Shown piece after piece: positions 1 through 64,000 of a stretch of 64,000 bases of DNA. The notes beneath the pieces are model-generated. The model searched no databases. It saw only the letters and a program-made list of their open reading frames with translations, and had not been told where the DNA came from. This DNA is from Armatimonadetes bacterium CG06_land_8_20_14_3_00_66_21 (GTDB lineage: Bacteria; Armatimonadota; Abditibacteriia; CG2-30-66-41): the NCBI GenBank assembly GCA_002779825.1, contig PEVN01000512.1, forward strand, positions 1 through 64,000, given 5' to 3'. Numbering within the stretch: position 1 is the stretch's first letter; each line of letters opens with the position of its first letter. The position numbers and the translations under genes are program-made.

Positions 1-906
1 GGTCAGCCCGAACCCAAGACCGGCCTGCACGAATGCATCTCGCAGTTGGGCAGACATGAGCCGGTGCACTTTGGTGCCGGGTGGCGTGTTGAAGTCGCCT
101 GCCGCCACCAACGGCCCGGTCACCTTTTCGCACAGCCGCAGCAGGGCGACAGACTGCTGCGTCCGCACCGCAGAGGCCCGCCGAAGGCCGTGTGCCAGCG
201 AACCCACAGACTCGGCATGCAGCGCCCCGATGTCAGAGGTCATGAGGTGGACGTTGACCACCGTGACCCGCTGCCCTCGCACGTCGATCGCGGTCATCAG
301 AGCCTGACGAGCGACCGTTGGTGAGCCCAGCGGAACGACCCGGTTCTTGACGATGGGGCAGCGCGACAGGGTCATTCCGCCGCGGCTCGTGCGCTTGACC
401 TCGTAGCCGCTCAACGCAGCCGCGAGTGCGGGAGCCGGGTCTGGGCTGTTCCCGATCCCGGCGACCTCCTGCAGGCACACCACGTCTGGACCGGTGTCTC
501 GGATGATCCGGGCCACATTGTCCACGCCACCGGTAGCACAGTGGATGTTGTACGTCAGCACGCGAAGGGCCGGCGCCCCGGCCGACCGTCCATTCAGTAG
601 AGGAACCCGTACGCCCATGAGCACCCAGCATGTCCAGGCAAGGGCGGCAGCATTGACGGCCAGCGCCGTCCCGCAGCGGCGGAGAACACTGACGCTCCCC
701 AGCAACGCCGGCAGCACAAGGAAAGGCTGCTGCGGCATGAACGCGAGCAGGACGCCCAGCCAATGTCTCTCGCCCACATACCGCTTGGCACCCCAAGCAG
801 CGACTACTACTACCAGGGAGAGCCACGAGGCTGCGAGCAGGAGCCGCTCGCCCCTTGGCCGGGCGCGTGTCCCCGTCTCCCCAGCTCCTCGTTCCGAGTC
901 CCTCAA
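1..906 (-). CDS. Membrane-anchored endonuclease/exonuclease/phosphatase (EEP) family protein, C-terminus cut by window edge
   Basis: A minus-strand frame open from 906 to the left edge gives about 302 residues, so the C-terminus is missing. The likely start is TTG at 906 (or CTG at 909), about 10 nt after a GGAGG on the minus strand; an in-frame TGA at 912-910 excludes anything further upstream. Hydrophobic segments at about residues 23-42, 43-70 and 83-102 suggest a membrane anchor. The EEP domain follows with LTYNIH (117-122), LQE (145-147, the metal-binding Glu), a VNVH strand (217-220) and GDFN (270-273). Proteins of this superfamily hydrolyse phosphodiester or phosphomonoester bonds in nucleic acids, inositol phosphates or sphingolipids; the substrate cannot be read here. 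It is divergent from the zinc-ribbon gene. Confidence 0.85.
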   Translation of the reverse strand, partial: MRDSERGAGETGTRARPRGERLLLAASWLSLVVVVAAWGAKRYVGERHWLGVLLAFMPQQPFLVLPALLGSVSVLRRCGTALAVNAAALAWTCWVLMGVRVPLLNGRSAGAPALRVLTYNIHCATGGVDNVARIIRDTGPDVVCLQEVAGIGNSPDPAPALAAALSGYEVKRTSRGGMTLSRCPIVKNRVVPLGSPTVARQALMTAIDVRGQRVTVVNVHLMTSDIGALHAESVGSLAHGLRRASAVRTQQSVALLRLCEKVTGPLVAAGDFNTPPGTKVHRLMSAQLRDAFVQAGLGFGLT

Positions 907-940
907 CAGTCAAAAACCTCCACCGGCAGCGGCGACCGTG

Positions 941-969
941 ATTGTACAGAGTCCGGCGCCACGCGTCCA
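941..969 (-). promoter_or_regulatory. Predicted sigma70-type promoter of the EEP gene
   Basis: On the minus strand a -35 TGGACG (969-964) is separated by 17 nt from a -10 TACAAT (946-941), which places transcription start about 30 nt before the TTG at 906. Seen by eye only; it sits back to back with the plus-strand promoter at 983-1012. Confidence 0.45.
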
Positions 970-982
970 CGGGCCGGGTGCC

Positions 983-1012
983 CTGGCACAAGCGACCGTT
1001 TCATGCTATCCT
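983..1012 (+). promoter_or_regulatory. Predicted promoter of the zinc-ribbon gene
   Basis: CTGGCA (983-988), an 18-nt spacer and TATCCT (1007-1012), with TG at 1004-1005 making an extended -10. The same -10 hexamer TATCCT recurs at three other intergenic promoters in this window. It lies 54 nt before the GTG at 1066. Confidence 0.5.
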
Positions 1013-1065
1013 CTGCGGACGAAACAGTCTCGGGCCTGCAATACTCCCAAGGAGGGAAACCGCTC

Positions 1066-1479
1066 GTGGCAGCAGACGACATCACCATCCAGGACATTCA
1101 GGACTTGCGGCCGGCGTGCTATGGGTGCACCAGCACGAACACGCGGATGATCCACCCAAGCGCCGGCTTCAACGATTCGGGCAAGTTCATCATTCAATGC
1201 GGGCAGTGTGGCAGAGTGCGGACCGTCCGGGACGAGCACGTGCGCGAGATGCTGTCCGCAGCCTCGGGACACGCAGCCGCCGGGGAGGACGTCACCGTCT
1301 ACTACCAGGTGGCGATCTATTACCGCAGCGACGACTACCAGGGCGCGGTGCACTCGACGTACGTATTCACCGACCGCCACCGGGCGCAGCAGGAAGCCGA
1401 CACGTTGGTGGAGCGCTACGAGAAGCAATTCGGCTGGGCGACCGCCCATGTCATCCCCGTTCGGGTCGCGGAAAGCTGA
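1066..1479 (+). CDS. Small zinc-ribbon protein of unknown function
   Basis: 137 residues. GTG at 1066 is chosen because AAGGAGGG ends 9 nt before it. The frame stays open further upstream, but that part contains the predicted promoter. A CYGC pair near residue 19 and a CGQC pair about 28 residues later form a plausible four-cysteine zinc ribbon. The C-terminal half (YYQVAIYY, then a region rich in Tyr, Asp and Gln) is a soluble alpha/beta-looking domain with no signal peptide or membrane segment. I do not recognise the family. It is separated by 126 bases from lutA, with which it may be co-transcribed. Confidence 0.65.
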   Translation: MAADDITIQDIQDLRPACYGCTSTNTRMIHPSAGFNDSGKFIIQCGQCGRVRTVRDEHVREMLSAASGHAAAGEDVTVYYQVAIYYRSDDYQGAVHSTYVFTDRHRAQQEADTLVERYEKQFGWATAHVIPVRVAES

Positions 1480-1605
1480 TTCGCGCAAGGCGTGCTCGCC
1501 CTTCCGCTGGACAGATAGTTGCATGTCTCCCCTCTTGGAAGTGGAGTCTCGGCCCGCCTGCTGACGGTCCGGGGAGCGTGAATCTGTCCGGATCCTGGCG
1601 AGCCG

Positions 1606-2337
1606 ATGAAGCTGTCTCTCTTTGTCCCCTGTTACGTCGATCACTGCTTTCCCAAAGCCGCCATCGCCACGCTGCGCGTCTTGGAGCATCTGGGTCACAC
1701 GGTTGAGTACCCCGAAGGGCAGACCTGCTGTGGGCAGCCTGCCTTCAACAGCGGCTACTGGGACGAGGCACGCGCCGTCGCCCGCACCTTCCTGCGCGCC
1801 TTCCGCGACTGCGAGACCATTGTCGCTCCCTCTGCAAGCTGCGCGGTCATGGTGAAGGTGTTCTACAAGGACCTGTTCCGGGGCGACAAGGACGAAGCCG
1901 AAGCCTGCGCACTCGGCGACCGCGTCTTCGAGTTCAGCCAACTGCTCGTCAACCAACTGGGCGTCACCGACGTGGGCGCGACGTTCCCCGGCAAGGTCAG
2001 CATCCACGACTCCTGCCATGGGCTGCGGGAGCTGGGGATCAAGCAAGAACTTCGCACGCTGCTGCGGTCCGTCCGCGAGCTGGAATTGGTGGAACTCGAC
2101 TACTCCGAAGTGTGCTGCGGCTTCGGTGGCACCTTCAGCGTGAAGTTCCCCGAAGTCTCCACCTCCATGGCCGATGACAAGATCGCGGACCTTCAGCAGA
2201 CCGGCGCGCGATATGTCGTCTCGGCCGACACGAGCTGCCTCATGCACCTGCAAGGCCGGATGCAGAAGCGCGGTCTCGAAATCCAGACGCTGCACATCGC
2301 CGAACTGCTGCACCAAGGGCTCCCTGCGGCGAACTGA
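1606..2337 (+). CDS. lutA: LutA/YkgE-type (Fe-S)-binding subunit of lactate utilisation
   Basis: 243 residues, the usual LutA length. The protein is two CCG (cysteine-rich) domains: TCCGQPAFNSGY with FVPCYVDH in the first half, and HDSCHGLREL plus VCCGFGGTF in the second. In LutABC this subunit works with LutB and LutC to oxidise L-lactate to pyruvate and pass electrons toward quinone; CCG domains bind an iron-sulfur or related centre like that of heterodisulfide reductase. The ATG start is conventional. It opens a region continuing as glcD-glcE-glcF-lutB-lutC on the same strand, 28 bases from glcD, so the LutA gene is separated from lutBC by the whole glcDEF block. Confidence 0.92.
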   Translation: MKLSLFVPCYVDHCFPKAAIATLRVLEHLGHTVEYPEGQTCCGQPAFNSGYWDEARAVARTFLRAFRDCETIVAPSASCAVMVKVFYKDLFRGDKDEAEACALGDRVFEFSQLLVNQLGVTDVGATFPGKVSIHDSCHGLRELGIKQELRTLLRSVRELELVELDYSEVCCGFGGTFSVKFPEVSTSMADDKIADLQQTGARYVVSADTSCLMHLQGRMQKRGLEIQTLHIAELLHQGLPAAN

Positions 2338-2365
2338 CGGGCACGTGGCCCCAAGGAGAACGGAA

Positions 2366-3793
2366 TTGCCGGACTACGACATCGGCAAGCTTGCACAGAG
2401 TCTCAGGGCAATCTGCGGCCCCGCGGGCGTTATCGCCGACCCAACCGACCTGCTGACGTACGAGTGCGATGCCTACATCGTCGAACGGGTCACCCCCGAC
2501 TTGGTGGTGATGCCGGCGACGACCGACGAAGCGGCACAGGTCATGGCGCTGCTGCATCGCGAGGGAGTGCCAGTGACGCCGCGTGGCACAGGCACCAGCT
2601 TGGCCGGCGGTTGCCTGGCCGCCAGCGGCGGCGTGGTGGTAACGACCACTCGCCTGAAGCGCATTCGGGAGATCGACCTCCGCAACCGCTACGCCGTGCT
2701 CGACGCGGGCGTCATCAACGCCGATCTGCACCGCGCTGTCAACCCGCACGGCTACCACTATGCGCCCGACCCGTCGAGCGAGCAGTCCTGCACAATCGGC
2801 GGCACGGTGGCGACCAACGCCGGCGGCCCCCATACGCTCAAGTGGGGGGTTACGACCAACCACGTACTCGGTCTGGAGGTCGTTCTGCCCGAGGGTACTG
2901 TCCTCAACGTGGGCGGTCCCACCCCGAACCTGTCCGGCTATGACCTGACGGGTGTGCTCGTCGGCTCCGAGGGCACGTTGGGGTTGGTAACCGGCGTCAC
3001 GGTTCGCCTGGTCCGGCTGGCAGACGCCGTCCGAACGATGCTGGCGATCTTCGACCGGCTGGAGGACGCAACGGACACGGTCACCGACATCATCGGCACC
3101 GGCATCGTGCCGGCGGCCCTGGAATTGATGGACCAGACGATGTTGGGCGCGGTCGAGTCCGGTCTGAAGGTCGGCTTCCCGACCGATGCCGAGGCGGTTC
3201 TCATTATCGAGTTGGACGGGCTGGAGCCGGGGCTCGACGAAGAGCTGGAGGCGGTCACCGGAGTCTGCGAGCGCCACGGCGTCCGCGAGGTCCAGCGCGC
3301 AAACACCGAGGCAGAGCGCGCCGCGCTGTGGAAGGGACGCAAGCGCAGCTTCGGCTGCATCGGCAAGCTCAGTCGGTCATTCGTGTGCGAGGACGGCGTT
3401 GTCCCGCGACCGAAGCTGTCTCAGGCGATCCGGGAGATCGGCAAGCTCGCGTCGCAGCACAAGATGCGGGTCGCCATCATCTCGCACGCTGGCGATGGCA
3501 GCCTGCATCCCATCCTCCTCTACGACGAGCGCGACCGAGCACAGGTCGAGACCATGAAGTGCTGCAGCGAGGCGATCATGCGGAAGTGCCTCGAGCTTGG
3601 CGGCACCTCTTCGGGTGAGCACGGCATCGGCTGGGAGAAGGCCAAGTACCTGCCGGTGCAGTACAGCGTTGACGACCTCGACTCGATGCGGCAGATCCGG
3701 GGCGTGTTCAACCCAACCGGCCGGTGTAACCCGCACAAGATCCTGGGCTCAGACGTGCCGTTGGTGGAATCGCTGAGGGGTGAGGCAGCATGA
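2366..3793 (+). CDS. glcD: FAD-linked oxidase, glycolate/D-lactate oxidase subunit GlcD
   Basis: 475 residues with a TTG start at 2366, chosen for AAGGAG 7 nt upstream; the frame is open back into lutA but that part reads as shadow, and GTG at 2345 is a poorer alternative. The PCMH-type FAD-binding domain shows PRGTGTSLAGG and GGTVATNAGGPH; the C-terminal FAD-oxidase domain ends in the usual GEHGIGW...PTGRCNPHKIL stretch. GlcD is the catalytic flavoprotein that oxidises glycolate or D-lactate to glyoxylate or pyruvate, with GlcE and GlcF as partners. It overlaps glcE by ATGA. D-lactate versus glycolate specificity cannot be read from sequence. Confidence 0.93.
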   Translation: MPDYDIGKLAQSLRAICGPAGVIADPTDLLTYECDAYIVERVTPDLVVMPATTDEAAQVMALLHREGVPVTPRGTGTSLAGGCLAASGGVVVTTTRLKRIREIDLRNRYAVLDAGVINADLHRAVNPHGYHYAPDPSSEQSCTIGGTVATNAGGPHTLKWGVTTNHVLGLEVVLPEGTVLNVGGPTPNLSGYDLTGVLVGSEGTLGLVTGVTVRLVRLADAVRTMLAIFDRLEDATDTVTDIIGTGIVPAALELMDQTMLGAVESGLKVGFPTDAEAVLIIELDGLEPGLDEELEAVTGVCERHGVREVQRANTEAERAALWKGRKRSFGCIGKLSRSFVCEDGVVPRPKLSQAIREIGKLASQHKMRVAIISHAGDGSLHPILLYDERDRAQVETMKCCSEAIMRKCLELGGTSSGEHGIGWEKAKYLPVQYSVDDLDSMRQIRGVFNPTGRCNPHKILGSDVPLVESLRGEAA

Positions 3794-5115
3794 TGAGGGA
3801 ACTGGAAGCGCAACTTGCCGGGATCGTCGGCGAAGGTGGATTGCAGCAGGGAGGCGGCTCCGAGTATAGCGTCGACGGTGTCGTGCCAGGCTTGGTCGCC
3901 TTCCCTGAATCAGCCGCCCAAGTCGCGGAACTGGTGAAGGTGGCCAACGCCAACGGACTGAAGGTAGTGCCCTATGGCGGCGGCACCGCCATGGGCCTGG
4001 GCATGACGCCGGAGCGCGTTGACCTGGTCCTCAGCACCAAGCGGCTGACCGACACTCCCCACGACGACCGGCGCGACATGACCCTCAGCGTCGGCGCCGG
4101 CATGACGCTGTCTGCACTGAACGCCCGGCTCGCGGAGGACAACCTCTGGCTGCCGCTCGACCCGCCGGACCCAGAGCGCGCAACTATTGGCGGTCTCGTC
4201 GCGGCCGACCAGTCGGGTCCTCTTCGGCACGGCTTGGGGACCCTGCGCGACCACGTCATCGGCATGAAGGTCATCTCCGCCGAAGGCAAGCTCGTCGCCG
4301 CTGGCGGCCGGGTCGTGCGCAACGTCGCCGGCTACGACATGTGCAAGCTGCACATTGGCGCCCTGGGGACGCTGGGCCTCCTCGTGGAGGTCTCACTCAA
4401 GCTGGCGGCGCGCCCGCAGGCGAACGCGATCGTCCTGGCGAAACTCAGCAGCGTGGCCGACGCGGAGCCCTTGATCGCCGCAGTCCTGGACAGCTCCCTC
4501 GAGCCGGTGCTCCTCGAACTGGTCTCCGGAACAGCCTGCGGCGCCGCAACCGCCGGGCTGCTTCCCGATGGCGCTGTGGTTGCGGCGGGCTTCGCCGGAA
4601 ACGGGCAGCGGGTTGCGTGGCAGGCGGAGGCATTCGCAGCACTCGTCGCCAGCCAGAGCTTGCAGCTCCTCGCTTCCCGCTCTGGCAACGAAGCACAAAC
4701 TGCGCGTGAGGCGCTTGCCGAGGTTCACGGCGGCGACAGTGCTGACGTGGTGCTCGTCGCCTCAGTTCTCAGCAGTCAGGTGGCGGAACTCCTCACCCGC
4801 GCCGCAGCCCTGAGCGAGCCGCGCGGTGTCGCGATGGGCGCCGCCAGCCACGCGGGCAAAGGACTTGCGCGGCTGTTTCTTCGCGGCGAGGAGCAAGCGC
4901 TCACCGAAGTCACCCACGCCGCCCGCGAGGTGGTCGTCGAGCGGGGCGGCAGCCTCATCGTCGCGAAGGCCCCGCCAAAGCTCAAACCCCTGCTGAACGT
5001 CTGGGGCGCGCCGGCCGGGGACCTGGCTGTCCTGCAAGCTGTCCGGCGGACGTACGACCCCAACGAGACGCTGAATGCGTACCGACACGCAACTGCTGTT
5101 CGCGGTGCCGCGTGA
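3790..5115 (+). CDS. glcE: FAD-binding subunit GlcE of glycolate/D-lactate oxidase
   Basis: 441 residues, with a start overlapping the glcD stop (ATGA), which indicates translational coupling. A second PCMH FAD-binding fold is visible in PYGGGTAMGLG and in GGLVAADQSGPLRHG followed by LRDHVIGMKVISAEG; the C-terminal half aligns by character with GlcD but is shorter. In the E. coli enzyme GlcD, GlcE and GlcF are all required for activity. This copy is somewhat longer than the ~350 residues of E. coli GlcE. No membrane segment or signal peptide is visible, so membrane attachment is presumably through GlcF or quinone contacts. Confidence 0.88.
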   Translation: MMRELEAQLAGIVGEGGLQQGGGSEYSVDGVVPGLVAFPESAAQVAELVKVANANGLKVVPYGGGTAMGLGMTPERVDLVLSTKRLTDTPHDDRRDMTLSVGAGMTLSALNARLAEDNLWLPLDPPDPERATIGGLVAADQSGPLRHGLGTLRDHVIGMKVISAEGKLVAAGGRVVRNVAGYDMCKLHIGALGTLGLLVEVSLKLAARPQANAIVLAKLSSVADAEPLIAAVLDSSLEPVLLELVSGTACGAATAGLLPDGAVVAAGFAGNGQRVAWQAEAFAALVASQSLQLLASRSGNEAQTAREALAEVHGGDSADVVLVASVLSSQVAELLTRAAALSEPRGVAMGAASHAGKGLARLFLRGEEQALTEVTHAAREVVVERGGSLIVAKAPPKLKPLLNVWGAPAGDLAVLQAVRRTYDPNETLNAYRHATAVRGAA

Positions 5116-5181
5116 CAGCACACCCAAAGAGCGCACTTAGCGGACAGAAACGCCAAGGACTCCTGCCCGGCTCGCCCCTCG

Positions 5182-5223
5182 CTCTGAAATCTCCACTCGG
5201 AGATCTGGAATCTGAATTCTCGT
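5182..5223 (+). repeat. Heptad-period intergenic repeat before glcF
   Basis: Six imperfect 7-nt units run through the glcE-glcF spacer: CTCTGAA, ATCTCCA, CTCGGAG, ATCTGGA, ATCTGAA, TTCTCGT. The middle also makes a small hairpin, ATCTCC-actc-GGAGAT. It ends about 16 nt before the glcF start and overlaps no gene. Confidence 0.6.
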
Positions 5224-5239
5224 AGGAGCCGACCTCGAC

Positions 5240-6472
5240 ATGCCCGTGCAGACGTGCCTGGAATCAGAACAGAAGCAGCTCTTTGAGGAAATTGAGGAAG
5301 ACGTACTGGGCTGCATTCACTGCGGCCTGTGCCAGGCGTTCTGCCAGTCGTTTCGGGCACTTGGGTCGGAAGCCTCCAGCCCACGAGGCCGCGTGCATCT
5401 CATTCGCGCCGCCAGCGAAGGCCGCGTCGACCTCGGCAACCAAGGGTTCGAGCATTTCTGGCTGTGCACTCTGTGCAACCGGTGTGAGTTGGCTTGTCCC
5501 ATCGGTCTCAAGATGGCCGACTTGGTCCGCAAGGTGCGGAACATCTATGGCGATCGACTTCCCGAGGGACTCCGCGCCACGGTGGCCGCCCATCTGGACA
5601 CCGGGAATAACATGTCGGTCACCAAAGAAGACTACCTGGACACGCTTGAGTGGATGGAGGAAGAACTCCAGGCAGAGCTGGACGACCCCACCTTCCGCAT
5701 CCCCCTCGACGTCAAAGGCGCGCGCTACCTGCACACGTTCAACCCCAAGGAACCCCGGTTCTACCCCCTGCTCATCCAGTATGCGGCCAACATCTACCGC
5801 GCCGCCGGCGAAAGCTGGACGGTCAGCAGCGAAGCCTGGGACGTCACCAACTACGCGCTCTATGATGGCAACGACGAACGCGCCACCGAGATTGCGCGAC
5901 GCCTCTTCGATCGCGCGCGAGAGTTGGGCGTCGAGGCGGTGGTTGCGTCCGAATGCGGGCATGGCTACTACGCCATGCGGTGGGGCGCCGAGAAGTGGCT
6001 AGGCAAGGAAAACGTCCTCCCGGTTCGGAGCGTGGTTGAGGTGATGGCCGACTACATCACGTCGGGCCGGATTCAGGTGGACCCTTCCGTCCACGCTGGT
6101 GCGCTCCACACGTACCATGACCCGTGCCATCTCGGCAGAAAGGGCGGCATCTTCGACGAGCCGCGGCAGATCATCCAAGCCTGCGTCCCCAACTTCGTCG
6201 AGCTGGCCGACAACCGAGAGAGTAGTTGGTGCTGCGGCGGCGGCGGTGGTGCCCTGGCGATGACCGAGTTGACGCCAAAGCGACGCCTGACGGCGGAGAT
6301 GAAAGCCGAGCAGATTCGCCAGTCGGGGGCGGAGATTGTGATCACCGCCTGCCACAACTGCCACGACCAGCTCGAAGACATCAAGAAGGTCTACGGGTTG
6401 ACCTACAAACTGAAGAACCTCAGCGAAATCGTGTCCAAGGCGTTGGTCCAACCGAGTGCGGAAACGGCGTAG
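5240..6472 (+). CDS. glcF: Iron-sulfur subunit GlcF of glycolate/D-lactate oxidase
   Basis: 410 residues. Two ferredoxin-type [4Fe-4S] sites lie in the first third: CIHCGLCQAFC around residue 25 and CTLCNRCELACP around residue 78. Two CCG-type domains follow; the second shows HDPCHLGRKGG and SWCCGGGGG. GlcF carries electrons from the GlcD/GlcE flavins to the membrane quinone pool. ATG at 5240 follows AGGAG at a spacing of about 11 nt. The 124-base spacer to glcE holds heptad repeats but no terminator that I can see. Confidence 0.92.
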   Translation: MPVQTCLESEQKQLFEEIEEDVLGCIHCGLCQAFCQSFRALGSEASSPRGRVHLIRAASEGRVDLGNQGFEHFWLCTLCNRCELACPIGLKMADLVRKVRNIYGDRLPEGLRATVAAHLDTGNNMSVTKEDYLDTLEWMEEELQAELDDPTFRIPLDVKGARYLHTFNPKEPRFYPLLIQYAANIYRAAGESWTVSSEAWDVTNYALYDGNDERATEIARRLFDRARELGVEAVVASECGHGYYAMRWGAEKWLGKENVLPVRSVVEVMADYITSGRIQVDPSVHAGALHTYHDPCHLGRKGGIFDEPRQIIQACVPNFVELADNRESSWCCGGGGGALAMTELTPKRRLTAEMKAEQIRQSGAEIVITACHNCHDQLEDIKKVYGLTYKLKNLSEIVSKALVQPSAETA

Positions 6473-6545
6473 GGGTACCAACCAGTTGCCACTGGGTCAC
6501 ACTGACAGCAGGGGTGTCCTCATCCTGTCCAGGAGAGTTTCGAAG

Positions 6546-7967
6546 TTGAGACCGGAAGCGGACGACTTTCGCACCAGGACCGCCGACAGCCTGACCAAGG
6601 ACGGACTCAAGCAGCGGTGCCAGACGAACGCTTGGCTCGGCCACACGAAACGGGCACATGCTGCCGCGCAGATGCCTGAGTGGCAGCAGCTTTGCGCGTG
6701 GGCACGAGACGTCAAGCGGCACACCGTCGAGCACTTGGCGGACTACCTCGAGGAGTTCACCCGCAACGCGGAGCGTGTCGGAACGCAGGTTCACTACGCT
6801 TCAACCGCGGCGGAAGCGGTCCAGCAGGTTGCCGAGATCGCGAAGCAGCACCGGGAGGGGCCGATCACCAAGGGCAAGTCGATGGTCAGCGAGGAGCTTC
6901 ACCTCAATGGCCACCTCGAGGCGGCGGGGTTGCTCCCCCTTGAGACCGACCTGGGCGAGTACATCGTGCAGCTTGCCGGCGACCGGCCTTCGCACATCAT
7001 CACGCCCGTGATGCACATGGACCGGCAGCAGATCGGCCGACTCTTCGCCGACAAGCTGGGCCTCGACTACACCGACGACCCCCAAGCCCTGACTGCGGTG
7101 GCGCGGGAGCGGCTCCGCGAGGCTTTCCTCGCCGCCGCCGTCGGCGTCACTGGCGCCAACTTCCTCATCGCGGACACCGGGAGCATCGTCCTGGCCGAGA
7201 ACGAAGGCAACATCCGGCTCTGCACCACGCTGCCCCGCGTTCACATCGCCCTCGCCGGTCTCGAGAAGCTCCTCCCCCGGCTCGCGGACTTGGGCGGGTT
7301 TCTTCGCCTCCTGCCGCGGTGCGGCACCGGTCAGAAGATGACCGGCTATGTCTCCCTGCTCACCGGTCCCCGTCGTGCGGGCGAAGTGGAAGGTCCGGAA
7401 GAGGTGCACGTCATCCTGCTCGACAATGGCCGGAGCGCGCTGCTCGCCGATCCGCACAAACGGCAGATCCTCACGTGCATCCGCTGCGGGGCCTGCCTCA
7501 ATGCATGCCCGGTCTATCGAACGGTTGGCGGCCATGCCTACGACTCGGTGTATCCTGGTCCCATCGGGAAACTGCTCGGCCCGCACAGCATCGGTACGGA
7601 TCACGGCACGGACCTTCCTTTCGGGTCCTCGCTGTGTGGCGCCTGCACCGAAGTCTGTCCGGTGAAGATCGACATCGCGCACCTGTTGCTCTACCTCCGG
7701 CAGGAAGCCGTGAAGAGCGGACACGGCGACTTCCTGTGGAACGCGGGCTTCAGCGCGTGGAGCACCGCGACGCAGTATGCGCCGCTCTATCGGGCCGGCG
7801 CTGCGTTGGCCAAGTTGGGCAGGGCGGCGCTCGACCGCACTGGCGGCTTGGAGGCCCTGCCCGGTCCCCTGGCGGGCTGGTCGCGCACGCGGGCCTTCCC
7901 GCCCTTCGCCAAGCGCTCCTTTGATCAGTGGTGGAAGGACACCCAAGGAGGGCAAGAGGTTGAGTAA
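6546..7967 (+). CDS. lutB: LutB, iron-sulfur/LUD-domain subunit of lactate utilisation
   Basis: 473 residues from a TTG start at 6546, preceded by AGGAGA at 9 nt. This start leaves about 42 residues before the conserved Trp-containing block, as I recall for Bacillus LutB. An N-terminal LUD domain (KGKSMVSEEL, ADTGSIVLAENEGN, DGPEEVHVILLDNGR-type blocks) is followed by two [4Fe-4S] sites, CIRCGACLNACPVY and CGACTEVCPVK. It cooperates with LutA and LutC in lactate oxidation. It overlaps lutC by 8 nt. The 73-base gap after glcF shows no terminator. Confidence 0.93.
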   Translation: MRPEADDFRTRTADSLTKDGLKQRCQTNAWLGHTKRAHAAAQMPEWQQLCAWARDVKRHTVEHLADYLEEFTRNAERVGTQVHYASTAAEAVQQVAEIAKQHREGPITKGKSMVSEELHLNGHLEAAGLLPLETDLGEYIVQLAGDRPSHIITPVMHMDRQQIGRLFADKLGLDYTDDPQALTAVARERLREAFLAAAVGVTGANFLIADTGSIVLAENEGNIRLCTTLPRVHIALAGLEKLLPRLADLGGFLRLLPRCGTGQKMTGYVSLLTGPRRAGEVEGPEEVHVILLDNGRSALLADPHKRQILTCIRCGACLNACPVYRTVGGHAYDSVYPGPIGKLLGPHSIGTDHGTDLPFGSSLCGACTEVCPVKIDIAHLLLYLRQEAVKSGHGDFLWNAGFSAWSTATQYAPLYRAGAALAKLGRAALDRTGGLEALPGPLAGWSRTRAFPPFAKRSFDQWWKDTQGGQEVE

Positions 7968-8649
7968 GGAAAGCGTCTTGAACGCGGTGCGCGGAGCTCT
8001 GACCACAAGTCACGGCGCGGCGCCCCCAGCCTACCCCGTCGAGCCGGCGCCGCGGTCCGCCGTGACCACAGACCCCGACGCCCTGTGCCGAGAGTTCGTG
8101 CAGGAATTTGACAAGCTGGCTCAGTACGAGGATCAGCGGTTCGGGGCGGCTTGGCGCGTGGCGTCCGTTGACGAGGCGCGTGCGCGCGTCTGCGCCCTGT
8201 TCGCGCGGGAGGATGTTCGCCAGGTGTGCGCCTCGCCTTCGCCCCTGCTGGACGAAGTCCTGAGCGACGCCCTCCGCCAACAGGTGGACTTCACCCTCGC
8301 GACGACCCCAGAGACGGCCGGCGCAAACCTGAGCACCTTCGACTTGGGCCTCACCGATTGCCTCTGTCTCTGCGCCCGAACGGGATCGATCCTGGCGTCT
8401 ACGGCAGAGATGGTCAGCCGTGCCGTGTCCCTGCTCCCGCCCGTGCACCTTGTGCTGGCGCGAGTCGGTCAGCTTGTCCCCGACATTCCCGACGCAATTG
8501 GCCTGATCGCCTCGATGCCGGGCTTCCCCGACGACCTCCCCGCCGCCTACACCTTCATCACCGGGTCCAGTCGCACCAGCGACATCGAGAAGGTGCTGGT
8601 CGTGCCGGCACACGGGCCGCGCGAGGTCTTCGTCATCATCCTGCCGTAG
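7960..8649 (+). CDS. lutC: LutC, LUD-domain subunit of lactate utilisation
   Basis: 229 residues. The start is TTG at 7960, with AAGGAGGG 7 nt upstream inside the end of lutB, giving an N-terminus MSKESVLNAVRG typical of LutC in length and character. The LUD domain shows the conserved TDCLCLCARTGSI block and the C-terminal GSSRTSDIEKVLV motif. LutC is the third, soluble subunit of the LutABC lactate-oxidising complex. It ends 25 bases from the convergent actD gene, so a shared termination region would have to be very compact; none is obvious. Confidence 0.92.
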   Translation: MSKESVLNAVRGALTTSHGAAPPAYPVEPAPRSAVTTDPDALCREFVQEFDKLAQYEDQRFGAAWRVASVDEARARVCALFAREDVRQVCASPSPLLDEVLSDALRQQVDFTLATTPETAGANLSTFDLGLTDCLCLCARTGSILASTAEMVSRAVSLLPPVHLVLARVGQLVPDIPDAIGLIASMPGFPDDLPAAYTFITGSSRTSDIEKVLVVPAHGPREVFVIILP

Positions 8650-8674
8650 CCTCTCCTCTGCTGGCTCGTGGCCG

Positions 8675-9100
8675 CTACTCACGGACGAGGATCTTGAAGC
8701 GCTTGCCTTGCGGTGCTTCAGCGGCGATGGCTTTCACGTCCGGCAGCCGGCTCAACAACAGGAATCCACCGAAGGACAGCAGCGCGCCGAGGAGGATGGT
8801 CAACTCGAAGGCGATGATGGTGTAGGGCAGGATCGACACATTTGGCTTGCCGCCGGTGATCAGCCCGTAGCGCAGCGCGGTGTAGATCGTGAAGGCGAAC
8901 CCGAAGCCCCCGCCACTGATCGCGCCAATGTAGCTGAAGACCTTCAGCCAGCTAGGCTTGGACGACAGCAGATGCTCCGCCTCAGGCACCGGGAACGGCG
9001 TGCGCACCTCGAGGGTGTCTTTCGGCACGCCTTTCCTGACGAGGTCTTCGAGGGCTTGGACGAATTCGTGTTCGTCGTCGAATTCGAGTTGACGAGTCAT
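8675..9100 (-). CDS. actD: ActD, DUF3341 membrane subunit of alternative complex III
   Basis: 141 residues from ATG at 9100; a longer reading to 9514 is a shadow of actC. The N-terminal ~60 residues are soluble and acidic, followed by two hydrophobic helices (YIGAISGGGFGFAFTIYT and TIIAFELTILLGALLSFGGF). This two-helix plan with the GG-rich first helix is the DUF3341/ActD pattern. In alternative complex III ActD is a small subunit without cofactors that packs next to ActC. It is last in the respiratory operon, 95 bases after actC. Confidence 0.88.
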   Translation of the reverse strand: MTRQLEFDDEHEFVQALEDLVRKGVPKDTLEVRTPFPVPEAEHLLSSKPSWLKVFSYIGAISGGGFGFAFTIYTALRYGLITGGKPNVSILPYTIIAFELTILLGALLSFGGFLLLSRLPDVKAIAAEAPQGKRFKILVRE

Positions 9101-9195
9101 ACTCGGAACTCCCAATGGGTCCCCGCTGCGTAATGGACGCCACCTGGCCGGCAATGCGTGGGCGTGGGCGCCGAGCACTACTGGAGGAGCGGCGG

Positions 9196-10536
9196 TCACT
9201 TGGCTTGCCGCGCCTCCGCCTGCGCATGCTCTTCCTCGATCTCGGTGATCGACAGCACCGGTAGCACCTTGCAGAACAGCAGGAACAGCATGAAGAACAT
9301 GCCGAAGCTGCCGACGGTGATGCCGATCTCGGTGAGGGACGGCTTGTAGTTGCCCCAGACATACGGGTTGAAATCGCGGGCCAGCGAAGAGACGATGATC
9401 ACGAAGCGCTCGCACCACATGCCGACATTGACGAAGAGCGAGAGCACAAACAGAAAGGCAACGTTCTCGCGGAGCCGCCGGAAGAAGATCCCCAGCGGCA
9501 GGAGCACATTGCACAGCACCATCCAGTAGAAGCCCACGCGGTACTCGCCGAAGGCGCGGAACAGGAAGTGCCCTTTCTCGTAGACGCTGCCGCTATACCA
9601 CGCCATGAAGAACTCGACCCCGTAGGCATACCCGACGATCAACGAGGTCAGCAGCAGGAGTTGGGCGAGGCTCGCCAGGTGCTTGACGGTGATGTACTCC
9701 TCGAGCTTCAGGATCTTGCGCATGGGGATGACCAGCGTCAGGACCATTGCGCAGCCCGAGAGGATCGCGCCAGCGACGAAGTACGGGGCAAAGATGGTGG
9801 TGTGCCAGCCGGGGACGATGCTCATGGCGAAGTCCCACGAGACGACTGAGTGGACCGACACGACCAACGGCGTGGCGAAGGCAGCCAGGACGATGTAGAG
9901 CTGGTGGTAGTGCTTCCACTGTCGCGGCGTGCCGTTCCAGCCAAGGGACGCGATGCCGCAGATCCAGCGTCGGATGCCGGTGGCGCGGTTCCGGGTGATG
10001 GCGAGGTCGGGGATCAAACCGACGTAGAAGAACACGGCGCTGACGGTGAAGTAGGTACTCACCGCGAACACGTCCCAGACCAGCGGCGACTTGAAGTTGA
10101 CCCAGAGCTGCCGGCCGTTGGGATAGGGGAACAGCCAGTAGGCGAACCACACGCGCCCGAGGTGGATCAGCGGGTACAGCCCGGCGGTCATCACCGCGAA
10201 CACCGTCATCGCTTCGGCGGCGCGATTGAAGCGACTGCGGAACTTCGCCCGAAACAGAAACAACACGGCGGAGATCAGCGTGCCCGAGTGCGCGATACCG
10301 ACCCAGAACACGAAGTTGGTGATGTAGACACCCCACCCGACGGGGTTGTTGATCCCCGCCATGCCCATGCCCTTCATGATCTGGTTCGCCCAGGCGGCCA
10401 TGCCGCAGGCGAACACCAGTGCGCAGAACGCCACTGCCCCGAGATAGAAGAGACCGGGCTTCTTTATCGGGGCAAGGACGTCGCGCTCGACTTGCTCGGC
10501 GAAGACGACTGGTTGGGGTGTGGGTTGGGCTGCCAT
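9196..10536 (-). CDS. actC: ActC, NrfD-like quinol-oxidising membrane subunit of alternative complex III
   Basis: 446 residues from ATG at 10536 (MAAQPTPQP). The frame is open to 10608, but that extension would be Gly-Pro-Met repeats encoded by the 9-nt spacer repeat. About ten transmembrane helices; NrfD/PsrC-type features include WGVYITNFVFWVGIAHSG in the N-terminal half and GHFLFRAFGEYR near the end. ActC and ActF are the homologous integral subunits; ActC contributes the main quinol site and delivers electrons to the ActB clusters. No clear Shine-Dalgarno precedes the start (the upstream bases are CCTCC-rich, the complement). Confidence 0.93.
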   Translation of the reverse strand: MAAQPTPQPVVFAEQVERDVLAPIKKPGLFYLGAVAFCALVFACGMAAWANQIMKGMGMAGINNPVGWGVYITNFVFWVGIAHSGTLISAVLFLFRAKFRSRFNRAAEAMTVFAVMTAGLYPLIHLGRVWFAYWLFPYPNGRQLWVNFKSPLVWDVFAVSTYFTVSAVFFYVGLIPDLAITRNRATGIRRWICGIASLGWNGTPRQWKHYHQLYIVLAAFATPLVVSVHSVVSWDFAMSIVPGWHTTIFAPYFVAGAILSGCAMVLTLVIPMRKILKLEEYITVKHLASLAQLLLLTSLIVGYAYGVEFFMAWYSGSVYEKGHFLFRAFGEYRVGFYWMVLCNVLLPLGIFFRRLRENVAFLFVLSLFVNVGMWCERFVIIVSSLARDFNPYVWGNYKPSLTEIGITVGSFGMFFMLFLLFCKVLPVLSITEIEEEHAQAEARQAK

Positions 10537-10552
10537 GGTGGGAGGAGGCTGG

Positions 10553-10615
10553 ATGGGAGCGATGGGACAAATGGGACCCATGGAGACCATCCGTCCTATG
10601 ACTCCCACAGGTCCT
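10553..10615 (+). repeat. 9-nt periodic repeat tract between actB and actC
   Basis: Seven imperfect 9-nt units: ATGGGAGCG, ATGGGACAA, ATGGGACCC, ATGGAGACC, ATCCGTCCT, ATGACTCCC, ACAGGTCCT. The first units are near inverse complements of the last, so the tract can also fold back on itself. Because the period is three codons it keeps reading frames open and would extend actC artificially. Similar tracts occur at 13584, 17774, 18622 and 20309. Confidence 0.75.
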
Positions 10616-10621
10616 ATGCTT

Positions 10622-13567
<2,946 letters not shown>

Positions 13568-13583
13568 TCGGAGGGCTCCGGAA

Positions 13584-13610
13584 GGACCTCTGGGACCTCT
13601 GGGACCTGAA
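13584..13610 (+). repeat. 9-nt tandem repeat upstream of actB
   Basis: Three 9-nt units, GGACCTCTG, GGACCTCTG, GGACCTGAA, lie between the actA stop and the actB start. Same period and GGACC core as the other tracts in this operon. Confidence 0.7.
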
Positions 13611-13628
13611 CGACTCATGGAGCGACGA

Positions 13629-14168
13629 TCACTTGTGGCAGGTGTAGCAGTCGACCGACGCCCCGTTCTGTCGGTGGCAGGAGACGCACCAGCCCATGGT
13701 CAACGAGCGCACTTGGCGGACGGTGGTCATCTCTTTGACTTGACCGTGGCACTCCTTGCACAGGTCGTTGGGCTGGATGCCTCTGTTGGTCTGGAAGAAC
13801 TTCACATGGCGCTTGTGGCTGAAGTACACGAAGGGCGGCAGGTTGTGCACTTTGCTCCACGGGATCGGCGCTTCGTTCTTCCAGTACTTGGTCAGCTTCT
13901 GGACGCCGGGCCGGTCGGTGGCCGCGCTCTCGTGACACGACATGCACTTGCTCATTGGCGGGATACCGGCGTGTTTGCCTTTGTCGACGTACTGGTGGCA
14001 GTCGGTGCACTTCAACCCGACGACCTGCACGTGCTTGACATGCGGGAACTCGATGGGCTGCACAGGCTTGCTCTTGTAGTCGTGCCAATAGGCCTTCAGT
14101 CCCAGCGTCGCCACCAACGCCAGGCTGAAGTACCCCGTGAGCACCGCCCCGCCGACGCGTTTGATCAT
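13629..14168 (-). CDS. actA: ActA, pentaheme c-type cytochrome of alternative complex III
   Basis: 179 residues. An N-terminal signal anchor (GGAVLTGYFSLALVATLGL) precedes five CXXCH heme-c motifs: CTDCH, CMSCH, CKECH, CVSCH and CYTCH. This matches ActA, which receives electrons from the ActB iron-sulfur clusters in the periplasm and passes them to a monoheme cytochrome c or directly to the oxidase. The start overlaps the upstream membrane cytochrome gene (ATGA), so the two are translationally coupled. The overlap supports joint assembly. Confidence 0.93.
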   Translation of the reverse strand: MIKRVGGAVLTGYFSLALVATLGLKAYWHDYKSKPVQPIEFPHVKHVQVVGLKCTDCHQYVDKGKHAGIPPMSKCMSCHESAATDRPGVQKLTKYWKNEAPIPWSKVHNLPPFVYFSHKRHVKFFQTNRGIQPNDLCKECHGQVKEMTTVRQVRSLTMGWCVSCHRQNGASVDCYTCHK

Positions 14169-15586
14169 TTGGCTTGTCCTGCTGTAGCCGCTGGGCTAGT
14201 GGGTTCGGGGACAGCGTTGGGCTGCGCTGGTGTCGCTGACTTGGTTTGTTGGCTTGACTCGCCGCCGCCCGGCTTCACGGGCGCGGTCCCCCCACCCACT
14301 TGCTGCAGCACGTAGGTCGCAACATTGCGGATGTCTTTGGCAGATAGCCCCAGCTTCGGCATGTTGGGGAAGTCGGGCTGGATCTTCCGCGGGCTGGTAA
14401 CGAAATCGATAAGGCCCTGCGGGTTGCCGGCGTACTTCTTCGCCGCCTCGCCCAGCGGCGGGCCGACGACCTTCTTGTCGAAGGCGTGACAGGTTGAGCA
14501 GACCTTCTTGAAGACTTGCTCCCCCAAGGTCCCGTCGCCAGCGGCGCTGCCGCCTTCCGCCTCTTCCATGGCGGCTTCGTACTTGGCCAACGCCTCTTCC
14601 CTTTCGGCGTCCATCTGCGCGACAAGGAGGGCGTTCTCTTCGGTGAGCGCGGTGGCGCGCGCCCCGCTGTCCTGCACGAACACCGTCACGACAGCGATCC
14701 CCAACAGCACCAGCGCTTGCACGCCGACGCGAGGGCGGGCTTCAACGTCGGTGATCACGCTCCACAGCTTGTGGGCACCGAGGCACAGGAACACGAGGCA
14801 GACCAGAATGGCGTTGTAGAACCCAGCCGATCGCGCAACTACAGGGGTGTGAACCGAGTGGAATGCCATCAGCAGCGGAAGCCCCATCGAGGCACCCAGC
14901 GCATGGGCGGCGCCGTGCTTCCGCAAGGTCGCAACGAACTGCGCGTCGTCTTCGTCGTCCGGGTTAGGCGTCAGCAGCACGAGCCGGACACCGACGGCAA
15001 TCCCGGCGAAGCAAAGGAACTGCAGGAACTTGGCGAGTGCGTGCCAGGAGAACATCACCTGGCACGGCAGCACCATGAACCGCCAATACTCGGGATCGTA
15101 CAACAGCGAAATGCTCCCGATGAACACCAGGTAGGTGGCCAGGAACACGCCCAACGCAGCCAATGCCAGCGGCAGGCGCTTCAGGACGGAAACGTCTGCC
15201 TGCACCGTCTTTGCGTACGCGTGCAGCAGACCGAAGGCGACGACGGCGCCCCCGAGAACCAGTGCCACAAACCGCACAGGATTGTGGGCGAAGTCGGGTA
15301 CGATCTGCGCGCACGTGAACAGGATCACCGGGATTGGCAGGATGCCGAGGGTGAGCATGGCCGCCGGCGTGCCGAGGGTCTCCATGACGACTCGCCGCGC
15401 AGCGCGCCGCGCGAACGCGTCGCCGTTCGCCACAGCGAATCCGCTGAACAGCACCGACAACGCGGTGCCCCCAACCACCAGCCCGACGTAGAGGACGTGC
15501 ACCAGCAGCACTGCAAACAGAACGAAGTGCAGCAGCGCGAGGTGCTCGCTGGTTGGGTGGGCGATGAGTTTGTTGAGAGAGTCCAT
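14165..15586 (-). CDS. Polytopic membrane domain fused to a monoheme cytochrome c, probable ActE equivalent
   Basis: 473 residues. The first ~300 residues hold about eight hydrophobic helices with several membrane-placed histidines (LLHFVLF, LLVHVLY, LLHAYAK, FSWHALAKF, FHSVHTP). A Glu/Ala-rich linker, possibly coiled coil, follows, then a class-I cytochrome c domain with CSTCH and a distal methionine region (PNMPKLGLS), and a disordered Pro/Thr/Ser tail. Canonical operons encode ActE as a small monoheme cytochrome c; none is seen here, so this fusion probably replaces it. The histidines could bind b hemes, but that is inference. No Shine-Dalgarno is obvious. Confidence 0.8.
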   Translation of the reverse strand: MDSLNKLIAHPTSEHLALLHFVLFAVLLVHVLYVGLVVGGTALSVLFSGFAVANGDAFARRAARRVVMETLGTPAAMLTLGILPIPVILFTCAQIVPDFAHNPVRFVALVLGGAVVAFGLLHAYAKTVQADVSVLKRLPLALAALGVFLATYLVFIGSISLLYDPEYWRFMVLPCQVMFSWHALAKFLQFLCFAGIAVGVRLVLLTPNPDDEDDAQFVATLRKHGAAHALGASMGLPLLMAFHSVHTPVVARSAGFYNAILVCLVFLCLGAHKLWSVITDVEARPRVGVQALVLLGIAVVTVFVQDSGARATALTEENALLVAQMDAEREEALAKYEAAMEEAEGGSAAGDGTLGEQVFKKVCSTCHAFDKKVVGPPLGEAAKKYAGNPQGLIDFVTSPRKIQPDFPNMPKLGLSAKDIRNVATYVLQQVGGGTAPVKPGGGESSQQTKSATPAQPNAVPEPTSPAATAGQAK

Positions 15587-15591
15587 GGGGA

Positions 15592-15619
15592 GCTGTCAGC
15601 GGTCAGCTATCAGCAACTA
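15592..15619 (+). repeat. Heptad repeat between ctaB and the membrane cytochrome c gene
   Basis: Four imperfect 7-nt units, GCTGTCA, GCGGTCA, GCTATCA, GCAACTA, fill almost the whole spacer, ending just before the ctaB stop at 15621-15623. Confidence 0.6.
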
Positions 15620-15620
15620 G

Positions 15621-16484
15621 TTACGGCCGAAGGGCGCCGGTCAGCAACAGCGTGCAAACAACCACACCGGCGTAGAGATTCATCTGCCGGAAGCCGAAGT
15701 TCGCGGGCAACGGCTGGTGGGGCAGCTTCAGCAGTTCTGCGGCGGCGGCGGTGAGCCAGAGCCCGGCGCCGAGCAGCACCCAAACCAGCAGGTACGAGTG
15801 CACCGAGGCGTACACCGGGATCAGCAGGCAGCACACGGCGGCGGCGACGATCCAAGCAAAGGTCGTGCGGGCCAACTGGGCGGCGGTCAGGCGCGTGGTC
15901 AGCGACGGCAGGCCGGCCCGCTGGTAGTCCTCGCCGTGATGCAACAATAGCAACCAGAAGTGCGGCACTTGCCAGAGGAAGAAGAACAGCCCGATAGCCC
16001 ACAGAGCGGGGCTGAGCAAGCTGCCCCCGGCGGCGGTCCAGCCGACGGCCGGCGGAACCGCGCCGATCAGCGCGCCCGGAATCGCCGCAAACGCCGTGCG
16101 CCGTTTCAGCGGCGTGTACACGGCGTTGTACCAAACCGCGGCCGCAACTCCGAGACCGGCCGGCAGTGCTCCGCAGCCAAGGAACAGCGTCACAGTCCCA
16201 AGCCCCAGCAGTGCCGCGATCAGTGCTGCCGCGTGCTGCAGTCGCACCGTTCCCAGTGCCAATGGCCGCGAAGCGGTTCTGGCCATCTGCCGGTCCAAGT
16301 GTCGTTCTTGGTACTCGTTGAGCGCACACGCTCCGCAGGCCAGTAGGAGAATGCCGCCGGCAACTGTAGCGGCAGCGGCGAGGGCCTCGCTGTCCCGCAA
16401 GAGGGCGCCCATCCCTGCAGACAACGCGCCCAAGAAGGCGATCCGGGCCTTTGTCAGTTGTGCCAGGCTGCGGAGCAGTTGCAT
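15621..16484 (-). CDS. ctaB: Heme O synthase (protoheme IX farnesyltransferase)
   Basis: 287 residues, about nine transmembrane helices. The first prenyltransferase motif reads NEYQERHLDRQMARTASRPL, with the Asp, Arg and Thr of the UbiA family; the second lies near HHGEDYQRAGLPSL. It transfers a farnesyl group to heme B to make heme O, the precursor of heme A for the caa3-type oxidase encoded next door. No ctaA (heme A synthase) is in the window, so the oxidase may use heme O or ctaA may be elsewhere. It lies 19 bases after the coxB stop. Confidence 0.95.
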   Translation of the reverse strand: MQLLRSLAQLTKARIAFLGALSAGMGALLRDSEALAAAATVAGGILLLACGACALNEYQERHLDRQMARTASRPLALGTVRLQHAAALIAALLGLGTVTLFLGCGALPAGLGVAAAVWYNAVYTPLKRRTAFAAIPGALIGAVPPAVGWTAAGGSLLSPALWAIGLFFFLWQVPHFWLLLLHHGEDYQRAGLPSLTTRLTAAQLARTTFAWIVAAAVCCLLIPVYASVHSYLLVWVLLGAGLWLTAAAAELLKLPHQPLPANFGFRQMNLYAGVVVCTLLLTGALRP

Positions 16485-16503
16485 GGATGAATCCGGGACT
16501 GCG

Positions 16504-17469
16504 CTACTTGAGCGTCTTCAGGTATGCCAAGAGGGCGGTGGTCTCTTTGTCTGTGAGCTTGGGAGGGGACATCCGCGGCTGGAAGCCCTTCACGATCTCC
16601 GCCTCGGGCGCAGCGATGGACTTTCGCACATAGGCTTCGTCCGCCACCACGGTCTTCGGTTTGCCACCGACAAGGACTGTCACTTCCCGGCCGAAGAGCC
16701 CCTTGAACGTCGGTCCGGTCAGCTTCGTGCCGTCGCGACTGTGGCACGCAAAACAGCCGTTGCGGTTAGCGAGGGCCGCCCCTTCGGCGACGAGTGGGTC
16801 GGCCTTCTCGGCCTCCATGGGCTTCGCCGCCGCCGGCGTCGATGTCGCACTCGCAGCAAGCGACGGCGCCTTGCTCTTGTACCAGCGGGTGAACTCCGCC
16901 TCAGGCATCACGATGACCTTTGACAGCATCTTTGAGTGGTCGACGCCACAGTACTCGGCGCACATGAGGTCGAACTCGCCCAGCGAGGTTGGTTCGAACC
17001 AGGCCACGTTCTCCTTGCCGGGGACCACGTCTTTCTTGATCCGGAAGGCCGGCACGTAGAAGCTGTGAATGACATCGTTGGAGCGAAGCAGCACCTTCAC
17101 CGGCTTGCCCAGCGGCACCCGGAGCACGTCGGTCTGGAGGCCGTTCTCATACGCGAAGCTCCAGCGCCACATCATCGCGGTGACCTTCACCGCCATGGCG
17201 TCCTGGGGGACGTTGCGCATCGTCCGGTACCCGAGGAAGCCGTAGTAGAACATCACCATCACAATGGCCAGGGGGATGACCGTCCAGAGAACCTCCAGCC
17301 AGGTGTTGCCCTCAATGTCCGTCGGCGTCGGGTTCCGCTTGTGGTTGTACCGGATGACGAAGTAGCTCATCAGCCCGGTGATCGCCACCAGCAGAAGCGT
17401 CGAGACGCCGACGATGAAGTAGAAGGCTGCGTCAACTTGCGAGGCGACTGTTGACGACTGCGTGAGCAT
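16504..17469 (-). CDS. coxB: Cytochrome c oxidase subunit II with fused heme-c domain (caa3 type)
   Basis: 321 residues. Two N-terminal transmembrane helices are followed by the cupredoxin domain. The CuA ligands are visible: the His of IHSFYVPAFR and the CAEYCGVDHSKM block, supplying two Cys, Glu, His and Met. A C-terminal cytochrome c domain has CFACHS for heme attachment and a Met-containing distal loop (RMSPPKL). This makes a caa3-type subunit II that can accept electrons directly from ActA or the membrane cytochrome. GAGG precedes the ATG by 7 nt. Nine bases separate it from coxD. Confidence 0.95.
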   Translation of the reverse strand: MLTQSSTVASQVDAAFYFIVGVSTLLLVAITGLMSYFVIRYNHKRNPTPTDIEGNTWLEVLWTVIPLAIVMVMFYYGFLGYRTMRNVPQDAMAVKVTAMMWRWSFAYENGLQTDVLRVPLGKPVKVLLRSNDVIHSFYVPAFRIKKDVVPGKENVAWFEPTSLGEFDLMCAEYCGVDHSKMLSKVIVMPEAEFTRWYKSKAPSLAASATSTPAAAKPMEAEKADPLVAEGAALANRNGCFACHSRDGTKLTGPTFKGLFGREVTVLVGGKPKTVVADEAYVRKSIAAPEAEIVKGFQPRMSPPKLTDKETTALLAYLKTLK

Positions 17470-17478
17470 GAAGGGACC

Positions 17479-17775
17479 TCACCTGAAGGAAACGTCCAGA
17501 AACGTGATGCCGATGAAGACTGCGAGCGTAACGGCCGCAATGAGCAGCACGTTGCGGTAGAGCGGCTCGTCGTACCTGAGATGCATGAAGATGGAGAGCA
17601 CCAGCCCCGTCTTGCAGGAGGCGATGAGCAACGCCGCCAGCACATTGAACTTGCCGAAGTGGATGCCGGCCGTCGCTAACGTCAGCGCGGTCAGCAGGAG
17701 CAGCGCGCCCCAGATCAGGAAGTAGGTGCTGTACGGCACGAGGTGCTGTTCAGTTGTGTGATCAGAGGCGTTCAT
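17479..17775 (-). CDS. coxD: Cytochrome c oxidase subunit IV-like small membrane protein
   Basis: 98 residues with three hydrophobic helices, the second containing the typical ALLIASCKTGLVLSIFMHL stretch of the CtaF/COX4 prokaryotic family. It probably stabilises the subunit I/III interface of the oxidase. Position between coxC and coxB fits. No Shine-Dalgarno is evident; the 9-nt repeat runs right up to the start codon. Confidence 0.88.
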   Translation of the reverse strand: MNASDHTTEQHLVPYSTYFLIWGALLLLTALTLATAGIHFGKFNVLAALLIASCKTGLVLSIFMHLRYDEPLYRNVLLIAAVTLAVFIGITFLDVSFR

Positions 17776-17809
17776 CGGGTCGTATCGGTCCCATGGGTCC
17801 CATGGTCTT
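17774..17809 (+). repeat. 9-nt periodic repeat between coxC and coxD
   Basis: Four units, ATCGGGTCG, TATCGGTCC, CATGGGTCC, CATGGTCTT, bridge the coxC stop and the coxD start. Same GGTCC/ATGGG family as the tract at 10553-10615. Confidence 0.65.
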
Positions 17810-18602
17810 AGCTAACCAGATACAGCAACGGGAACAGGAAGATCCAGATGACGTCCACCAAGTGCCAGTACAGCCCCGCCAGCTCCAGCCCGCCGTAGTC
17901 GGCGTACGTGACGTTCTCCGGCGAGGCGTGCAGCTTGAGGCTCACGGACACCTCCCGAACCGAGTCGTCGATCAGATCACCGGTCCAGAGGCGCTGACCC
18001 TGATCGTTGGTTAGCGTAACGCGGCCGCCGCGCAGCTTGTTGAGTTCGTCCGGCAGTGCCCATCGCTCAACCCGCTCCGGCTTTCGCGCGATGACGATGG
18101 CCATCCAGGCGAGCACAGCCATGCCGACCAGCACGTGGAACCCGTGCAGCCCGGTCATGGAGTAGTACAGACCGTAGAACACCTGCTCGCCGGAGGATTG
18201 CTCGCCAAGGGCAGGGGAATTGGGGAAGATGCCGTGGTGCATCTTCGCCGTCCACTCGAAGTACTTGTTCACCATGAACAGAGCGCCCAGGGCGATGGTC
18301 GCGAGCAGGCAGCCCAGCGCGACCTTCTTCTGCCCGCGCTGCAGGGCCCCGATGGAGAGCGCCATCGTCAGGCTGCTCGTCAGCAGGATCGCCGTGTTCA
18401 AGGTGCCGATCAGCACATTGAGCTGCAGCGCCGCGTGGTGGAACTCCGTTGGGTTTTTCGCGCGGTACACCGAGTACAGCAGGAACAACCCACCAAACAA
18501 CAGCAGTTCCGTCAGCAGGAACAGCCACATGCCGAGCTTGGAGCCGATGGAGTCGGTGTGATGCTCGTGTTCGAGGGAGAGTTGTGCGGTGGCTTCGGCC
18601 AT
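17808..18602 (-). CDS. coxC: Cytochrome c oxidase subunit III
   Basis: 264 residues from ATG at 18602 (MAEATAQ); the frame upstream is repeat-encoded. The family features are present: KLGMWLFLLTE near the N-terminus, then WTAKMHHGIF and GLHGFHVLVGM, with a final YWHLVDVIWIFLFPLLY helix. An extra soluble segment of roughly 50 residues (ERWALPDELNK to VTYADYGG) is inserted before the last helix, longer than in standard CoxC. It is a non-catalytic subunit that stabilises subunit I. No Shine-Dalgarno precedes the start; reading follows coxA after a 9-nt repeat tract. Confidence 0.93.
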   Translation of the reverse strand: MAEATAQLSLEHEHHTDSIGSKLGMWLFLLTELLLFGGLFLLYSVYRAKNPTEFHHAALQLNVLIGTLNTAILLTSSLTMALSIGALQRGQKKVALGCLLATIALGALFMVNKYFEWTAKMHHGIFPNSPALGEQSSGEQVFYGLYYSMTGLHGFHVLVGMAVLAWMAIVIARKPERVERWALPDELNKLRGGRVTLTNDQGQRLWTGDLIDDSVREVSVSLKLHASPENVTYADYGGLELAGLYWHLVDVIWIFLFPLLYLVS

Positions 18603-18621
18603 GGTTTGGGCGAGGGGAGCT

Positions 18622-18675
18622 ATGGGACTCATGGGACCTGTAGGTCCCATTCTTCCTATCCAGTCCTATCCAGCC
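18622..18675 (+). repeat. 9-nt periodic repeat between coxA and coxC, touching the coxA 3' end
   Basis: Six imperfect units, ATGGGACTC, ATGGGACCT, GTAGGTCCC, ATTCTTCCT, ATCCAGTCC, TATCCAGCC. The last unit encodes the final residues and stop of coxA, so the tract has invaded or grown from the gene end. Confidence 0.7.
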
Positions 18676-20303
18676 CCCTCCAGTCTCCTGAAGTCATACG
18701 GCCCGGAATCCACTCTGGGGATCTCGTGGAAGTTCTCCAGCGGTGGCGGAGAACTGGTCTGCCACTCCAGAGTTGCGGCTCCCCACGGGTTGGCTTCGGC
18801 CTTCTCGCCGTGCTTCATGGAGCGGATCAGGTTGTAGGCCATCACGATGAGGCCGGCGACGAGAATCCAGGAACCGATGGTCGAAGTCAGGTGATACGGA
18901 TGGAACCGGGGCAGATAGTCGTAGTAGCGGCGAGGCATGCCCAGCCAGCCCATCACCAGCATGGGGAAGTACAGCGTGTTGAACCCGACAAAGATGGTGG
19001 CCATGGCGACGTAGGCGAGCTTCCGGTTGTACATGCGGCCGAACATCTTCGGGAACCAGTAGTGCACCGCCGCGAAGAACGCTATGCCGGTTCCGCCAAA
19101 CATGACGTAGTGGAAGTGCCCCACGACAAACGCCGTGTCGTGGATTTGCACATCCACGGACAGGGCGCCGTTCATCAGGCCGGTGAACCCACCGATCATG
19201 AACAGGAAGATGAACATCAAGGCGAACATCAGTGGCGGCTCGGGATGGATCGACCCCTTGTACAGCGTCGACACCCAGTTGAACACTTTGATGGCGCTGG
19301 GGATGGCGACGACGAAGGTGAGGAACGAGAAGACGATTCCGGCCAGGTCGCTCTGGCCGCTGACAAACATGTGGTGCCCCCACACCAGTGACCCAAGCCC
19401 GGCAATGGCCATGCTCGACATCGCGATGGCCATGTAGCCGAACACCGTGCGGCGCGCGAAAACCGGGATGATCTCCGTGATGGCGCCCATGGCCGGCAGG
19501 ATCATCACGTACACCGCGGGGTGCGAGTAGATCCAGAACAGGTGCTGGTAGAGAATCGGGTCGCCGCCCTTGGCCGGATCGAAGATGCCGACGCCAAATA
19601 CGCGCTCCAGCATGACCAGCAACAGCGTGATGCCCAGCACGGGCGTCGCCAGGATCTGCACCCAACCCGTGGCGTAGAGCGACCAGACGAACAGCGGCAG
19701 TCGCCGCCAGGTCATGCCGGGCGCCCGCAACCGGTGAACGGTCGTCACGAAATTGATCCCCGTCAGAATCGACGAGAACCCGAGGATGAACGCACCCAGA
19801 ATCGCCATGGTCACGTTGGTGTTCGTGCGCATGGCGTAGGGCACGTAGAAGGTCCAACCGGTGTCGGGCGGGCCGCCCATGGTGAAGAGCGAGACAACGG
19901 CGGTCACTGCCCCGATCATGTAGAGCCACCACGAGAGCAGGTTCAGCTTGGGGAAGGCGACATCCTTCGCCCCGATCTGCAGCGGCAGCAGGAAGTTCCC
20001 AAAACACGCCGGCAGCCCGGGCACGATGAACAGGAAGATCATGATCACGCCGTGCACCGTGAAGCACGCGTTGTACATCTGCGGCCCCATCAACTGCCGC
20101 CCGGGCGCGATCAACTCCAGCCGCATCAGCACACCGATGAGGGCTGCCACGGAGAAGAACGAGAGCTGCCCTGCCAGGTACATCAGACCGATCCGCTTGT
20201 GGTCGGTCGAGAAGAGCCAGGATAGGAGGCCCGAGTACTTGTTGCCCGACTCCTCGTAGAAGCTCAGTTCTTCGTGTGTTGTCGCAGTGGCTTCGACTGC
20301 CAT
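18666..20303 (-). CDS. coxA: Cytochrome c oxidase subunit I (heme-copper oxidase, A2-like)
   Basis: 545 residues, about twelve to thirteen helices. Metal ligands are visible: heme a His in FTVHGVIMI, CuB His in YSHPAVY and WGHHMFVSG, and the paired His of GHFHYVMFG. The YSHPAVY motif, with the tyrosine that cross-links to CuB-His but Ala in place of the usual Glu, is the A2 subfamily signature. The K-channel Lys is present in SAIKVFNW. It reduces oxygen to water and pumps protons. AAGGA lies 9 nt before the ATG. It stands upstream of coxC, coxD and coxB, not in the usual B-A-C order. Confidence 0.96.
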   Translation of the reverse strand: MAVEATATTHEELSFYEESGNKYSGLLSWLFSTDHKRIGLMYLAGQLSFFSVAALIGVLMRLELIAPGRQLMGPQMYNACFTVHGVIMIFLFIVPGLPACFGNFLLPLQIGAKDVAFPKLNLLSWWLYMIGAVTAVVSLFTMGGPPDTGWTFYVPYAMRTNTNVTMAILGAFILGFSSILTGINFVTTVHRLRAPGMTWRRLPLFVWSLYATGWVQILATPVLGITLLLVMLERVFGVGIFDPAKGGDPILYQHLFWIYSHPAVYVMILPAMGAITEIIPVFARRTVFGYMAIAMSSMAIAGLGSLVWGHHMFVSGQSDLAGIVFSFLTFVVAIPSAIKVFNWVSTLYKGSIHPEPPLMFALMFIFLFMIGGFTGLMNGALSVDVQIHDTAFVVGHFHYVMFGGTGIAFFAAVHYWFPKMFGRMYNRKLAYVAMATIFVGFNTLYFPMLVMGWLGMPRRYYDYLPRFHPYHLTSTIGSWILVAGLIVMAYNLIRSMKHGEKAEANPWGAATLEWQTSSPPPLENFHEIPRVDSGPYDFRRLEGAG

Positions 20304-20308
20304 TGGGT

Positions 20309-20362
20309 TCGGTCCTTGGTCGGTCCGCTCTGTCAGCTCAGTCGGATCGCTCTGATGGTCTT
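20309..20362 (+). repeat. 9-nt periodic repeat between sco and coxA, overlapping the sco 3' end
   Basis: Imperfect 9-nt units TCGGTCCTT, GGTCGGTCC, GCTCTGTCA, GCTCAGTCG, GATCGCTCT, GATGGTCTT. The part beyond 20338 encodes the last residues and stop of sco (Ser-Glu-Arg-Ser-Asp). Confidence 0.6.
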
Positions 20363-21183
20363 GGCGCGGCGCGCCTGAGTCGCGGGTCGCCGGGCTCAGT
20401 CTTCTTTCGCCCGGTCAGGAACAGCCACAGCCCGAAGGACCCGGCGAACAGCAGGGTCACAAGCCCGGTGATTCGGGTGACGCTCAACAGGTACTTGTGT
20501 CCCACCGGGTCATAGCTGAAGCAGTAGAGCAGCACGCGGTTCGCCGCTTTGCCGGTGCGGCCGGCGGCTGCCTCAGCCAGCGCCATCTGCAGCTCGAAGG
20601 GCAGGAACGACGTGCCGTAGAGGTACCGGGCCACGAGCCCGTCCGGCGACAGGATGGTCAGCACGGCCGCGTGCAGAAAATCCTGTTCCCCCTGGCGCTT
20701 GTAGCGGAAGCCGACGGCGTCGGTGATCCGGTCGATGTTCTTCTGCGTTCCGGTCATGAAATGCCAGGCACTCTCGGGGAAGGGCTTCTTGAGCTGCTTC
20801 ACGTAGCTCTGCCGCTTCCCCTTGGCCATCTTCGGCGTCTCGGTCGGGTCGAAGCTGATGGTCAGCACCTGGTAGTCCACCCCAGGCTTCAGGTCGAGCT
20901 TGCCCAGCACCTCCGTCAGCCCGTTGAGCAACGGCGTGCAGATGCCTGGGCACTCGAAGTAGACCAGCGCCAGAATCGTCGGTCTATCGAGGAGGTCCTT
21001 GAGGGGGACCGTCTTGCCGTCCTCATCGAAGAACGTCAGGTTCAGTGGGACCTGCTCACCGAGCTGTTCGTCAATCCCGACCTCGACTGGCTTGCCCTTC
21101 GTCGCTTCCTCAGCGCCAGCCCTCGACGCGACAAGCGGAGCGCAGAGGGCAAGCAGCAGAGACAGCCTCCTTCGAGTTCTCAT
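20338..21183 (-). CDS. SCO1/SenC-family copper chaperone for the oxidase
   Basis: 281 residues. Signal peptide (LSLLLALCAPLVASRAGA), thioredoxin fold with the Cu-binding CPGIC motif and the distant His in DFLHAAVL, then a C-terminal helix (LVTLLFAGSFGLWLFL) that anchors the domain to the membrane. The C-terminal anchor differs from classical N-anchored Sco but is common in ACIII-linked operons. It delivers copper to the CuA site of CoxB. It sits between actF and coxA, with only 34 bases to coxA, filled by repeats. Confidence 0.9.
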   Translation of the reverse strand: MRTRRRLSLLLALCAPLVASRAGAEEATKGKPVEVGIDEQLGEQVPLNLTFFDEDGKTVPLKDLLDRPTILALVYFECPGICTPLLNGLTEVLGKLDLKPGVDYQVLTISFDPTETPKMAKGKRQSYVKQLKKPFPESAWHFMTGTQKNIDRITDAVGFRYKRQGEQDFLHAAVLTILSPDGLVARYLYGTSFLPFELQMALAEAAAGRTGKAANRVLLYCFSYDPVGHKYLLSVTRITGLVTLLFAGSFGLWLFLTGRKKTEPGDPRLRRAAPRPSERSD

Positions 21184-21266
21184 CTTGTCTCACTCACGCT
21201 CATGGTCGGCGCCCCGCTGGGCGCAGGTCTCCCGACGCTGCTCAGCAGGGCAGCCGGGCGGCACTG

Positions 21267-22451
21267 CTAATCTGGAAGCGCCAACTCGAGATCCATCTCC
21301 GAAACTTGCGGTCGCTGGGACAGTGAACGCACAACAACCAGCACGAACACGCCAAGGAACACCAGCCCGCTGGACAGCGCCAACGGGTGCAGCCCCGCCA
21401 GTCGCTCAGTCGTGAATGAGGGCACAATCATGATCCATCGCTCAAGGCCCATCGCGCAGACGACGAGGAGCGCCGGCCAGCGCACGTAGTTGGGGTTGGC
21501 TTTCTGGCTGGGCACCTGCAGGAGCGCAAACGGCCCGAGGTAGGCACCGAACAGAACCGCCCAGGCCACGCCGCGCCAGGGATACTGGTACAGCCGCGGG
21601 ATCAGGTGACTGGTCTCCTCCGGCAGATTGCCGTACCAGATCGTCAGGAACTGAGCGAAGAACAGCCCGGTGGTGAAGATGCCAAACCCCAGCAGAATGT
21701 TCGCCATATCCTGGAACTGCCGCGGGCCCAAGTGCGCCTCCAGCCCCAGCGGCTCGCGAACCAGAGCGGCGACCAAGATCATCGCCGCCATGGCCATGTA
21801 GAGCGTGCTGACGAAGAAGTAGGCCCCGTACAGCGTGCTGTACCAGCGCGGGTCCAAAGACATCATCAAGTCGAAGCCGAAGAGGCTGTACGTGAGGGCG
21901 TAGGCCACCGCGAGCATGATCGCCAGCACATTCAGCCGGTGATGATGCGCGGGCTTCGCCGACTCCGGGAGAGACTCCGCCTTGCGGTACGCGCCGACGA
22001 AGGCCGCGCTGGCCAGGGCGATCAGTACAAGCGCAGCCAGGTTCCGACCGAAGAAGAACGGCTCGTTCAACCACCACGCCTTCTCGGGAAGCGGGTGCCC
22101 AACCCAAGTCAGCCAATGGGCCCGGCCAGTCCACAGCAGCAGGAATACGGGAATGGAGAACGCGAGGAACCCCAGCGAGGAACGACCGATACGGTTCGGT
22201 CCTGCCGCCCAGGAGGCCTGCGCCGTCCGAAACGCCGCGCTCCAGACGAGCATGCCTTGAGCTAGCCCCATCCAGAAGAGAAAGTTGAGCAGCAGAATCC
22301 ACCAAGTCTCGTCGTGCACGCTGCTGGCCAGACCTATCCCGGTCCCGATGGAGCCCAACAGGATGGCTCCGCCGGCAGCGGGCGTCAACCACCCGGGCAG
22401 AGCCGAAGCACGATTGCCGTCAGTCTGGGTCCAAGCCACGATCCAGGTCAA
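21267..22451 (-). CDS. actF: ActF, second NrfD-like quinone-binding subunit of alternative complex III
   Basis: 394 residues, about ten transmembrane helices. Features of the ActF/ActC superfamily include WWILLLNFLFWMGLAQGMLVWSAAFR, FDLMMSLDPRWYSTLYGAYFF and a distal FLTIWYGNLPEET block. In ACIII ActF is homologous to ActC but has a less certain quinone site. First gene of the respiratory operon. The annotated start is TTG at 22451; GTG at 22439 is an alternative and the purine-rich GGGGA lies awkwardly close. Divergent from the rubredoxin oxidoreductase gene; the 140-base gap must hold both promoters. Confidence 0.9.
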   Translation of the reverse strand: MTWIVAWTQTDGNRASALPGWLTPAAGGAILLGSIGTGIGLASSVHDETWWILLLNFLFWMGLAQGMLVWSAAFRTAQASWAAGPNRIGRSSLGFLAFSIPVFLLLWTGRAHWLTWVGHPLPEKAWWLNEPFFFGRNLAALVLIALASAAFVGAYRKAESLPESAKPAHHHRLNVLAIMLAVAYALTYSLFGFDLMMSLDPRWYSTLYGAYFFVSTLYMAMAAMILVAALVREPLGLEAHLGPRQFQDMANILLGFGIFTTGLFFAQFLTIWYGNLPEETSHLIPRLYQYPWRGVAWAVLFGAYLGPFALLQVPSQKANPNYVRWPALLVVCAMGLERWIMIVPSFTTERLAGLHPLALSSGLVFLGVFVLVVVRSLSQRPQVSEMDLELALPD

Positions 22452-22591
22452 ATCCCCATGTCAGGTGTAGTACAATGGCTGGACGGTCCTCGGCGGAAGC
22501 GTGTCCGGCACACCAACACAAAGCATGACGCACCTTCCCCGGTTTGGCAAACCCCGGCACCACTTCGGCGCGAAACAGGAGGCAGGAAACC

Positions 22592-24103
22592 ATGGCAGAG
22601 CTCTCCCCCCAAGCATGGCGTTGCACCGTCTGCGGGTACATTCACCGCGGCCCCGAGCCGCCGGACGAGTGCCCCGTGTGCGGCGCGACCCGACAAGAGT
22701 TCGAGCCATTCGTCGAGGAGACGGCGGCGCCAGTGGTGAAGGAAGCAACCACGTGGCGCTGCCTCGTCTGTAACCACCTCCACAAGGGCGCCGAGCCTCC
22801 AAGCGAGTGCCCAGTGTGCGGCGCCTCCAAGGACCGTTTTGAGTCGCTCGCCGACGAAGCGGGACCGGCGTCACTGGCCGAACAGGGAGACGGCATCGTC
22901 GTCGTCGGCGGCGGGATAGCCGGCGTGTCGGCCGTCGAGGCGATCCGGGCGGCCTCCCCTACTGTCCCGGTCACGCTGGTCTCCAAGGAACCTGACCTCC
23001 CCTACCACCGCCTCAACTTGACTCGCTTCGTAGCCGGCGAGATCCAGGACGCCTCGTCGCTGGCACTCCACCCAGCCTGTTGGTACAAGGAGAACAACAT
23101 CGAGCTTCTGCTCGGCCAGGAAGTCGCAGCGCTCGCGCCTGACCGCCTCGAACTGGAGCTACGCAGCGGCGAAACGCTCCGCTACAGCAAGCTGATTCTG
23201 ACCGCCGGCTCGCACCCGTTCATGCTGCCGATCCCCGGAGTGAAGAAGGAAGGCGTCACCGCCTTCCGCACCTTGAGCGAGGCGCAGTACATCCTGGAGG
23301 AAATCGCCAAGGGCGCCAAGTGCGTGTGCATCGGTGGCGGCATCCTTGGCCTGGAGTCGGCGGCCGGGCTCGCCCGGCGCGGTGCCGACGTCACCATTCT
23401 CGAAGGCTTCGATTGGCTGCTGCCTCGTCAGCTCAACCCCCGCGGCGGGCAGATCCTGGCGGGATTCGTTCGGCAGCTCGGAATCGAGGTGCGCCTGGGC
23501 GCTCTCACAAAGGAAATCCTCGGCGACGAACGGGCGCGCAGCGTCCAATTGGAGGACGGTACCCAACTCGATGCCGACTTGGTCGTCGTGGCAGTAGGCA
23601 TCCGGACCAACAGCTTCCTGGCTCGGCGCGCCGGCCTCGACGTGAATAACGGCGTCCTGGTCGACGACAGACTGACCACCTCCTCGCCCGACATCCTCGC
23701 CGCCGGAGACGTTGCCGAGCACCGCGGCGTGGTCGCAGGACTGTGGGGCCCCGCGCAGTACCAGGGCACCATCGCCGGTATGAACGCCGTGGGCAAAGGC
23801 GCCGACTACGGGGGCATCCCGCAGGCCACCACCATGAAAGTCGTTGGCTTCCCGCTGTTCAGCGTCGGCGAGGTGAAGGCCGAGGACGCCAGCTACCGTG
23901 ACCTAGACCACGAAGGCGAGGGCACGTACTGCCGATTCCTGTTCCGCGACAACCGCTTGGCGGGCGCCATCCTGCTGGGCGACACCTCGCTGGCGGCTCC
24001 GGCGAAGAAGGCGGTGGAAGCGCGCACGGATCTCTCCGGGCTGCTGGCAAAGCGCCCCTCGGCACCCAATGTCGCCGAGCACCTGGCAGCCCTGGCCGGA
24101 TAG
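22592..24103 (+). CDS. Double-rubredoxin/NAD(P)H:rubredoxin-type flavoprotein fusion
   Basis: 503 residues from ATG at 22592, with AGGAGG upstream. Two short rubredoxin-like domains come first (C11, C14, C27, C30 and C57, C60, C73, C76), each resembling the C-terminal rubredoxin of rubrerythrin. A pyridine-nucleotide-disulfide-type flavoprotein follows: FAD site VVVGGGIAGVSA (103-114), NAD(P) site CIGGGILGLESAAGLARRG, and a second FAD block PDILAAGDVAEH. The likely role is passing NAD(P)H electrons through flavin to rubredoxin iron and on to rubrerythrin or superoxide reductase partners. The closest families are NROR and NirB-like reductases; which nucleotide is used is not visible. Confidence 0.9.
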   Translation: MAELSPQAWRCTVCGYIHRGPEPPDECPVCGATRQEFEPFVEETAAPVVKEATTWRCLVCNHLHKGAEPPSECPVCGASKDRFESLADEAGPASLAEQGDGIVVVGGGIAGVSAVEAIRAASPTVPVTLVSKEPDLPYHRLNLTRFVAGEIQDASSLALHPACWYKENNIELLLGQEVAALAPDRLELELRSGETLRYSKLILTAGSHPFMLPIPGVKKEGVTAFRTLSEAQYILEEIAKGAKCVCIGGGILGLESAAGLARRGADVTILEGFDWLLPRQLNPRGGQILAGFVRQLGIEVRLGALTKEILGDERARSVQLEDGTQLDADLVVVAVGIRTNSFLARRAGLDVNNGVLVDDRLTTSSPDILAAGDVAEHRGVVAGLWGPAQYQGTIAGMNAVGKGADYGGIPQATTMKVVGFPLFSVGEVKAEDASYRDLDHEGEGTYCRFLFRDNRLAGAILLGDTSLAAPAKKAVEARTDLSGLLAKRPSAPNVAEHLAALAG

Positions 24104-24152
24104 GAATTGCGCAGCCGCCCGTCTCCACCGAGCGGCTCTATGGCAAGCGGGA

Positions 24153-24320
24153 CTACTCCTCGAGGGGCTCGAAGGCGTCCTTGCCCATTCCGCACTCCGG
24201 GCACTCCCACGTCTCGGGAACCTCTCCCCACGGGGTCCCCGGCTCGACGCCCTCGTCGGGGTCGCCGAGGTCGGGGTCGTATACGTAGTCACATGCCGTG
24301 CAAGCCCATTTCTGCATCAT
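24153..24320 (-). CDS. Rubredoxin
   Basis: 55 residues from ATG at 24320 (a second ATG at 24317 is possible); AAGGAG lies 10 nt upstream. [10 protein letters not shown] and [13 protein letters not shown] give the two CxxC knuckles, with the aromatic residues and the [12 protein letters not shown] loop of classical rubredoxins. It carries single electrons from a reductase to rubrerythrin or desulfoferrodoxin. It is convergent with the double-rubredoxin oxidoreductase 49 bases away, which is its most likely electron donor. Short genes like this are easily missed. Confidence 0.95.
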
Positions 24321-24504
24321 CACTGCATCGCTCCTTATCGCGGTACACCGCCGGTCACAGAGTGCCCACGGCGCCTCGGCAGTTGCACCGGGGAATCCCG
24401 GCGCACGCTGCCGATCGGTCAGGAGAGTGTACCAAGCTCTGCGGCACCCGGGAAGACCCGGACAGCGATCGTCCCAGGGAAACGCCTCCGCTGGCCGCTC
24501 ACGC

Positions 24505-26085
24505 CTATCGCTGGGAGCGCCTCGTTACGTGCCACGCGCGGCCGTCGGCAGCGAGCATGTCGTCTGCTTCCTGCGGCCCCCAGGCACCGGCGGGGTAGGC
24601 CGGCAGCTTCGGTGCCCGCTGGTGGTTGCAGGCGTCGAGAATCGGATCGAGGAACGCCCAGGCGGCCTCCACCTCGTCGCTACGGGTGAACAGGGTAGAC
24701 TCCCCGAGGGCGGCGTCCAGAAGCAGTCGCTCGTAGGCTTCCGGTGGCTCTCTGCCGAAGGACTCGGCGTAGCTGAAGTCCATCTTCAGCGGGCGGATCT
24801 GCAACTGGCTGCCGGGGACCTTCACCTGGAACTCAAGCGAGATGCCCTCATCGGGCTGAATTCGCAGGGCGAGGACGTTCTGCTGGAGCGGCGCTGTCTC
24901 ACCGGTGTTGAAGAGCACGCGCGGGACCGGCTTGAAGTGGACCCCGATCTCCGTCAGCCGCTCGGGCAGGCGCTTGCCGGTGCGGAGATAGAACGGGACG
25001 CCTTCCCAGCGCCAGTTGTCGACCCACACGCGAAGGGCGGCATAGGTCTCGGTGTGCGAGTCCGCCGCTACGCCTGTCTCTTCGTGGTACCCCAGCAATT
25101 CCTGCCACCTGTGCACGCCCCGCGCGTATTGGGCACGCACGACGTCTTCGCCGAAGCACACGGCGGGGAGCGGCCGAAGCGCCTTGAGGACCTTCACCTT
25201 CTCGTCGCGCACGGAGTTGGCGTCCATCGAACTCGGCGGCTCCATGGCGACCAGGCAGAGCAGGTGCATCAGGTGGTTCTGCACCATGTCGCGGAGCGCG
25301 CCGCTCTGCTCGTAGTAGCCGCCGCGCGCCTCGACGCCGACGGTCTCGCTCACCGTGAGCTGCACGTGATCCACGTACTTGTGGTTCCACAAGGGCTCGA
25401 AGAGGCTGTTGGCAAAGCGGAGGACGAGGATGTTCTGGACCGTCTCTTTGCCCAGGTAGTGGTCGATGCGATAGATCTGGTCCTCGGCAAGGAACTGCTG
25501 GAGCCGGTGGTTCAGGGCACGCGCCGAGGAGAGGTCGCGGCCGAAGGGCTTCTCCAGGACTACGCGGGACCAAGTACCGGCCGCGGACGCGGTGACCAGG
25601 CCGCTGGCGTGGAGTTGTTCGACGACGGGCTCGAAGCAGACCGGGGGAGTCGAGAGGTAGAACAGGCAGTTGCCGAGCTTGCCGGATGGCTCGACGGATT
25701 CGGTCAGTCGCTGACGTAGCGCTTCGTAGCCGGCCGGGTCCTCGTAGTCGCCCCGGTGGTAGGAGATCCGCGCGGCAAACGCCTGCCACGACTCGTCATC
25801 CACAGGCTGGACGCGGCAGGACTGCGCCACCCCCTTGCGCAACTCCTCGCGGAAGACAGCGTCGGTCTTCTCGGTGCGCGCAAACCCAATGATGGAGAAG
25901 GTGTCGGGCAGCCGCCCTTCCCGGAACAGGCAGTAAACCGCCGGCACCAGCTTGCGCCGAGTCAGGTCACCGGAGGCGCCGAAGATGACCAGTGCAAACG
26001 GGTCGGGCAGCTTCCGCCGGGGCGCGTCACTTGCAGTGACGGAGTCGACCGCGGACGTTGTCCAGGGGGAGGGCTGCGTGCTCAC
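24505..26085 (-). CDS. zwf: Glucose-6-phosphate 1-dehydrogenase
   Basis: 526 residues from GTG at 26085, overlapping the rubrerythrin stop as GTGA; starts further upstream would run through rubrerythrin. The NADP-binding [11 protein letters not shown] is close to the N-terminus, and the active-site block RIDHYLGKE is intact. The rest follows the family ([22 protein letters not shown]). It oxidises glucose-6-phosphate to 6-phosphogluconolactone, producing NADPH. Coupling to rubrerythrin suggests it supplies reductant for oxygen defence. The N-terminal ~35 residues before the Rossmann fold are slightly longer than usual. Confidence 0.96.
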
Positions 26086-26633
26086 GACGCGTATTCCACA
26101 AACCGCTCTCTCTTCACTGCGCAGAGCGGGCACTTCTCCGGCGCTTCGCCCTCGATCGTCCATCCGCAGTGGTCGCAGACGTAGACCGGACCCAACTCAA
26201 CGTCTTGACCGAGAGCCACGGCTTCCTTCGCGCGCCGGTAGAGCATGGCGTGGGCTTTCTCGGTCTCGTGGGCGTAGGTGAAGCTCTTGACGGCATCCTG
26301 CTCGCCCTGCAGGTGCGCCACCTCCAAGAACGCGGGGTACATCTCGCTGACCTCGTACGCCTCGCCGGCCAGGGCATTGGCGAGGTTGGCCGCTGTTGTC
26401 CCGAGGCCGAAGCCCCCTCCCGCGGTCACCGAGAACGCCCCGGCGTCCTCCTTCAGTCGCTTGAAGTGCTTCGAGGCATGGACTTCCTCGGCAAAGGAGA
26501 CTGCGGCGAACAAGCGAGCCACATTGGCGAACCCGTCCTGTTGAGCCCGCTTGGCCCAGAGCTTGTAGCGCACGTGCGCCATCGACTCTCCCCCGAACGC
26601 AGTTCGCAGATTCTCGGCTGTCATCGCGTGCAT
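26082..26633 (-). CDS. Rubrerythrin
   Basis: 183 residues from ATG at 26633, with GGGAGG 8 nt upstream; the longer reading to 26669 lacks this. The ferritin-like diiron helices show FAEEVHASKHF and HETEKAHAMLYRRA; the C-terminal rubredoxin domain has CDHCGW and CPLCAVKRERF. Rubrerythrin reduces hydrogen peroxide to water using electrons from rubredoxin. Upstream is a hairpin (CAGGAC-ggt-GTCCTG, 26649-26663) in the short leader. It is cotranslated with zwf. Confidence 0.94.
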   Translation of the reverse strand: MHAMTAENLRTAFGGESMAHVRYKLWAKRAQQDGFANVARLFAAVSFAEEVHASKHFKRLKEDAGAFSVTAGGGFGLGTTAANLANALAGEAYEVSEMYPAFLEVAHLQGEQDAVKSFTYAHETEKAHAMLYRRAKEAVALGQDVELGPVYVCDHCGWTIEGEAPEKCPLCAVKRERFVEYAS

Positions 26634-26683
26634 GTCGGCTGCCTCCCACAGGACGGTGTCCTGCCCCACCTATAAACCTGCCC

Positions 26684-26729
26684 AAAAGAAAGAGCAGGGG
26701 AATCCGCCAAACCGGCCTCCCCTGCTCTT
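26684..26729 (-). terminator. Rho-independent terminator after the ferredoxin gene
   Basis: A perfect 11-bp stem, AAGAGCAGGGG (26690-26700) against CCCCTGCTCTT (26719-26729), with an 18-nt loop. On the minus strand it is followed by TCTTTT. It separates ferredoxin from rubrerythrin, so rubrerythrin-zwf should have its own promoter. Confidence 0.85.
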
Positions 26730-26754
26730 GGTCTGCAACGGAAGACGAGGACAA

Positions 26755-26943
26755 CTACTCCTCGATGGTGATGCACTCGACAGGGCACTCGTCGGCCGCT
26801 TCCTTTGCGGCTTCTTCGGCATCCTCGGGAATTGAGGCGCCGATCACTTCCGTCACATCATCGCCAAGCTTGAACACTTCCGGGCAGATCTCCTCGCACA
26901 CGCCACATGCTGTGCACTCGTCTGCGTCAATAATCGCTTTCAT
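26755..26943 (-). CDS. Ferredoxin, [4Fe-4S] type
   Basis: 62 residues, very acidic. The first cysteine set CTACGVCEEIC is followed by a long Asp/Glu-rich loop and a single later Cys (ECPVECI), consistent with one [4Fe-4S] cluster like the Thermotoga/Clostridium thermoaceticum short ferredoxins. It is a soluble electron carrier. AAAGGAGG precedes the ATG at 26943. Fifty-four bases from the ferritin-like gene and ended by a strong terminator. Confidence 0.94.
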   Translation of the reverse strand: MKAIIDADECTACGVCEEICPEVFKLGDDVTEVIGASIPEDAEEAAKEAADECPVECITIEE

Positions 26944-26997
26944 GCTCCGCCTCCTTTCGTCCGAAACTCGAACTGCTCGCCGCTCCGTGAAGCTGGC

Positions 26998-27519
26998 CTA
27001 AGCTGCTTCCAGACTGAACTCACGGAAGTCGAACCAGTAGCCGGTACCTGTAACGGCGTCGATTTCGGCCTGGACAATGGTCCGGTGTCCTTCCTCGATC
27101 TGGACAAACCGAGCGAACAGACCCTTGGCGTCTCCGCTCAGGTGCTCCACGACGCTCTTGTAGAAGTCGCTGGTCCGCGTTTCAACGTCCAGAGCCTTTG
27201 CCAGTATGTCCAGCTCTGCTTCGGCGCTGATCGCACGATCCTGGTTAGCCATCTCGGCCCGGAGCTTCTCGACGCCCCGCCGAATGGTCTCTTCCGAGGG
27301 GATGGCGGTATGCAAGTTTTCTGCCGTGATCCGCCCGTTTTGCTGCCACTGCAAGAGCGCCCGTTCCAGGTAGCCGACGTGCCCCCGCTCCTCGTCAGCG
27401 AGGACTTCGAGCACCTGCTTCCCGCGCGAATCGGCCGTCGAGGCCACTGCCTCGGCGTAGACAGTGACGACGTGGTTCTCGTACTCCAGCGCGGTCTTGA
27501 TGGCTTCCTCAATGGTCAT
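26998..27519 (-). CDS. Ferritin-like diiron protein, rubrerythrin-type helical bundle
   Basis: 173 residues from ATG at 27519 (GGAG at 8 nt); the frame extends to 27918 but that region includes a promoter and palindrome and is not coding-like. Four-helix ferritin-like motifs are visible: EYENHVVTVYAEA with EERGHVGYLERAL in the first half, and ETRTSDFYKSVVEHL with EEGHRTIVQAEI in the second. There is no rubredoxin domain. It may store iron or oxidise it, or act as an erythrin-like peroxidase; sequence alone does not separate these. It has its own predicted promoter and operator-like palindrome. Confidence 0.85.
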   Translation of the reverse strand: MTIEEAIKTALEYENHVVTVYAEAVASTADSRGKQVLEVLADEERGHVGYLERALLQWQQNGRITAENLHTAIPSEETIRRGVEKLRAEMANQDRAISAEAELDILAKALDVETRTSDFYKSVVEHLSGDAKGLFARFVQIEEGHRTIVQAEIDAVTGTGYWFDFREFSLEAA

Positions 27520-27613
27520 GGTCAAGGCTCCGTGTTCGGGAAGATGGGGTTCCGACTCTGGGTGCCAACTCAGGGCGTCCAGCGCTGCTCCCGTTGCCGC
27601 TTCGGCGGGCGTT

Positions 27614-27628
27614 CGTGCATTATGCACG
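27614..27628. promoter_or_regulatory. Perfect palindrome overlapping a -10 box, candidate operator
   Basis: CGTGCAT-T-ATGCACG is a perfect 7+1+7 palindrome covering the -10 hexamer of the minus-strand promoter at 27619-27647. A regulator bound here would block RNA polymerase. The sequence does not match a Fur or PerR box as I know them, so the regulator is unknown. Confidence 0.55.
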
Positions 27629-27647
27629 GACAGGCCGGGGAGGTCAA
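27619..27647 (-). promoter_or_regulatory. Predicted promoter of the ferritin-like gene at 26998-27519
   Basis: On the minus strand -35 TTGACC (27647-27642), a 17-nt spacer and -10 CATAAT (27624-27619), five of six matches in each hexamer. Leaves a leader of roughly 90 nt. Confidence 0.65.
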
Positions 27648-27767
27648 TACTCGGCGCCGGCTTTGTGGGGCCGGCACGCCGCCGCGGCTGCGGGCCGCCG
27701 GCCTCAACACAGGCGCGCCTCAGGACGACCGGGCAGTCCCGAGGCGCGTCGTCGAGGGGCAGTTCTG

Positions 27768-28280
27768 TCAGGCAGCGGCCACCGGCGGGACGAAGACGCG
27801 CGCGGCAAGCTCGCGGTCGATCATGAAGAGCCCGCCCGGGAAACCCTCCATGAGCTTCAGTTCCTGCACGATCTTGTCGGCGTTCTGCTCTTCCTCCACC
27901 TGCTCGCCGACAAACCACTGGAGGAAGCTGTCACTCGCATGGTCCTTCAACTCGCGGGCAACCGTGACCAGGTTGTTGATAAGCCCTGTCACCTTCGTCT
28001 CGTGCTCGTAGGTGTCCTGGAAGACTTCCAGTGGCGAAGTCCACTCGGCCTTCGGCTCGTCGATGGCGGCCAACACGACGCGGCCTCGCCGTTCGTTGAC
28101 GAAGTCGTACATCTTCATCGCGTGGAAGTTCTCTTCCTGAACCTGGACGCGCATCCAGTTGGCGAAGCCGGCCAGGTTGATGGACTCGAAGTGCGCAGCC
28201 ATCGACAGGTAGAGATACGACGAGTATAGCTCCGCGTTGATCTGGTCATTGAACGCGTCTTGCATCTTGGGGTCGAGCAT
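27768..28280 (-). CDS. Ferritin (FtnA-type iron storage)
   Basis: 170 residues. The ferritin helix motifs are intact: INAELYSSYLYLSMAAHFES (iron-binding Glu and the Tyr/Ser run), QEENFHAMKMYDFVNERRG (Glu, Glu, His of the ferroxidase centre) and EEEQNADKIVQELKL. Bacterial ferritins form 24-subunit cages that oxidise and store Fe(II). There is no heme-binding methionine pattern that would suggest bacterioferritin. AGGAG precedes the ATG. Its neighbours are other diiron and reactive-oxygen genes, so iron control under oxidative stress is the likely role. Confidence 0.94.
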   Translation of the reverse strand: MLDPKMQDAFNDQINAELYSSYLYLSMAAHFESINLAGFANWMRVQVQEENFHAMKMYDFVNERRGRVVLAAIDEPKAEWTSPLEVFQDTYEHETKVTGLINNLVTVARELKDHASDSFLQWFVGEQVEEEQNADKIVQELKLMEGFPGGLFMIDRELAARVFVPPVAAA

Positions 28281-28344
28281 CTGTCTGTCTCCTCTTGGGG
28301 GTCTGTGTCCCGGCGCGCGGAGAGCAGTCCTCCGCCCGGGGAGG

Positions 28345-28797
28345 TCAGTTCTCTCTCAGTACCCGGTCGTCGTACTCAATCTCGAACCGGAGCTTGTGTT
28401 TTGCCTCTTCCTGGGCAAGGGCTTCGAAGGTGCCCCGGAGGTCGGCGTTGTCGGTCGTGCCCGCGATATCGGAATAGAGCCGGAACGCAGCCTTCTCCGC
28501 CTTCATCGCGACGATGAGCGCGTCCTGGTATTCCATCTCGGGGGTCGGCTCCACGTCGATCAGGTAGTCGCCGATCTTCAGGTCGGTGACCTTAGCCGCG
28601 GCGGGCAGCAGGAACTTGCCTTCCTTGACGCCCAGCAGCTTGTGCTTGTGACCGACCTCTTCCTGGGCGAAGCTCTCGAATACCTGCTTCATCCAGGGCT
28701 TGTCCATCTTCCCGGCCAACTCGGTGTAGAACATTGCCGCTTTCTCTTCCTCGCCGATGGCGAAATCGAGAACTCCCTCAACTGAATCGAATGCCAT
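28345..28797 (-). CDS. Ferritin-like/rubrerythrin-domain protein
   Basis: 150 residues. Two half-bundles each carry ExxH-type iron motifs: EEEKAAMFYTEL with QEEVGHKHKL, and KAEKAAFRLYSDIAG with QEEAKHKLRFEIEYDD. This repeats the ferritin-like half pattern of the short rubrerythrin-family proteins found in anaerobes. GGAGG is 5 nt before the ATG. A function in iron binding or peroxide removal is likely; it has no rubredoxin domain and so needs an external donor if it is a peroxidase. Confidence 0.85.
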   Translation of the reverse strand: MAFDSVEGVLDFAIGEEEKAAMFYTELAGKMDKPWMKQVFESFAQEEVGHKHKLLGVKEGKFLLPAAAKVTDLKIGDYLIDVEPTPEMEYQDALIVAMKAEKAAFRLYSDIAGTTDNADLRGTFEALAQEEAKHKLRFEIEYDDRVLREN

Positions 28798-28894
28798 AGG
28801 TGCCTCCGGTGTTCCTGTGGATGGATTGGGTCCCGGACCTCGGGGTCCCGAACGGAACGTGCTTAATTGTAGCGCAGGCGCTTGGTGGGCGTGC

Positions 28895-29566
28895 TCACGA
28901 GCCGCTATGCGAGACGACGATCCCGCCGACCGTCGTCTCCACCACCTGTCCGCGGTCTGGGTCGTACAGCCTCACGGGCGACTCATCCGCCGCCAACCGC
29001 GCCGTCTCCGCCGCGGTCGGCGGCTCACTTAGCTGGCTCAGCGCAGCAAACGCGAACGCTCGCGTCGCCGGGTCAGGGTCGTGGAGAGATTGTCGGAGCG
29101 GCTCCACGTAGGGGAGCATCACTTCGCGGTCCGCCGACGCCAGGGCGGCCATGGCCTGGTGCACACCGCGACGGAAGTAGTCCTCCTCGCAGAAGGCGGC
29201 CACAACGGTGGCGTATTCCCCCAGCAGAGCGGGCACCCGCACTAAGATCTCCGCGATCGCTTCGGGCGCATGCTTCACGTTTGCACCCGACTCCTCGTTC
29301 ATCGCCCACAGCAGTCGACGGATCTGCTCGCGGACCGCCTCCAGGTCAGTCTCCGCCGCGCTGGCGCAGACTCGGGCAAGTCCTTCCATGGCTCGGCAGC
29401 GCAGCAACTCATCGGCCTCGACCAACAACGAACTCAAGACGCCGACAAGCCGCTGATCGGCCCGCGCAGCGGCAACGAGCCTCTCCAAGTCGCGAGCTTC
29501 GAGCAACTCACGGACGAGTGCCTTTCGCTCCGCCCTGGAGGACCGTTGCTTGCTGCGAGGCTGCAC
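28895..29566 (-). CDS. HEAT-repeat protein, DVU0298-like
   Basis: 223 residues with a GTG start at 29566. It is alpha-helical throughout, with HEAT-like helical pairs. The central block with RRLLWAMNEESG and HAPEAIAEIL, followed by the CEEDYFRRGVHQAMAALA segment, strongly resembles the DVU0298 family known from sulfate reducers. The function of that family is unknown to me; HEAT proteins usually scaffold protein contacts. The gene lies 16 bases after desulfoferrodoxin and upstream of the ferritins, which suggests a link to oxygen defence. Confidence 0.75.
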   Translation of the reverse strand: MQPRSKQRSSRAERKALVRELLEARDLERLVAAARADQRLVGVLSSLLVEADELLRCRAMEGLARVCASAAETDLEAVREQIRRLLWAMNEESGANVKHAPEAIAEILVRVPALLGEYATVVAAFCEEDYFRRGVHQAMAALASADREVMLPYVEPLRQSLHDPDPATRAFAFAALSQLSEPPTAAETARLAADESPVRLYDPDRGQVVETTVGGIVVSHSGS

Positions 29567-29582
29567 GTGTCTGCCAGAACCT

Positions 29583-29957
29583 CTATGCCTTCCAGAGGCC
29601 GTGAAGGTTGCAGTAGGCCCGCGCCGAGACTTCCTCTGCTTTGAGGCAGAAGCAAGCCTTTGGGGCGTCGCCCGGCTTGAGGTACTTCGTGGCGGTCTTG
29701 CCGTCGGCGATGACCTCGATCAGCTCGATGTAGTGGTCGTCTGCCATGGGGTGTTCAACGCTGCCGACGGTCACGCATACGCCCGACTCGGTCTTGGCGA
29801 TGACCGGGACATGCTTCTCTTGAGCAGCGTCGGTGGTGTTCTCGGTCACCGCTGCCATGGGCTGATTGCAGCAGACCAGAGTGCCGAGCCCCTCGTGCGT
29901 CAGCTCCACCATATGCCCGCATAGCCCGCATTTGAATACTGTCAATTTTGCCGCCAT
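29583..29957 (-). CDS. dfx: Desulfoferrodoxin (superoxide reductase)
   Basis: 124 residues. The N-terminal desulforedoxin domain has CGLCG and VCCNQP for the FeCys4 centre; the superoxide-reductase domain has [21 protein letters not shown] and CNLHGLWKA, supplying the four His and one Cys of the reactive centre II. It reduces superoxide to peroxide with electrons from rubredoxin. GGAGG is 9 nt before the ATG at 29957. It leads a minus-strand cluster with HEAT, ferritins and rubrerythrin, which would remove the peroxide formed. Confidence 0.95.
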
Positions 29958-30203
29958 CTGTTCCTACCTCCTGAGTTTGGGCCTTGCCGATTGTGCGCAG
30001 TGCCGCCCGCCGCAGCTCCCGACGCGGCGCGGACGCGTCCTGCTCGGAGCGTGCCAAGCGTTGAGAACGCACGCAGCGCTGAACTGGCGCACCGACGCAA
30101 TTCATCCGGCTACTGGTGGATAGTATGACCTGCCCGGCACCATGGCGAAAGGCCACCGGAACCGGTCGGAGAGCGCAACGACGAGCGGGCGAACCGATGA
30201 TCG
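29958..30203. other. Intergenic region upstream of dfx without a recognisable gene
   Basis: 246 bases. It should contain the dfx promoter on the minus strand, but I see no convincing -35/-10 pair, no repeat and no terminator. ORFs here on either strand lack family features. Confidence 0.5.
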
Positions 30204-30416
30204 GGAAGGAACGCCGCTGCTCCGGTGCGAACTCGTGCTCCTCTCGACCTCGTCGAGGCGCTGGACACCGGCCGGGAGACCAGCGGCGACCTCAACCTCG
30301 CCCGCCGGAGCTTCGAGAGGATCATGGGTATAATCGACTCTCACCGTCGAGGCGGCGCGCGGGCATCGCTGCCGCTCGAACACCGATCCCTCTGCGTCGG
30401 CCGCCCCGACCGGTAG
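30204..30416 (+). pseudogene. Relic of a Gfo/Idh/MocA-family oxidoreductase C-terminus
   Basis: In the frame ending at TAG 30414-30416 the translation reads LDLVEALDTGRETSGDL, then RRSFERIMGIIDSHRRGG and ARASLPL. This is the familiar C-terminal helix and tail of Gfo/Idh/MocA oxidoreductases (a patient, non-start fragment). Only about 70 residues remain; the frame is closed by TGA about 30204, and the Rossmann N-terminus is absent. It lies directly upstream of an intact paralogous family member, so it is probably the remains of a duplicated or displaced gene. A TATAAT occurs inside it at 30329-30334 but has no good -35. Confidence 0.7.
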
Positions 30417-30431
30417 CAACGTGCGGAATGC

Positions 30432-30459
30432 CACTCACCACTCACCACTCACCACTCAC
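30432..30459 (+). repeat. Four tandem copies of a 7-bp repeat before the oxidoreductase gene
   Basis: CACTCAC is repeated exactly four times (30432-30459), ending immediately before AAGGAG and the ATG at 30476. It is the cleanest of the short-period spacer repeats in this window. Confidence 0.9.
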
Positions 30460-30475
30460 CAAGGAGAAATCACCT

Positions 30476-31495
30476 ATGTCAGTACGCCTCGGATTCATCG
30501 GCACCGGCGGCATCGCCCGGCGCCATCTCACCAACTGCAAAGACCATCCCGACGTGGAGATCGTCGGGCAGTGCGACGTGGTGCTTGAGCGCGCCCAAGC
30601 TGCCGCCACCGAGTTCGGCGGCAACGCCTACCAGAGCGCCGAAGACCTGTACGACAAGGAGAAGCCCGACGCCGTCGTTCTCTGCACGCCTCCCTTTGCC
30701 CACGGCGACCTCGAGGAGGGCGCCGCGCGGCGCGGGATCCACTTCTTCGTTGAGAAGCCCGTCGCCATCGACATGGCAATGGCGAACCGCGTCCAGCGAG
30801 TCGTCGAGGAGACCGGCATCACCACCCAGGTGGGCTACATGTTCCGGCTCGCGGAGGGACCCAAGAAGGCGCGCGAACTGCTGGCGACCCGCGCCGTAGC
30901 CATGGTGCAGGCGCACTACTACATGCCCGGTCTGCCCGGACCAAGCTGGTGGCCGAAGATGGCGTTGGGCGGCGGACAGCTCGTCGAGCAGGCGACCCAC
31001 ATGTTGGACCTGGGTCGCTTCCTCGCCGGCGACGTGAAGAGCGTCACCGGCCGCACTGCCCGTGTCCGCGACTGGACCCCGCCCGCGGGCTACGAGCCCG
31101 CCCCCGGTTTGCTCAAGTACGCCGACGGGTTTGAGATCCCAGACACCACCGGGTTGGTGATGGAGTATGAGTCCGGCGCGCTGGGCACACTGAGCTGTTC
31201 CATGGTCCCGCAAGCCGCGTGGGACAATGGCTTCAAAGTCGTCGCCGACGGCCTGCTCGTGACTCTCGAAGGCGCCACTGCCCGCTGGGTCGGCGACGAA
31301 GAAGGCAACCTGCCTGCCGGCGCCAACTGGGCCAACTACGTTCTCGACGAGTTCATCGCCGCCGTGAAAGACGGCACCGGCAAGACCAGCGTGCCGTACA
31401 TTGAGGGCGTCAAGAGTCTCGCCGTCTCCCTCGCCGGCTATGAGTCCGTGAAGCGCGGCGGCGGGCCGGTGGAGATCGCCGAACTGGTGGACTGA
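30476..31495 (+). CDS. Gfo/Idh/MocA family NAD(P)-dependent oxidoreductase
   Basis: 339 residues. The start is fixed by AAGGAG at 9-14 nt upstream of ATG 30476. The Rossmann fold opens with GFIGTGGIARRHL; the EKPVAIDM motif (Lys of the catalytic EKP) is at about residue 98; the C-terminal domain has the GGGQLVEQATHMLDLGRFLAG stretch with the Gfo-family His. These enzymes oxidise or reduce sugars and inositols with NAD(P). The neighbours (a relic of the same family and a secreted glycosidase-like protein) suggest sugar metabolism, but the substrate is unknown. Confidence 0.92.
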   Translation: MSVRLGFIGTGGIARRHLTNCKDHPDVEIVGQCDVVLERAQAAATEFGGNAYQSAEDLYDKEKPDAVVLCTPPFAHGDLEEGAARRGIHFFVEKPVAIDMAMANRVQRVVEETGITTQVGYMFRLAEGPKKARELLATRAVAMVQAHYYMPGLPGPSWWPKMALGGGQLVEQATHMLDLGRFLAGDVKSVTGRTARVRDWTPPAGYEPAPGLLKYADGFEIPDTTGLVMEYESGALGTLSCSMVPQAAWDNGFKVVADGLLVTLEGATARWVGDEEGNLPAGANWANYVLDEFIAAVKDGTGKTSVPYIEGVKSLAVSLAGYESVKRGGGPVEIAELVD

Positions 31496-31507
31496 GCCAC
31501 CGCAGCT

Positions 31508-31529
31508 CCGGGGGGGACGCCCCCCCCGG
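31508..31529 (+). terminator. GC-only hairpin between the oxidoreductase and the glycosidase-like gene
   Basis: CCGGGGGGG (31508-31516) pairs with CCCCCCCGG (31521-31529) across a 4-nt loop. It has no T-run, so it is only a possible terminator or transcript-stability hairpin. Confidence 0.4.
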
Positions 31530-31585
31530 TTCGATCCGCTCGGAAGCCAAGCGTCTGCGGCGCCATCAGGGAGAGGTGCACGAAC

Positions 31586-34500
31586 ATGCGCAGCTATGCA
31601 GCAATCGCCATTCTCGCGGCCTTCACCGCAGCAGGGCACGCAGACCAGCTCCCCGACCTGCTTGTCGACCACGGCGCCCGTCTCGACGCGGGCTCTGTCA
31701 CCGGCTGGACGGCGCAGCCCGGTTGGTTGGGCAATGCGTCGGGAACCGCGACGGTGACGGCCGAGGGGGCGCTAACGTGCTTCGCGGTGCCTGAGCCGAG
31801 GCGCGGGATGAAGTGGTCGCACGCGATGGGCGGGGTGTGGCTGCAGGAGGCGCCGTGGCTGGTGGTGCGGTATCGCGCGCAGCAGTACGAGCCGACGGGT
31901 GGGTACTTTGTGTACCTGGACGACGGGGCGCACAAGGGCGAGGTGTATGCACTGAAGCCGGAGGATGTGAAGGCGGATGGGCAGTGGCATACGGTCGCAG
32001 TGGACGCGCAGGCGGCAGCGCATGGGGAAAGCATCGAGGCGGTCGCCGTGCAGGTGCAGACTGACGCAGCGGGCGACGGAAGGTTGTGGCTGGACTCGCT
32101 AACATTCATGGCGGCGCCGCCGGAAGGCGCCGAGGTTATCGGCGGCGGGGCAACGACGGCGGCGGCGGACTACTCCTTCCCAGTAGCCCAATCGCTGTGG
32201 GTGGCGCAGCCGTCGTGGCTGGCAGTGCCGACGGAGAAGCAGCGCACGGTCGTCGAGGGGGAGCGGGCGACCTTCGCGGTGAGCGAGGCGGGGCGAGGGA
32301 TGAAGTGGTTGTGGAAGCTGCCGGAGTCGGCGCCCTTGGAGGGACGCGGCTACCTGGTGGTGCGGTATCGGGCCAGCAATGTGAGCGCGCAGGGCGACTA
32401 CGCGATCAGCGTCTTGGGCAACCTGCTTGATGGCGGCATGAACTACACGACGGCGGCCATGCCCACGGAGTGGGCGTGCGACGGGCGGTGGCACACTGCG
32501 TCAATTGGTATTCGGCAGGTGACGGAGAAGTTCACTGCCGCCGAGGCGCTGGCCGTGCAGGTAATTGCTGACGCGCAACTGCCGGCCAAGCTGGAACTCG
32601 AGTCGCTCACGCTGGCGTCGCGGCCGGCGGAGTCGCCGCTGTCCGACTGGGTGGAGGCGCGCCCCGCGAAGGCGCACCCCGGGTTCGCGCCTGTGGAGCT
32701 CCCGGCAGAGCGCAACCTGGCGCTCGCCGACATGCTCGCGGCGCTGCAGATGAGCGGGACGTTCGACGCGAAGGAGATCGCGGTCGCCGGAGTGCCGTTC
32801 CGCCTGGCGCCGTCGCCGGAGCTGCTCTCGACTTCGCTGGACGGCACCGGCGAGCTGCGCGTGCCTCTGCAGGGAAAGGCGGCCGAGGTCTACGTGTTGA
32901 CGCTGAACCTGTTCTGCGGGGGGGAGGAGCCGGTGCGCGGGAGCGGCAAGCTGACGGCGATCCGCGACGTGGACCGGTTTCGGTTGGCAGTGACGTACGC
33001 CGACGGACTGACCGACGAGTTCCTCCCGCTGGACGTGCTCACCGGTCGGCACGAAGTCCGCCGGGGGCCGGCGGTGGTGTGCGTGCCGGTGGACCCGAAG
33101 CGGGCGCTGCGCGAACTGACGCTGACGGACGCGACTGAGCGGGGGGCGTTTGCGTTGGCGGCGGTTACGTTCGGGCGCCGCGGGACTTCGACTCCCTTCG
33201 CCGCCTCTCGCGGCCTCGGGGCGGCTTCAGTCGCTCAGTCAGACGGAGCGCGTTCGGGGGGCGCGGGCGAACTGCGGCTCTCCGAGAAGGGGGAGGTTGT
33301 GCGGCTGACAAGCGCCGGTTCGGCTGTTGCCCTTCGGCTTTCGCCGACGCCGTCGATTGTTGAGCTGACTCATGGAGCGACGGGCGCGACGTACCGACTC
33401 AGCGGCGACGCGGCGACGCTCTTCCAGGTGACGGTTGGCGGCGAGACGGTGCCCGCTGACGGTCTCACGCCCCTCTCCAAAGCCAGCCTGCAAGACGCCG
33501 CAGTGCACACAGCGTATCGTGTGGGCGACACGGGCGTGCAACTTGGGCTGACTGTCGAGTCTACGCCGACAGGAGAATTGCGGTTGCGGACTTCGCTGAA
33601 GAACGCCACGCAGGAGGCGAAGCAGGTCGCGCTGGTCGGCCCGCAGGTCGCCGGCTACGTTCTGGGCAACGACCTAACTGACAACTGGTACTTCGCGCTG
33701 AGCCAGAGCCTGCACTTCAGCAATCAGCCTGCACGCCTTTGCGCCCGGCACTGCGGTCACGGTTCGCCCGTGCAGTTCGTGACCACCTTCAACCCGCAGT
33801 CGGGCGACGGGCTGTATCTACGCACCGAGGACACCCTCGGCGACTGTCGCAACTACGTCACGGAGAAGAGCGAAGCCGGCATGGCGGTCGGCGTTGAGTG
33901 TCCTGTGCGCGCCTTGGCGCCAGGCGAGACGGTCGCGCTCGCACCGACGGTGTTCGGCCTCTGCGGGGGCGACTGGCGCCCGGCGTTCCACGCCTACCGC
34001 GACTGGCTGAAGACGAGGTACCGGCCGGCGTCGCCGCGGAAGCAGTGGTTCCGCAACGTCTTCAACTTCCGGCAGCGATTCCTGTATGCTTGGGACCCGC
34101 TGTTCGACTCGGCGACGCGGAAGCTGGAGCTCGTCTCGGCCGTGCAGGAGGGTGAACGCAGCTTCGGCGGCGCCGACTACGTGCACCTGTTTGACTGGGG
34201 CTCGGTGCCGCAGTACGGCCGGGTGTATGGGCGCGAAGGCGACTATTCGCCCTTCGACCTGATGAGCTGGAAGAAGGAGGACCTCCGGGCGCAGGTCGCG
34301 GAACTACAGCAGGCCGGGGTGCCCGTCGGGCTGTACATCGAGGGCTACCTGCTCCAGGAGAACGGGAAGTTGGGCAGCGGGCGCGGCAAGGCCTGGCAGA
34401 TCAAGAACGCCAAGGGCGAACCGCTCTACTGGCCGGAAAGCACAGAGATGTTCGTGTGCCCGTGGGTGAAGGACTGGCAGGCGGTGCAAGCACACACGTA

Positions 34501-35284
34501 TGCGAACATGATCCGCGACCTGGGTGTGAACGGCATGTACCTCGACGAGTTCGGCTTCGCCGACGCCGGCAAGGACTGCTACGACCCGGCGCACGGGCAC
34601 CCGGTGCCGGGGTACTGCGTGAGCGGCGAGCGCGATTGCACCCGACGCGTGCGCGGGGCGATGGACACCGTCAACCCGGAGACCGCCCTGTACGGCGAGG
34701 AGACGCCGCCCGACGTGAACTCCCAGTACCAGGACGGTTCGTTCACGTACGTCATGCGGCACAGCCTGCTGCAGAGCGCGTCGATACCGCTGAACCTGTT
34801 CCGCTTCGCTGTCCCGTCATTCAAGAGCTTCCAGATCCTCGTGTGCGACAAACCCACCGGCACGTGGGCGACAGGCGTCAAGTGGACGTTCTTCAACGGC
34901 GACGGCATCTGGTTGGAGGGTGTCGCCGGCGACTGGTTCGCATCCCAGACGCGAGCCGCCATCCGCAAGTGCCACGCGCTCCTGCGGGAGCATCGGGACG
35001 CCTTCACCTCAGACACCCCTGAACCGCTGGTACCGACGGAGCAATCCGGCGTCTACGCCAACCTCTTCCCTACCCCCACCAAGCGCGTCTACACACTGTA
35101 CAATTCACAGCCGCAAACCGTCCGCGGCAATCTGCTGCGGGTGCCGCGACAGCCGGGCGCCAGATACCTGGATGCCTGGAACGGCAAATCGCTGACCCCC
35201 ATGCCCGACGGAGCCGACGACCTGCTGCCGCTGGAGTTGGGGCCGATGGATGTCGGCTGCATCGTCTGCACGTCGGTGCAGTGA
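31586..35284 (+). CDS. Large secreted glycoside-hydrolase-like protein (DUF6259-type)
   Basis: 1232 residues with an N-terminal signal peptide (SYAAIAILAAFTAAGHA). Two beta-rich jelly-roll-like modules (about 40-180 and 190-345), each with a GRGMKW motif and matching Trp/Tyr blocks, look like duplicated carbohydrate-binding units. The C-terminal half, from about 800, is a TIM-barrel-like region containing FDWGSVPQYGRVYG, LYIEGYLL, GVNGMYLDEFGFAD and a later GEETPPDVNSQY, the pattern I associate with the DUF6259 family. Asp and Glu in LDEFG and GEET are candidate catalytic acids. The substrate is unknown. RBS GGGAGAGG precedes the ATG; codon use is strongly GC-rich like the neighbours. Confidence 0.8.
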   Translation: MRSYAAIAILAAFTAAGHADQLPDLLVDHGARLDAGSVTGWTAQPGWLGNASGTATVTAEGALTCFAVPEPRRGMKWSHAMGGVWLQEAPWLVVRYRAQQYEPTGGYFVYLDDGAHKGEVYALKPEDVKADGQWHTVAVDAQAAAHGESIEAVAVQVQTDAAGDGRLWLDSLTFMAAPPEGAEVIGGGATTAAADYSFPVAQSLWVAQPSWLAVPTEKQRTVVEGERATFAVSEAGRGMKWLWKLPESAPLEGRGYLVVRYRASNVSAQGDYAISVLGNLLDGGMNYTTAAMPTEWACDGRWHTASIGIRQVTEKFTAAEALAVQVIADAQLPAKLELESLTLASRPAESPLSDWVEARPAKAHPGFAPVELPAERNLALADMLAALQMSGTFDAKEIAVAGVPFRLAPSPELLSTSLDGTGELRVPLQGKAAEVYVLTLNLFCGGEEPVRGSGKLTAIRDVDRFRLAVTYADGLTDEFLPLDVLTGRHEVRRGPAVVCVPVDPKRALRELTLTDATERGAFALAAVTFGRRGTSTPFAASRGLGAASVAQSDGARSGGAGELRLSEKGEVVRLTSAGSAVALRLSPTPSIVELTHGATGATYRLSGDAATLFQVTVGGETVPADGLTPLSKASLQDAAVHTAYRVGDTGVQLGLTVESTPTGELRLRTSLKNATQEAKQVALVGPQVAGYVLGNDLTDNWYFALSQSLHFSNQPARLCARHCGHGSPVQFVTTFNPQSGDGLYLRTEDTLGDCRNYVTEKSEAGMAVGVECPVRALAPGETVALAPTVFGLCGGDWRPAFHAYRDWLKTRYRPASPRKQWFRNVFNFRQRFLYAWDPLFDSATRKLELVSAVQEGERSFGGADYVHLFDWGSVPQYGRVYGREGDYSPFDLMSWKKEDLRAQVAELQQAGVPVGLYIEGYLLQENGKLGSGRGKAWQIKNAKGEPLYWPESTEMFVCPWVKDWQAVQAHTYANMIRDLGVNGMYLDEFGFADAGKDCYDPAHGHPVPGYCVSGERDCTRRVRGAMDTVNPETALYGEETPPDVNSQYQDGSFTYVMRHSLLQSASIPLNLFRFAVPSFKSFQILVCDKPTGTWATGVKWTFFNGDGIWLEGVAGDWFASQTRAAIRKCHALLREHRDAFTSDTPEPLVPTEQSGVYANLFPTPTKRVYTLYNSQPQTVRGNLLRVPRQPGARYLDAWNGKSLTPMPDGADDLLPLELGPMDVGCIVCTSVQ

Positions 35285-35384
35285 GCGCGGCCTGACAGTG
35301 TGGTGCGGGGAGGGATTCGCCGAGCAGCGACGAACCTCGGGGAAGCGGAGCCGGAGTGTTGGAGTTCTGGGGAGGAACCAAGCG

Positions 35385-35759
35385 ATGAAGGCTCTGGTCG
35401 TCGACGACGAGCCTGTCATGCGCCGCGTGGTTGAGAGGACACTGACGGACATGGGAGTCGAAGCGGTCTCCGAGACCAGCGGGCTGAACGCGCTCTATCG
35501 CGTCCACGAGCAGCCGTTCGACCTCGTGTTCATGGATCTCATGATGCCCGGGGGGAACGGCGTGTATGCCATCGAGGAAGTCCTGAAGCGTCGGCCGGGT
35601 ACACGGATCGTCGCGATCACGGGTCTCGCCACGGATGAGATCGTCGCCAAGGCGCTGGAGCGGGGCGCGGAGTCGCGTCTGCGGAAACCGTTCTCGACAC
35701 ACGTGATCAGGGAGACCGTCGAGCGAGTGCGGCGGGAGAGCGACGGAGGAACAGCATGA
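35385..35759 (+). CDS. Stand-alone receiver-domain response regulator
   Basis: 124 residues from ATG at 35385 (GGAGG upstream); it is a single receiver domain. The acidic pocket D7 D8, the phospho-acceptor D51 in LVFMDLMM, a Thr/Ser in ITGLA and the Lys in LRKPFS are all present. No output domain follows. It overlaps the downstream oxidoreductase by ATGA, an unusual pairing for a receiver. Its partner kinase is not adjacent; the nearest kinase in the window is at 39409. It could act by binding a protein partner. Confidence 0.92.
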   Translation: MKALVVDDEPVMRRVVERTLTDMGVEAVSETSGLNALYRVHEQPFDLVFMDLMMPGGNGVYAIEEVLKRRPGTRIVAITGLATDEIVAKALERGAESRLRKPFSTHVIRETVERVRRESDGGTA

Positions 35760-36844
35760 AGATAGAACTCAGGCTTGGTCTGGTCGGCTGCGGCGGTCGC
35801 GGTCGCGGTATGTTCAAGCTGGCGACCGGCGGGTTCGCCGGCGTCCAACCGGTCGCTGTCTGCGACCTCAGCCCGGACCTGGCGTCGGCGGCCGCCGCGG
35901 AGCACCCCGGCGCCGACCAGTTCACCGACTTCGAGGCGATGCTCGACGGCGCGGCGTTGGATGCCCTCCTCGTCGAGACACCCGCCAACGTGCATGCTAA
36001 GCTCTGCGCGCAGGCGCTGCGGCGAAACGTCTACGTGATGGGCGACGTGCCGTGCGTGGACAGCCCAGCCGAAGCGCAACAGCTCTGGGATGCACAACAG
36101 GAGAGCGACGCGTTCTACATGTTGGGCGCGAACCCGAACATGTGGGCGTTTGTCGAGACGGCGGTCGATCTGAAAGAGAAGGGCTTGCTGGGCGAGCCGT
36201 ACTACGCGGAGACCGAGTACATCCACGACGTGCAATCGCTGTTCACAGCGACCCCCTGGCGCGAGACGTACGAGTCCATCAAGTACTGCACCCACTCCCT
36301 CGGCCCGATCATGCGGCTGATCGACGAAGACCTGGAGTGGGTCTCGTGCTTCGATACGGGGAGCCACGTCAACAAGAAGCCCGGGCAGCACGATGCCATG
36401 GCGGCGCTGTTCCGCACGCGGTCGAATGTCGCGGTGCGACTGCTGACGTCCTTCGTCAACCACTACCCCGGCTGCAACCATCACTACCGCGTGTACGGCA
36501 CGAAGGGCTATTTCGAGCGCACGCCCGCCTACAACGGCGCGCCCAAGGTGCTGTTCCGGTCGACGGAACTGTATCTCGACAAGGCATTCGTCGAACTTCC
36601 CATCGACACGCTGCGCCCCGAGTACGTCGGGAATGCCCGCGCCGCCGGGCACGGCGGTGCCGACTACGCGTTGCTGGACCGGTTCTTCGGGGCGGTCCGC
36701 ACAGGCGGCCCCGCGCCCATTGGCGTGCGCGACGCCCTGCGGATGAGCTTGCCCGGTGTGCTCGCCGCGGAGTCGGCGCGGCGGGGAGGCGAGTTGCTGC
36801 GGATTGCGTATCCGTGGACGGCAACGGACTGCACCGCACGCTGA
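35756..36844 (+). CDS. Gfo/Idh/MocA family oxidoreductase
   Basis: 362 residues; the start overlaps the receiver-domain gene by ATGA. The Rossmann GLVGCGGRGRGM is followed by a CDLSPDLAS strand; the usual EKP is replaced by GDVPCVDS at about residue 98, so the catalytic Lys of the canonical EKP is not evident. The C-terminal half has EYIHDVQSLF and CTHSLGPIMRLID. The altered EKP block suggests a divergent member, perhaps with a different substrate or a regulatory role. It is followed by a toxin-antitoxin pair after 110 bases. Confidence 0.85.
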   Translation: MKIELRLGLVGCGGRGRGMFKLATGGFAGVQPVAVCDLSPDLASAAAAEHPGADQFTDFEAMLDGAALDALLVETPANVHAKLCAQALRRNVYVMGDVPCVDSPAEAQQLWDAQQESDAFYMLGANPNMWAFVETAVDLKEKGLLGEPYYAETEYIHDVQSLFTATPWRETYESIKYCTHSLGPIMRLIDEDLEWVSCFDTGSHVNKKPGQHDAMAALFRTRSNVAVRLLTSFVNHYPGCNHHYRVYGTKGYFERTPAYNGAPKVLFRSTELYLDKAFVELPIDTLRPEYVGNARAAGHGGADYALLDRFFGAVRTGGPAPIGVRDALRMSLPGVLAAESARRGGELLRIAYPWTATDCTAR

Positions 36845-36908
36845 GCTTCGCGCCACGGCCGCTGCAGCCCCCACTGCCGGCACGGGTCCGTGGGGCTGCC
36901 GGCTGGGC

Positions 36909-36937
36909 TTGCGCATGTCCCGGTGGTTGCGTATCCT
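36909..36937 (+). promoter_or_regulatory. Predicted promoter of the toxin-antitoxin pair
   Basis: TTGCGC (36909-36914), a 17-nt spacer and TATCCT (36932-36937), 18 nt before the GTG at 36955. The -35 is weak, but the -10 variant recurs at other starts in the window. Confidence 0.4.
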
Positions 36938-36954
36938 CTGCAAGGTGAATTGAG

Positions 36955-37197
36955 GTGAAGCAATTGACGAGGACCCTGTCGAGCCTCGAGCGGGAAGTCC
37001 TCGACCTGCCCACTTCCCAACGGGCCGCGCTGGCTGACCGTATCCTGGTGAGTCTCGACGAGGAAGGGCGAGGGACGGTTGACGCGCTCTGGACCGAAGA
37101 AGTTGAGCACCGTATCGACGAGTACGACCGGGGAGACGTGAAGGGCATTCCCGCCAGCGAGGTGCGCGCGAAGGCTCGGCGGATCCTGCAGGGATGA
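36955..37197 (+). CDS. Antitoxin-like addiction-module protein
   Basis: 80 residues from GTG at 36955. Short, helical, acidic, with the LPTSQRAALADRILVSL block and a C-terminal VRAKARRIL helix typical of the putative addiction-module component (TIGR02574-like) that pairs with RelE/ParE toxins. It overlaps the toxin gene by ATGA, as expected for a co-translated antitoxin. No ribbon-helix-helix DNA-binding N-terminus is clear, so autoregulation is uncertain. Confidence 0.8.
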   Translation: MKQLTRTLSSLEREVLDLPTSQRAALADRILVSLDEEGRGTVDALWTEEVEHRIDEYDRGDVKGIPASEVRAKARRILQG

Positions 37198-37499
37198 CGA
37201 TAGAGTTCCATCCCGAGGCCGAAAGGGAGTTTCTGGACGCCATCGCCTTCTACCGCCGGGAGCGTCGGGACCTCGGCTATGAGTTCGGGGTGGAGGTCAA
37301 CCGCACCCTCGAGCGCATTCTGCACTCGCCAGACGCCTGGGCACCCCTTACCAGACGAACTCGCCGTTGCAGGACCAACCGGTTCCCGTACGGGGTGGTG
37401 TACCAGGTGCGAAGCGACTTGCTGTTCATCGTGAGCGTCATGCACCTGCACCGACAACCGAACTCGTGGCGACACGGACTCGCCCGTGACGAGTCCTGA
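37194..37499 (+). CDS. RelE/ParE-family toxin
   Basis: 101 residues. The RelE/ParE fold is recognisable from EFHPEAEREFLDAIAFY, RTLERILHSPDAWAPL, FPYGVVYQV and the final LFIVSVMHLHRQPNSW strand with its Trp. ParE-type proteins poison gyrase and RelE-type cleave mRNA; the sequence does not settle which. It lies inside an operon-like run of sugar-type oxidoreductases, which looks like an insertion of the module into a metabolic block. Confidence 0.85.
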   Translation: MTIEFHPEAEREFLDAIAFYRRERRDLGYEFGVEVNRTLERILHSPDAWAPLTRRTRRCRTNRFPYGVVYQVRSDLLFIVSVMHLHRQPNSWRHGLARDES

Positions 37500-37535
37500 C
37501 GTTGAGCTGTCGGACTTCCCTCAAGGAGACTCCAA

Positions 37536-38591
37536 GTGCCCCGCAAGATCATCACCCACGACGGAATGTCATTCGAGTACCGCGAGTACGAACTGCCTGC
37601 GCTCGCTGCAACGGAGGTACGGGTACGCGTTGAGTTCGCCGCGCCCAAGCATGGGACGGAGCGGCATGGCATTGAGGGCAGCTCGTTCAACCGGAAGATA
37701 TGGGACTCCGACCTGCGGATGTATCTGCCGAAGGTCGAAGACGACCAAGACCCGTCTTGGGCTTCCGGCGAGCGCGGCATCGGCAACATGGTCGTGGGGA
37801 CCGTGACCGAAGTCGGCGGCGAGGCGACTCGCTATCGGCCCGGTGACCGGGTGTTCGGGTACGGCCAGATCTGCGAAGAGCATCAGCAACCCGAGGACCG
37901 CTGGTGGCCGCTTGGCAACCTGTCACCCGACGACGCCGTGTGTGTCGACCCGGCGCACGTCGCCTTCGTCGCCGTGCGCGACGGCCACATCCGCCTCGGT
38001 GACACCGTGGCGGTGTTCGGACTGGGCGCGATTGGGCTATGCGCCGTGCAGCTCGCGCGCGCAGGCGGCGCGCGGAAGGTGTTCGCCGTCGATCCCATTG
38101 CCATTCGGCGCGAGTTCGCCCAGGGCCACGGCGCTGACGCGGCGTTCGACCCGGTAGCAGTCGACGCCGCGCTCCAGATCAAGCAGGCAACTGAGCGTCA
38201 CGGCGTCGACGTGTCCATGGAGACCTCGGGCAACGGTCAGGCGCTCCACGAAGCTATCCGCTGCATCCGCCAATGCGGCACCATCGTCCACGTCCCTTGG
38301 GGGCCGCACGATTGCAGCGCCCTGCATCTCGACGAAGAGTTTCACCTTAACCGGCCGACGATCATCGGCAGTCAAGCGTGGGAGGGTTGGGGCAACCCCG
38401 ACCGCGACCATCCGCTCTGGAACCCGACGCGGGCGTTCGAGGCAACCCTCGAGCTGTTCCGCGCGGGGCTAGTCACCGGAAAGGGAATCCTGCATCCGGT
38501 GGTGCCCTTCGACGAAGCGCCGGAGGCGCTCAAAGCGATCTTCGTCCAGCCGGAGACGACCATCAAAGTGGGGGTCACGGTGGCAGACTGA
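37536..38591 (+). CDS. Zinc-type alcohol/sugar dehydrogenase
   Basis: 351 residues from GTG at 37536, with AAGGAG upstream. The N-terminal GroES-like domain has GHTG-like blocks reduced to GTERHGIEG and MVVGTVTEVG, while the classical zinc-ligand cysteines and the structural-zinc CxxCxxC loop are not seen, so a catalytic zinc may be absent. The Rossmann site GLGAIGLCAVQLARAGGARKV is intact. This fits the sorbitol/threonine-dehydrogenase-like MDR family, with NAD(P) and a polyol or sugar as probable substrates. No metal or substrate can be assigned with confidence. Confidence 0.85.
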   Translation: MPRKIITHDGMSFEYREYELPALAATEVRVRVEFAAPKHGTERHGIEGSSFNRKIWDSDLRMYLPKVEDDQDPSWASGERGIGNMVVGTVTEVGGEATRYRPGDRVFGYGQICEEHQQPEDRWWPLGNLSPDDAVCVDPAHVAFVAVRDGHIRLGDTVAVFGLGAIGLCAVQLARAGGARKVFAVDPIAIRREFAQGHGADAAFDPVAVDAALQIKQATERHGVDVSMETSGNGQALHEAIRCIRQCGTIVHVPWGPHDCSALHLDEEFHLNRPTIIGSQAWEGWGNPDRDHPLWNPTRAFEATLELFRAGLVTGKGILHPVVPFDEAPEALKAIFVQPETTIKVGVTVAD

Positions 38592-38652
38592 GACGAGCAA
38601 TGGACCGGTCCTCGGCATACTGCGTCCACACGAACCATCGGCGACAAACCCC

Positions 38653-38862
38653 ATGGCATACGCTATCCCCCTTGTCCTCGCCGGAATCGCCGTGTACTGG
38701 GTGATCCGCAGGCGTCGCAGCCCACATGCACAGCCGATCGGCGACGCCTGCCCGCGATGCGGGGGCCGACTGGTGTACCGTCAGCGAACATTCCGAGGCA
38801 GCGCGCAGGAGCAGTACTGGGAATGCTCCGTAGGAGACTGCGGGTACCGGAAGTCCGTCTGA
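38653..38862 (+). CDS. Small membrane-anchored zinc-ribbon protein
   Basis: 69 residues. A single N-terminal helix (AIPLVLAGIAVYWVI) followed by a basic stop-transfer run of Arg, then a zinc ribbon with CPRCG and CSVGDCG. The pattern is a one-helix protein with a cytoplasmic zinc ribbon, without a recognised family. It begins 61 bases after the dehydrogenase and has no clear RBS. I cannot assign a function. Confidence 0.6.
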   Translation: MAYAIPLVLAGIAVYWVIRRRRSPHAQPIGDACPRCGGRLVYRQRTFRGSAQEQYWECSVGDCGYRKSV

Positions 38863-38893
38863 CGCGCCGCGCGCAAACGGCAGCCAATCCGTA

Positions 38894-38916
38894 GGGCCAG
38901 ACCTGCGTGTCTGCCC
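38894..38916. repeat. Small palindromic element in the gap between convergent genes
   Basis: GGGCCAGAC pairs with GTCTGCCC (one bulged base) at 38894-38916; a GGCGAG/CTCGCC pairing follows nearby. It lies in the gap between the zinc-ribbon gene and the convergent response regulator and may serve as a two-way terminator. Confidence 0.4.
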
Positions 38917-39005
38917 CGGCAGCCTGCTCAGCGCGTGAGGGCGGCAGGGCCTGCGGTACGGCGAGGCGGGCTCGCTCGCCGCGCGAGGGCAGCCGGGGCC
39001 GTGCG

Positions 39006-39371
39006 TTACGACTTCGCGTGCTTGGCCAGCACCCGTGAGACGCTCTCCCGGAGCTTGCTGGTGTCGGACGACTTGACCAAGTACTCCTGGGCGGCGGCGC
39101 TCACGAAGTTGTCCCGGTAGCTGGAGTACGCGGTGTGGATGATCACCGGGACCCTCGGATCGCGGTCCAGGATCTTGCCCAGAGCGTCCAGCCCATCCAT
39201 GATCGGCATGTTGATGTCCAGCACTATGAGGTCCGGCCGGTCGTGCGTAACGGCCTCAACGGCGGCGAACCCGTCATGGACGGTCGTCACCACATGCTCG
39301 TCTTTCGCCAGCGCCTCACTGAACAGCAGACACTGGTTTCGGTCATCATCCGCCAATAGTATCTTTGCCAT
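39006..39371 (-). CDS. Single-domain response regulator, likely partner of the adjacent kinase
   Basis: 121 residues. Acidic pocket D8 D9 D10, phospho-acceptor D52 in LIVLDINM, Thr in IHTAYSS and Lys in LVKSSD. It has no output domain. It lies 37 bases downstream of the sensor kinase on the same strand, so it is the natural phosphoacceptor and probably relays to another protein. The C-terminus ends in a short Ala/Lys tail. Confidence 0.93.
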   Translation of the reverse strand: MAKILLADDDRNQCLLFSEALAKDEHVVTTVHDGFAAVEAVTHDRPDLIVLDINMPIMDGLDALGKILDRDPRVPVIIHTAYSSYRDNFVSAAAQEYLVKSSDTSKLRESVSRVLAKHAKS

Positions 39372-39408
39372 GGCGCTTGTCCTTCCCGACTCAGATTGCG
39401 ACTGCGGT

Positions 39409-42400
39409 TCACACCTCTGCGAACAGCGACGGCTCTGCCAACTCCTCTAACAGTTTCTCATCCGGCCGGTGCTCCTCGCTCAACTCGCGGTTCACCGGGA
39501 GCCAGAGGCTTACGGTAGTCCCCTGGCCTTCGGTACTGTTGACCTCCACTCGACCGCCATGGTCTCGCACAATGGCCTGCGTAACAGCCAGGCCCAGGCC
39601 GGATCCAGACAGCTTGGTGGTGAAGAACGGCTTGAAGATCTCGCCCAGAACGTGGGCCGGAATGCCAACGCCGGTATCGGCGATCTCGAGGCGCACGCCT
39701 TCGCCCTCGCGACGCGTGCGGACGGTCAGCGTGCCGTGCCCTCCGTTCAAAGCCTGAACAGCGTTCAGCGCTAGGTTGACAACGGCCTGCTGAAGGCGAC
39801 GTGGGTCCAAGACGACCGGCGGCAGGTCCGCCCCAAAACTCTTCGTCAGGGAAATCCCTTCCCGAAGTGACTGGAAGTTCGCCATCAACAGCGCGTGTTC
39901 TACCAGGGCATTGAGGTCCTCGGGGCTGTGGACGGAGCCGGTAGGCCGCGCCAAGTCCAGCCAGTTGGTCAGGAACGCCTCCAGCTTCGCCACTTCGTCG
40001 ACGATAATGCGCGCGTTGCGCCGACTCGCGGCCGAGGCCTGGTCGTCCTCCAAGATGGTGTGGGCGAATCCGCCAATGGTCACCAGGGGATTTCGGATCT
40101 CGTGGCTGACGCGAGCGGACATCTCTCCTGCGGTAGCCAGCTTCTCCTGCCGGATGAGATCCTCGTGGGCGTCTTTGAGCCGCTTGTAGGATGCGGCAAG
40201 CTGGTCGGCCTTCCTGGCGACCTCGGCGTGGGCTCGGGCGTTTGCCAGGGCCATCCCGGTCTGGCGTGCCAGAGTGGCAAGCAGTCGGACTTCCTCCTCG
40301 CCGATAGGCGCCCGGGTGAAGCGGTTATCCGCAATTACGAGCCCGATCGCCCGGTCCTCCGCCTCTAACGGCGCCACCACACACTCCTCCGAATCCATGA
40401 CCATCGCCAAGGCGCAGCAATCCGCGTTCAGGAGGTGTTCTTTTCGGGTGAGCTGGCGCGGCTTGCGTTCGAAGAACGCCTGCACCAGCGGGCATGAGGA
40501 GTCCGGGCGCAGCGGGAGGACCGCTTGTCGCACCAAGTCGTGAAGCGACCCGGGTTCCGGGACTTTGGGGCCGTCGTACCGCCGGACCAGTTCGCGGAGA
40601 TCCTCGGAGTGTGCGACCGAGGCGGAGTAGATTCGGTGAGCCTCTTCCTCATCCCGGGGCCCGACGGCAACCTGACCTCGCAGGAGCTGCTCTTCTTCGT
40701 CCGCCAAGAACACGAAGGCGCGATTGAAGCCCAGCGCCGGCCCTGCCGTGACGCAGGTCAAGGCAGCGTGCAGCACATAGTTCTCGTCCAAGGCGCTCTG
40801 GATAAGCCGCGACACTCGGTGGATCAGCTCCAACTGGTACACGCGGCGAGCGCTGTCGGTGACGTTGTTGATGACGATCAGCACGTCGGAAGCTCCACCG
40901 GGACCCAGAGGTCGCAGCCGGATGTCGAGGAAGCGGTCGGGGTGCGCGGGGGACCGGTGGTGGAGCGCCTGTTTCTTGACGGTCTCGCCGGTGCGCCGCG
41001 CCCTGGCCAACATGTCCGCGAATGCCGCCTGCTCCAGCAGGGCCGGCTCAAGAACCTGGGTGATGGGCTGCTCCAAGGCCGCAGCCGCCGCAACCTCAGC
41101 TTCGCGGGCGAAGTGCTCGTTCATCGCCTTGACCCGATCGGCGCCGTCCACCACAATAAGCGACGCTGGCATGCCCTGGATGATCTGCTCGCTGAACTCC
41201 TGCGCGCGCGCGGTTTGTTCGTGGAGCGACACCTTTGCCAACGCTACCGCGAGGGGGCCGGCTACCGCCTGGATGATAAGCTGATCGCTTTCGCTGAAGG
41301 CGTTCGGTTTCTGACTGTGGATGTCAAGCAGGGCGACACACCGCTCGCCGCTGACAACGGGTACGAGCAGCTCGGCGCGTGTTCGCCGGGCAGCGGGGAA
41401 CGGCAGAACATACCTGGGGTCGGTGCTGACGTCGTTCACCAACACCGGGCTCAGGGTCCGGACGGCCTCTCCGATGAGCCCTTCGGTGCTCTTCTGGCGG
41501 TGCCCCGCCCGAAGGAGCGGCTCGTAGGCGCCGCTGTGTGCTCGCAAGAGGCAGTCGCCCTCGGGGTCGACGGAAAACACGCTGGTGTCGAAGAACCGGA
41601 AGTGCCGGCGGACCGCCTCCGCCACCAATGTGAGGAGGGCGTCGACCGTGCGCGTGCCGAGGGCTGCCTCAGCGATCTCCTGCAGGAGCGCGAGGCGCTC
41701 AACCTGGCGGTGCTGCTCCCGGTAGAGCCGGCGGAACTCCTGCACCGATTGGTGCAGCTCCCGTGTGCGTAGCGCCACGATGCGTTCCAGTCGCTGCTCG
41801 TCCGCCGCGGCCGCCCCCTCGCGGTCGGTCCGCCAGAGGCCCGTCTCGTCGCGGATGAGGCTCTGCACGACGCGGGCGCCGGCATAGCGGATCACGGTCG
41901 ACCGCACCCGCGCCTGAATGCGCTCCCCTTCCGCCGAGATCACCCGGGCCCGGTCCAGGAACGACGTGCCCTCGTGAGCGGCCGCACTCAACCGGTCGAC
42001 GATGGCTTGGCGAGAGGACTCGGCGAACAGATCGGGGTAGTGCGAACCGACCAGATCGTCCTTTTCGAGCCCGAACAAAGCCTCCGCCTCGCGGTTCGCA
42101 TCGACCACGACCCCGTCCTTCGGGTCCACCAGCACCACGGCATCACCCGCCGCGTTGAACAGGGCCCAGTGCTTCTGCTCGGCCCGCAGCAACTCGCACT
42201 GGTTGTACTCGTAGTAGCACTCGGTGATATGCAGCCGGACATGGTCGATCTCGGACTCGACCCAGTCGCACATCGCTTGAAGGGACTCTCTGTCGTCACC
42301 GAACTCGGCGACCAACTCGCCGATCAGGGTCCGCTTGAGGGCGATCTGCGTGCACACGAGGTCGGCGGCCGTGTACCCGGCCTTGTTCCCAGCGCGTGTG

Positions 42401-42711
42401 GCCACAGCGACGAACCGGTGGCAGGCAATATCCGTAGGGTCCTCGAGGTGGCGGAGCAGCAAGTACAGGAACTTGTGACCGAGTTCCCGCCACCAGCCCG
42501 GCACGAGGAGGTTCGTGTCGGCCGTCTGGGGAAGGAGTTCCGCCACCTGCTGGAGCCACTGTGAGACGAGATCGCCCTGGCGCCCCTCGATGAACCGGCA
42601 CATCCGCTCGATGCCCTGCCGCCGATGCGCCCGCGCAGCCTCGTCCCCTTCATAGTACGCCCGGTGGAGCTGGTGCGCGACGACTGAGGGGGACTCGTAG
42701 TACTTCTTCAT
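39409..42711 (-). CDS. Large hybrid-free sensor histidine kinase with PAS and GAF domains
   Basis: 1100 residues. Order: an N-terminal helical domain reminiscent of RsbRD_N (about 30-180), a PAS (about 185-300), a coiled-coil, a GAF (about 350-505), a second PAS (about 520-635), a second GAF (about 650-830), then HisKA with the H-box ARVSHEIRNPL near 880 and an HATPase_c with NLALNAVQA (N box), DTGVGIPA and GSGLGLAV. It senses something internal, since no transmembrane segments or signal peptide are seen, and would phosphorylate the adjacent receiver. No fused receiver is present. The ligand is not predictable from sequence. Confidence 0.92.
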   Translation of the reverse strand: MKKYYESPSVVAHQLHRAYYEGDEAARAHRRQGIERMCRFIEGRQGDLVSQWLQQVAELLPQTADTNLLVPGWWRELGHKFLYLLLRHLEDPTDIACHRFVAVATRAGNKAGYTAADLVCTQIALKRTLIGELVAEFGDDRESLQAMCDWVESEIDHVRLHITECYYEYNQCELLRAEQKHWALFNAAGDAVVLVDPKDGVVVDANREAEALFGLEKDDLVGSHYPDLFAESSRQAIVDRLSAAAHEGTSFLDRARVISAEGERIQARVRSTVIRYAGARVVQSLIRDETGLWRTDREGAAAADEQRLERIVALRTRELHQSVQEFRRLYREQHRQVERLALLQEIAEAALGTRTVDALLTLVAEAVRRHFRFFDTSVFSVDPEGDCLLRAHSGAYEPLLRAGHRQKSTEGLIGEAVRTLSPVLVNDVSTDPRYVLPFPAARRTRAELLVPVVSGERCVALLDIHSQKPNAFSESDQLIIQAVAGPLAVALAKVSLHEQTARAQEFSEQIIQGMPASLIVVDGADRVKAMNEHFAREAEVAAAAALEQPITQVLEPALLEQAAFADMLARARRTGETVKKQALHHRSPAHPDRFLDIRLRPLGPGGASDVLIVINNVTDSARRVYQLELIHRVSRLIQSALDENYVLHAALTCVTAGPALGFNRAFVFLADEEEQLLRGQVAVGPRDEEEAHRIYSASVAHSEDLRELVRRYDGPKVPEPGSLHDLVRQAVLPLRPDSSCPLVQAFFERKPRQLTRKEHLLNADCCALAMVMDSEECVVAPLEAEDRAIGLVIADNRFTRAPIGEEEVRLLATLARQTGMALANARAHAEVARKADQLAASYKRLKDAHEDLIRQEKLATAGEMSARVSHEIRNPLVTIGGFAHTILEDDQASAASRRNARIIVDEVAKLEAFLTNWLDLARPTGSVHSPEDLNALVEHALLMANFQSLREGISLTKSFGADLPPVVLDPRRLQQAVVNLALNAVQALNGGHGTLTVRTRREGEGVRLEIADTGVGIPAHVLGEIFKPFFTTKLSGSGLGLAVTQAIVRDHGGRVEVNSTEGQGTTVSLWLPVNRELSEEHRPDEKLLEELAEPSLFAEV

Positions 42712-42813
42712 GTCGAGAAGGGCTCAACGCGGTGTCGGAGGACACGGTTGGCGTCAGGAAGCGATTGTAGCTGCCGGAGCGGCGCCGGCCAATCTCGGCG
42801 CCGCCGGCGCACC

Positions 42814-44547
42814 TCAGGGAAGTGCCGGCCGGTCCAGGCTGCGCCACCAGTCCAGGTCCACATCCGGGAAGAGGCAGTCCCTCTCGCAGAGGCTGCCGAA
42901 GGAAGCCCAGTCACTCTCCGACAGCCACTCGCCGTCGGCGTACCGCCTCGCCAGCGCGGCGGTCAACTCAAAGTCTGAGAAGTGCGCTGCGGCTCGGTGC
43001 TCCGCGTAGTCCCGTGCGGACCACGTGGTGATGAGAAACTGCCAGTCGGAGGACTGCAGGAGCAGCAGCTCTCGCGCCGCCTGCTGGAGAAGCCGGGTGA
43101 GCGTTTCGTCGGGCTCGGGGTGTGCCACCACGAGTTCCCGGAGGCTCGCCTCCGCGGCGTAAATCCGCCGCCACGTCCACTCGGTCCATTCGTTCAGCCA
43201 GACCCAATGGTGGCCGCCTGCGCCCCAGGATCCCTCCGGAAGCGCCAGAGCGGTGGCGGGCGGATGAGCCGCCAGGTACTCCGTGCCGGTCATCACTTCG
43301 AGGTCGGGGTCTTGGTGCATCCACCGAAGCACGTGTTCCAGCCAGACTGGTCCCTCGAACCACCAGTGCCCAAACAGCTCGGCGTCGAACGGCGCCGCCA
43401 CGACGGGAGCGCGGCCGTTGAGCCACGGTTGGTGCTCCAGCGTGGCCTTGACGCGCCAGAGGAAGTTCCCGGCGTGTTCGCGGGCGCGTTCCGCGGCGCG
43501 GTCCGGATCGTACTCCTCCTTGGCGCCCAGGTCACCCGTGTCGTCGGTTACCCGCCAGTAGCGGTGTCCGCCGGGGTAATGCTTCTTGTGGAAGTCCAAG
43601 TACGCCGCGTCGCCGGGGTACCCGAGTTGGCTGCTCCAGACCTGCAGGGTCAAGTCCGGGTCACGGAAGAACGCGGCAGCAGGAGGGTGATCTTCCACGT
43701 GGTCGCCCACGAAGTAGGCGGCATGGGGCGTGCGCTCGCCATCGTAGGGCCTCGGCTCGCGCAGACAGGAGACTCGGCTCCAGAGCTTGCCCAGCGTTTC
43801 CTCACGACTGAACTCCACCGGGAACGGCTCCCCCCGGGAGAGCAGGTGCGTATCGACCACAAAGTAGTCGATGCCGTTCTCCGCGAGGAACTCCTCGATC
43901 CCCTTTCTGGGGTAGGGGGCTTGCGCCTCCCCCACAATGCGCGGATCGGGCGCCCACTGGCACCGCGGCCGGTACGCGCACTCGGGAAGCCAAAATCCCC
44001 TTGGTCGCCGGCCGAAGTGCCGTTCATAGCAGGCAATCCCCTGCTTCACCTGGGCCTGGACGCTCGCGTCTTCGTGGAGCAACGGCAGATAGCCGTGGGT
44101 GGCCGCCGAGGTGATCAGCTCGATATGGCCGGCCTCCTGTAGACTCCGGAAGGCGCCGACCAGATCGCCGAAGTGGTGGTCGTGGAACCGGTGCTGCACC
44201 CAGCCGTAGAACTCGTCCCAGCGTTTCGCCAGGTAGGCCACGTGACCTCGGCCGTGGGACTCAAACTCCTCCTGGTTCCGCACTGCCCCGTTGCGCTTAT
44301 CGACGAGGTAGCCGGAGAACCACTCCTTGAACCGAGGGTCGGCGAGTTGTTCGAGAAGCACCGGCGTCAACCCCATTGACACTCGGGGGCTGATCCCTTC
44401 CTCGACCAGACGCTCGAATGTGGCAAGCAGCGGGAGGTACGTCTCCGCCGCTGCTTCCATGACCATCTCGCTGCCGTGGGGCCAGGTGCCGTGTCCCAGC
44501 ATGTAGGGAACGTGGCCGTGCAGGACGAGAACGAAGCTGCCTTTCAT
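42814..44547 (-). CDS. GH57 1,4-alpha-glucan branching enzyme-type protein
   Basis: 577 residues from ATG at 44547, with GGGGAG 9 nt upstream; a longer reading to 44583 lacks a site. The five GH57 motifs are visible: HGHVPY near the N-terminus, the catalytic Glu in GFWLPECAY, and the Asp block FDAELFGHWWFEGP, followed by a helical C-terminal domain (WAVNEW-type and DWWRSLD). GH57 branching enzymes transfer alpha-1,4-glucan segments to O6 to build branched glycogen. The gap to ilvB is 72 bases and to the kinase 102 bases. Glycogen synthase is not in the window. Confidence 0.92.
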   Translation of the reverse strand: MKGSFVLVLHGHVPYMLGHGTWPHGSEMVMEAAAETYLPLLATFERLVEEGISPRVSMGLTPVLLEQLADPRFKEWFSGYLVDKRNGAVRNQEEFESHGRGHVAYLAKRWDEFYGWVQHRFHDHHFGDLVGAFRSLQEAGHIELITSAATHGYLPLLHEDASVQAQVKQGIACYERHFGRRPRGFWLPECAYRPRCQWAPDPRIVGEAQAPYPRKGIEEFLAENGIDYFVVDTHLLSRGEPFPVEFSREETLGKLWSRVSCLREPRPYDGERTPHAAYFVGDHVEDHPPAAAFFRDPDLTLQVWSSQLGYPGDAAYLDFHKKHYPGGHRYWRVTDDTGDLGAKEEYDPDRAAERAREHAGNFLWRVKATLEHQPWLNGRAPVVAAPFDAELFGHWWFEGPVWLEHVLRWMHQDPDLEVMTGTEYLAAHPPATALALPEGSWGAGGHHWVWLNEWTEWTWRRIYAAEASLRELVVAHPEPDETLTRLLQQAARELLLLQSSDWQFLITTWSARDYAEHRAAAHFSDFELTAALARRYADGEWLSESDWASFGSLCERDCLFPDVDLDWWRSLDRPALP

Positions 44548-44619
44548 GGGCTCTGTCTCCCCTTTCCGCGGCACCAGCCGCAAGCGTACACGGCCCCGTC
44601 GGCAACGCCCGGAGGCGCT

Positions 44620-46299
44620 TCAGATCGCGTCGTTGAGGATCATTTCCTTCACCGACTGGCCGGAGGGAATCATCGGGAACACGTCGGACTCACGATCGAT
44701 GAAGAAGTCGATGAAGGTGGGCTTCACTCGTTCAGCCATCGTCGCTTCGAGCGTCGGGCGCACCTCCGACTTCTCCGTCACCCGTACACCGATGGCGCCG
44801 TAGGCTTCGGCTACCTTGGCAAAGTCCGGATTGTCGACCAGATCCACTTCGGAATAGCGCCGGTCGAAAAACATCTTCTGCCACTGCTTGACCATGCCCA
44901 GATAGCGGTTGTTGAGGATGCACACAGTGACTGGCAGCTTGTCCGAGACAGCCGTGATCAGGTCCTGGATGTTCATCTGGATGCTGCCGTCGCCGGAGAT
45001 GCAGAACACGTGCTTGTCGGGGTGCGCGACCTGAGCGCCCATTGCGGCCGGGAACCCGAACCCCATGGCGCCGAGTCCGCCGGAAGTGAGAAACGTGCGC
45101 GGGTGCCGGGTGTTGATCCACTGCGCCGCCCACATCTGGTGCTGGCCGACGTCGGTCGTGATGATTGCCTCGCCCTTCGTCAACTCGTTGAGCTGCTCGA
45201 GGATGTACTGGGGGCGAAGCACGTCGTCATCCGGGTAGGTCAACGGCCCCTTCTCCCGCAACGCCTGGACCCGCTGGAGCCACGCTTCATGTGCCTTTGG
45301 CTCGACGCGCCCCAGCAACTGCTGCAGCACGAGCTTGCAGTCGCCCACGATCGGGATGGCCGTCTCGACGACCTTGCCGATCTCGGCGGGGTCGACGTCA
45401 ATGTGGATGATGGCCGCCAGCGTCGCGAACTCCGCCACTCGGCCCACGACCCGGTCGTCAAAGCGCGTGCCAACGCCGATCAGCAGGTCGCACTCGCTCA
45501 TGGCCCAACTGGCGAACGCACGGCCGTGCATACCAGGCATCCCCAGCGCCAGCGGGTGGTCGTCCGGGAACGCGCCCTTCCCCAGCAACGAGGTGACCAC
45601 TGGCGCGTTGAGGCGCTCGGCCAACTCCCGCAACTCGGGGCTGGCCTCTGCCGACAGGCACCCGCCACCGGCGTAGAGAAGGGGGCGCTCGCTCTTCGCG
45701 ATCAGTCCCGCGGCCGCCTTGACCTGCCGGTTGTTGCCCCGCTGCGTGGGCCGATAGCCTCGCAGGCCGATCGTCTCAGGGTACTCGAACTCCAGTTCGT
45801 CGATCTGGGTGTCCTTCGGCAGGTCGATCACAACCGGGCCCGGTCGGCCGGTGTTGCAGATGTGGAAGGCTTCCTTGATCGTGACCGGAATCTCCTCGGC
45901 GGCGCGCACCAGGTAGTTGTGCTTGACGATCGGCAGGGTGATCCCCAGGATGTCCGACTCCTGGAAGGCGTCGGTTCCCAGCGCCCGCGTACCCACCTGC
46001 CCGGTGATGGCGATGAGGGGCACTGAGTCCATGTAGGCGTCGGCGATGCCGGTGACTAGGTTGGTGGCGCCCGGACCGGAGGTGGCCATGCACACGCCCA
46101 CCTTGCCGGTGGAACGGGCGTATCCCTCCGCCATCATAGCTGCCACCTGCTCGTGGCGAACCAGATGGTGACGAATGGCTCCGTCCGTGATGAGAGCGTC
46201 GTAGAGCGGCATGTTGGCGCCGCCGGGCAAGCCGAAGACGACCTCAACCCCTTCCCGCTTCAGAGATTCCACCAGGGCCTGGGATCCGGTCATTCTCAT
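44620..46299 (-). CDS. ilvB: Acetolactate synthase large subunit
   Basis: 559 residues. The catalytic Glu50 lies in LVRHEQVAA; the ThDP/Mg site is SGDGSIQMN followed by CILNNRYLGM. The fold is full length. It makes acetolactate or acetohydroxybutyrate for branched-chain amino acids. The regulatory subunit ilvN and the rest of the ilv genes are not adjacent; the upstream minus gene is nifU-like. A hairpin terminator lies upstream at 46374-46409, so ilvB likely has its own promoter or is attenuated. The start ATG 46299 has GAGG 10 nt upstream. Confidence 0.95.
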   Translation of the reverse strand: MRMTGSQALVESLKREGVEVVFGLPGGANMPLYDALITDGAIRHHLVRHEQVAAMMAEGYARSTGKVGVCMATSGPGATNLVTGIADAYMDSVPLIAITGQVGTRALGTDAFQESDILGITLPIVKHNYLVRAAEEIPVTIKEAFHICNTGRPGPVVIDLPKDTQIDELEFEYPETIGLRGYRPTQRGNNRQVKAAAGLIAKSERPLLYAGGGCLSAEASPELRELAERLNAPVVTSLLGKGAFPDDHPLALGMPGMHGRAFASWAMSECDLLIGVGTRFDDRVVGRVAEFATLAAIIHIDVDPAEIGKVVETAIPIVGDCKLVLQQLLGRVEPKAHEAWLQRVQALREKGPLTYPDDDVLRPQYILEQLNELTKGEAIITTDVGQHQMWAAQWINTRHPRTFLTSGGLGAMGFGFPAAMGAQVAHPDKHVFCISGDGSIQMNIQDLITAVSDKLPVTVCILNNRYLGMVKQWQKMFFDRRYSEVDLVDNPDFAKVAEAYGAIGVRVTEKSEVRPTLEATMAERVKPTFIDFFIDRESDVFPMIPSGQSVKEMILNDAI

Positions 46300-46373
46300 G
46301 TTGCGTCGTCCTCACGAGTTCGGTTGACGAACTGCTCCGCAGTCTCTGGGAAGCGATTCGCTCGCCCCCCACA

Positions 46374-46409
46374 AACGCAAAACTCGCTCCGGGTCGGCCC
46401 AGAGCGAGT
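46374..46409 (-). terminator. Rho-independent terminator between the NifU-like gene and ilvB
   Basis: On the minus strand ACTCGCTC (46409-46402) pairs with GAGCGAGT (46389-46382) with an inner GGG/CCC, followed by a T-rich tail (TTTGCGTTTGT). It ends NifU transcription, or could attenuate ilvB; no leader peptide or T-box is clear. Confidence 0.8.
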
Positions 46410-46494
46410 CTCGATCGTCCTTGCTGGCTCCGGCCACCCCTTCCGAAGCGGTGCTCGAAAGGGTCGGCCGTCTCTCCGTCAGAACGCCGAGCGC

Positions 46495-46728
46495 TCAGAC
46501 GCCTACCACTTGCGTGACTCCCTCGAGGTGCTGCTTCAGCGTGGCCTCAATGCCCATCTGCAGCGTCATCTGCGACATGGGGCACCCCTTGCAGGCGCCG
46601 GTCAGGCGAACCTGCACGGTGCCGTCCTCCAGCACGTCAACCAGTTCGCAGTCGCCGCCGTCGGCTTGAAGACCGGGGCGAACCTTGTCGAGTACTTCCT
46701 GTACGCGAGCTTTCAGGTCTTCTGGCAC
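46495..46728 (-). CDS. NifU-like scaffold protein, C-terminal domain only
   Basis: 77 residues, a stand-alone NifU_C (Nfu) domain. The cluster-binding CxxC is CKGCP in TGACKGCPMSQMTL; the DGGDCELVDV strand precedes it. Nfu-type proteins carry [4Fe-4S] clusters for delivery to apo-proteins. The region holds many Fe-S proteins (Lut/Glc, NuoI-like, ferredoxin), so demand is obvious. It is separated from larE by 151 bases and followed by a terminator. Confidence 0.92.
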   Translation of the reverse strand: MPEDLKARVQEVLDKVRPGLQADGGDCELVDVLEDGTVQVRLTGACKGCPMSQMTLQMGIEATLKQHLEGVTQVVGV

Positions 46729-46879
46729 AGAGATTCCTCCTTCAGTCCGCCGCTTGTCGTTGCGGCACCCGTCCGGCTACGGCGTCAGGCCGCGGCCCGC
46801 CCCCGCTGCCCGGCAGCCCGGCAAGCCGGCGCCGCGTCCGTCGTGCAGTTCCCAGGCGTAGGCTTCGATGCTCTCAATA

Positions 46880-47698
46880 CTATGGCAGCGCCGTCTCCGG
46901 CGCCTTCACGTTGAAGCTCCCCTGGCGATAGCCCTGGAGATCCAACGTCACAAAACGATAGCCGATCTCCTGCAGACTTTCAACGAGACGTCTGCGCGTG
47001 TCTTCTTCCAAGGCGTTTGCCAGTTCGTCGACGCCCAGTTCCAGCCGCGCGATCTCCGAGTGGTGGCGAACGCGCACCTGGCGGAAGCCCAACCCCTTGA
47101 GCACTTCCTCCGCCCGCTCGACCATGGACAGGCTCTCGGCCGTGATGGGAGTACCGTAGGGGATCCTGGACGCCAGACACGCGGCGGCGGGCTTGTCCCA
47201 GGTGGGCAGTCCCAGCTCTTTGGAGAGGAGGCGGATGTCCGCCTTCGTCATCCCGACCTCGCGGAGCGGGCTTCGCACCCCTTGTTCACACGCAGCCTGT
47301 GAGCCCGGCCGCCAATCGCTTTCGTCGTCTTTGTTGGCGCCATCGAGGACCCAGCGAATCCCCCGCTCCTCGCCGTAGGCCCTTAGCTTGGAGAACAGCT
47401 CCGTCTTGCAGTAGTAGCAGCGATTCTCTGGGTTCCTGGCGTAGTCGTCATCGGCGAGTTCCGCGGTCTGTAGCACCTCGAGGCGGGCGCCAAAGCCCTC
47501 CGCCAGTTCTTTCGCCGACTCGAGTTCCTTGGCGGGGATGCTCTCAGACTCGCCGATCACCCCGAGGGCGCCCTCTCCCAACGTCTCGACGGCCACGCGT
47601 AGCAGGAACGTGCTGTCGACGCCCCCCGAATAGGCAACGACAACGCGGCCCATTTCTCGCAGCAGAACGCGCAGTCTCTCCAGCTTGTTCTCGGCCAC
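46880..47698 (-). CDS. larE: ATP-dependent sacrificial sulfur transferase LarE
   Basis: 272 residues. The PP-loop SGGVDST is at residues 24-30. Two further signatures, NRCYYCKTEL and AACLASRIPYG, hold the conserved Cys region of the LarE family; in LarE a Cys donates sulfur or binds a [4Fe-4S] cluster to build the nickel-pincer cofactor. LarE completes the cofactor for lactate racemase LarA. LarA, LarB and LarC are not in the window; the lactate genes are 38 kb away. Functional link to lactate metabolism is therefore plausible but not shown. Confidence 0.92.
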   Translation of the reverse strand: MAENKLERLRVLLREMGRVVVAYSGGVDSTFLLRVAVETLGEGALGVIGESESIPAKELESAKELAEGFGARLEVLQTAELADDDYARNPENRCYYCKTELFSKLRAYGEERGIRWVLDGANKDDESDWRPGSQAACEQGVRSPLREVGMTKADIRLLSKELGLPTWDKPAAACLASRIPYGTPITAESLSMVERAEEVLKGLGFRQVRVRHHSEIARLELGVDELANALEEDTRRRLVESLQEIGYRFVTLDLQGYRQGSFNVKAPETALP

Positions 47699-47901
47699 CT
47701 GAGTTCAGGGCATCCTTTCGAGACCAGCGCTGAACGCGTTGAGAAGTCGTCCTCACAGAACGTGGCGCATTGGCGGCTGGAGCGGCGGGGAAGCGAAGGA
47801 GGGGAGCACCAAGATCCCGCTGGCACCATGGCGAGTGGCTCCGGGTTCTGGTGAGGGATACTGACCGAAGCGATCCGCCAGCCGGCAGGGGCCCTGCAGA
47901 A

Positions 47902-48411
47902 TCAGGCCGCCTGGGCTTCCTCCGCGCCTTCTTCCTTGAGGCCGACGTAGCCGTGCTTCTCCACTTCCAGGCGCCCGTTCTCGAGGAGGATCTCCCGGGT
48001 CAGCACCAGGCCGGCCCGGTCGCTGGCGACGAACTCATACTCCTTCGTCAGCACGAGCGCCTTCGGCGCGGTCGGACAAACTTCGGCGCACAACCCGCAA
48101 AAGCAGCAGGAGTTGAGGTCGATTTCAAACTCAACGGGGTAGCGCCCTTTGTGTCCCTCCCGCTTCTCGGCCTTCATAGTGATGACTTGGTCGGGGCAGA
48201 CCTTCGCGCACGAGCCGCAGCCAATGCACGTCAGGTCTCCGTCCGGAGCGGCGGTGAGTCCGTGCAGACCCCGGTATCGCGGAGCGAGGACGGGACGCTC
48301 GCGCGGATACTGGAGGGTCGTGTTGGGCCGGAAAAAGTGGAGGATCGTGATCCACAGGCCCTGAAGCAGGCTCTTCGCTCCATAGGCGATCTCGCGCGCC
48401 AATGCCGTCAC
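47902..48411 (-). CDS. NuoI-like two-cluster ferredoxin subunit
   Basis: 169 residues. GTG at 48411 is preferred, with GAGAGGA upstream; a GTG at 48441 would add residues without a site. An amphipathic membrane-facing N-terminal region (YGAKSLLQGLWITILHFF) precedes two clusters, CIGCGSCAKVCP and CCFCGLCAEVCP, as in NuoI. NuoI joins clusters in respiratory complex I; here it stands alone next to cysK, with no other nuo genes visible. It may belong to a dispersed complex I or a related electron-transfer complex. Confidence 0.85.
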   Translation of the reverse strand: MTALAREIAYGAKSLLQGLWITILHFFRPNTTLQYPRERPVLAPRYRGLHGLTAAPDGDLTCIGCGSCAKVCPDQVITMKAEKREGHKGRYPVEFEIDLNSCCFCGLCAEVCPTAPKALVLTKEYEFVASDRAGLVLTREILLENGRLEVEKHGYVGLKEEGAEEAQAA

Positions 48412-48459
48412 GGGGGTTGGTCCTCTCGCTATTGGCGCCACGCTCGCCGCGAGACGCCG

Positions 48460-49389
48460 TCAGTCGATCTCCGAATACGTCGGGGTGGACAGGTATCGCT
48501 CACCGGTGTCTGGAAACACAACTACAATGAGCTTGCCCGCGTTCTCCGGGCGCTTGGCGACCTCGACAGCAGCGGCGGCAGCGGCGCCGGAGGAGACGCC
48601 GACGAAGAGCCCTTCCTCGCGGGCCAGGCGGCGCGCCATGGCGATGGCGGCCGGCGCTTCGACCTGATAGATCTCGTCCATCAGCTCCACGCGCATGATT
48701 GCCGGAATGAACCCGGCGCCGATTCCCTGAATCGGGTGTGGCCCCTTCTGGCCGCCTGACATCACCGGGGAGGCCGCCGGTTCCACGGCGACGAACTTCA
48801 GCGATGCCTTCTTGGGCTTCAGCGCCTCGGCGCAGCCGGTGAGGGTGCCACCGGTCCCGACACCAGCGACGATGAGGTCCACTTCTCCGTCGGTGTCGCG
48901 CCAGATTTCCAGCGCGGTGGTCTCGCGATGGATCGAAACATTGGCCGGGTTCTTGAACTGCTGCGGGATGAAATAGCGCGGGTCCTCGGCAGCCATCTTC
49001 TCGGCAGTGGCGATCGCTTCTCCCATCCCTCCGGGACCGGAAGTCAGGATGAGTTCAGCGCCCAACACCTTCAGCAGTTGGCGACGCTCGAGGCTCATGG
49101 TCTCTGGCATCGTCAGGACGAGCTTGTATCCCTTGGCCGCACAGACCATCGCCAGACCGACCCCGGTGTTTCCGCTCGTCGGTTCGAGGATGATTGTGTC
49201 TTCGTTGACGAGTCCATCGCGCTCGGCGGCCTCGATCATGGACACGCCGATGCGGTCTTTGACGCTGGAGAGCGGGTTCATGCTTTCCAGCTTCGCCGCG
49301 ACAGTGGCGCCAGCGCCCTCCGTCACCCGGTTCAGGCGAACCAGAGGGGTGTTCCCGACCAGTTTGGTTACGTCGTTTGCGATCTTCAT
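48460..49389 (-). CDS. cysK: Cysteine synthase (O-acetylserine sulfhydrylase)
   Basis: 309 residues. The PLP lysine K44 sits in LSSVKDRIG; the sulfide/substrate loop TSGNTGVGL and the phosphate loop [10 protein letters not shown] are intact, followed by the C-terminal [11 protein letters not shown]. It makes cysteine from O-acetylserine and sulfide. It is the upstream neighbour of the NuoI-like gene. Fits the high Fe-S demand of this region. Regulation is not visible in the upstream spacer. Confidence 0.95.
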
Positions 49390-49562
49390 GTGTCTCTCCC
49401 AGGGCGTCGTGGATTGTAGCTGCGCGCCCGCGGCTCGTCAACGAGGGCGGATCCGGGCCGGAATCCGCCCCCAGCCACCAAGCGTGCAGCCATCTTCTTC
49501 AGTATGTCGCGCCTGGGAGCCCCGTGCACCCATGGGCAATCGCGTGGAACGGGTCGCGGCGG

Positions 49563-50657
49563 CTACTCGCCGTCTTCGGCTGATTCAAGCTGCGCCTGTT
49601 GCTCCCGCTTGGTGAGGAACTCGTCGAGTTCCTCCTCCTCGGTTCGCCGGCGCTTCTGCGCGGGCTCCAACTCGCCGAGTTGCTCAAGGGCAGTGCGGAC
49701 CTGCTCTCTAGCGTCGTCCGGCAGTTCGGGCGCCACAGGGTCAAACGCAGCGTCGGCAGGGAGGACTCCAGTCAACTCCAGGCACCACAGGAGCCGCTGA
49801 ACGTGCGCGCCCGCAGGGGGAGCATAGATCACCCGAGACAGGGCTTCGACCGTGGGGACCAGTGCATGGAACCGATGGTACCGATTGTCCGCGTGGGTCT
49901 TGACCATCTCGGCGACGGTGTCCGTGCAGCAGGCGCCTAATTCGAGCATTGCCGCGCCTGCACCCATCATGAGGCAGTAGCTGGTGTGGCCGTTCTCCAC
50001 CGTAAGAAGCGGCAGCTCCGGGAACTCCCGGCGCAGCAGGGCAAAGGCAGCCTGGAGCCCCGCGACGGCGGGGGAAGCGGGCACCTGGAGCGCCACGACT
50101 GCTTCAGACTCCAGCACGCGACGAATGGTCTCCGGCCCGTAGGGCGACCCAGGCTCAACCGGGGTCCCAATCCCCACGAAGAGCGGCGCGCCGAGCTTCG
50201 CGAGCTTGTCGTAGTAGTCCACGATCACGTCGGCTTCCCGGTCGTGCCCGCGACCCACGAGGGGCGGCGCGCACCAGAGGGCATTGGCTCCTTGCTTCAG
50301 GGCACGCCTCGCCTGCTTCAGCACGTCGTCGCGGAAACGCCGCGGCCGCTCTGCCGGCGGGAGGGACTCGTAGTCGCTCACACAGCCGCCCACCGCGGCA
50401 ACCACCGCTTGGTTCCCGTTTAGACCGTCGCGCCAGGCCGTCAGCAACCCGTCCTGCTGCTCAAGCGTCAGTCGGTCAGGCCGCGAAACCTCGGCACCCA
50501 CCACCACGCCGGCCACCGCGCGCTTGCTCATCCAGTCAACGTAGGCCTTCAGTGCTTCGGCCACAATCTCCCCGTCAGCCTCCCGGGGCAGCGGCACTTG
50601 GGGAAGCAGAGCGCCATCGAGAAGACCTCGCCACTGACTTCGGTCAACTTCGCTCAT
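49563..50657 (-). CDS. DHDPS-fold aldolase-like protein lacking the Schiff-base lysine
   Basis: 364 residues. A (beta/alpha)8 DapA-type fold is suggested by the GGCVSDYESLP, NALWCAPPL and LFVGIGTPVEPGSPYGPETIRR blocks. At the position of the DapA Schiff-base Lys the motif reads VVALQVPA, with Q191 where Lys is expected, and the catalytic Tyr region is also changed. Normal pyruvate-Lys chemistry is therefore unlikely. A 60-residue Glu/Arg-rich helical tail extends beyond the fold. It may be a pseudo-enzyme or use another mechanism. Its neighbours do not define a role. Confidence 0.7.
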   Translation of the reverse strand: MSEVDRSQWRGLLDGALLPQVPLPREADGEIVAEALKAYVDWMSKRAVAGVVVGAEVSRPDRLTLEQQDGLLTAWRDGLNGNQAVVAAVGGCVSDYESLPPAERPRRFRDDVLKQARRALKQGANALWCAPPLVGRGHDREADVIVDYYDKLAKLGAPLFVGIGTPVEPGSPYGPETIRRVLESEAVVALQVPASPAVAGLQAAFALLRREFPELPLLTVENGHTSYCLMMGAGAAMLELGACCTDTVAEMVKTHADNRYHRFHALVPTVEALSRVIYAPPAGAHVQRLLWCLELTGVLPADAAFDPVAPELPDDAREQVRTALEQLGELEPAQKRRRTEEEELDEFLTKREQQAQLESAEDGE

Positions 50658-50915
50658 TCGGTGCGAACTCTCCTTAGGGGCGTGTGGCCGCGAGTACCGA
50701 GACGGGGAACCCCGGCCCCGCGGCTCAGGCTACGCGCTGGCTTGACCAGTCTGGCGACCGTTCCCGGCCGCCCCAGAATGGGCGAGGAACCGGAATGCAC
50801 CCGCTGTCTTCAGGGCGACGCAACGTTCACGCCAAGGAGGTCGACGGCCCGTGGCTTCGGTCGGCGCGGAGAGTGGCCAGGGGCCGGGTCGTTGCCCACG
50901 CCAACGCAGACCGCC

Positions 50916-53483
50916 CTACAACGCACAGCGGAACCCGACCGGGCCGAGCTCGAACAGCGGGTTGTCCTCCACCCGAGAGGTGCACCGCCCAAACCGACAG
51001 TCTTCAGCGAACGACCCGCCGCGAATCACCCGCCGCTGGTAGGCTCCGCGCGGCCGAATCTCGCCGCTTGCCTCCTCAGCCACAAACGGGCTTGCAGTGT
51101 ATTCCCAGACGTTGCCAACCATGTCGAGGCACCCAAAAGGGCTGGCGCCCTCGGGGTAGCGCGTGACCGGCGTTGTGGCACCCAGTCCACTCTCCGCTGT
51201 GTTGCATCGCTCTGGAGCGAACTGGCTCCCCCACGGGTACGCCCTGCCGTCCACGCCCCGGGCGGCTTTCTCCCACTCCTCTTCAGTGGGCAAGCGATGG
51301 CCGAGCCACCTGCAGTAGGCCTCGGCGTCGTACCATGACACCCCGTGAGCCGGGTGGTCCGCCAGAACCTCGTCGTAGTCGCCCCCGGCCCAATGCGCGG
51401 GAGCGCCTCGGCCCGTGGCGGCGACGAAGCGCGCATACGCTTCGTTGGTGACCGGATACCGAGCGAGGTAAAACCCCTCCGTCCGGCGCCGCCTCTGCTC
51501 GGGTTCCAAGGAGTTCTCGCCGAAGAGAAACTCGCCCGCCGGCACCCATAGGTAGCCGTGGGCGGCCAGCAGTTCGCGGTGGCTATCCTTGCTGAGACGG
51601 CCCAGAGCACCGATGGTCCACGCGACCCCGAAGTCGTCGTCTTCCAGCTCTTTCAAGAGGCTTAGGAGCGCGTCCACCGCGGGTGCGCCCGGGCAGGTCT
51701 CAAACGCCTGCACCGAGGCAACCAGCGACCCGCGGTCCAACTCAGCAGACCGCGCCTGCTCCAGCAGCCGATGGGCGCTAGCCAGCCGGCGGCGCGGCGT
51801 GCACTCACGTAGCCGTTCCAGGGCGGCCTCCCGGATGATCTCGTCTTCACTTCCCAGCGCCTGAACGAGTTCCTCGTCCGCTTCCAGGCTTCGCTGCTCG
51901 CCGCCGAGCAACGAGCTGTCCGTCGTCGAGGACAGATAGCGGTACGGCGCGAGATCGGCCCCGCCGAAGAGCGGCTCAATGGAGAGGAAGTCGAGCAGAT
52001 CGTGCTTGTCCTGGTGCTGCTGAAGCATCGGGGATGACTCGACCAGGGCCTGCCGGTGTGCCCCATCCACCGCCGCGGCGAGTTCTTCCAGCCGCCGCAG
52101 CAAGCCGGGGAAACGCGCCACCTGCGCGAACTCAGCCGGCCAGGCTCGCCCCAGCACAAGCCACTTGGCCAACAGCGCCTCCTCTAGCCCCGGACTGGCT
52201 GGATTGAGCAGTCCGGCTTGGGCCGCGAGGTGCTTCTGAAGACTGAACTCATTCAGGAACTGCTTCACTCGCCGGGGGTTATTGTTCAGACCCTCGGCGA
52301 TGATATCAACAAAGTGCTCCAGACCGGGTTCGCACTCGAGCCCGGTAACCAAGTTGGCGATCTGCACTCGGTTGGCCGTGGGGAGGTTGAACTGAAGCTG
52401 GACGATCTTGTCGAGGTAGTCCTTCTCTGTCCCGACGCTCTCCTGCGACGTCGGGTGCAGCGTCTGATAGACCACCTGGATGCCGCGCTGGATCAGCTCC
52501 CGGTCCGCCCCAATCACGAAAACGCACCGCGGCACGCTAAGCACGAGCTTCAAATCCTCCAGTAGCTCGATCACCCGCTCCGGCAAGCACCGATCCAGAT
52601 CGTCTACAAACACGACCAACCGGCCGGCCGGGCCCACGATCTGCAGCACCAGCTCCTCCAGAACGTCGCGGAATACGTGATAGTCATTGCTTCGAAGCAG
52701 CGCGCGCCCCTGGGAGGGGTCCTGGATGAGCGCCGTCCGCTGGAGATCAGCGCCCATGGACGCCAGGGCCGAAGTCATGGCGTACGGCAGGCCCTTCTGG
52801 GGCTTCTCGTCTCCGCCTTGAATGGCAAGAGTGCGCTCGAATGCCGCGACCAGTGGCGCCGCAATGGAGGCGTCCCGGTAGTGTTCCCATGGGTTGAACC
52901 AGATCGCGCGGAAGTGCTGTTGACGCAGTTCGTACTGGATCAGCCGCATCAGGCTGGTCTTACCGCTTCCCCACGGGCCGTAGATCCCGACGGTCACCGG
53001 CGTATTGGTCTTCGGGTGGGCGATGAACCCGGCGATACTGCCGGCAAACGGTCTGAACCCAAGGAGGTCTTGCTCAGGCTGCCCGATGGGCTCATCCGCC
53101 AGCACTCCTTGCTGGAATGATGCCGCCCCCAAGTGCCCCAGCGCCGCGGGCCCTGCTTCAGAAGGTCGCAGCACGCCGACCGCCTGCTCTGACCCACCAG
53201 GCACCCCGGCGGCGGGCACTTCCGGCGGCGGAGCCACCGCGGGCTCCGGCGCGCGCCCCTCGCCCGCCGACGACTGTGGCGGCGGCGGCTCACCAAGAGC
53301 GCCCGGCGTTCCGTCGGACACTGGCAGCCCTGCCCCGCGAGGTCTCATCGGATCCATTCCCGCGATCCCCCGGGCGCGGCTCAGTGCCGCCAGCAGCGAC
53401 GACGCGTCGGGGCGCAGTGCCCCGGGCGGCGGAACCTCCGGCGAAGCGTTCGAGAGGTCGGTGTTGTCAGCTTCTGGGCTCAC
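50916..53483 (-). CDS. KAP-family P-loop NTPase fused to a SUMF1/FGE-fold domain
   Basis: 855 residues. The GTG start at 53483 is the best I can offer; a frame open to 53690 would read through the MITE-like element, so it is rejected, and no good RBS is seen. After ~150 Pro/Ala-rich residues comes a KAP NTPase (Walker A GPWGSGKTS at 169-177, Walker B VVFVDDLDRC), then helical HEAT-like repeats and a C-terminal SUMF1-type fold (GYLWVPAGEFLFGE, HRLPTEEEWEKAARG, IRGGSF, VGFRCA). The FGE copper-Cys pair is not both evident, so it may be a binding domain. No transmembrane KAP insertion is visible. Confidence 0.8.
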   Translation of the reverse strand: MSPEADNTDLSNASPEVPPPGALRPDASSLLAALSRARGIAGMDPMRPRGAGLPVSDGTPGALGEPPPPQSSAGEGRAPEPAVAPPPEVPAAGVPGGSEQAVGVLRPSEAGPAALGHLGAASFQQGVLADEPIGQPEQDLLGFRPFAGSIAGFIAHPKTNTPVTVGIYGPWGSGKTSLMRLIQYELRQQHFRAIWFNPWEHYRDASIAAPLVAAFERTLAIQGGDEKPQKGLPYAMTSALASMGADLQRTALIQDPSQGRALLRSNDYHVFRDVLEELVLQIVGPAGRLVVFVDDLDRCLPERVIELLEDLKLVLSVPRCVFVIGADRELIQRGIQVVYQTLHPTSQESVGTEKDYLDKIVQLQFNLPTANRVQIANLVTGLECEPGLEHFVDIIAEGLNNNPRRVKQFLNEFSLQKHLAAQAGLLNPASPGLEEALLAKWLVLGRAWPAEFAQVARFPGLLRRLEELAAAVDGAHRQALVESSPMLQQHQDKHDLLDFLSIEPLFGGADLAPYRYLSSTTDSSLLGGEQRSLEADEELVQALGSEDEIIREAALERLRECTPRRRLASAHRLLEQARSAELDRGSLVASVQAFETCPGAPAVDALLSLLKELEDDDFGVAWTIGALGRLSKDSHRELLAAHGYLWVPAGEFLFGENSLEPEQRRRRTEGFYLARYPVTNEAYARFVAATGRGAPAHWAGGDYDEVLADHPAHGVSWYDAEAYCRWLGHRLPTEEEWEKAARGVDGRAYPWGSQFAPERCNTAESGLGATTPVTRYPEGASPFGCLDMVGNVWEYTASPFVAEEASGEIRPRGAYQRRVIRGGSFAEDCRFGRCTSRVEDNPLFELGPVGFRCAL

Positions 53484-53543
53484 TGTGAGTTGTGGACGGT
53501 CACCGGCCTGCCAGCCGCCGGCTCCGTCCCTTCTCCTTATACT

Positions 53544-53680
53544 CGCGAAGGTTAAGAACACACCGAAGTGGAAGTTCGCGGAACTTCCCCGGCAGGCGTG
53601 CAGCAGACGTAGGACAGAGGGTATTCTCCCAGACGGAGCCGAAGTCGCACCGGGACTTCGGTGTGTTCTTAACCTTCGCG
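53544..53680. mobile_element. MITE-like element with 26-bp perfect inverted repeats
   Basis: A 26-base arm at 53544-53569 (starting CGCGAAGGTTAAGAA) returns as its exact reverse complement at 53655-53680, enclosing 85 bases with no gene. A further perfect palindrome, GGAAGTTC-GCG-GAACTTCC, lies at 53570-53588 just inside the left arm. Near-symmetric TATA sequences flank both ends, so a TA target-site duplication of the IS630/Tc1-mariner type is possible. No transposase is nearby. The element lies in the gap upstream of the KAP gene. Confidence 0.7.
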
Positions 53681-53761
53681 GATATAGCACGCCCCGAACG
53701 TCTCGGTATGCGCGTCCCTACAAGTGTTGCGCGACGCGGGGCTCTCGTCCGCTGGACCCGG

Positions 53762-56614
53762 CTACAGGGCCGGTGCCTGGGCCGCTATGGTCTTGGCGCG
53801 CACGGGAGGCGGAGACTGGACTTCCTGCCGCAAGGCCAGCAGCAGCCGGACGCAGTCCCAACGCAGTTCTTGCAGCCTCTTGGCACGAAGCGTGCTCAGC
53901 ATGGCGCCGTGGTCTAACTGGATCGTGGCGCGGAGTTGCGCCAGGAACGCAGTCGCCGTCTCACGGGCGGGGCCCGTCTGCGGGTCGGCCGCGGCTACGC
54001 TCTGCGCCAGGGATCGCTCCAGCAGCAGGACATAGCGCAGATCGTCAATGCCCTCGCGGGCGGCTTCCCACTGAACAGTGGGAAGCGGGCCCTCCTGAGT
54101 CGGGTACGTGAGCAGTCGGCACCGCGCCCCTACCTCAGTCTCGGCATAGGGGCTGTCCGTTGCGGCGAGGTCCTGGTAGTCGGACGCCAGCGCCCCCTGG
54201 AAGCCTGACTTGAAGAGGTAATACCCGCAGAACAGCCGGTTGACGTTCGGGTCTTCCTGCGTGCAGTCCCAGGTGTACAGCTCGCGGGCACGACGCGGCT
54301 TCGCGCCGGCAACCAGAGACTTCGCGTATACCACAAATCCGGGGTCGTCCACCGAGTAGACCGGGAGGTCGACGGGATGGCTCGTCTCCGCCGCGTCCGC
54401 GAGAGTCACCAATCCGGTGGTGGCGCCTTGGGTCTCCCGGACGAAGCCGAGCGACTCTATCGCGGCCGGGGCGTGCGCTTCCATCCCCAACTCGGGAGGA
54501 CCGAACAGGAGCGTCCAGCCAGGTCCCTTGGACACGGCGCGGCGCACCTCTCGCGCCTTCTGGGCGCTCGGCATCTGGGGGAAGTAGGGGAACAGCCCGG
54601 ACATTCCGAGCCGCCAGCGAACGTCGAGGCATGCCTCCAGCCGGTCCCCTTGCTCGACCGCAGCCACGTAGCGGAAGCCGTGGTCAAGGATGTCCCTCAG
54701 CTCGCGAGCGTACAACTCCTCAGTGCGCGCCAAGGGCCCGGTGTCGCTGCTGAGAACGGCCCGATGCCCCAGCACGAGCCACCGGGGGGCGGGAGGAAGA
54801 ACGAAGGGCAGCACGCGCACCTGCAACGCGATGGAGGCCGACGCCCCGTGCCCAGGTTGCACGGTCACGTTGCCGACATACACGCCGGGGGCGGCCTTCT
54901 CCGGAATCTGCACCGTCAGCCACACCTGTTTCGAGGTCCCACCCGGGACGTCAGTGACAACCGGAGCGTCCCCCGGCAAGGAGGGAAGCCCACCCGCCAA
55001 GTCGACGCGGTCATCGCGCATCAGCAGCTCTGGCACCGTTTCCGCTCGATCGCCCTTTGCACCGGTCAGAAGCTGCGGCCAGCATTTCACAATCCGGGCA
55101 GAAAGGTACCGTTGGGGGATCACTCCATTCTCCCCGACGAGGTCGGAGAGCTGGATCGCCACCTCGGTCAGGTCGCCGATCGCGGAGAGCACAAACGACG
55201 CCGGCTCGCGTTCCCCCCGGCAGCCGGACACGTGCATGGGCTGCCCAACCGCCTCGGTCTGGGGCGGCGTGTCATACAGAAGCCGCTCGAATGGATATAC
55301 CGGAAACAGCACGTATGAGCTTCCGCCCACCAGCTTCGAGGGGGCGAGGGAGGGAGTCAGCTCGGAAGGCCCTGCGAGCGCCGTCGACGGACCCGCAGGG
55401 CCGGCTGCCGCGAGGGCGGTGAGCCTGTCGTTTAGGGATTCCCACCGCTCAACCGAGGGCTGCTCGAGCGCGTCGATTCCCTGCTCGACGGCCGTGAGTC
55501 GCCGCAATTGCTCCTGCAGCGCGGTGGCCGACTCCGGTGTTGCGCCGCCCAGAGCGGCGACAAACCGGTCTCGGAGCCAGTCCACCCGCGGAAGCAGGAA
55601 GCGGGGGCGCAGTTCAAGCCTTGGCGTCACGAGAAACGTGCCCGGTCCGGCCGGCGCCGACGCTTCCAAGCGCAGCGCTTGAGGCGCCCGGAGCTGCTTC
55701 CGGTATGACAGAGAGACCGGCCGGACAGCGAAGGAGTCCAGCTCGAGCCGTTGCTGCAGCACCGCGACATCGCCGGCAGCATCGACGACGTTGGCCCGAA
55801 CCGTGACCTGCACAGGCAGCGCTCCAGGGTTGTACACCTCGCCACGCACCACCGCGCCGCCCACCAGCTCACCGAACTCGTCGCCGAGAGACTCCCAGGC
55901 AAACGTCGGCACGGTCCCGCCAAAGAGGAGTGTCCCGAGCTGGTCCGGGGCCAAGAACGAGCCCCGGGCGCCGCTCCAACTGGAGCGCTCCTCACCTTGG
56001 GCACGACAGCGGCAGAGATTGGCCGACCAGCGGTCGCCGAAAGCCGGAGACCCGCCAAGCGCCGCGAAAGGAAGCCGGAGTTCTGCTTCCCAGAACGCTT
56101 CCGAGATCGAGGTTTGGACTGTGGCGCGGGAGTCCCAGCCAGCGGGCGCGCCCCTCGCCGCCTCATCGTAGAGCGCGCCGATCACGTTGACGATCAGGTG
56201 GTAGACAGGCCCCTCGCGGGTGCGGGCGAGGAGCAACTCGAGGCAGTCGTCAGCCCCGATGCCTGCAGCGTCGCGTCTGCTGGTCAGCCCTGCCACCTTT
56301 GCCATCTCCGGCTCGTCACACCGGACACCCACGTAGAGGCACTCGTCATCCCACAGCAAGCGGCCGTGCGTGGCGGCAGCAGCCTGGTACCCCTCGGTGA
56401 GCCGCGAGAAGAACTCGACCCGCGGCGCATTTCGCCAGACCGCCTCCGTCAGGAGCCCGTCGACGGAGGGAGCGGCTGACGTGTGTGCCGCATACGTTAG
56501 CGCCCGTTCCGCAGCTTGGGCGCCGGGGAAGGCGTCGGCCGCCAGCAGCAAAGTCGCCAGTGCCAAGCCGGATCGACGGGCCGGCGAGTGGACTCGGACT
56601 ACCAGGACGAACAC
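53762..56614 (-). CDS. Large secreted DUF4091-type carbohydrate-active-like protein
   Basis: 950 residues. An N-terminal hydrophobic signal (SGLALATLLLAADAFPGAQA) is followed by a CBM9-like beta-sandwich (VDGLLTEAVWRNAP, LWDDECLYVGVRCDEP), then a long middle domain, and a C-terminal DUF4091-like block including PTVQWEAAREGIDDLRYVLLLER. DUF4091 proteins are associated with polysaccharide breakdown; activity is unproved. GTG at 56614 is used, though GGAGG abuts it, so a slightly different start is possible. It is downstream (minus strand) of the zinc-ribbon/PH protein gene. Confidence 0.8.
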   Translation of the reverse strand: MFVLVVRVHSPARRSGLALATLLLAADAFPGAQAAERALTYAAHTSAAPSVDGLLTEAVWRNAPRVEFFSRLTEGYQAAAATHGRLLWDDECLYVGVRCDEPEMAKVAGLTSRRDAAGIGADDCLELLLARTREGPVYHLIVNVIGALYDEAARGAPAGWDSRATVQTSISEAFWEAELRLPFAALGGSPAFGDRWSANLCRCRAQGEERSSWSGARGSFLAPDQLGTLLFGGTVPTFAWESLGDEFGELVGGAVVRGEVYNPGALPVQVTVRANVVDAAGDVAVLQQRLELDSFAVRPVSLSYRKQLRAPQALRLEASAPAGPGTFLVTPRLELRPRFLLPRVDWLRDRFVAALGGATPESATALQEQLRRLTAVEQGIDALEQPSVERWESLNDRLTALAAAGPAGPSTALAGPSELTPSLAPSKLVGGSSYVLFPVYPFERLLYDTPPQTEAVGQPMHVSGCRGEREPASFVLSAIGDLTEVAIQLSDLVGENGVIPQRYLSARIVKCWPQLLTGAKGDRAETVPELLMRDDRVDLAGGLPSLPGDAPVVTDVPGGTSKQVWLTVQIPEKAAPGVYVGNVTVQPGHGASASIALQVRVLPFVLPPAPRWLVLGHRAVLSSDTGPLARTEELYARELRDILDHGFRYVAAVEQGDRLEACLDVRWRLGMSGLFPYFPQMPSAQKAREVRRAVSKGPGWTLLFGPPELGMEAHAPAAIESLGFVRETQGATTGLVTLADAAETSHPVDLPVYSVDDPGFVVYAKSLVAGAKPRRARELYTWDCTQEDPNVNRLFCGYYLFKSGFQGALASDYQDLAATDSPYAETEVGARCRLLTYPTQEGPLPTVQWEAAREGIDDLRYVLLLERSLAQSVAAADPQTGPARETATAFLAQLRATIQLDHGAMLSTLRAKRLQELRWDCVRLLLALRQEVQSPPPVRAKTIAAQAPAL

Positions 56615-56777
56615 CTCCGCTGTGTGCGCGTAGCTCTTGGGGACGGTACAGGGCAGGCGCCCGCTGGGTTAGCCTGGGAGCACCCGGGTCTGGTGCCTGC
56701 GCCAGTTGAGGGCCCTTACCACCGCGTCAGTATATCACGCCCCTCCGCGGCGAGCAAACGACGGCCCGCGGCGGGTG

Positions 56778-57338
56778 TCAGGGGGTCGGCTTCTGCATTG
56801 CTTCGGCTTTGGCGACCAACTGCCGGAGCGCTTCCGCCACAGCGAGCACGCGGTCGCCGGGCATCCCGGGCAGGTCTTCGGGCACGATCTTCCCCATCCG
56901 CCCGCGCACACCCACCTCGGGCTTGCCTCCGAGTGTCCGCACCATGAACTGCAGCTTGCCCAGAGCTCCCACGCTCTGGTGCTTGACCTCCGCAATACTC
57001 AGGTACGGCAGCTCTCGACAGGCGGCCCGGGAGTAGGCTCCAGTCAACGTCCCCGCCCGGAGGACGAGAACGCGCCGGTTGGTGGCGGCGAACCCGAGCG
57101 TTCCCGTTTGGTTCTGCAAGGAGACCAACACGCGTTCCTTCTCCTTCAGCTCTCCCCTCAGCGCTTCGAGAAGCCCGCCGGTCAGCGGGTGCGCCACCGG
57201 CGTGTCGAACCGCACCTGCGGCCCTTGGGACTGCGAGTCGTCCTGCTCCTGGGGCTTGAGGGTTGCGCCACAGGCCGGACAGAAAGGTTCGGTGGCAAAC
57301 GCTGATTCGCCGCACTCAGGGCATTTCAGGCGTTCCAT
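56778..57338 (-). CDS. Zinc-ribbon protein with a PH-like (bacterial PH) domain
   Basis: 186 residues. The zinc ribbon is CPECGES and CPACGAT at residues 6-25. A linker leads to a beta-rich PH-like domain with LVSLQNQTGTLGFAATNRRVLVLR and the SRAACRELPYLSIAEVKHQSV block, as in the YokE/bPH families that bind membrane or act in stress. No membrane helix is present. Function is unknown. It is separated by 163 bases from the DUF4091-type gene. Confidence 0.75.
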   Translation of the reverse strand: MERLKCPECGESAFATEPFCPACGATLKPQEQDDSQSQGPQVRFDTPVAHPLTGGLLEALRGELKEKERVLVSLQNQTGTLGFAATNRRVLVLRAGTLTGAYSRAACRELPYLSIAEVKHQSVGALGKLQFMVRTLGGKPEVGVRGRMGKIVPEDLPGMPGDRVLAVAEALRQLVAKAEAMQKPTP

Positions 57339-57510
57339 GGTCTTCTTCCTCCTGACGTGAGGGCGGGCGACGCGAAGTCCCGCAAGGCAAGGGCAATTCG
57401 GAAAGGCGCGCGCAGCACCTCGGCCGGCGCCCAGGTTGGCGCAACTCCGGTCTGTCGAGCGGAGAACCAGACGCGGGGAGGCAGCCTCCTGGGGTCCAGC
57501 TCACATACAG

Positions 57511-57539
57511 TTTACACCAGCCTCGGCATGTGCTATACT
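57511..57539 (+). promoter_or_regulatory. Strong predicted promoter of the Flp pilin gene
   Basis: TTTACA (57511-57516), exactly 17 nt, then TATACT (57534-57539) with TG one base upstream (extended -10). It is one of the best sigma70-like promoters in the window and lies 64 nt before the ATG at 57603. Confidence 0.8.
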
Positions 57540-57602
57540 CCCTGCGTTCCGTTGGCGGCGCAGGCCGCCAAGTCCAGTCTGCCAAGGAAGGGAGGTGCAC
57601 GC

Positions 57603-57767
57603 ATGATCAAGAGACTCCTTGTGGAGGAGGAGGGACAGACGCTCGTCGAGTACGGGCTGCTGGTTTCCCTGATCGCGTTGGTGGTGATCGCTATCCTGAC
57701 GGTGTTGGGACGGAAGATCCGCAACCTGTTCGTCACCGTCAACTCCAACATCACCAGTAGCACCTGA
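57603..57767 (+). CDS. Flp-family type IVb pilin
   Basis: 54 residues. The short basic/acidic leader ends in EEEG, with the G11|Q12 cleavage site and the key Glu five residues on (E16) in QTLVEYGLLVSLIALVVIAI. This is the classical Flp/Fap prepilin layout. Pilins of this type are cut by the prepilin peptidase and form adhesion or Tad-type pili. GGGAGG precedes the ATG. It has its own promoter and terminator; no tad assembly genes (tadA, B, C) are in the window, but a prepilin peptidase is 2.1 kb downstream. Confidence 0.93.
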   Translation: MIKRLLVEEEGQTLVEYGLLVSLIALVVIAILTVLGRKIRNLFVTVNSNITSST

Positions 57768-57805
57768 TCACGTGCGTGACTCAGTGGTCTACGCTTGCCG
57801 TTTGG

Positions 57806-57841
57806 GCCCGCCGACGTCCCCTCGTGGACCGGCGGGCTTTT
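57806..57841 (+). terminator. Rho-independent terminator after the Flp gene
   Basis: GCCCGCCG (57806-57813) pairs with CGGCGGGC (57830-57837), followed by TTTT, with an extra internal GTCC/GGAC. It separates flp from the DUF2723 gene and shows that the ORF start at 57795 is not real. Confidence 0.9.
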
Positions 57842-57857
57842 GTCTGCCGAAGCGGTT

Positions 57858-59846
57858 ATGCCAAGAGCAGTCCCTCCGAGGGGGCCGAAGACGAACAGCG
57901 TCCCAGGTCCTCAAGCAGAAGACCGGAGACCAACCGGGCACTTCTATGCGTACGCGGCCCTTGCAGGGGCCGTGTCCCTCGCCGGCTACGCGTTGACCGT
58001 ATGCCGAACCCTTGCCTACGGCGGCGATTGCGGCGACGTGACCGCCTCGTCATTCATCCTGGGCAACTGCCACCCGACGGGCTATCCGCTCTATCTGGTC
58101 CTGGGCAAGCTGTTCGCCGCGGTCCCGGTCGGCGACGTGGCCTTCCGCTACAACTTGCTGTCTGCAGTCAGTGCAGCCGGCGCCGTCTTCGTCGTGGCGC
58201 TGTTCGTGTCGGAGATGACCGGGCAGGGAATGGCCGGGCTCTTCGCGGGCGTGACGTTCGGGTTCCTCTACGCAGTCTGGACTCAGGGCGTCATCGCGGA
58301 AGTCTACACCCTCGGGCTGCTGCTTGCCGCCTTGATCCTGCTGGCGGCCCAGCGCTGGGCAACCCGGAACGACGCCCGCTGGCTGCTTGCCGCCGGCTTC
58401 CTGTCGGGACTCGCCGCCGCGCACCACCTGTCGTCCGTCTATGTGTCGGTGCCGGCCTTTGCGTACTGCGCCGCCGCATGCCGCCGACGACCTGGGGCGC
58501 TCCGCCTGCTTGCTGGAGCCTTGGCACTGGGACTGTGCGGCTTGCTCCTGTACGCCTACCTGCCACTACGGGCGGCGGCGCAGCCCGCGCTCAACTGGGG
58601 CGATCCCTCCACGTGGGACCGCTTCCTCGCCCATGTGAGCGGCCGCCTGTACCGGTCGCACGTGTTCGGCACGCCGCTGTCTGCAGTGCCAGGGCGTCTC
58701 ACTGCATACGGCGCCCTCGTCGGTCTTCAGTTCCTCTTCTCGGCGCTCTGGATCCCGGTCGGCCTCGTCTGGCTGTTTCGACGGAATCGCGGCTGTGCAG
58801 CGCTGTTGGGGGCGGTATGGGTGCTCAACGTCGCGGCCAACATCCGCTACGAGGTGGGGGACCTGTGGAACTTCATGCTGCCTTCGTTCCTCTCGCTGGC
58901 AGCCTTCGCCGGGGCCGGGATGGCAGCGTTCACCACCGCTCTCTCCCGGCGCTGCGCCCAGTCACCCATGCCTGGACTTGTGCCATGGATGGCCGCCCTG
59001 GCGTGTGTGGCGATGCAGGCCAGCATCACCGCCCCGGTGCCGGACGTCAACCTGCGACACAACCGGACGGCCCGAGAGTACAATGAGCAAGTGCTCGAGG
59101 CGCTCCCGCCCCATGCCGCCCTGTTCGTGGAGAGCGACGAGAACCTCTTCGCCCTCCAGTATCTTCAGCACGTTGAGGGGAAGGGGACCTCCATTGAGCT
59201 TCTGTCTGTCCCCGCGCTGGAGGCGTTCGGCGACGGGCTGGCCACGCAAGTCAGTCGCCGCCTCGGGAGGCGCCCCGTCTTCTGCGCGTTCTACCCGCAG
59301 CAGCTTGCCGCACGGCACTACCTTCGCTGCTCGGACACAGTGACGGAAGTCAGTGCCACGCCCGCCGAGGTCCGGACCGTGACCCGCGACGTTGGCGGCG
59401 GTTCGGCGCTCCTCCGCGTCGGCGGCGTTGCCCTCAGTTTCCTTTCGCCGCCGCGGGCGATAGTGAAGAAAGGCAACAGCGTCGGCGTCCGGTTCCGTTG
59501 GACAAAGGAGCCTACCGGCCCACTCGACCCAGTGAGTGTGGAGTTGGTGTGCGTTCCGGCCTCGCCGGGGGGAGCCGACCCCAACGCCGATTCTGACAGC
59601 TCGCGATCGGTACTGGCGGTGAGCGACCTCGTGACTCGGTGGAGCACCCGCTACCCGCTGGCCGGAGGGCGCCCGCTCGCCAAAGTGCCTCTCGAGACGG
59701 GGCGAGTTGTCGAGGAGCGGGCGTGTCTGACGGTGCCCGGGAACGCGCAGACGGGCCGATACCAAGTGTTTGCGAGGGTGTGTCCGGCCGGCGGCCCGCC
59801 TTCGGCGTACCAGGCCGTCATGGATCTCTCTGCAGTTCAGCGATAG
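57858..59846 (+). CDS. DUF2723 multi-pass membrane protein (glycosyltransferase-C-like)
   Basis: 662 residues from ATG at 57858; the upstream ORF would start in the flp terminator. About ten transmembrane helices in the first 400 residues contain the DUF2723 signature: an acidic CGDVTASSFILG and HPTGYPLYLVLGKLF. A soluble periplasmic C-terminal region of about 260 residues follows. DUF2723 is a GT-C-like clan linked to O-mannosyl or lipid-linked glycan transfer. The location between pilin and prepilin peptidase hints at pilin or surface glycosylation, which is inference. Confidence 0.85.
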   Translation: MPRAVPPRGPKTNSVPGPQAEDRRPTGHFYAYAALAGAVSLAGYALTVCRTLAYGGDCGDVTASSFILGNCHPTGYPLYLVLGKLFAAVPVGDVAFRYNLLSAVSAAGAVFVVALFVSEMTGQGMAGLFAGVTFGFLYAVWTQGVIAEVYTLGLLLAALILLAAQRWATRNDARWLLAAGFLSGLAAAHHLSSVYVSVPAFAYCAAACRRRPGALRLLAGALALGLCGLLLYAYLPLRAAAQPALNWGDPSTWDRFLAHVSGRLYRSHVFGTPLSAVPGRLTAYGALVGLQFLFSALWIPVGLVWLFRRNRGCAALLGAVWVLNVAANIRYEVGDLWNFMLPSFLSLAAFAGAGMAAFTTALSRRCAQSPMPGLVPWMAALACVAMQASITAPVPDVNLRHNRTAREYNEQVLEALPPHAALFVESDENLFALQYLQHVEGKGTSIELLSVPALEAFGDGLATQVSRRLGRRPVFCAFYPQQLAARHYLRCSDTVTEVSATPAEVRTVTRDVGGGSALLRVGGVALSFLSPPRAIVKKGNSVGVRFRWTKEPTGPLDPVSVELVCVPASPGGADPNADSDSSRSVLAVSDLVTRWSTRYPLAGGRPLAKVPLETGRVVEERACLTVPGNAQTGRYQVFARVCPAGGPPSAYQAVMDLSAVQR

Positions 59847-59860
59847 GATGTCCCCGCCCC

Positions 59861-60463
59861 ATGTCCCTCTCCCCGCTCTGCCCACTCTCGGCCGTTGAGA
59901 CCGTCGTGATCAATGCTATTCTGTGCCTGGTGCTTGTGGTCGCGACGTACACAGACGCCACGCGCGCAAAGATCTACAACCTGCTGACGTTCCCCGCGAT
60001 GTTGACCGGGTTGCTCCTGAACACTCTCCTGTGGGGCCACGCCGGCCTCACTCTGGGCGCGGCGCTTGAGGGGCTCAAGTGGGCCGGGCTGGGGCTGGCA
60101 GTTGGCTTTGCGCTGCTTCTCGTGCCGTTCTGGCTCGGCGGCACGAAGGCGGGCGACGTGAAGCTGCTGATGGCGGTGGGCGCGCTGAAAGGCTGGGAGT
60201 TCGTGCTTGTCGGGTTCCTCTACGGCGCCGTCCTGTTTGGCGTCGTGGCCATACTCATCCTCGCGCGGCGCGGCAAGCTCGGTCGGACACTGAGCAACAT
60301 CACCAACTACTTCTACGGCATGGCTGTACTGCACTCGGCACCGGAGCTGTCCCCTCCGGCAGACGACAGCAAGTACCCGTACGGCATCTCTCTGTCTCTG
60401 GGCTTCGCCGTGGCACTGATCCTCCAGTACACCTTGGGCCGACCGAACTTCTGGCAGTGGTAG
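59861..60463 (+). CDS. Prepilin peptidase (type IV leader peptidase, A24 family)
   Basis: 200 residues, six or seven hydrophobic helices. The two catalytic aspartates are D32 in ATYTDATRAKIYN and D99 in TKAGDVKLL, the A24 GxGD-like site. No N-methyltransferase domain is seen, so it is CpaA/TadV-like. It cleaves the leader of prepilins such as the Flp protein at 57603. The ATG 59861 is only 14 bases after the DUF2723 stop, with no strong RBS, suggesting coupling to that gene. Confidence 0.92.
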   Translation: MSLSPLCPLSAVETVVINAILCLVLVVATYTDATRAKIYNLLTFPAMLTGLLLNTLLWGHAGLTLGAALEGLKWAGLGLAVGFALLLVPFWLGGTKAGDVKLLMAVGALKGWEFVLVGFLYGAVLFGVVAILILARRGKLGRTLSNITNYFYGMAVLHSAPELSPPADDSKYPYGISLSLGFAVALILQYTLGRPNFWQW

Positions 60464-60550
60464 CCCGCCACGAGGGAGCTGCACAGGACCGGACCCGAGT
60501 CGAGGAATCGAGACGGGTTCGGGCTGAAGGGTCACTGTCACTAATTGTCC

Positions 60551-60579
60551 TTGCCCGGTCTCACGACCGGAAGTACACT
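60551..60579 (+). promoter_or_regulatory. Predicted promoter of the CBS gene, with palindrome in the spacer
   Basis: TTGCCC (60551-60556), 17 nt, TACACT (60574-60579). CCGGTC-TCAC-GACCGG (60555-60570), a perfect inverted repeat, lies between the -35 and -10 and could be an operator. Confidence 0.55.
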
Positions 60580-60653
60580 GTGCCACGTATCGCGAGGCTG
60601 GCCCGGGAGTATTCGCTGCGCGGCACTGGCGACTGCGAGCAAGGAGAAGCTTG

Positions 60654-61103
60654 ATGAAGGCAAAGGACCTGATGACAACGGACGTGGTGACCGTCGTAGA
60701 GACCGCCACCGCCAGAGAGACCATCGAGGCCATGGTGAGAACCGGCCATCGCCTCCTGCCGGTGACGAACGACGCCGGCCGTTTCGTGGGTGCGGTGACC
60801 CAACTGGCATTCGTTCGGCTGTGCTTGCCTAAGTACGCCGAGCAGATCGGCGATCTGGCCTTTCTGCCCGACGACTTCGAGCCCTTTGACCACCGCCTAG
60901 AAAAGGTGGGCCAGGTGCAGGTGAGCGCGGTGATGGACCGAGCCCCACTGACCGCCACTGAAGACACTGCCGTCGTTGAACTCGCCGCGTTGATGACCCT
61001 CCACGAAGTGGACACGTTGCCCATTCTGCGGGACGGCAAAGTCGTGGGCATCGTCGGCCTGCAGGACCTCGTCGGCGAGATTGTGCACCCGCACGCGCGG
61101 TAG
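60654..61103 (+). CDS. Tandem CBS-domain protein
   Basis: 149 residues from ATG at 60654 (AAGGAG at 7 nt). Two CBS domains: KAKDLMTTDVVTVVETATARETIEAM with RLLPVTNDAGRFVGAVT, and VSAVMDRAPLTATEDTAVVELAALM with TLPILRDGKVVGIVG. The pair forms a Bateman module that binds adenosyl ligands (AMP, ATP, SAM or NAD family). It may regulate an unknown enzyme or transporter. It ends in a strong hairpin before the convergent membrane gene. Confidence 0.92.
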   Translation: MKAKDLMTTDVVTVVETATARETIEAMVRTGHRLLPVTNDAGRFVGAVTQLAFVRLCLPKYAEQIGDLAFLPDDFEPFDHRLEKVGQVQVSAVMDRAPLTATEDTAVVELAALMTLHEVDTLPILRDGKVVGIVGLQDLVGEIVHPHAR

Positions 61104-61134
61104 TGCGTTCGGAACCAGCCCCCCTGAAATGCGA

Positions 61135-61169
61135 ATCGCCCCCTGGCACACTTGGTGCCAGGGGGCGAT
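61135..61169. terminator. Perfect 15-bp hairpin between convergent genes
   Basis: ATCGCCCCCTGGCAC (61135-61149), loop ACTTG, and its exact complement GTGCCAGGGGGCGAT (61155-61169). It lies between CBS and the small membrane gene. No long T-run, so it may act in both directions. Confidence 0.75.
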
Positions 61170-61225
61170 GTCATTCCGAGAGAACTTCCAGGCAGAGAAA
61201 CGACTCAGGATTTTCCGGAACCGGG

Positions 61226-61543
61226 TTACTGGCTCTCTGCTTCGCCCTCTCCGCCGTCCGCCGAGGATTCTTCGGTCGGTTCTTCCTTCTTCTCCTCTGA
61301 CTTGGCAGACTCGCTGGGAGTCTCGTCATCGGAAGACGTGGCGGGAGGAACGGCGCTCTCAAATTCCTTGGCTGCACGCATCTCGCTGATGCCGATGGCC
61401 AGAGCCAACAAGCCGCCACATACAAGGGTGACGCCGATGCAGCCCTGCAACACGTAGATGAACTGATGCCACCAGCCGACGAGCGCGATGATGCCAAGCA
61501 CCGAGCACACTGCGCCGATCAGAATTGCAAGCATGTTTCCCAT
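61226..61543 (-). CDS. Small two-helix membrane protein with acidic disordered tail
   Basis: 105 residues from ATG at 61543 (GGAGGG 11 nt upstream). Two hydrophobic helices (MLAILIGAVCSVLGIIALVG and VLQGCIGVTLVCGGLLALAIGI) precede a tail of Ser, Glu, Asp and Lys that is very low complexity. I do not recognise the family. The tail resembles those of bacterial membrane proteins with cytoplasmic linkers. The gene is convergent with the CBS gene. Confidence 0.6.
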   Translation of the reverse strand: MGNMLAILIGAVCSVLGIIALVGWWHQFIYVLQGCIGVTLVCGGLLALAIGISEMRAAKEFESAVPPATSSDDETPSESAKSEEKKEEPTEESSADGGEGEAESQ

Positions 61544-61744
61544 GTCTTTCTCTGCCCTCCTTTCGCACAACTTGCTTTGCTTGCGCCAGCCGCTGTTGCC
61601 GAGTCCTGACTTGGACACTCACGAACTCAGAACGAACCTACCTGCCAGCGGCGCGCCTGCCAGTGTCGGCAACATTCCAGGTCAGGACGCGGATATTATA
61701 GCACACGACTCCGGCGACAGCAACAACGCCAGCAACTGAACGCA

Positions 61745-61774
61745 TTGACGACCCTCCGGCGAGTGTCGTATCCT
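61745..61774 (+). promoter_or_regulatory. Predicted promoter of the nitrilase gene
   Basis: TTGACG (61745-61750), 18 nt, TATCCT (61769-61774), 60 nt before the ATG at 61834. Again the TATCCT -10 variant. Confidence 0.6.
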
Positions 61775-61833
61775 ACGTGTCGCCGGGGCAATCCGTCCGA
61801 GCGACGTCTTCGCCGGAGAAGGGTGTGCCTGGC

Positions 61834-62637
61834 ATGAAATCCGTTGTTGTCGCGCTGGTGCAGTTGAACTCGACCGCAGCGGTCGGCGCAAACGTCGACC
61901 GCGCGGCGCGCCGCACGGCAGAGGCGCTCGCCCGGGGAGCCGAGTTGGTATGCCTGCCGGAGATGTTCAACTACCTCGGCGCTCTCCATGGGTGCGCGAA
62001 ATGCGCCGAAGAGATCCCGGGTCCCTCGCTGGCGACGCTGTGTGATCTCGCCCGCGAACACAAGGCGTGGATCGCCGCAGGGACAGTGCTTGAGCGCAAC
62101 GGTGACGCAAGGCCGTTCAACACCTCAGTGGTGCTCAACCCAACGGGCGAAGTGGCCGCCCGCTACCGCAAGATCCACCTGTTCGACATCGATCTCCCCG
62201 GCCGAGTCCGGTATCGGGAATCGGCCTTTCTGTCCGCGGGGGATGACCCCGCGATCTGCGAGACCCCTTTCGGGACACTGGGGCTCAGCATCTGTTATGA
62301 CCTCCGGTTCCCCGAGCTCTACCGCAAATACTCCGCACAGGGCGCCTCCCTGCTGCTGGTGCCCGCAGCCTTCACCATGGAGACCGGGCGCGACCACTGG
62401 GAGCCGCTGCTTCGCGCCCGGGCCATTGAGAACCAGTGTTTCGTCGTCGCCACGGGCCAGACGGGGAAGAAGGAAAGCGGACTCGTCTGCTATGGGCGGT
62501 CGATGGTCGTCGACCCCTGGGGCCTCGTGGTTGCGCAGGCGGCGGACGAGGAGGGTCTCCTGGTGGTGGAACTGGATCTGACAGCAGTCGAACGCGTGCG
62601 GGAGCGCCTTCCGGCGCTTAGGCATCGCCGGCTATAG
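61834..62637 (+). CDS. Carbon-nitrogen hydrolase (nitrilase/omega-amidase family)
   Basis: 267 residues from ATG at 61834. The catalytic triad is E43 in CLPEMF, K113 in YRKIHLFD and C154 in [11 protein letters not shown], all canonical for the superfamily. The closest branch by motif is the Nit2/omega-amidase or NLP/Nit1-type proteins, which hydrolyse small omega-amides such as deaminated glutathione or ketoglutaramate. No adjacent pathway partner settles the substrate. It has its own predicted promoter. Confidence 0.92.
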
Positions 62638-62702
62638 TCCCGGGGCCGGTCTCCCGGTTCTGTACCGCGTCTGGCGACTTCCGGCCTTTTTTTTCGCAAC
62701 CA

Positions 62703-62731
62703 TTGACAGCCGCTCGCGGGCATAGTATCCT
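62703..62731 (+). promoter_or_regulatory. Strong predicted promoter of the MraZ-like gene
   Basis: Consensus -35 TTGACA (62703-62708), 17 nt, -10 TATCCT (62726-62731). A small hairpin CTATCcgATAC/GTATaGATAG lies in the leader. It is 69 nt before the GTG at 62800. Confidence 0.7.
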
Positions 62732-62799
62732 ATGGGTCACTACCAAAGACTATCCGATACTTTCCTCGTATAGATAGCCACTTACCGGGACTGACTACA

Positions 62800-63255
62800 G
62801 TGACACAGGAAGCAACGGAAACCGAGAAGCCCGGCGCCTTCCGCTCCTATGTCGGCCATGCCGAACGCACCGCTGACCCCCAGTGTCGCGTGCAGTTGCC
62901 GGATGACTGGATCCACGACACGCCCCAGCGGTTTATCGCGAAGCTCGGCGTGATTCACCCGGGCGTCGTCTCCCTCTTCCCGCCCGAGGCGGCCCAGTTC
63001 ATGGTGCCGGCGCTCACGTCGGAGACCTTCGACCCTACTCACCTGCTGAAGATGACGAAGGTCGGCAAGGACATCCACCACGTGACAGTTGACAGCAACA
63101 ACCGCCTGCCACTATCGGAGGCGAAGTTCAGATCGCTGTTGACTCCGGAGGGCAAATCTGCCCCCGTCAAGCTCTTTGGCAGTGTTCACTTCTTCTCGAT
63201 CTGCCCGCTGGGCGTGTGGCCTGAGGTTGAGCAGCACCTGCTGAACTCCACGTAG
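62800..63255 (+). CDS. MraZ-like tandem SpoVT/AbrB-fold protein
   Basis: 151 residues from GTG at 62800; no strong RBS is visible. Two beta-strand units carry the MraZ-style DxxxRVxLP-type pattern: DPQCRVQLPDDWI with VSLFPPEAAQFM, and VDSNNRLPLSEAKFRSLL with the C-terminal SVHFFSICPLGVWPEVEQHL. MraZ is a transcription factor for the cell-division dcw cluster, of which rsmH/mraW would normally follow. Here no ORF follows in the remaining 745 bases, so either the cluster starts beyond the edge or this is a lone relative. Confidence 0.65.
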   Translation: MTQEATETEKPGAFRSYVGHAERTADPQCRVQLPDDWIHDTPQRFIAKLGVIHPGVVSLFPPEAAQFMVPALTSETFDPTHLLKMTKVGKDIHHVTVDSNNRLPLSEAKFRSLLTPEGKSAPVKLFGSVHFFSICPLGVWPEVEQHLLNST

Positions 63256-63304
63256 CCGTGTCCGGCGAGCAGTTCGGGGCAGTTTCCGACGCACTCAGGT
63301 GGCC

Positions 63305-63325
63305 GCGCCCGGTCCGTCCGGGCGC
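63305..63325 (+). terminator. GC-rich hairpin downstream of the MraZ-like gene
   Basis: GCGCCCGG (63305-63312) pairs with CCGGGCGC (63318-63325), loop TCCGT. The following TTGG is only weakly T-rich, so termination is possible but not certain. Confidence 0.5.
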
Positions 63326-64000
63326 TTGGTCATTGGGAGGGAGGTTCGTCGCCTCGGCCTGCATCGCAGCAGCTTCGTAGCAGCTTCGCAGTCAGCGGAC
63401 TGAACGGAACGTCGGCCAGTTCGCTCCGCGGTTACCGCCGCAGCAGAATCGCTGAAACGCAGCAGCAACATTCGCAGCCCCTCTTCACAGCAACTTAGGC
63501 CGAGACGGCGACCTCCTTCCCCTTCTTTGAAAACTCCGCGTTCCGGGCGTGGCCGGCACTTCGTTCTCCCAGGTCGCTATCGCCTCGCTGCAGCAAGCCA
63601 TCACCACGGCCACGCCCCTTTTCTCCTTCGTCCTCTCGCCACTTCGAGGCGGCTGTTCAACCGCTTCGAAGCGGCGAGACGGCCGGCTTGCGCTTGGTTC
63701 GCCGGCTGCCTCCACGTGTTCTCCCCTGGAAGGGCGTCCCGTCGGCTGCGCACCCCGTCGCCGTCCGCTCACAGCAACACCGCAGCCCGCGGCTTGTTCT
63801 GTCGACAGGCATGTTCAGGCCGCAATCCCAGCACAATCACCGCCACACCATACCACCTCCTCGCCGTCTCCGTCTCGACCCAGGTCGGCGGGCCCCCTCC
63901 CTTTTACACTCCGGCATTCACCCCCTCCTCCCCTCGGGCGCCACTCGCACGTGCCTTCCGGCAGTTCCGCCGCGTCTCCTCACACCTTGCCGTCGCGATG
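63326..64000. other. 675 bases without a supported gene at the right edge
   Basis: No ORF with family features on either strand. Directly repeated pieces occur (CAGCAGCTTCG, then AGCAGCTTCGCAG near 63366-63387) and the last ~170 bases are C-rich and purine-poor. A short minus-strand reading frame near 63850 has no recognisable family. It could be leader of a gene beyond the edge, or a non-coding region. Confidence 0.5.

Follow-up and report, generated by a model that had tools for sequence, protein, structure and literature searches.

Directly upstream of a KAP gene, the 64,000-nucleotide stretch of Armatimonadota DNA analysed here (the window) carries a short palindromic segment, raising the question of whether it is a hairpin that serves this gene or a mobile element that has come to lie beside it. 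An earlier note had read it as a 137-base MITE (a non-autonomous DNA transposon), and the features it described are present: two 26-base arms (53544–53569 and 53655–53680) that are exact reverse complements, a 19-base inner palindrome (GGAAGTTCGCGGAACTTCC, or GGAAGTTC-GCG-GAACTTCC; 53570–53588) that adjoins the left arm, and TATA at both flanks. Extending the arms to 53538/53686 gives an inverted repeat of 32 nt at 94%, and the predicted folding energy is −80.3 kcal/mol, against −42.8 for shuffled sequence (z = −9.9).

Searching the window's own Armatimonadota MAG (8.29 Mb, 578 contigs, 93% complete, 6.6% contamination) for the 26-bp arm with up to 3 mismatches returned 153 forward and 145 reverse matches (298), and the reversed arm, used as a control, returned none, which indicates about 150 elements. 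The arm is therefore multi-copy and dispersed, excluding the outcome that the note had set against its own proposal, an arm unique in the genome and conserved with the KAP gene. Retrieving around 130 places together with their surroundings allowed 119 elements, each with its own distinct flanks, to be delimited; in 113 the span between the CGCG ends is exactly 137 bp. These form two subfamilies that are ~67% identical to one another: subfamily I (50 copies, mostly with TATACCC ends, mean pairwise divergence 2.7%) and subfamily II (63 copies, mostly with TATACTC ends, 1.3%), in which the inner palindrome is almost unaltered. Eleven of the 113 complete copies, including that of the window, are identical across all 137 bp, and copies equal to the consensus number 11 and 20 within the respective subfamilies. 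Three copies (L080, L126 and L052) appear mosaic by eye; a half-by-half sort flagged none as mixed between subfamilies, so mosaicism is not established. Among other variants, one 61-bp copy (L061, G000:C160:13839-13899) has an internal deletion with both arms kept, and a lone 18-bp end (TATACCCGCGAAGGTTGG; L171, G000:C162:9402-9420) is fused to unrelated sequence, either a deletion remnant or chance. Many contigs of the MAG terminate in such repeats.

Comparison of the ~119 copies upholds the element and corrects its extent, the 137-base span being too short: the complete element, a member of subfamily I, is 145 bp (53540–53684), with 30-nt terminal inverted repeats (53540–53569, + strand; 53655–53684, − strand) and ends of the TAC...GTA type. 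The window copy ends TACTC / GGATA where subfamily I usually has TACCC / GGGTA, one change per end. Outside these lie the two copies of a TA target-site duplication (53538–53539 and 53685–53686), assigned from the sequence itself, from the outer dinucleotides across copies and from the empty site ACG-TA-GGAC of a nested copy. That copy (L095), a subfamily II element inserted into a subfamily I element, provides a filled/empty pair: GCAGACG-TA-GGACAG becomes GCAGACG-TA-[TACTC...GAGTA]-TA-GGACAG, 147 bp longer (145 + TA), which defines the element as 145 bp with a TA duplication and fixes its ends without sister genomes. Outer dinucleotides are TA/TA in 107 of the 119 copies, and the duplicated non-TA cases (GA/GA in two, CA/CA in one) also attest to target duplication. 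The target is a TA in the weakly palindromic context SWGS-TA-SCWS; position −3 (A/T, p down to 6e-37) and position −2 (G) show the flank preference most strongly. The proposed MITE with TA target duplication is thus strongly supported by the copies, the filled/empty pair and, as described below, interrupted genes.

These data reveal a dispersed family of ~150 copies that has precise ends, a TA duplication and a weakly palindromic TA preference, diverges very little within each subfamily, and has inserted into genes and into another copy of itself; from these copies we infer that the element has moved. Bacterial MITEs are typically under ~200 bp, with terminal inverted repeats, terminal TA, a target-site duplication and a stable RNA hairpin (PMC2229807, PMC10969869). 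At 145 bp, well below a broader ~300-bp limit, lacking a transposase gene and bearing inverted repeats of 30–32 nt, the segment is almost certainly a MITE. A transposase acting in trans would recognize its ~20-bp ends (TACYCGnnAAGGTTnRnAA), mobilize it and make a 2-bp staggered cut at TA to insert it, and the family would have multiplied recently in this lineage.

The earlier assignment of this MITE to the IS630/mariner type fares less evenly. Its TA target and duplication fit an IS630/Tc1-mariner parent, and there is a precedent in RUP, for which IS630-Spn1 is the proposed mover (PMC2229807). Against this, a PF13358 (DDE_3) search gave no match in the assembly, the same search being positive in 3 of 14 control genomes, and no long element sharing the family's ends accompanies the copies. 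TA duplication is in any case not exclusive to IS630. Three PF01609 loci (L187–L189, one of them ISAs1-like by sequence) have no TACYCGCGAAGG ends, their terminal inverted repeats being other or not matching. Nor did the genome yield an autonomous partner among arms with a different inner base, or a long element among family ends diverging after AAGGTT. MAG assembly often drops multi-copy elements, and the present one (578 contigs, 6.6% contamination) may lack multi-copy IS elements; the absence of a transposase is thus weak evidence, and derivation specifically from an IS630/Tc1-mariner element is a serious candidate that falls somewhat short of probable. Three TTAAT cases (C7, C240 and C481) considered as autonomous partners proved instead to be arms into which a second repeat family had inserted. 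This second family (~166–178 bp, ends CTACAACCGTACTTAGC...GCTAAGTACGGTTGTAG) occupies ~40 places in the same genome (for example, L281–L287, L173, L174, L170 and L185), with some copies inserted at TA inside an arm of the 145-bp family.

Searching for the end signal more widely (25-nt end, up to 3 mismatches) gave matches in five genomes among the 291 searched from the phylum: the genome itself, two of the same class (the named Armatimonadetes MAGs CG2_30_59_28 and NC_groundwater_1070; G002 and G004) and two others, each with one hit at 3 mismatches whose significance is doubtful. Ends reading TACTCGnnAAGGTTGARAA (up to 1 mismatch) number 72 in G002 and 49 in G004 and are often paired at 65–240 bp with differing interiors; reading the longest open frames beside unpaired ends in relatives (L236, L248, L255, L262, L267 and L273) led to no recognizable transposase. 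Outside Armatimonadota, three MAGs had end matches, where ~2 would be estimated by chance for a collection of that size, so that only the paired one is convincing: a Chloroflexi MAG has a properly paired 192-bp element with the same TATACTCGTTAAGGTTGAAAA end (L241, ~1337–1528), possibly reflecting cross-phylum spread or a mis-binned contig. A Syntrophobacteraceae match (L256) lies at a contig end, and that MAG possibly carries an element with the same end; a Bacteroidetes match (L277) is unpaired and appears to be a chance hit. Neither end motif matched viral contigs, and the set of papers searched contained neither the relatives' end motif (TACTCGTTAAGG) nor one joining MITEs with Armatimonadetes. 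The TATACTCGnnAAGGTTGA signal is common to many small elements with unrelated interiors (65–240 bp), and no long element was seen. A more speculative reading, which we regard as rather unlikely, is that this ~20-bp signal marks DNA for a TA-specific transposase not yet described, or for a domesticated host enzyme, either of which would mobilize anything lying between two such ends.

At the window locus the element lies, as the note had placed it, directly upstream of the KAP gene, which encodes a KAP P-loop NTPase with a C-terminal FGE-sulfatase domain (50916–53483, − strand; PF07693, 1.2e-34; PF03781, 1.5e-53) and whose start is uncertain (GTG 53483 or ATG 53357). On its other side is a GH123 N-domain-like gene running in the same direction (53762–56614, − strand; PF22680, 2.7e-10), and the spacer from the stop of that gene (53762) to the possible KAP start (53483) is ~280 nt long, of which the element takes up 145. 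This position in the KAP 5' spacer, together with the very stable fold, is what would be expected of a regulatory hairpin (attenuator, terminator or promoter element) of the KAP gene. The suggestion that the element carries the KAP promoter gains no support from a scan of 53400–53800, which found no sigma-70-like site under rules that may not be those of this phylum, and the only terminator-like site there (0.3 expected in shuffles) is on the + strand, opposite to KAP. Near-identical copies, ~150 of them, beside and inside unrelated genes refute regulation of KAP as the origin of the element and make this reading very unlikely. The MITE probably sits neutrally here, in a spacer between two same-direction genes; if transcribed by read-through, it would fold as RNA into a single, very stable hairpin that may influence transcript processing. 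Separately, the KAP part of 50916–53483 (− strand) has PADLOC matches to QatA (1.7e-40) and PifA (3.5e-32), and the KAP–FGE gene may be defence-related.

Across the genome, a codon-usage score puts 29 of 113 copies inside a frame that scores as coding to either side, compared with 63% of TA sites in the window, and a cruder gene caller places 60 of 110 copies in genes (against 81%); genes are under-represented by either method, as expected if genic insertions are usually lost. Copies within genes break them. When the element and one TA are removed and the joined flanks are searched against Pfam, junction-spanning domain matches are recovered for a response regulator (L125, 1.5e-24), a GH29 fucosidase (L117, 2.4e-120), an AMP-binding enzyme (L001, 2.8e-17) and a PNPOx (L151, 2e-21); for L152 (GH38 mannosidase) and L075 (histidine kinase) the junction is within the gene, close to domain edges. 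From either end, a host frame in the commonest phase runs into Tyr-Thr-Arg-Glu-Gly-stop (YTREG-stop). Intergenic copies (30 tandem, 18 divergent and 2 convergent) are close to the background split, and a terminator-like role at gene 3' ends was rejected on this ground. A REP/BIME-type repeat moved by a RAYT (Y1) transposase would share the palindromy, high copy number and intergenic excess, but such repeats have no target-site duplication, and the 2-bp duplication, exact 145-bp ends with 30-bp inverted repeats and insertions within genes render this highly improbable. Least credible is an insert kept in reading frame within proteins, like the Rickettsia palindromic elements: the net insertion of 147 bp is 49 codons and some frames are open (for example, L075 and L030), but most genic copies read YTREG-stop in the host frame, and phase 0 holds a similar share of the insertions (22 of 29) as of genic TA sites at large (384 of 556).

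Among known systems, the Correia/NEMIS elements of Neisseria are alike in size (~107–155 bp), ~24-bp terminal inverted repeats, copy number (>100), terminal TA with target duplication, a stable RNA hairpin and lack of a transposase gene (PMC2229807, PMC10969869). They belong to an unrelated organism, and some carry promoters, whereas none was found here. The ends of the present family (TACYCGCGAAGG...) also differ from Correia ends. RUP of Streptococcus pneumoniae is similar in size (107 bp), copy number (~108) and TA target (PMC2229807), but has inverted repeats of only 9 bp and a proposed partner, IS630-Spn1, of a kind not found here. The Rickettsia palindromic elements are ~150 bp, palindromic and also found inside genes (PMC10969869), but fuse in frame, whereas most frames here meet a stop and genes are broken. 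The element is thus an ordinary kind of bacterial MITE, but one of a new, lineage-specific family. For a poorly studied phylum, Armatimonadota, it records an apparently recent burst of MITEs to high copy number, and its defined end motif offers a handle for seeking the missing transposase.
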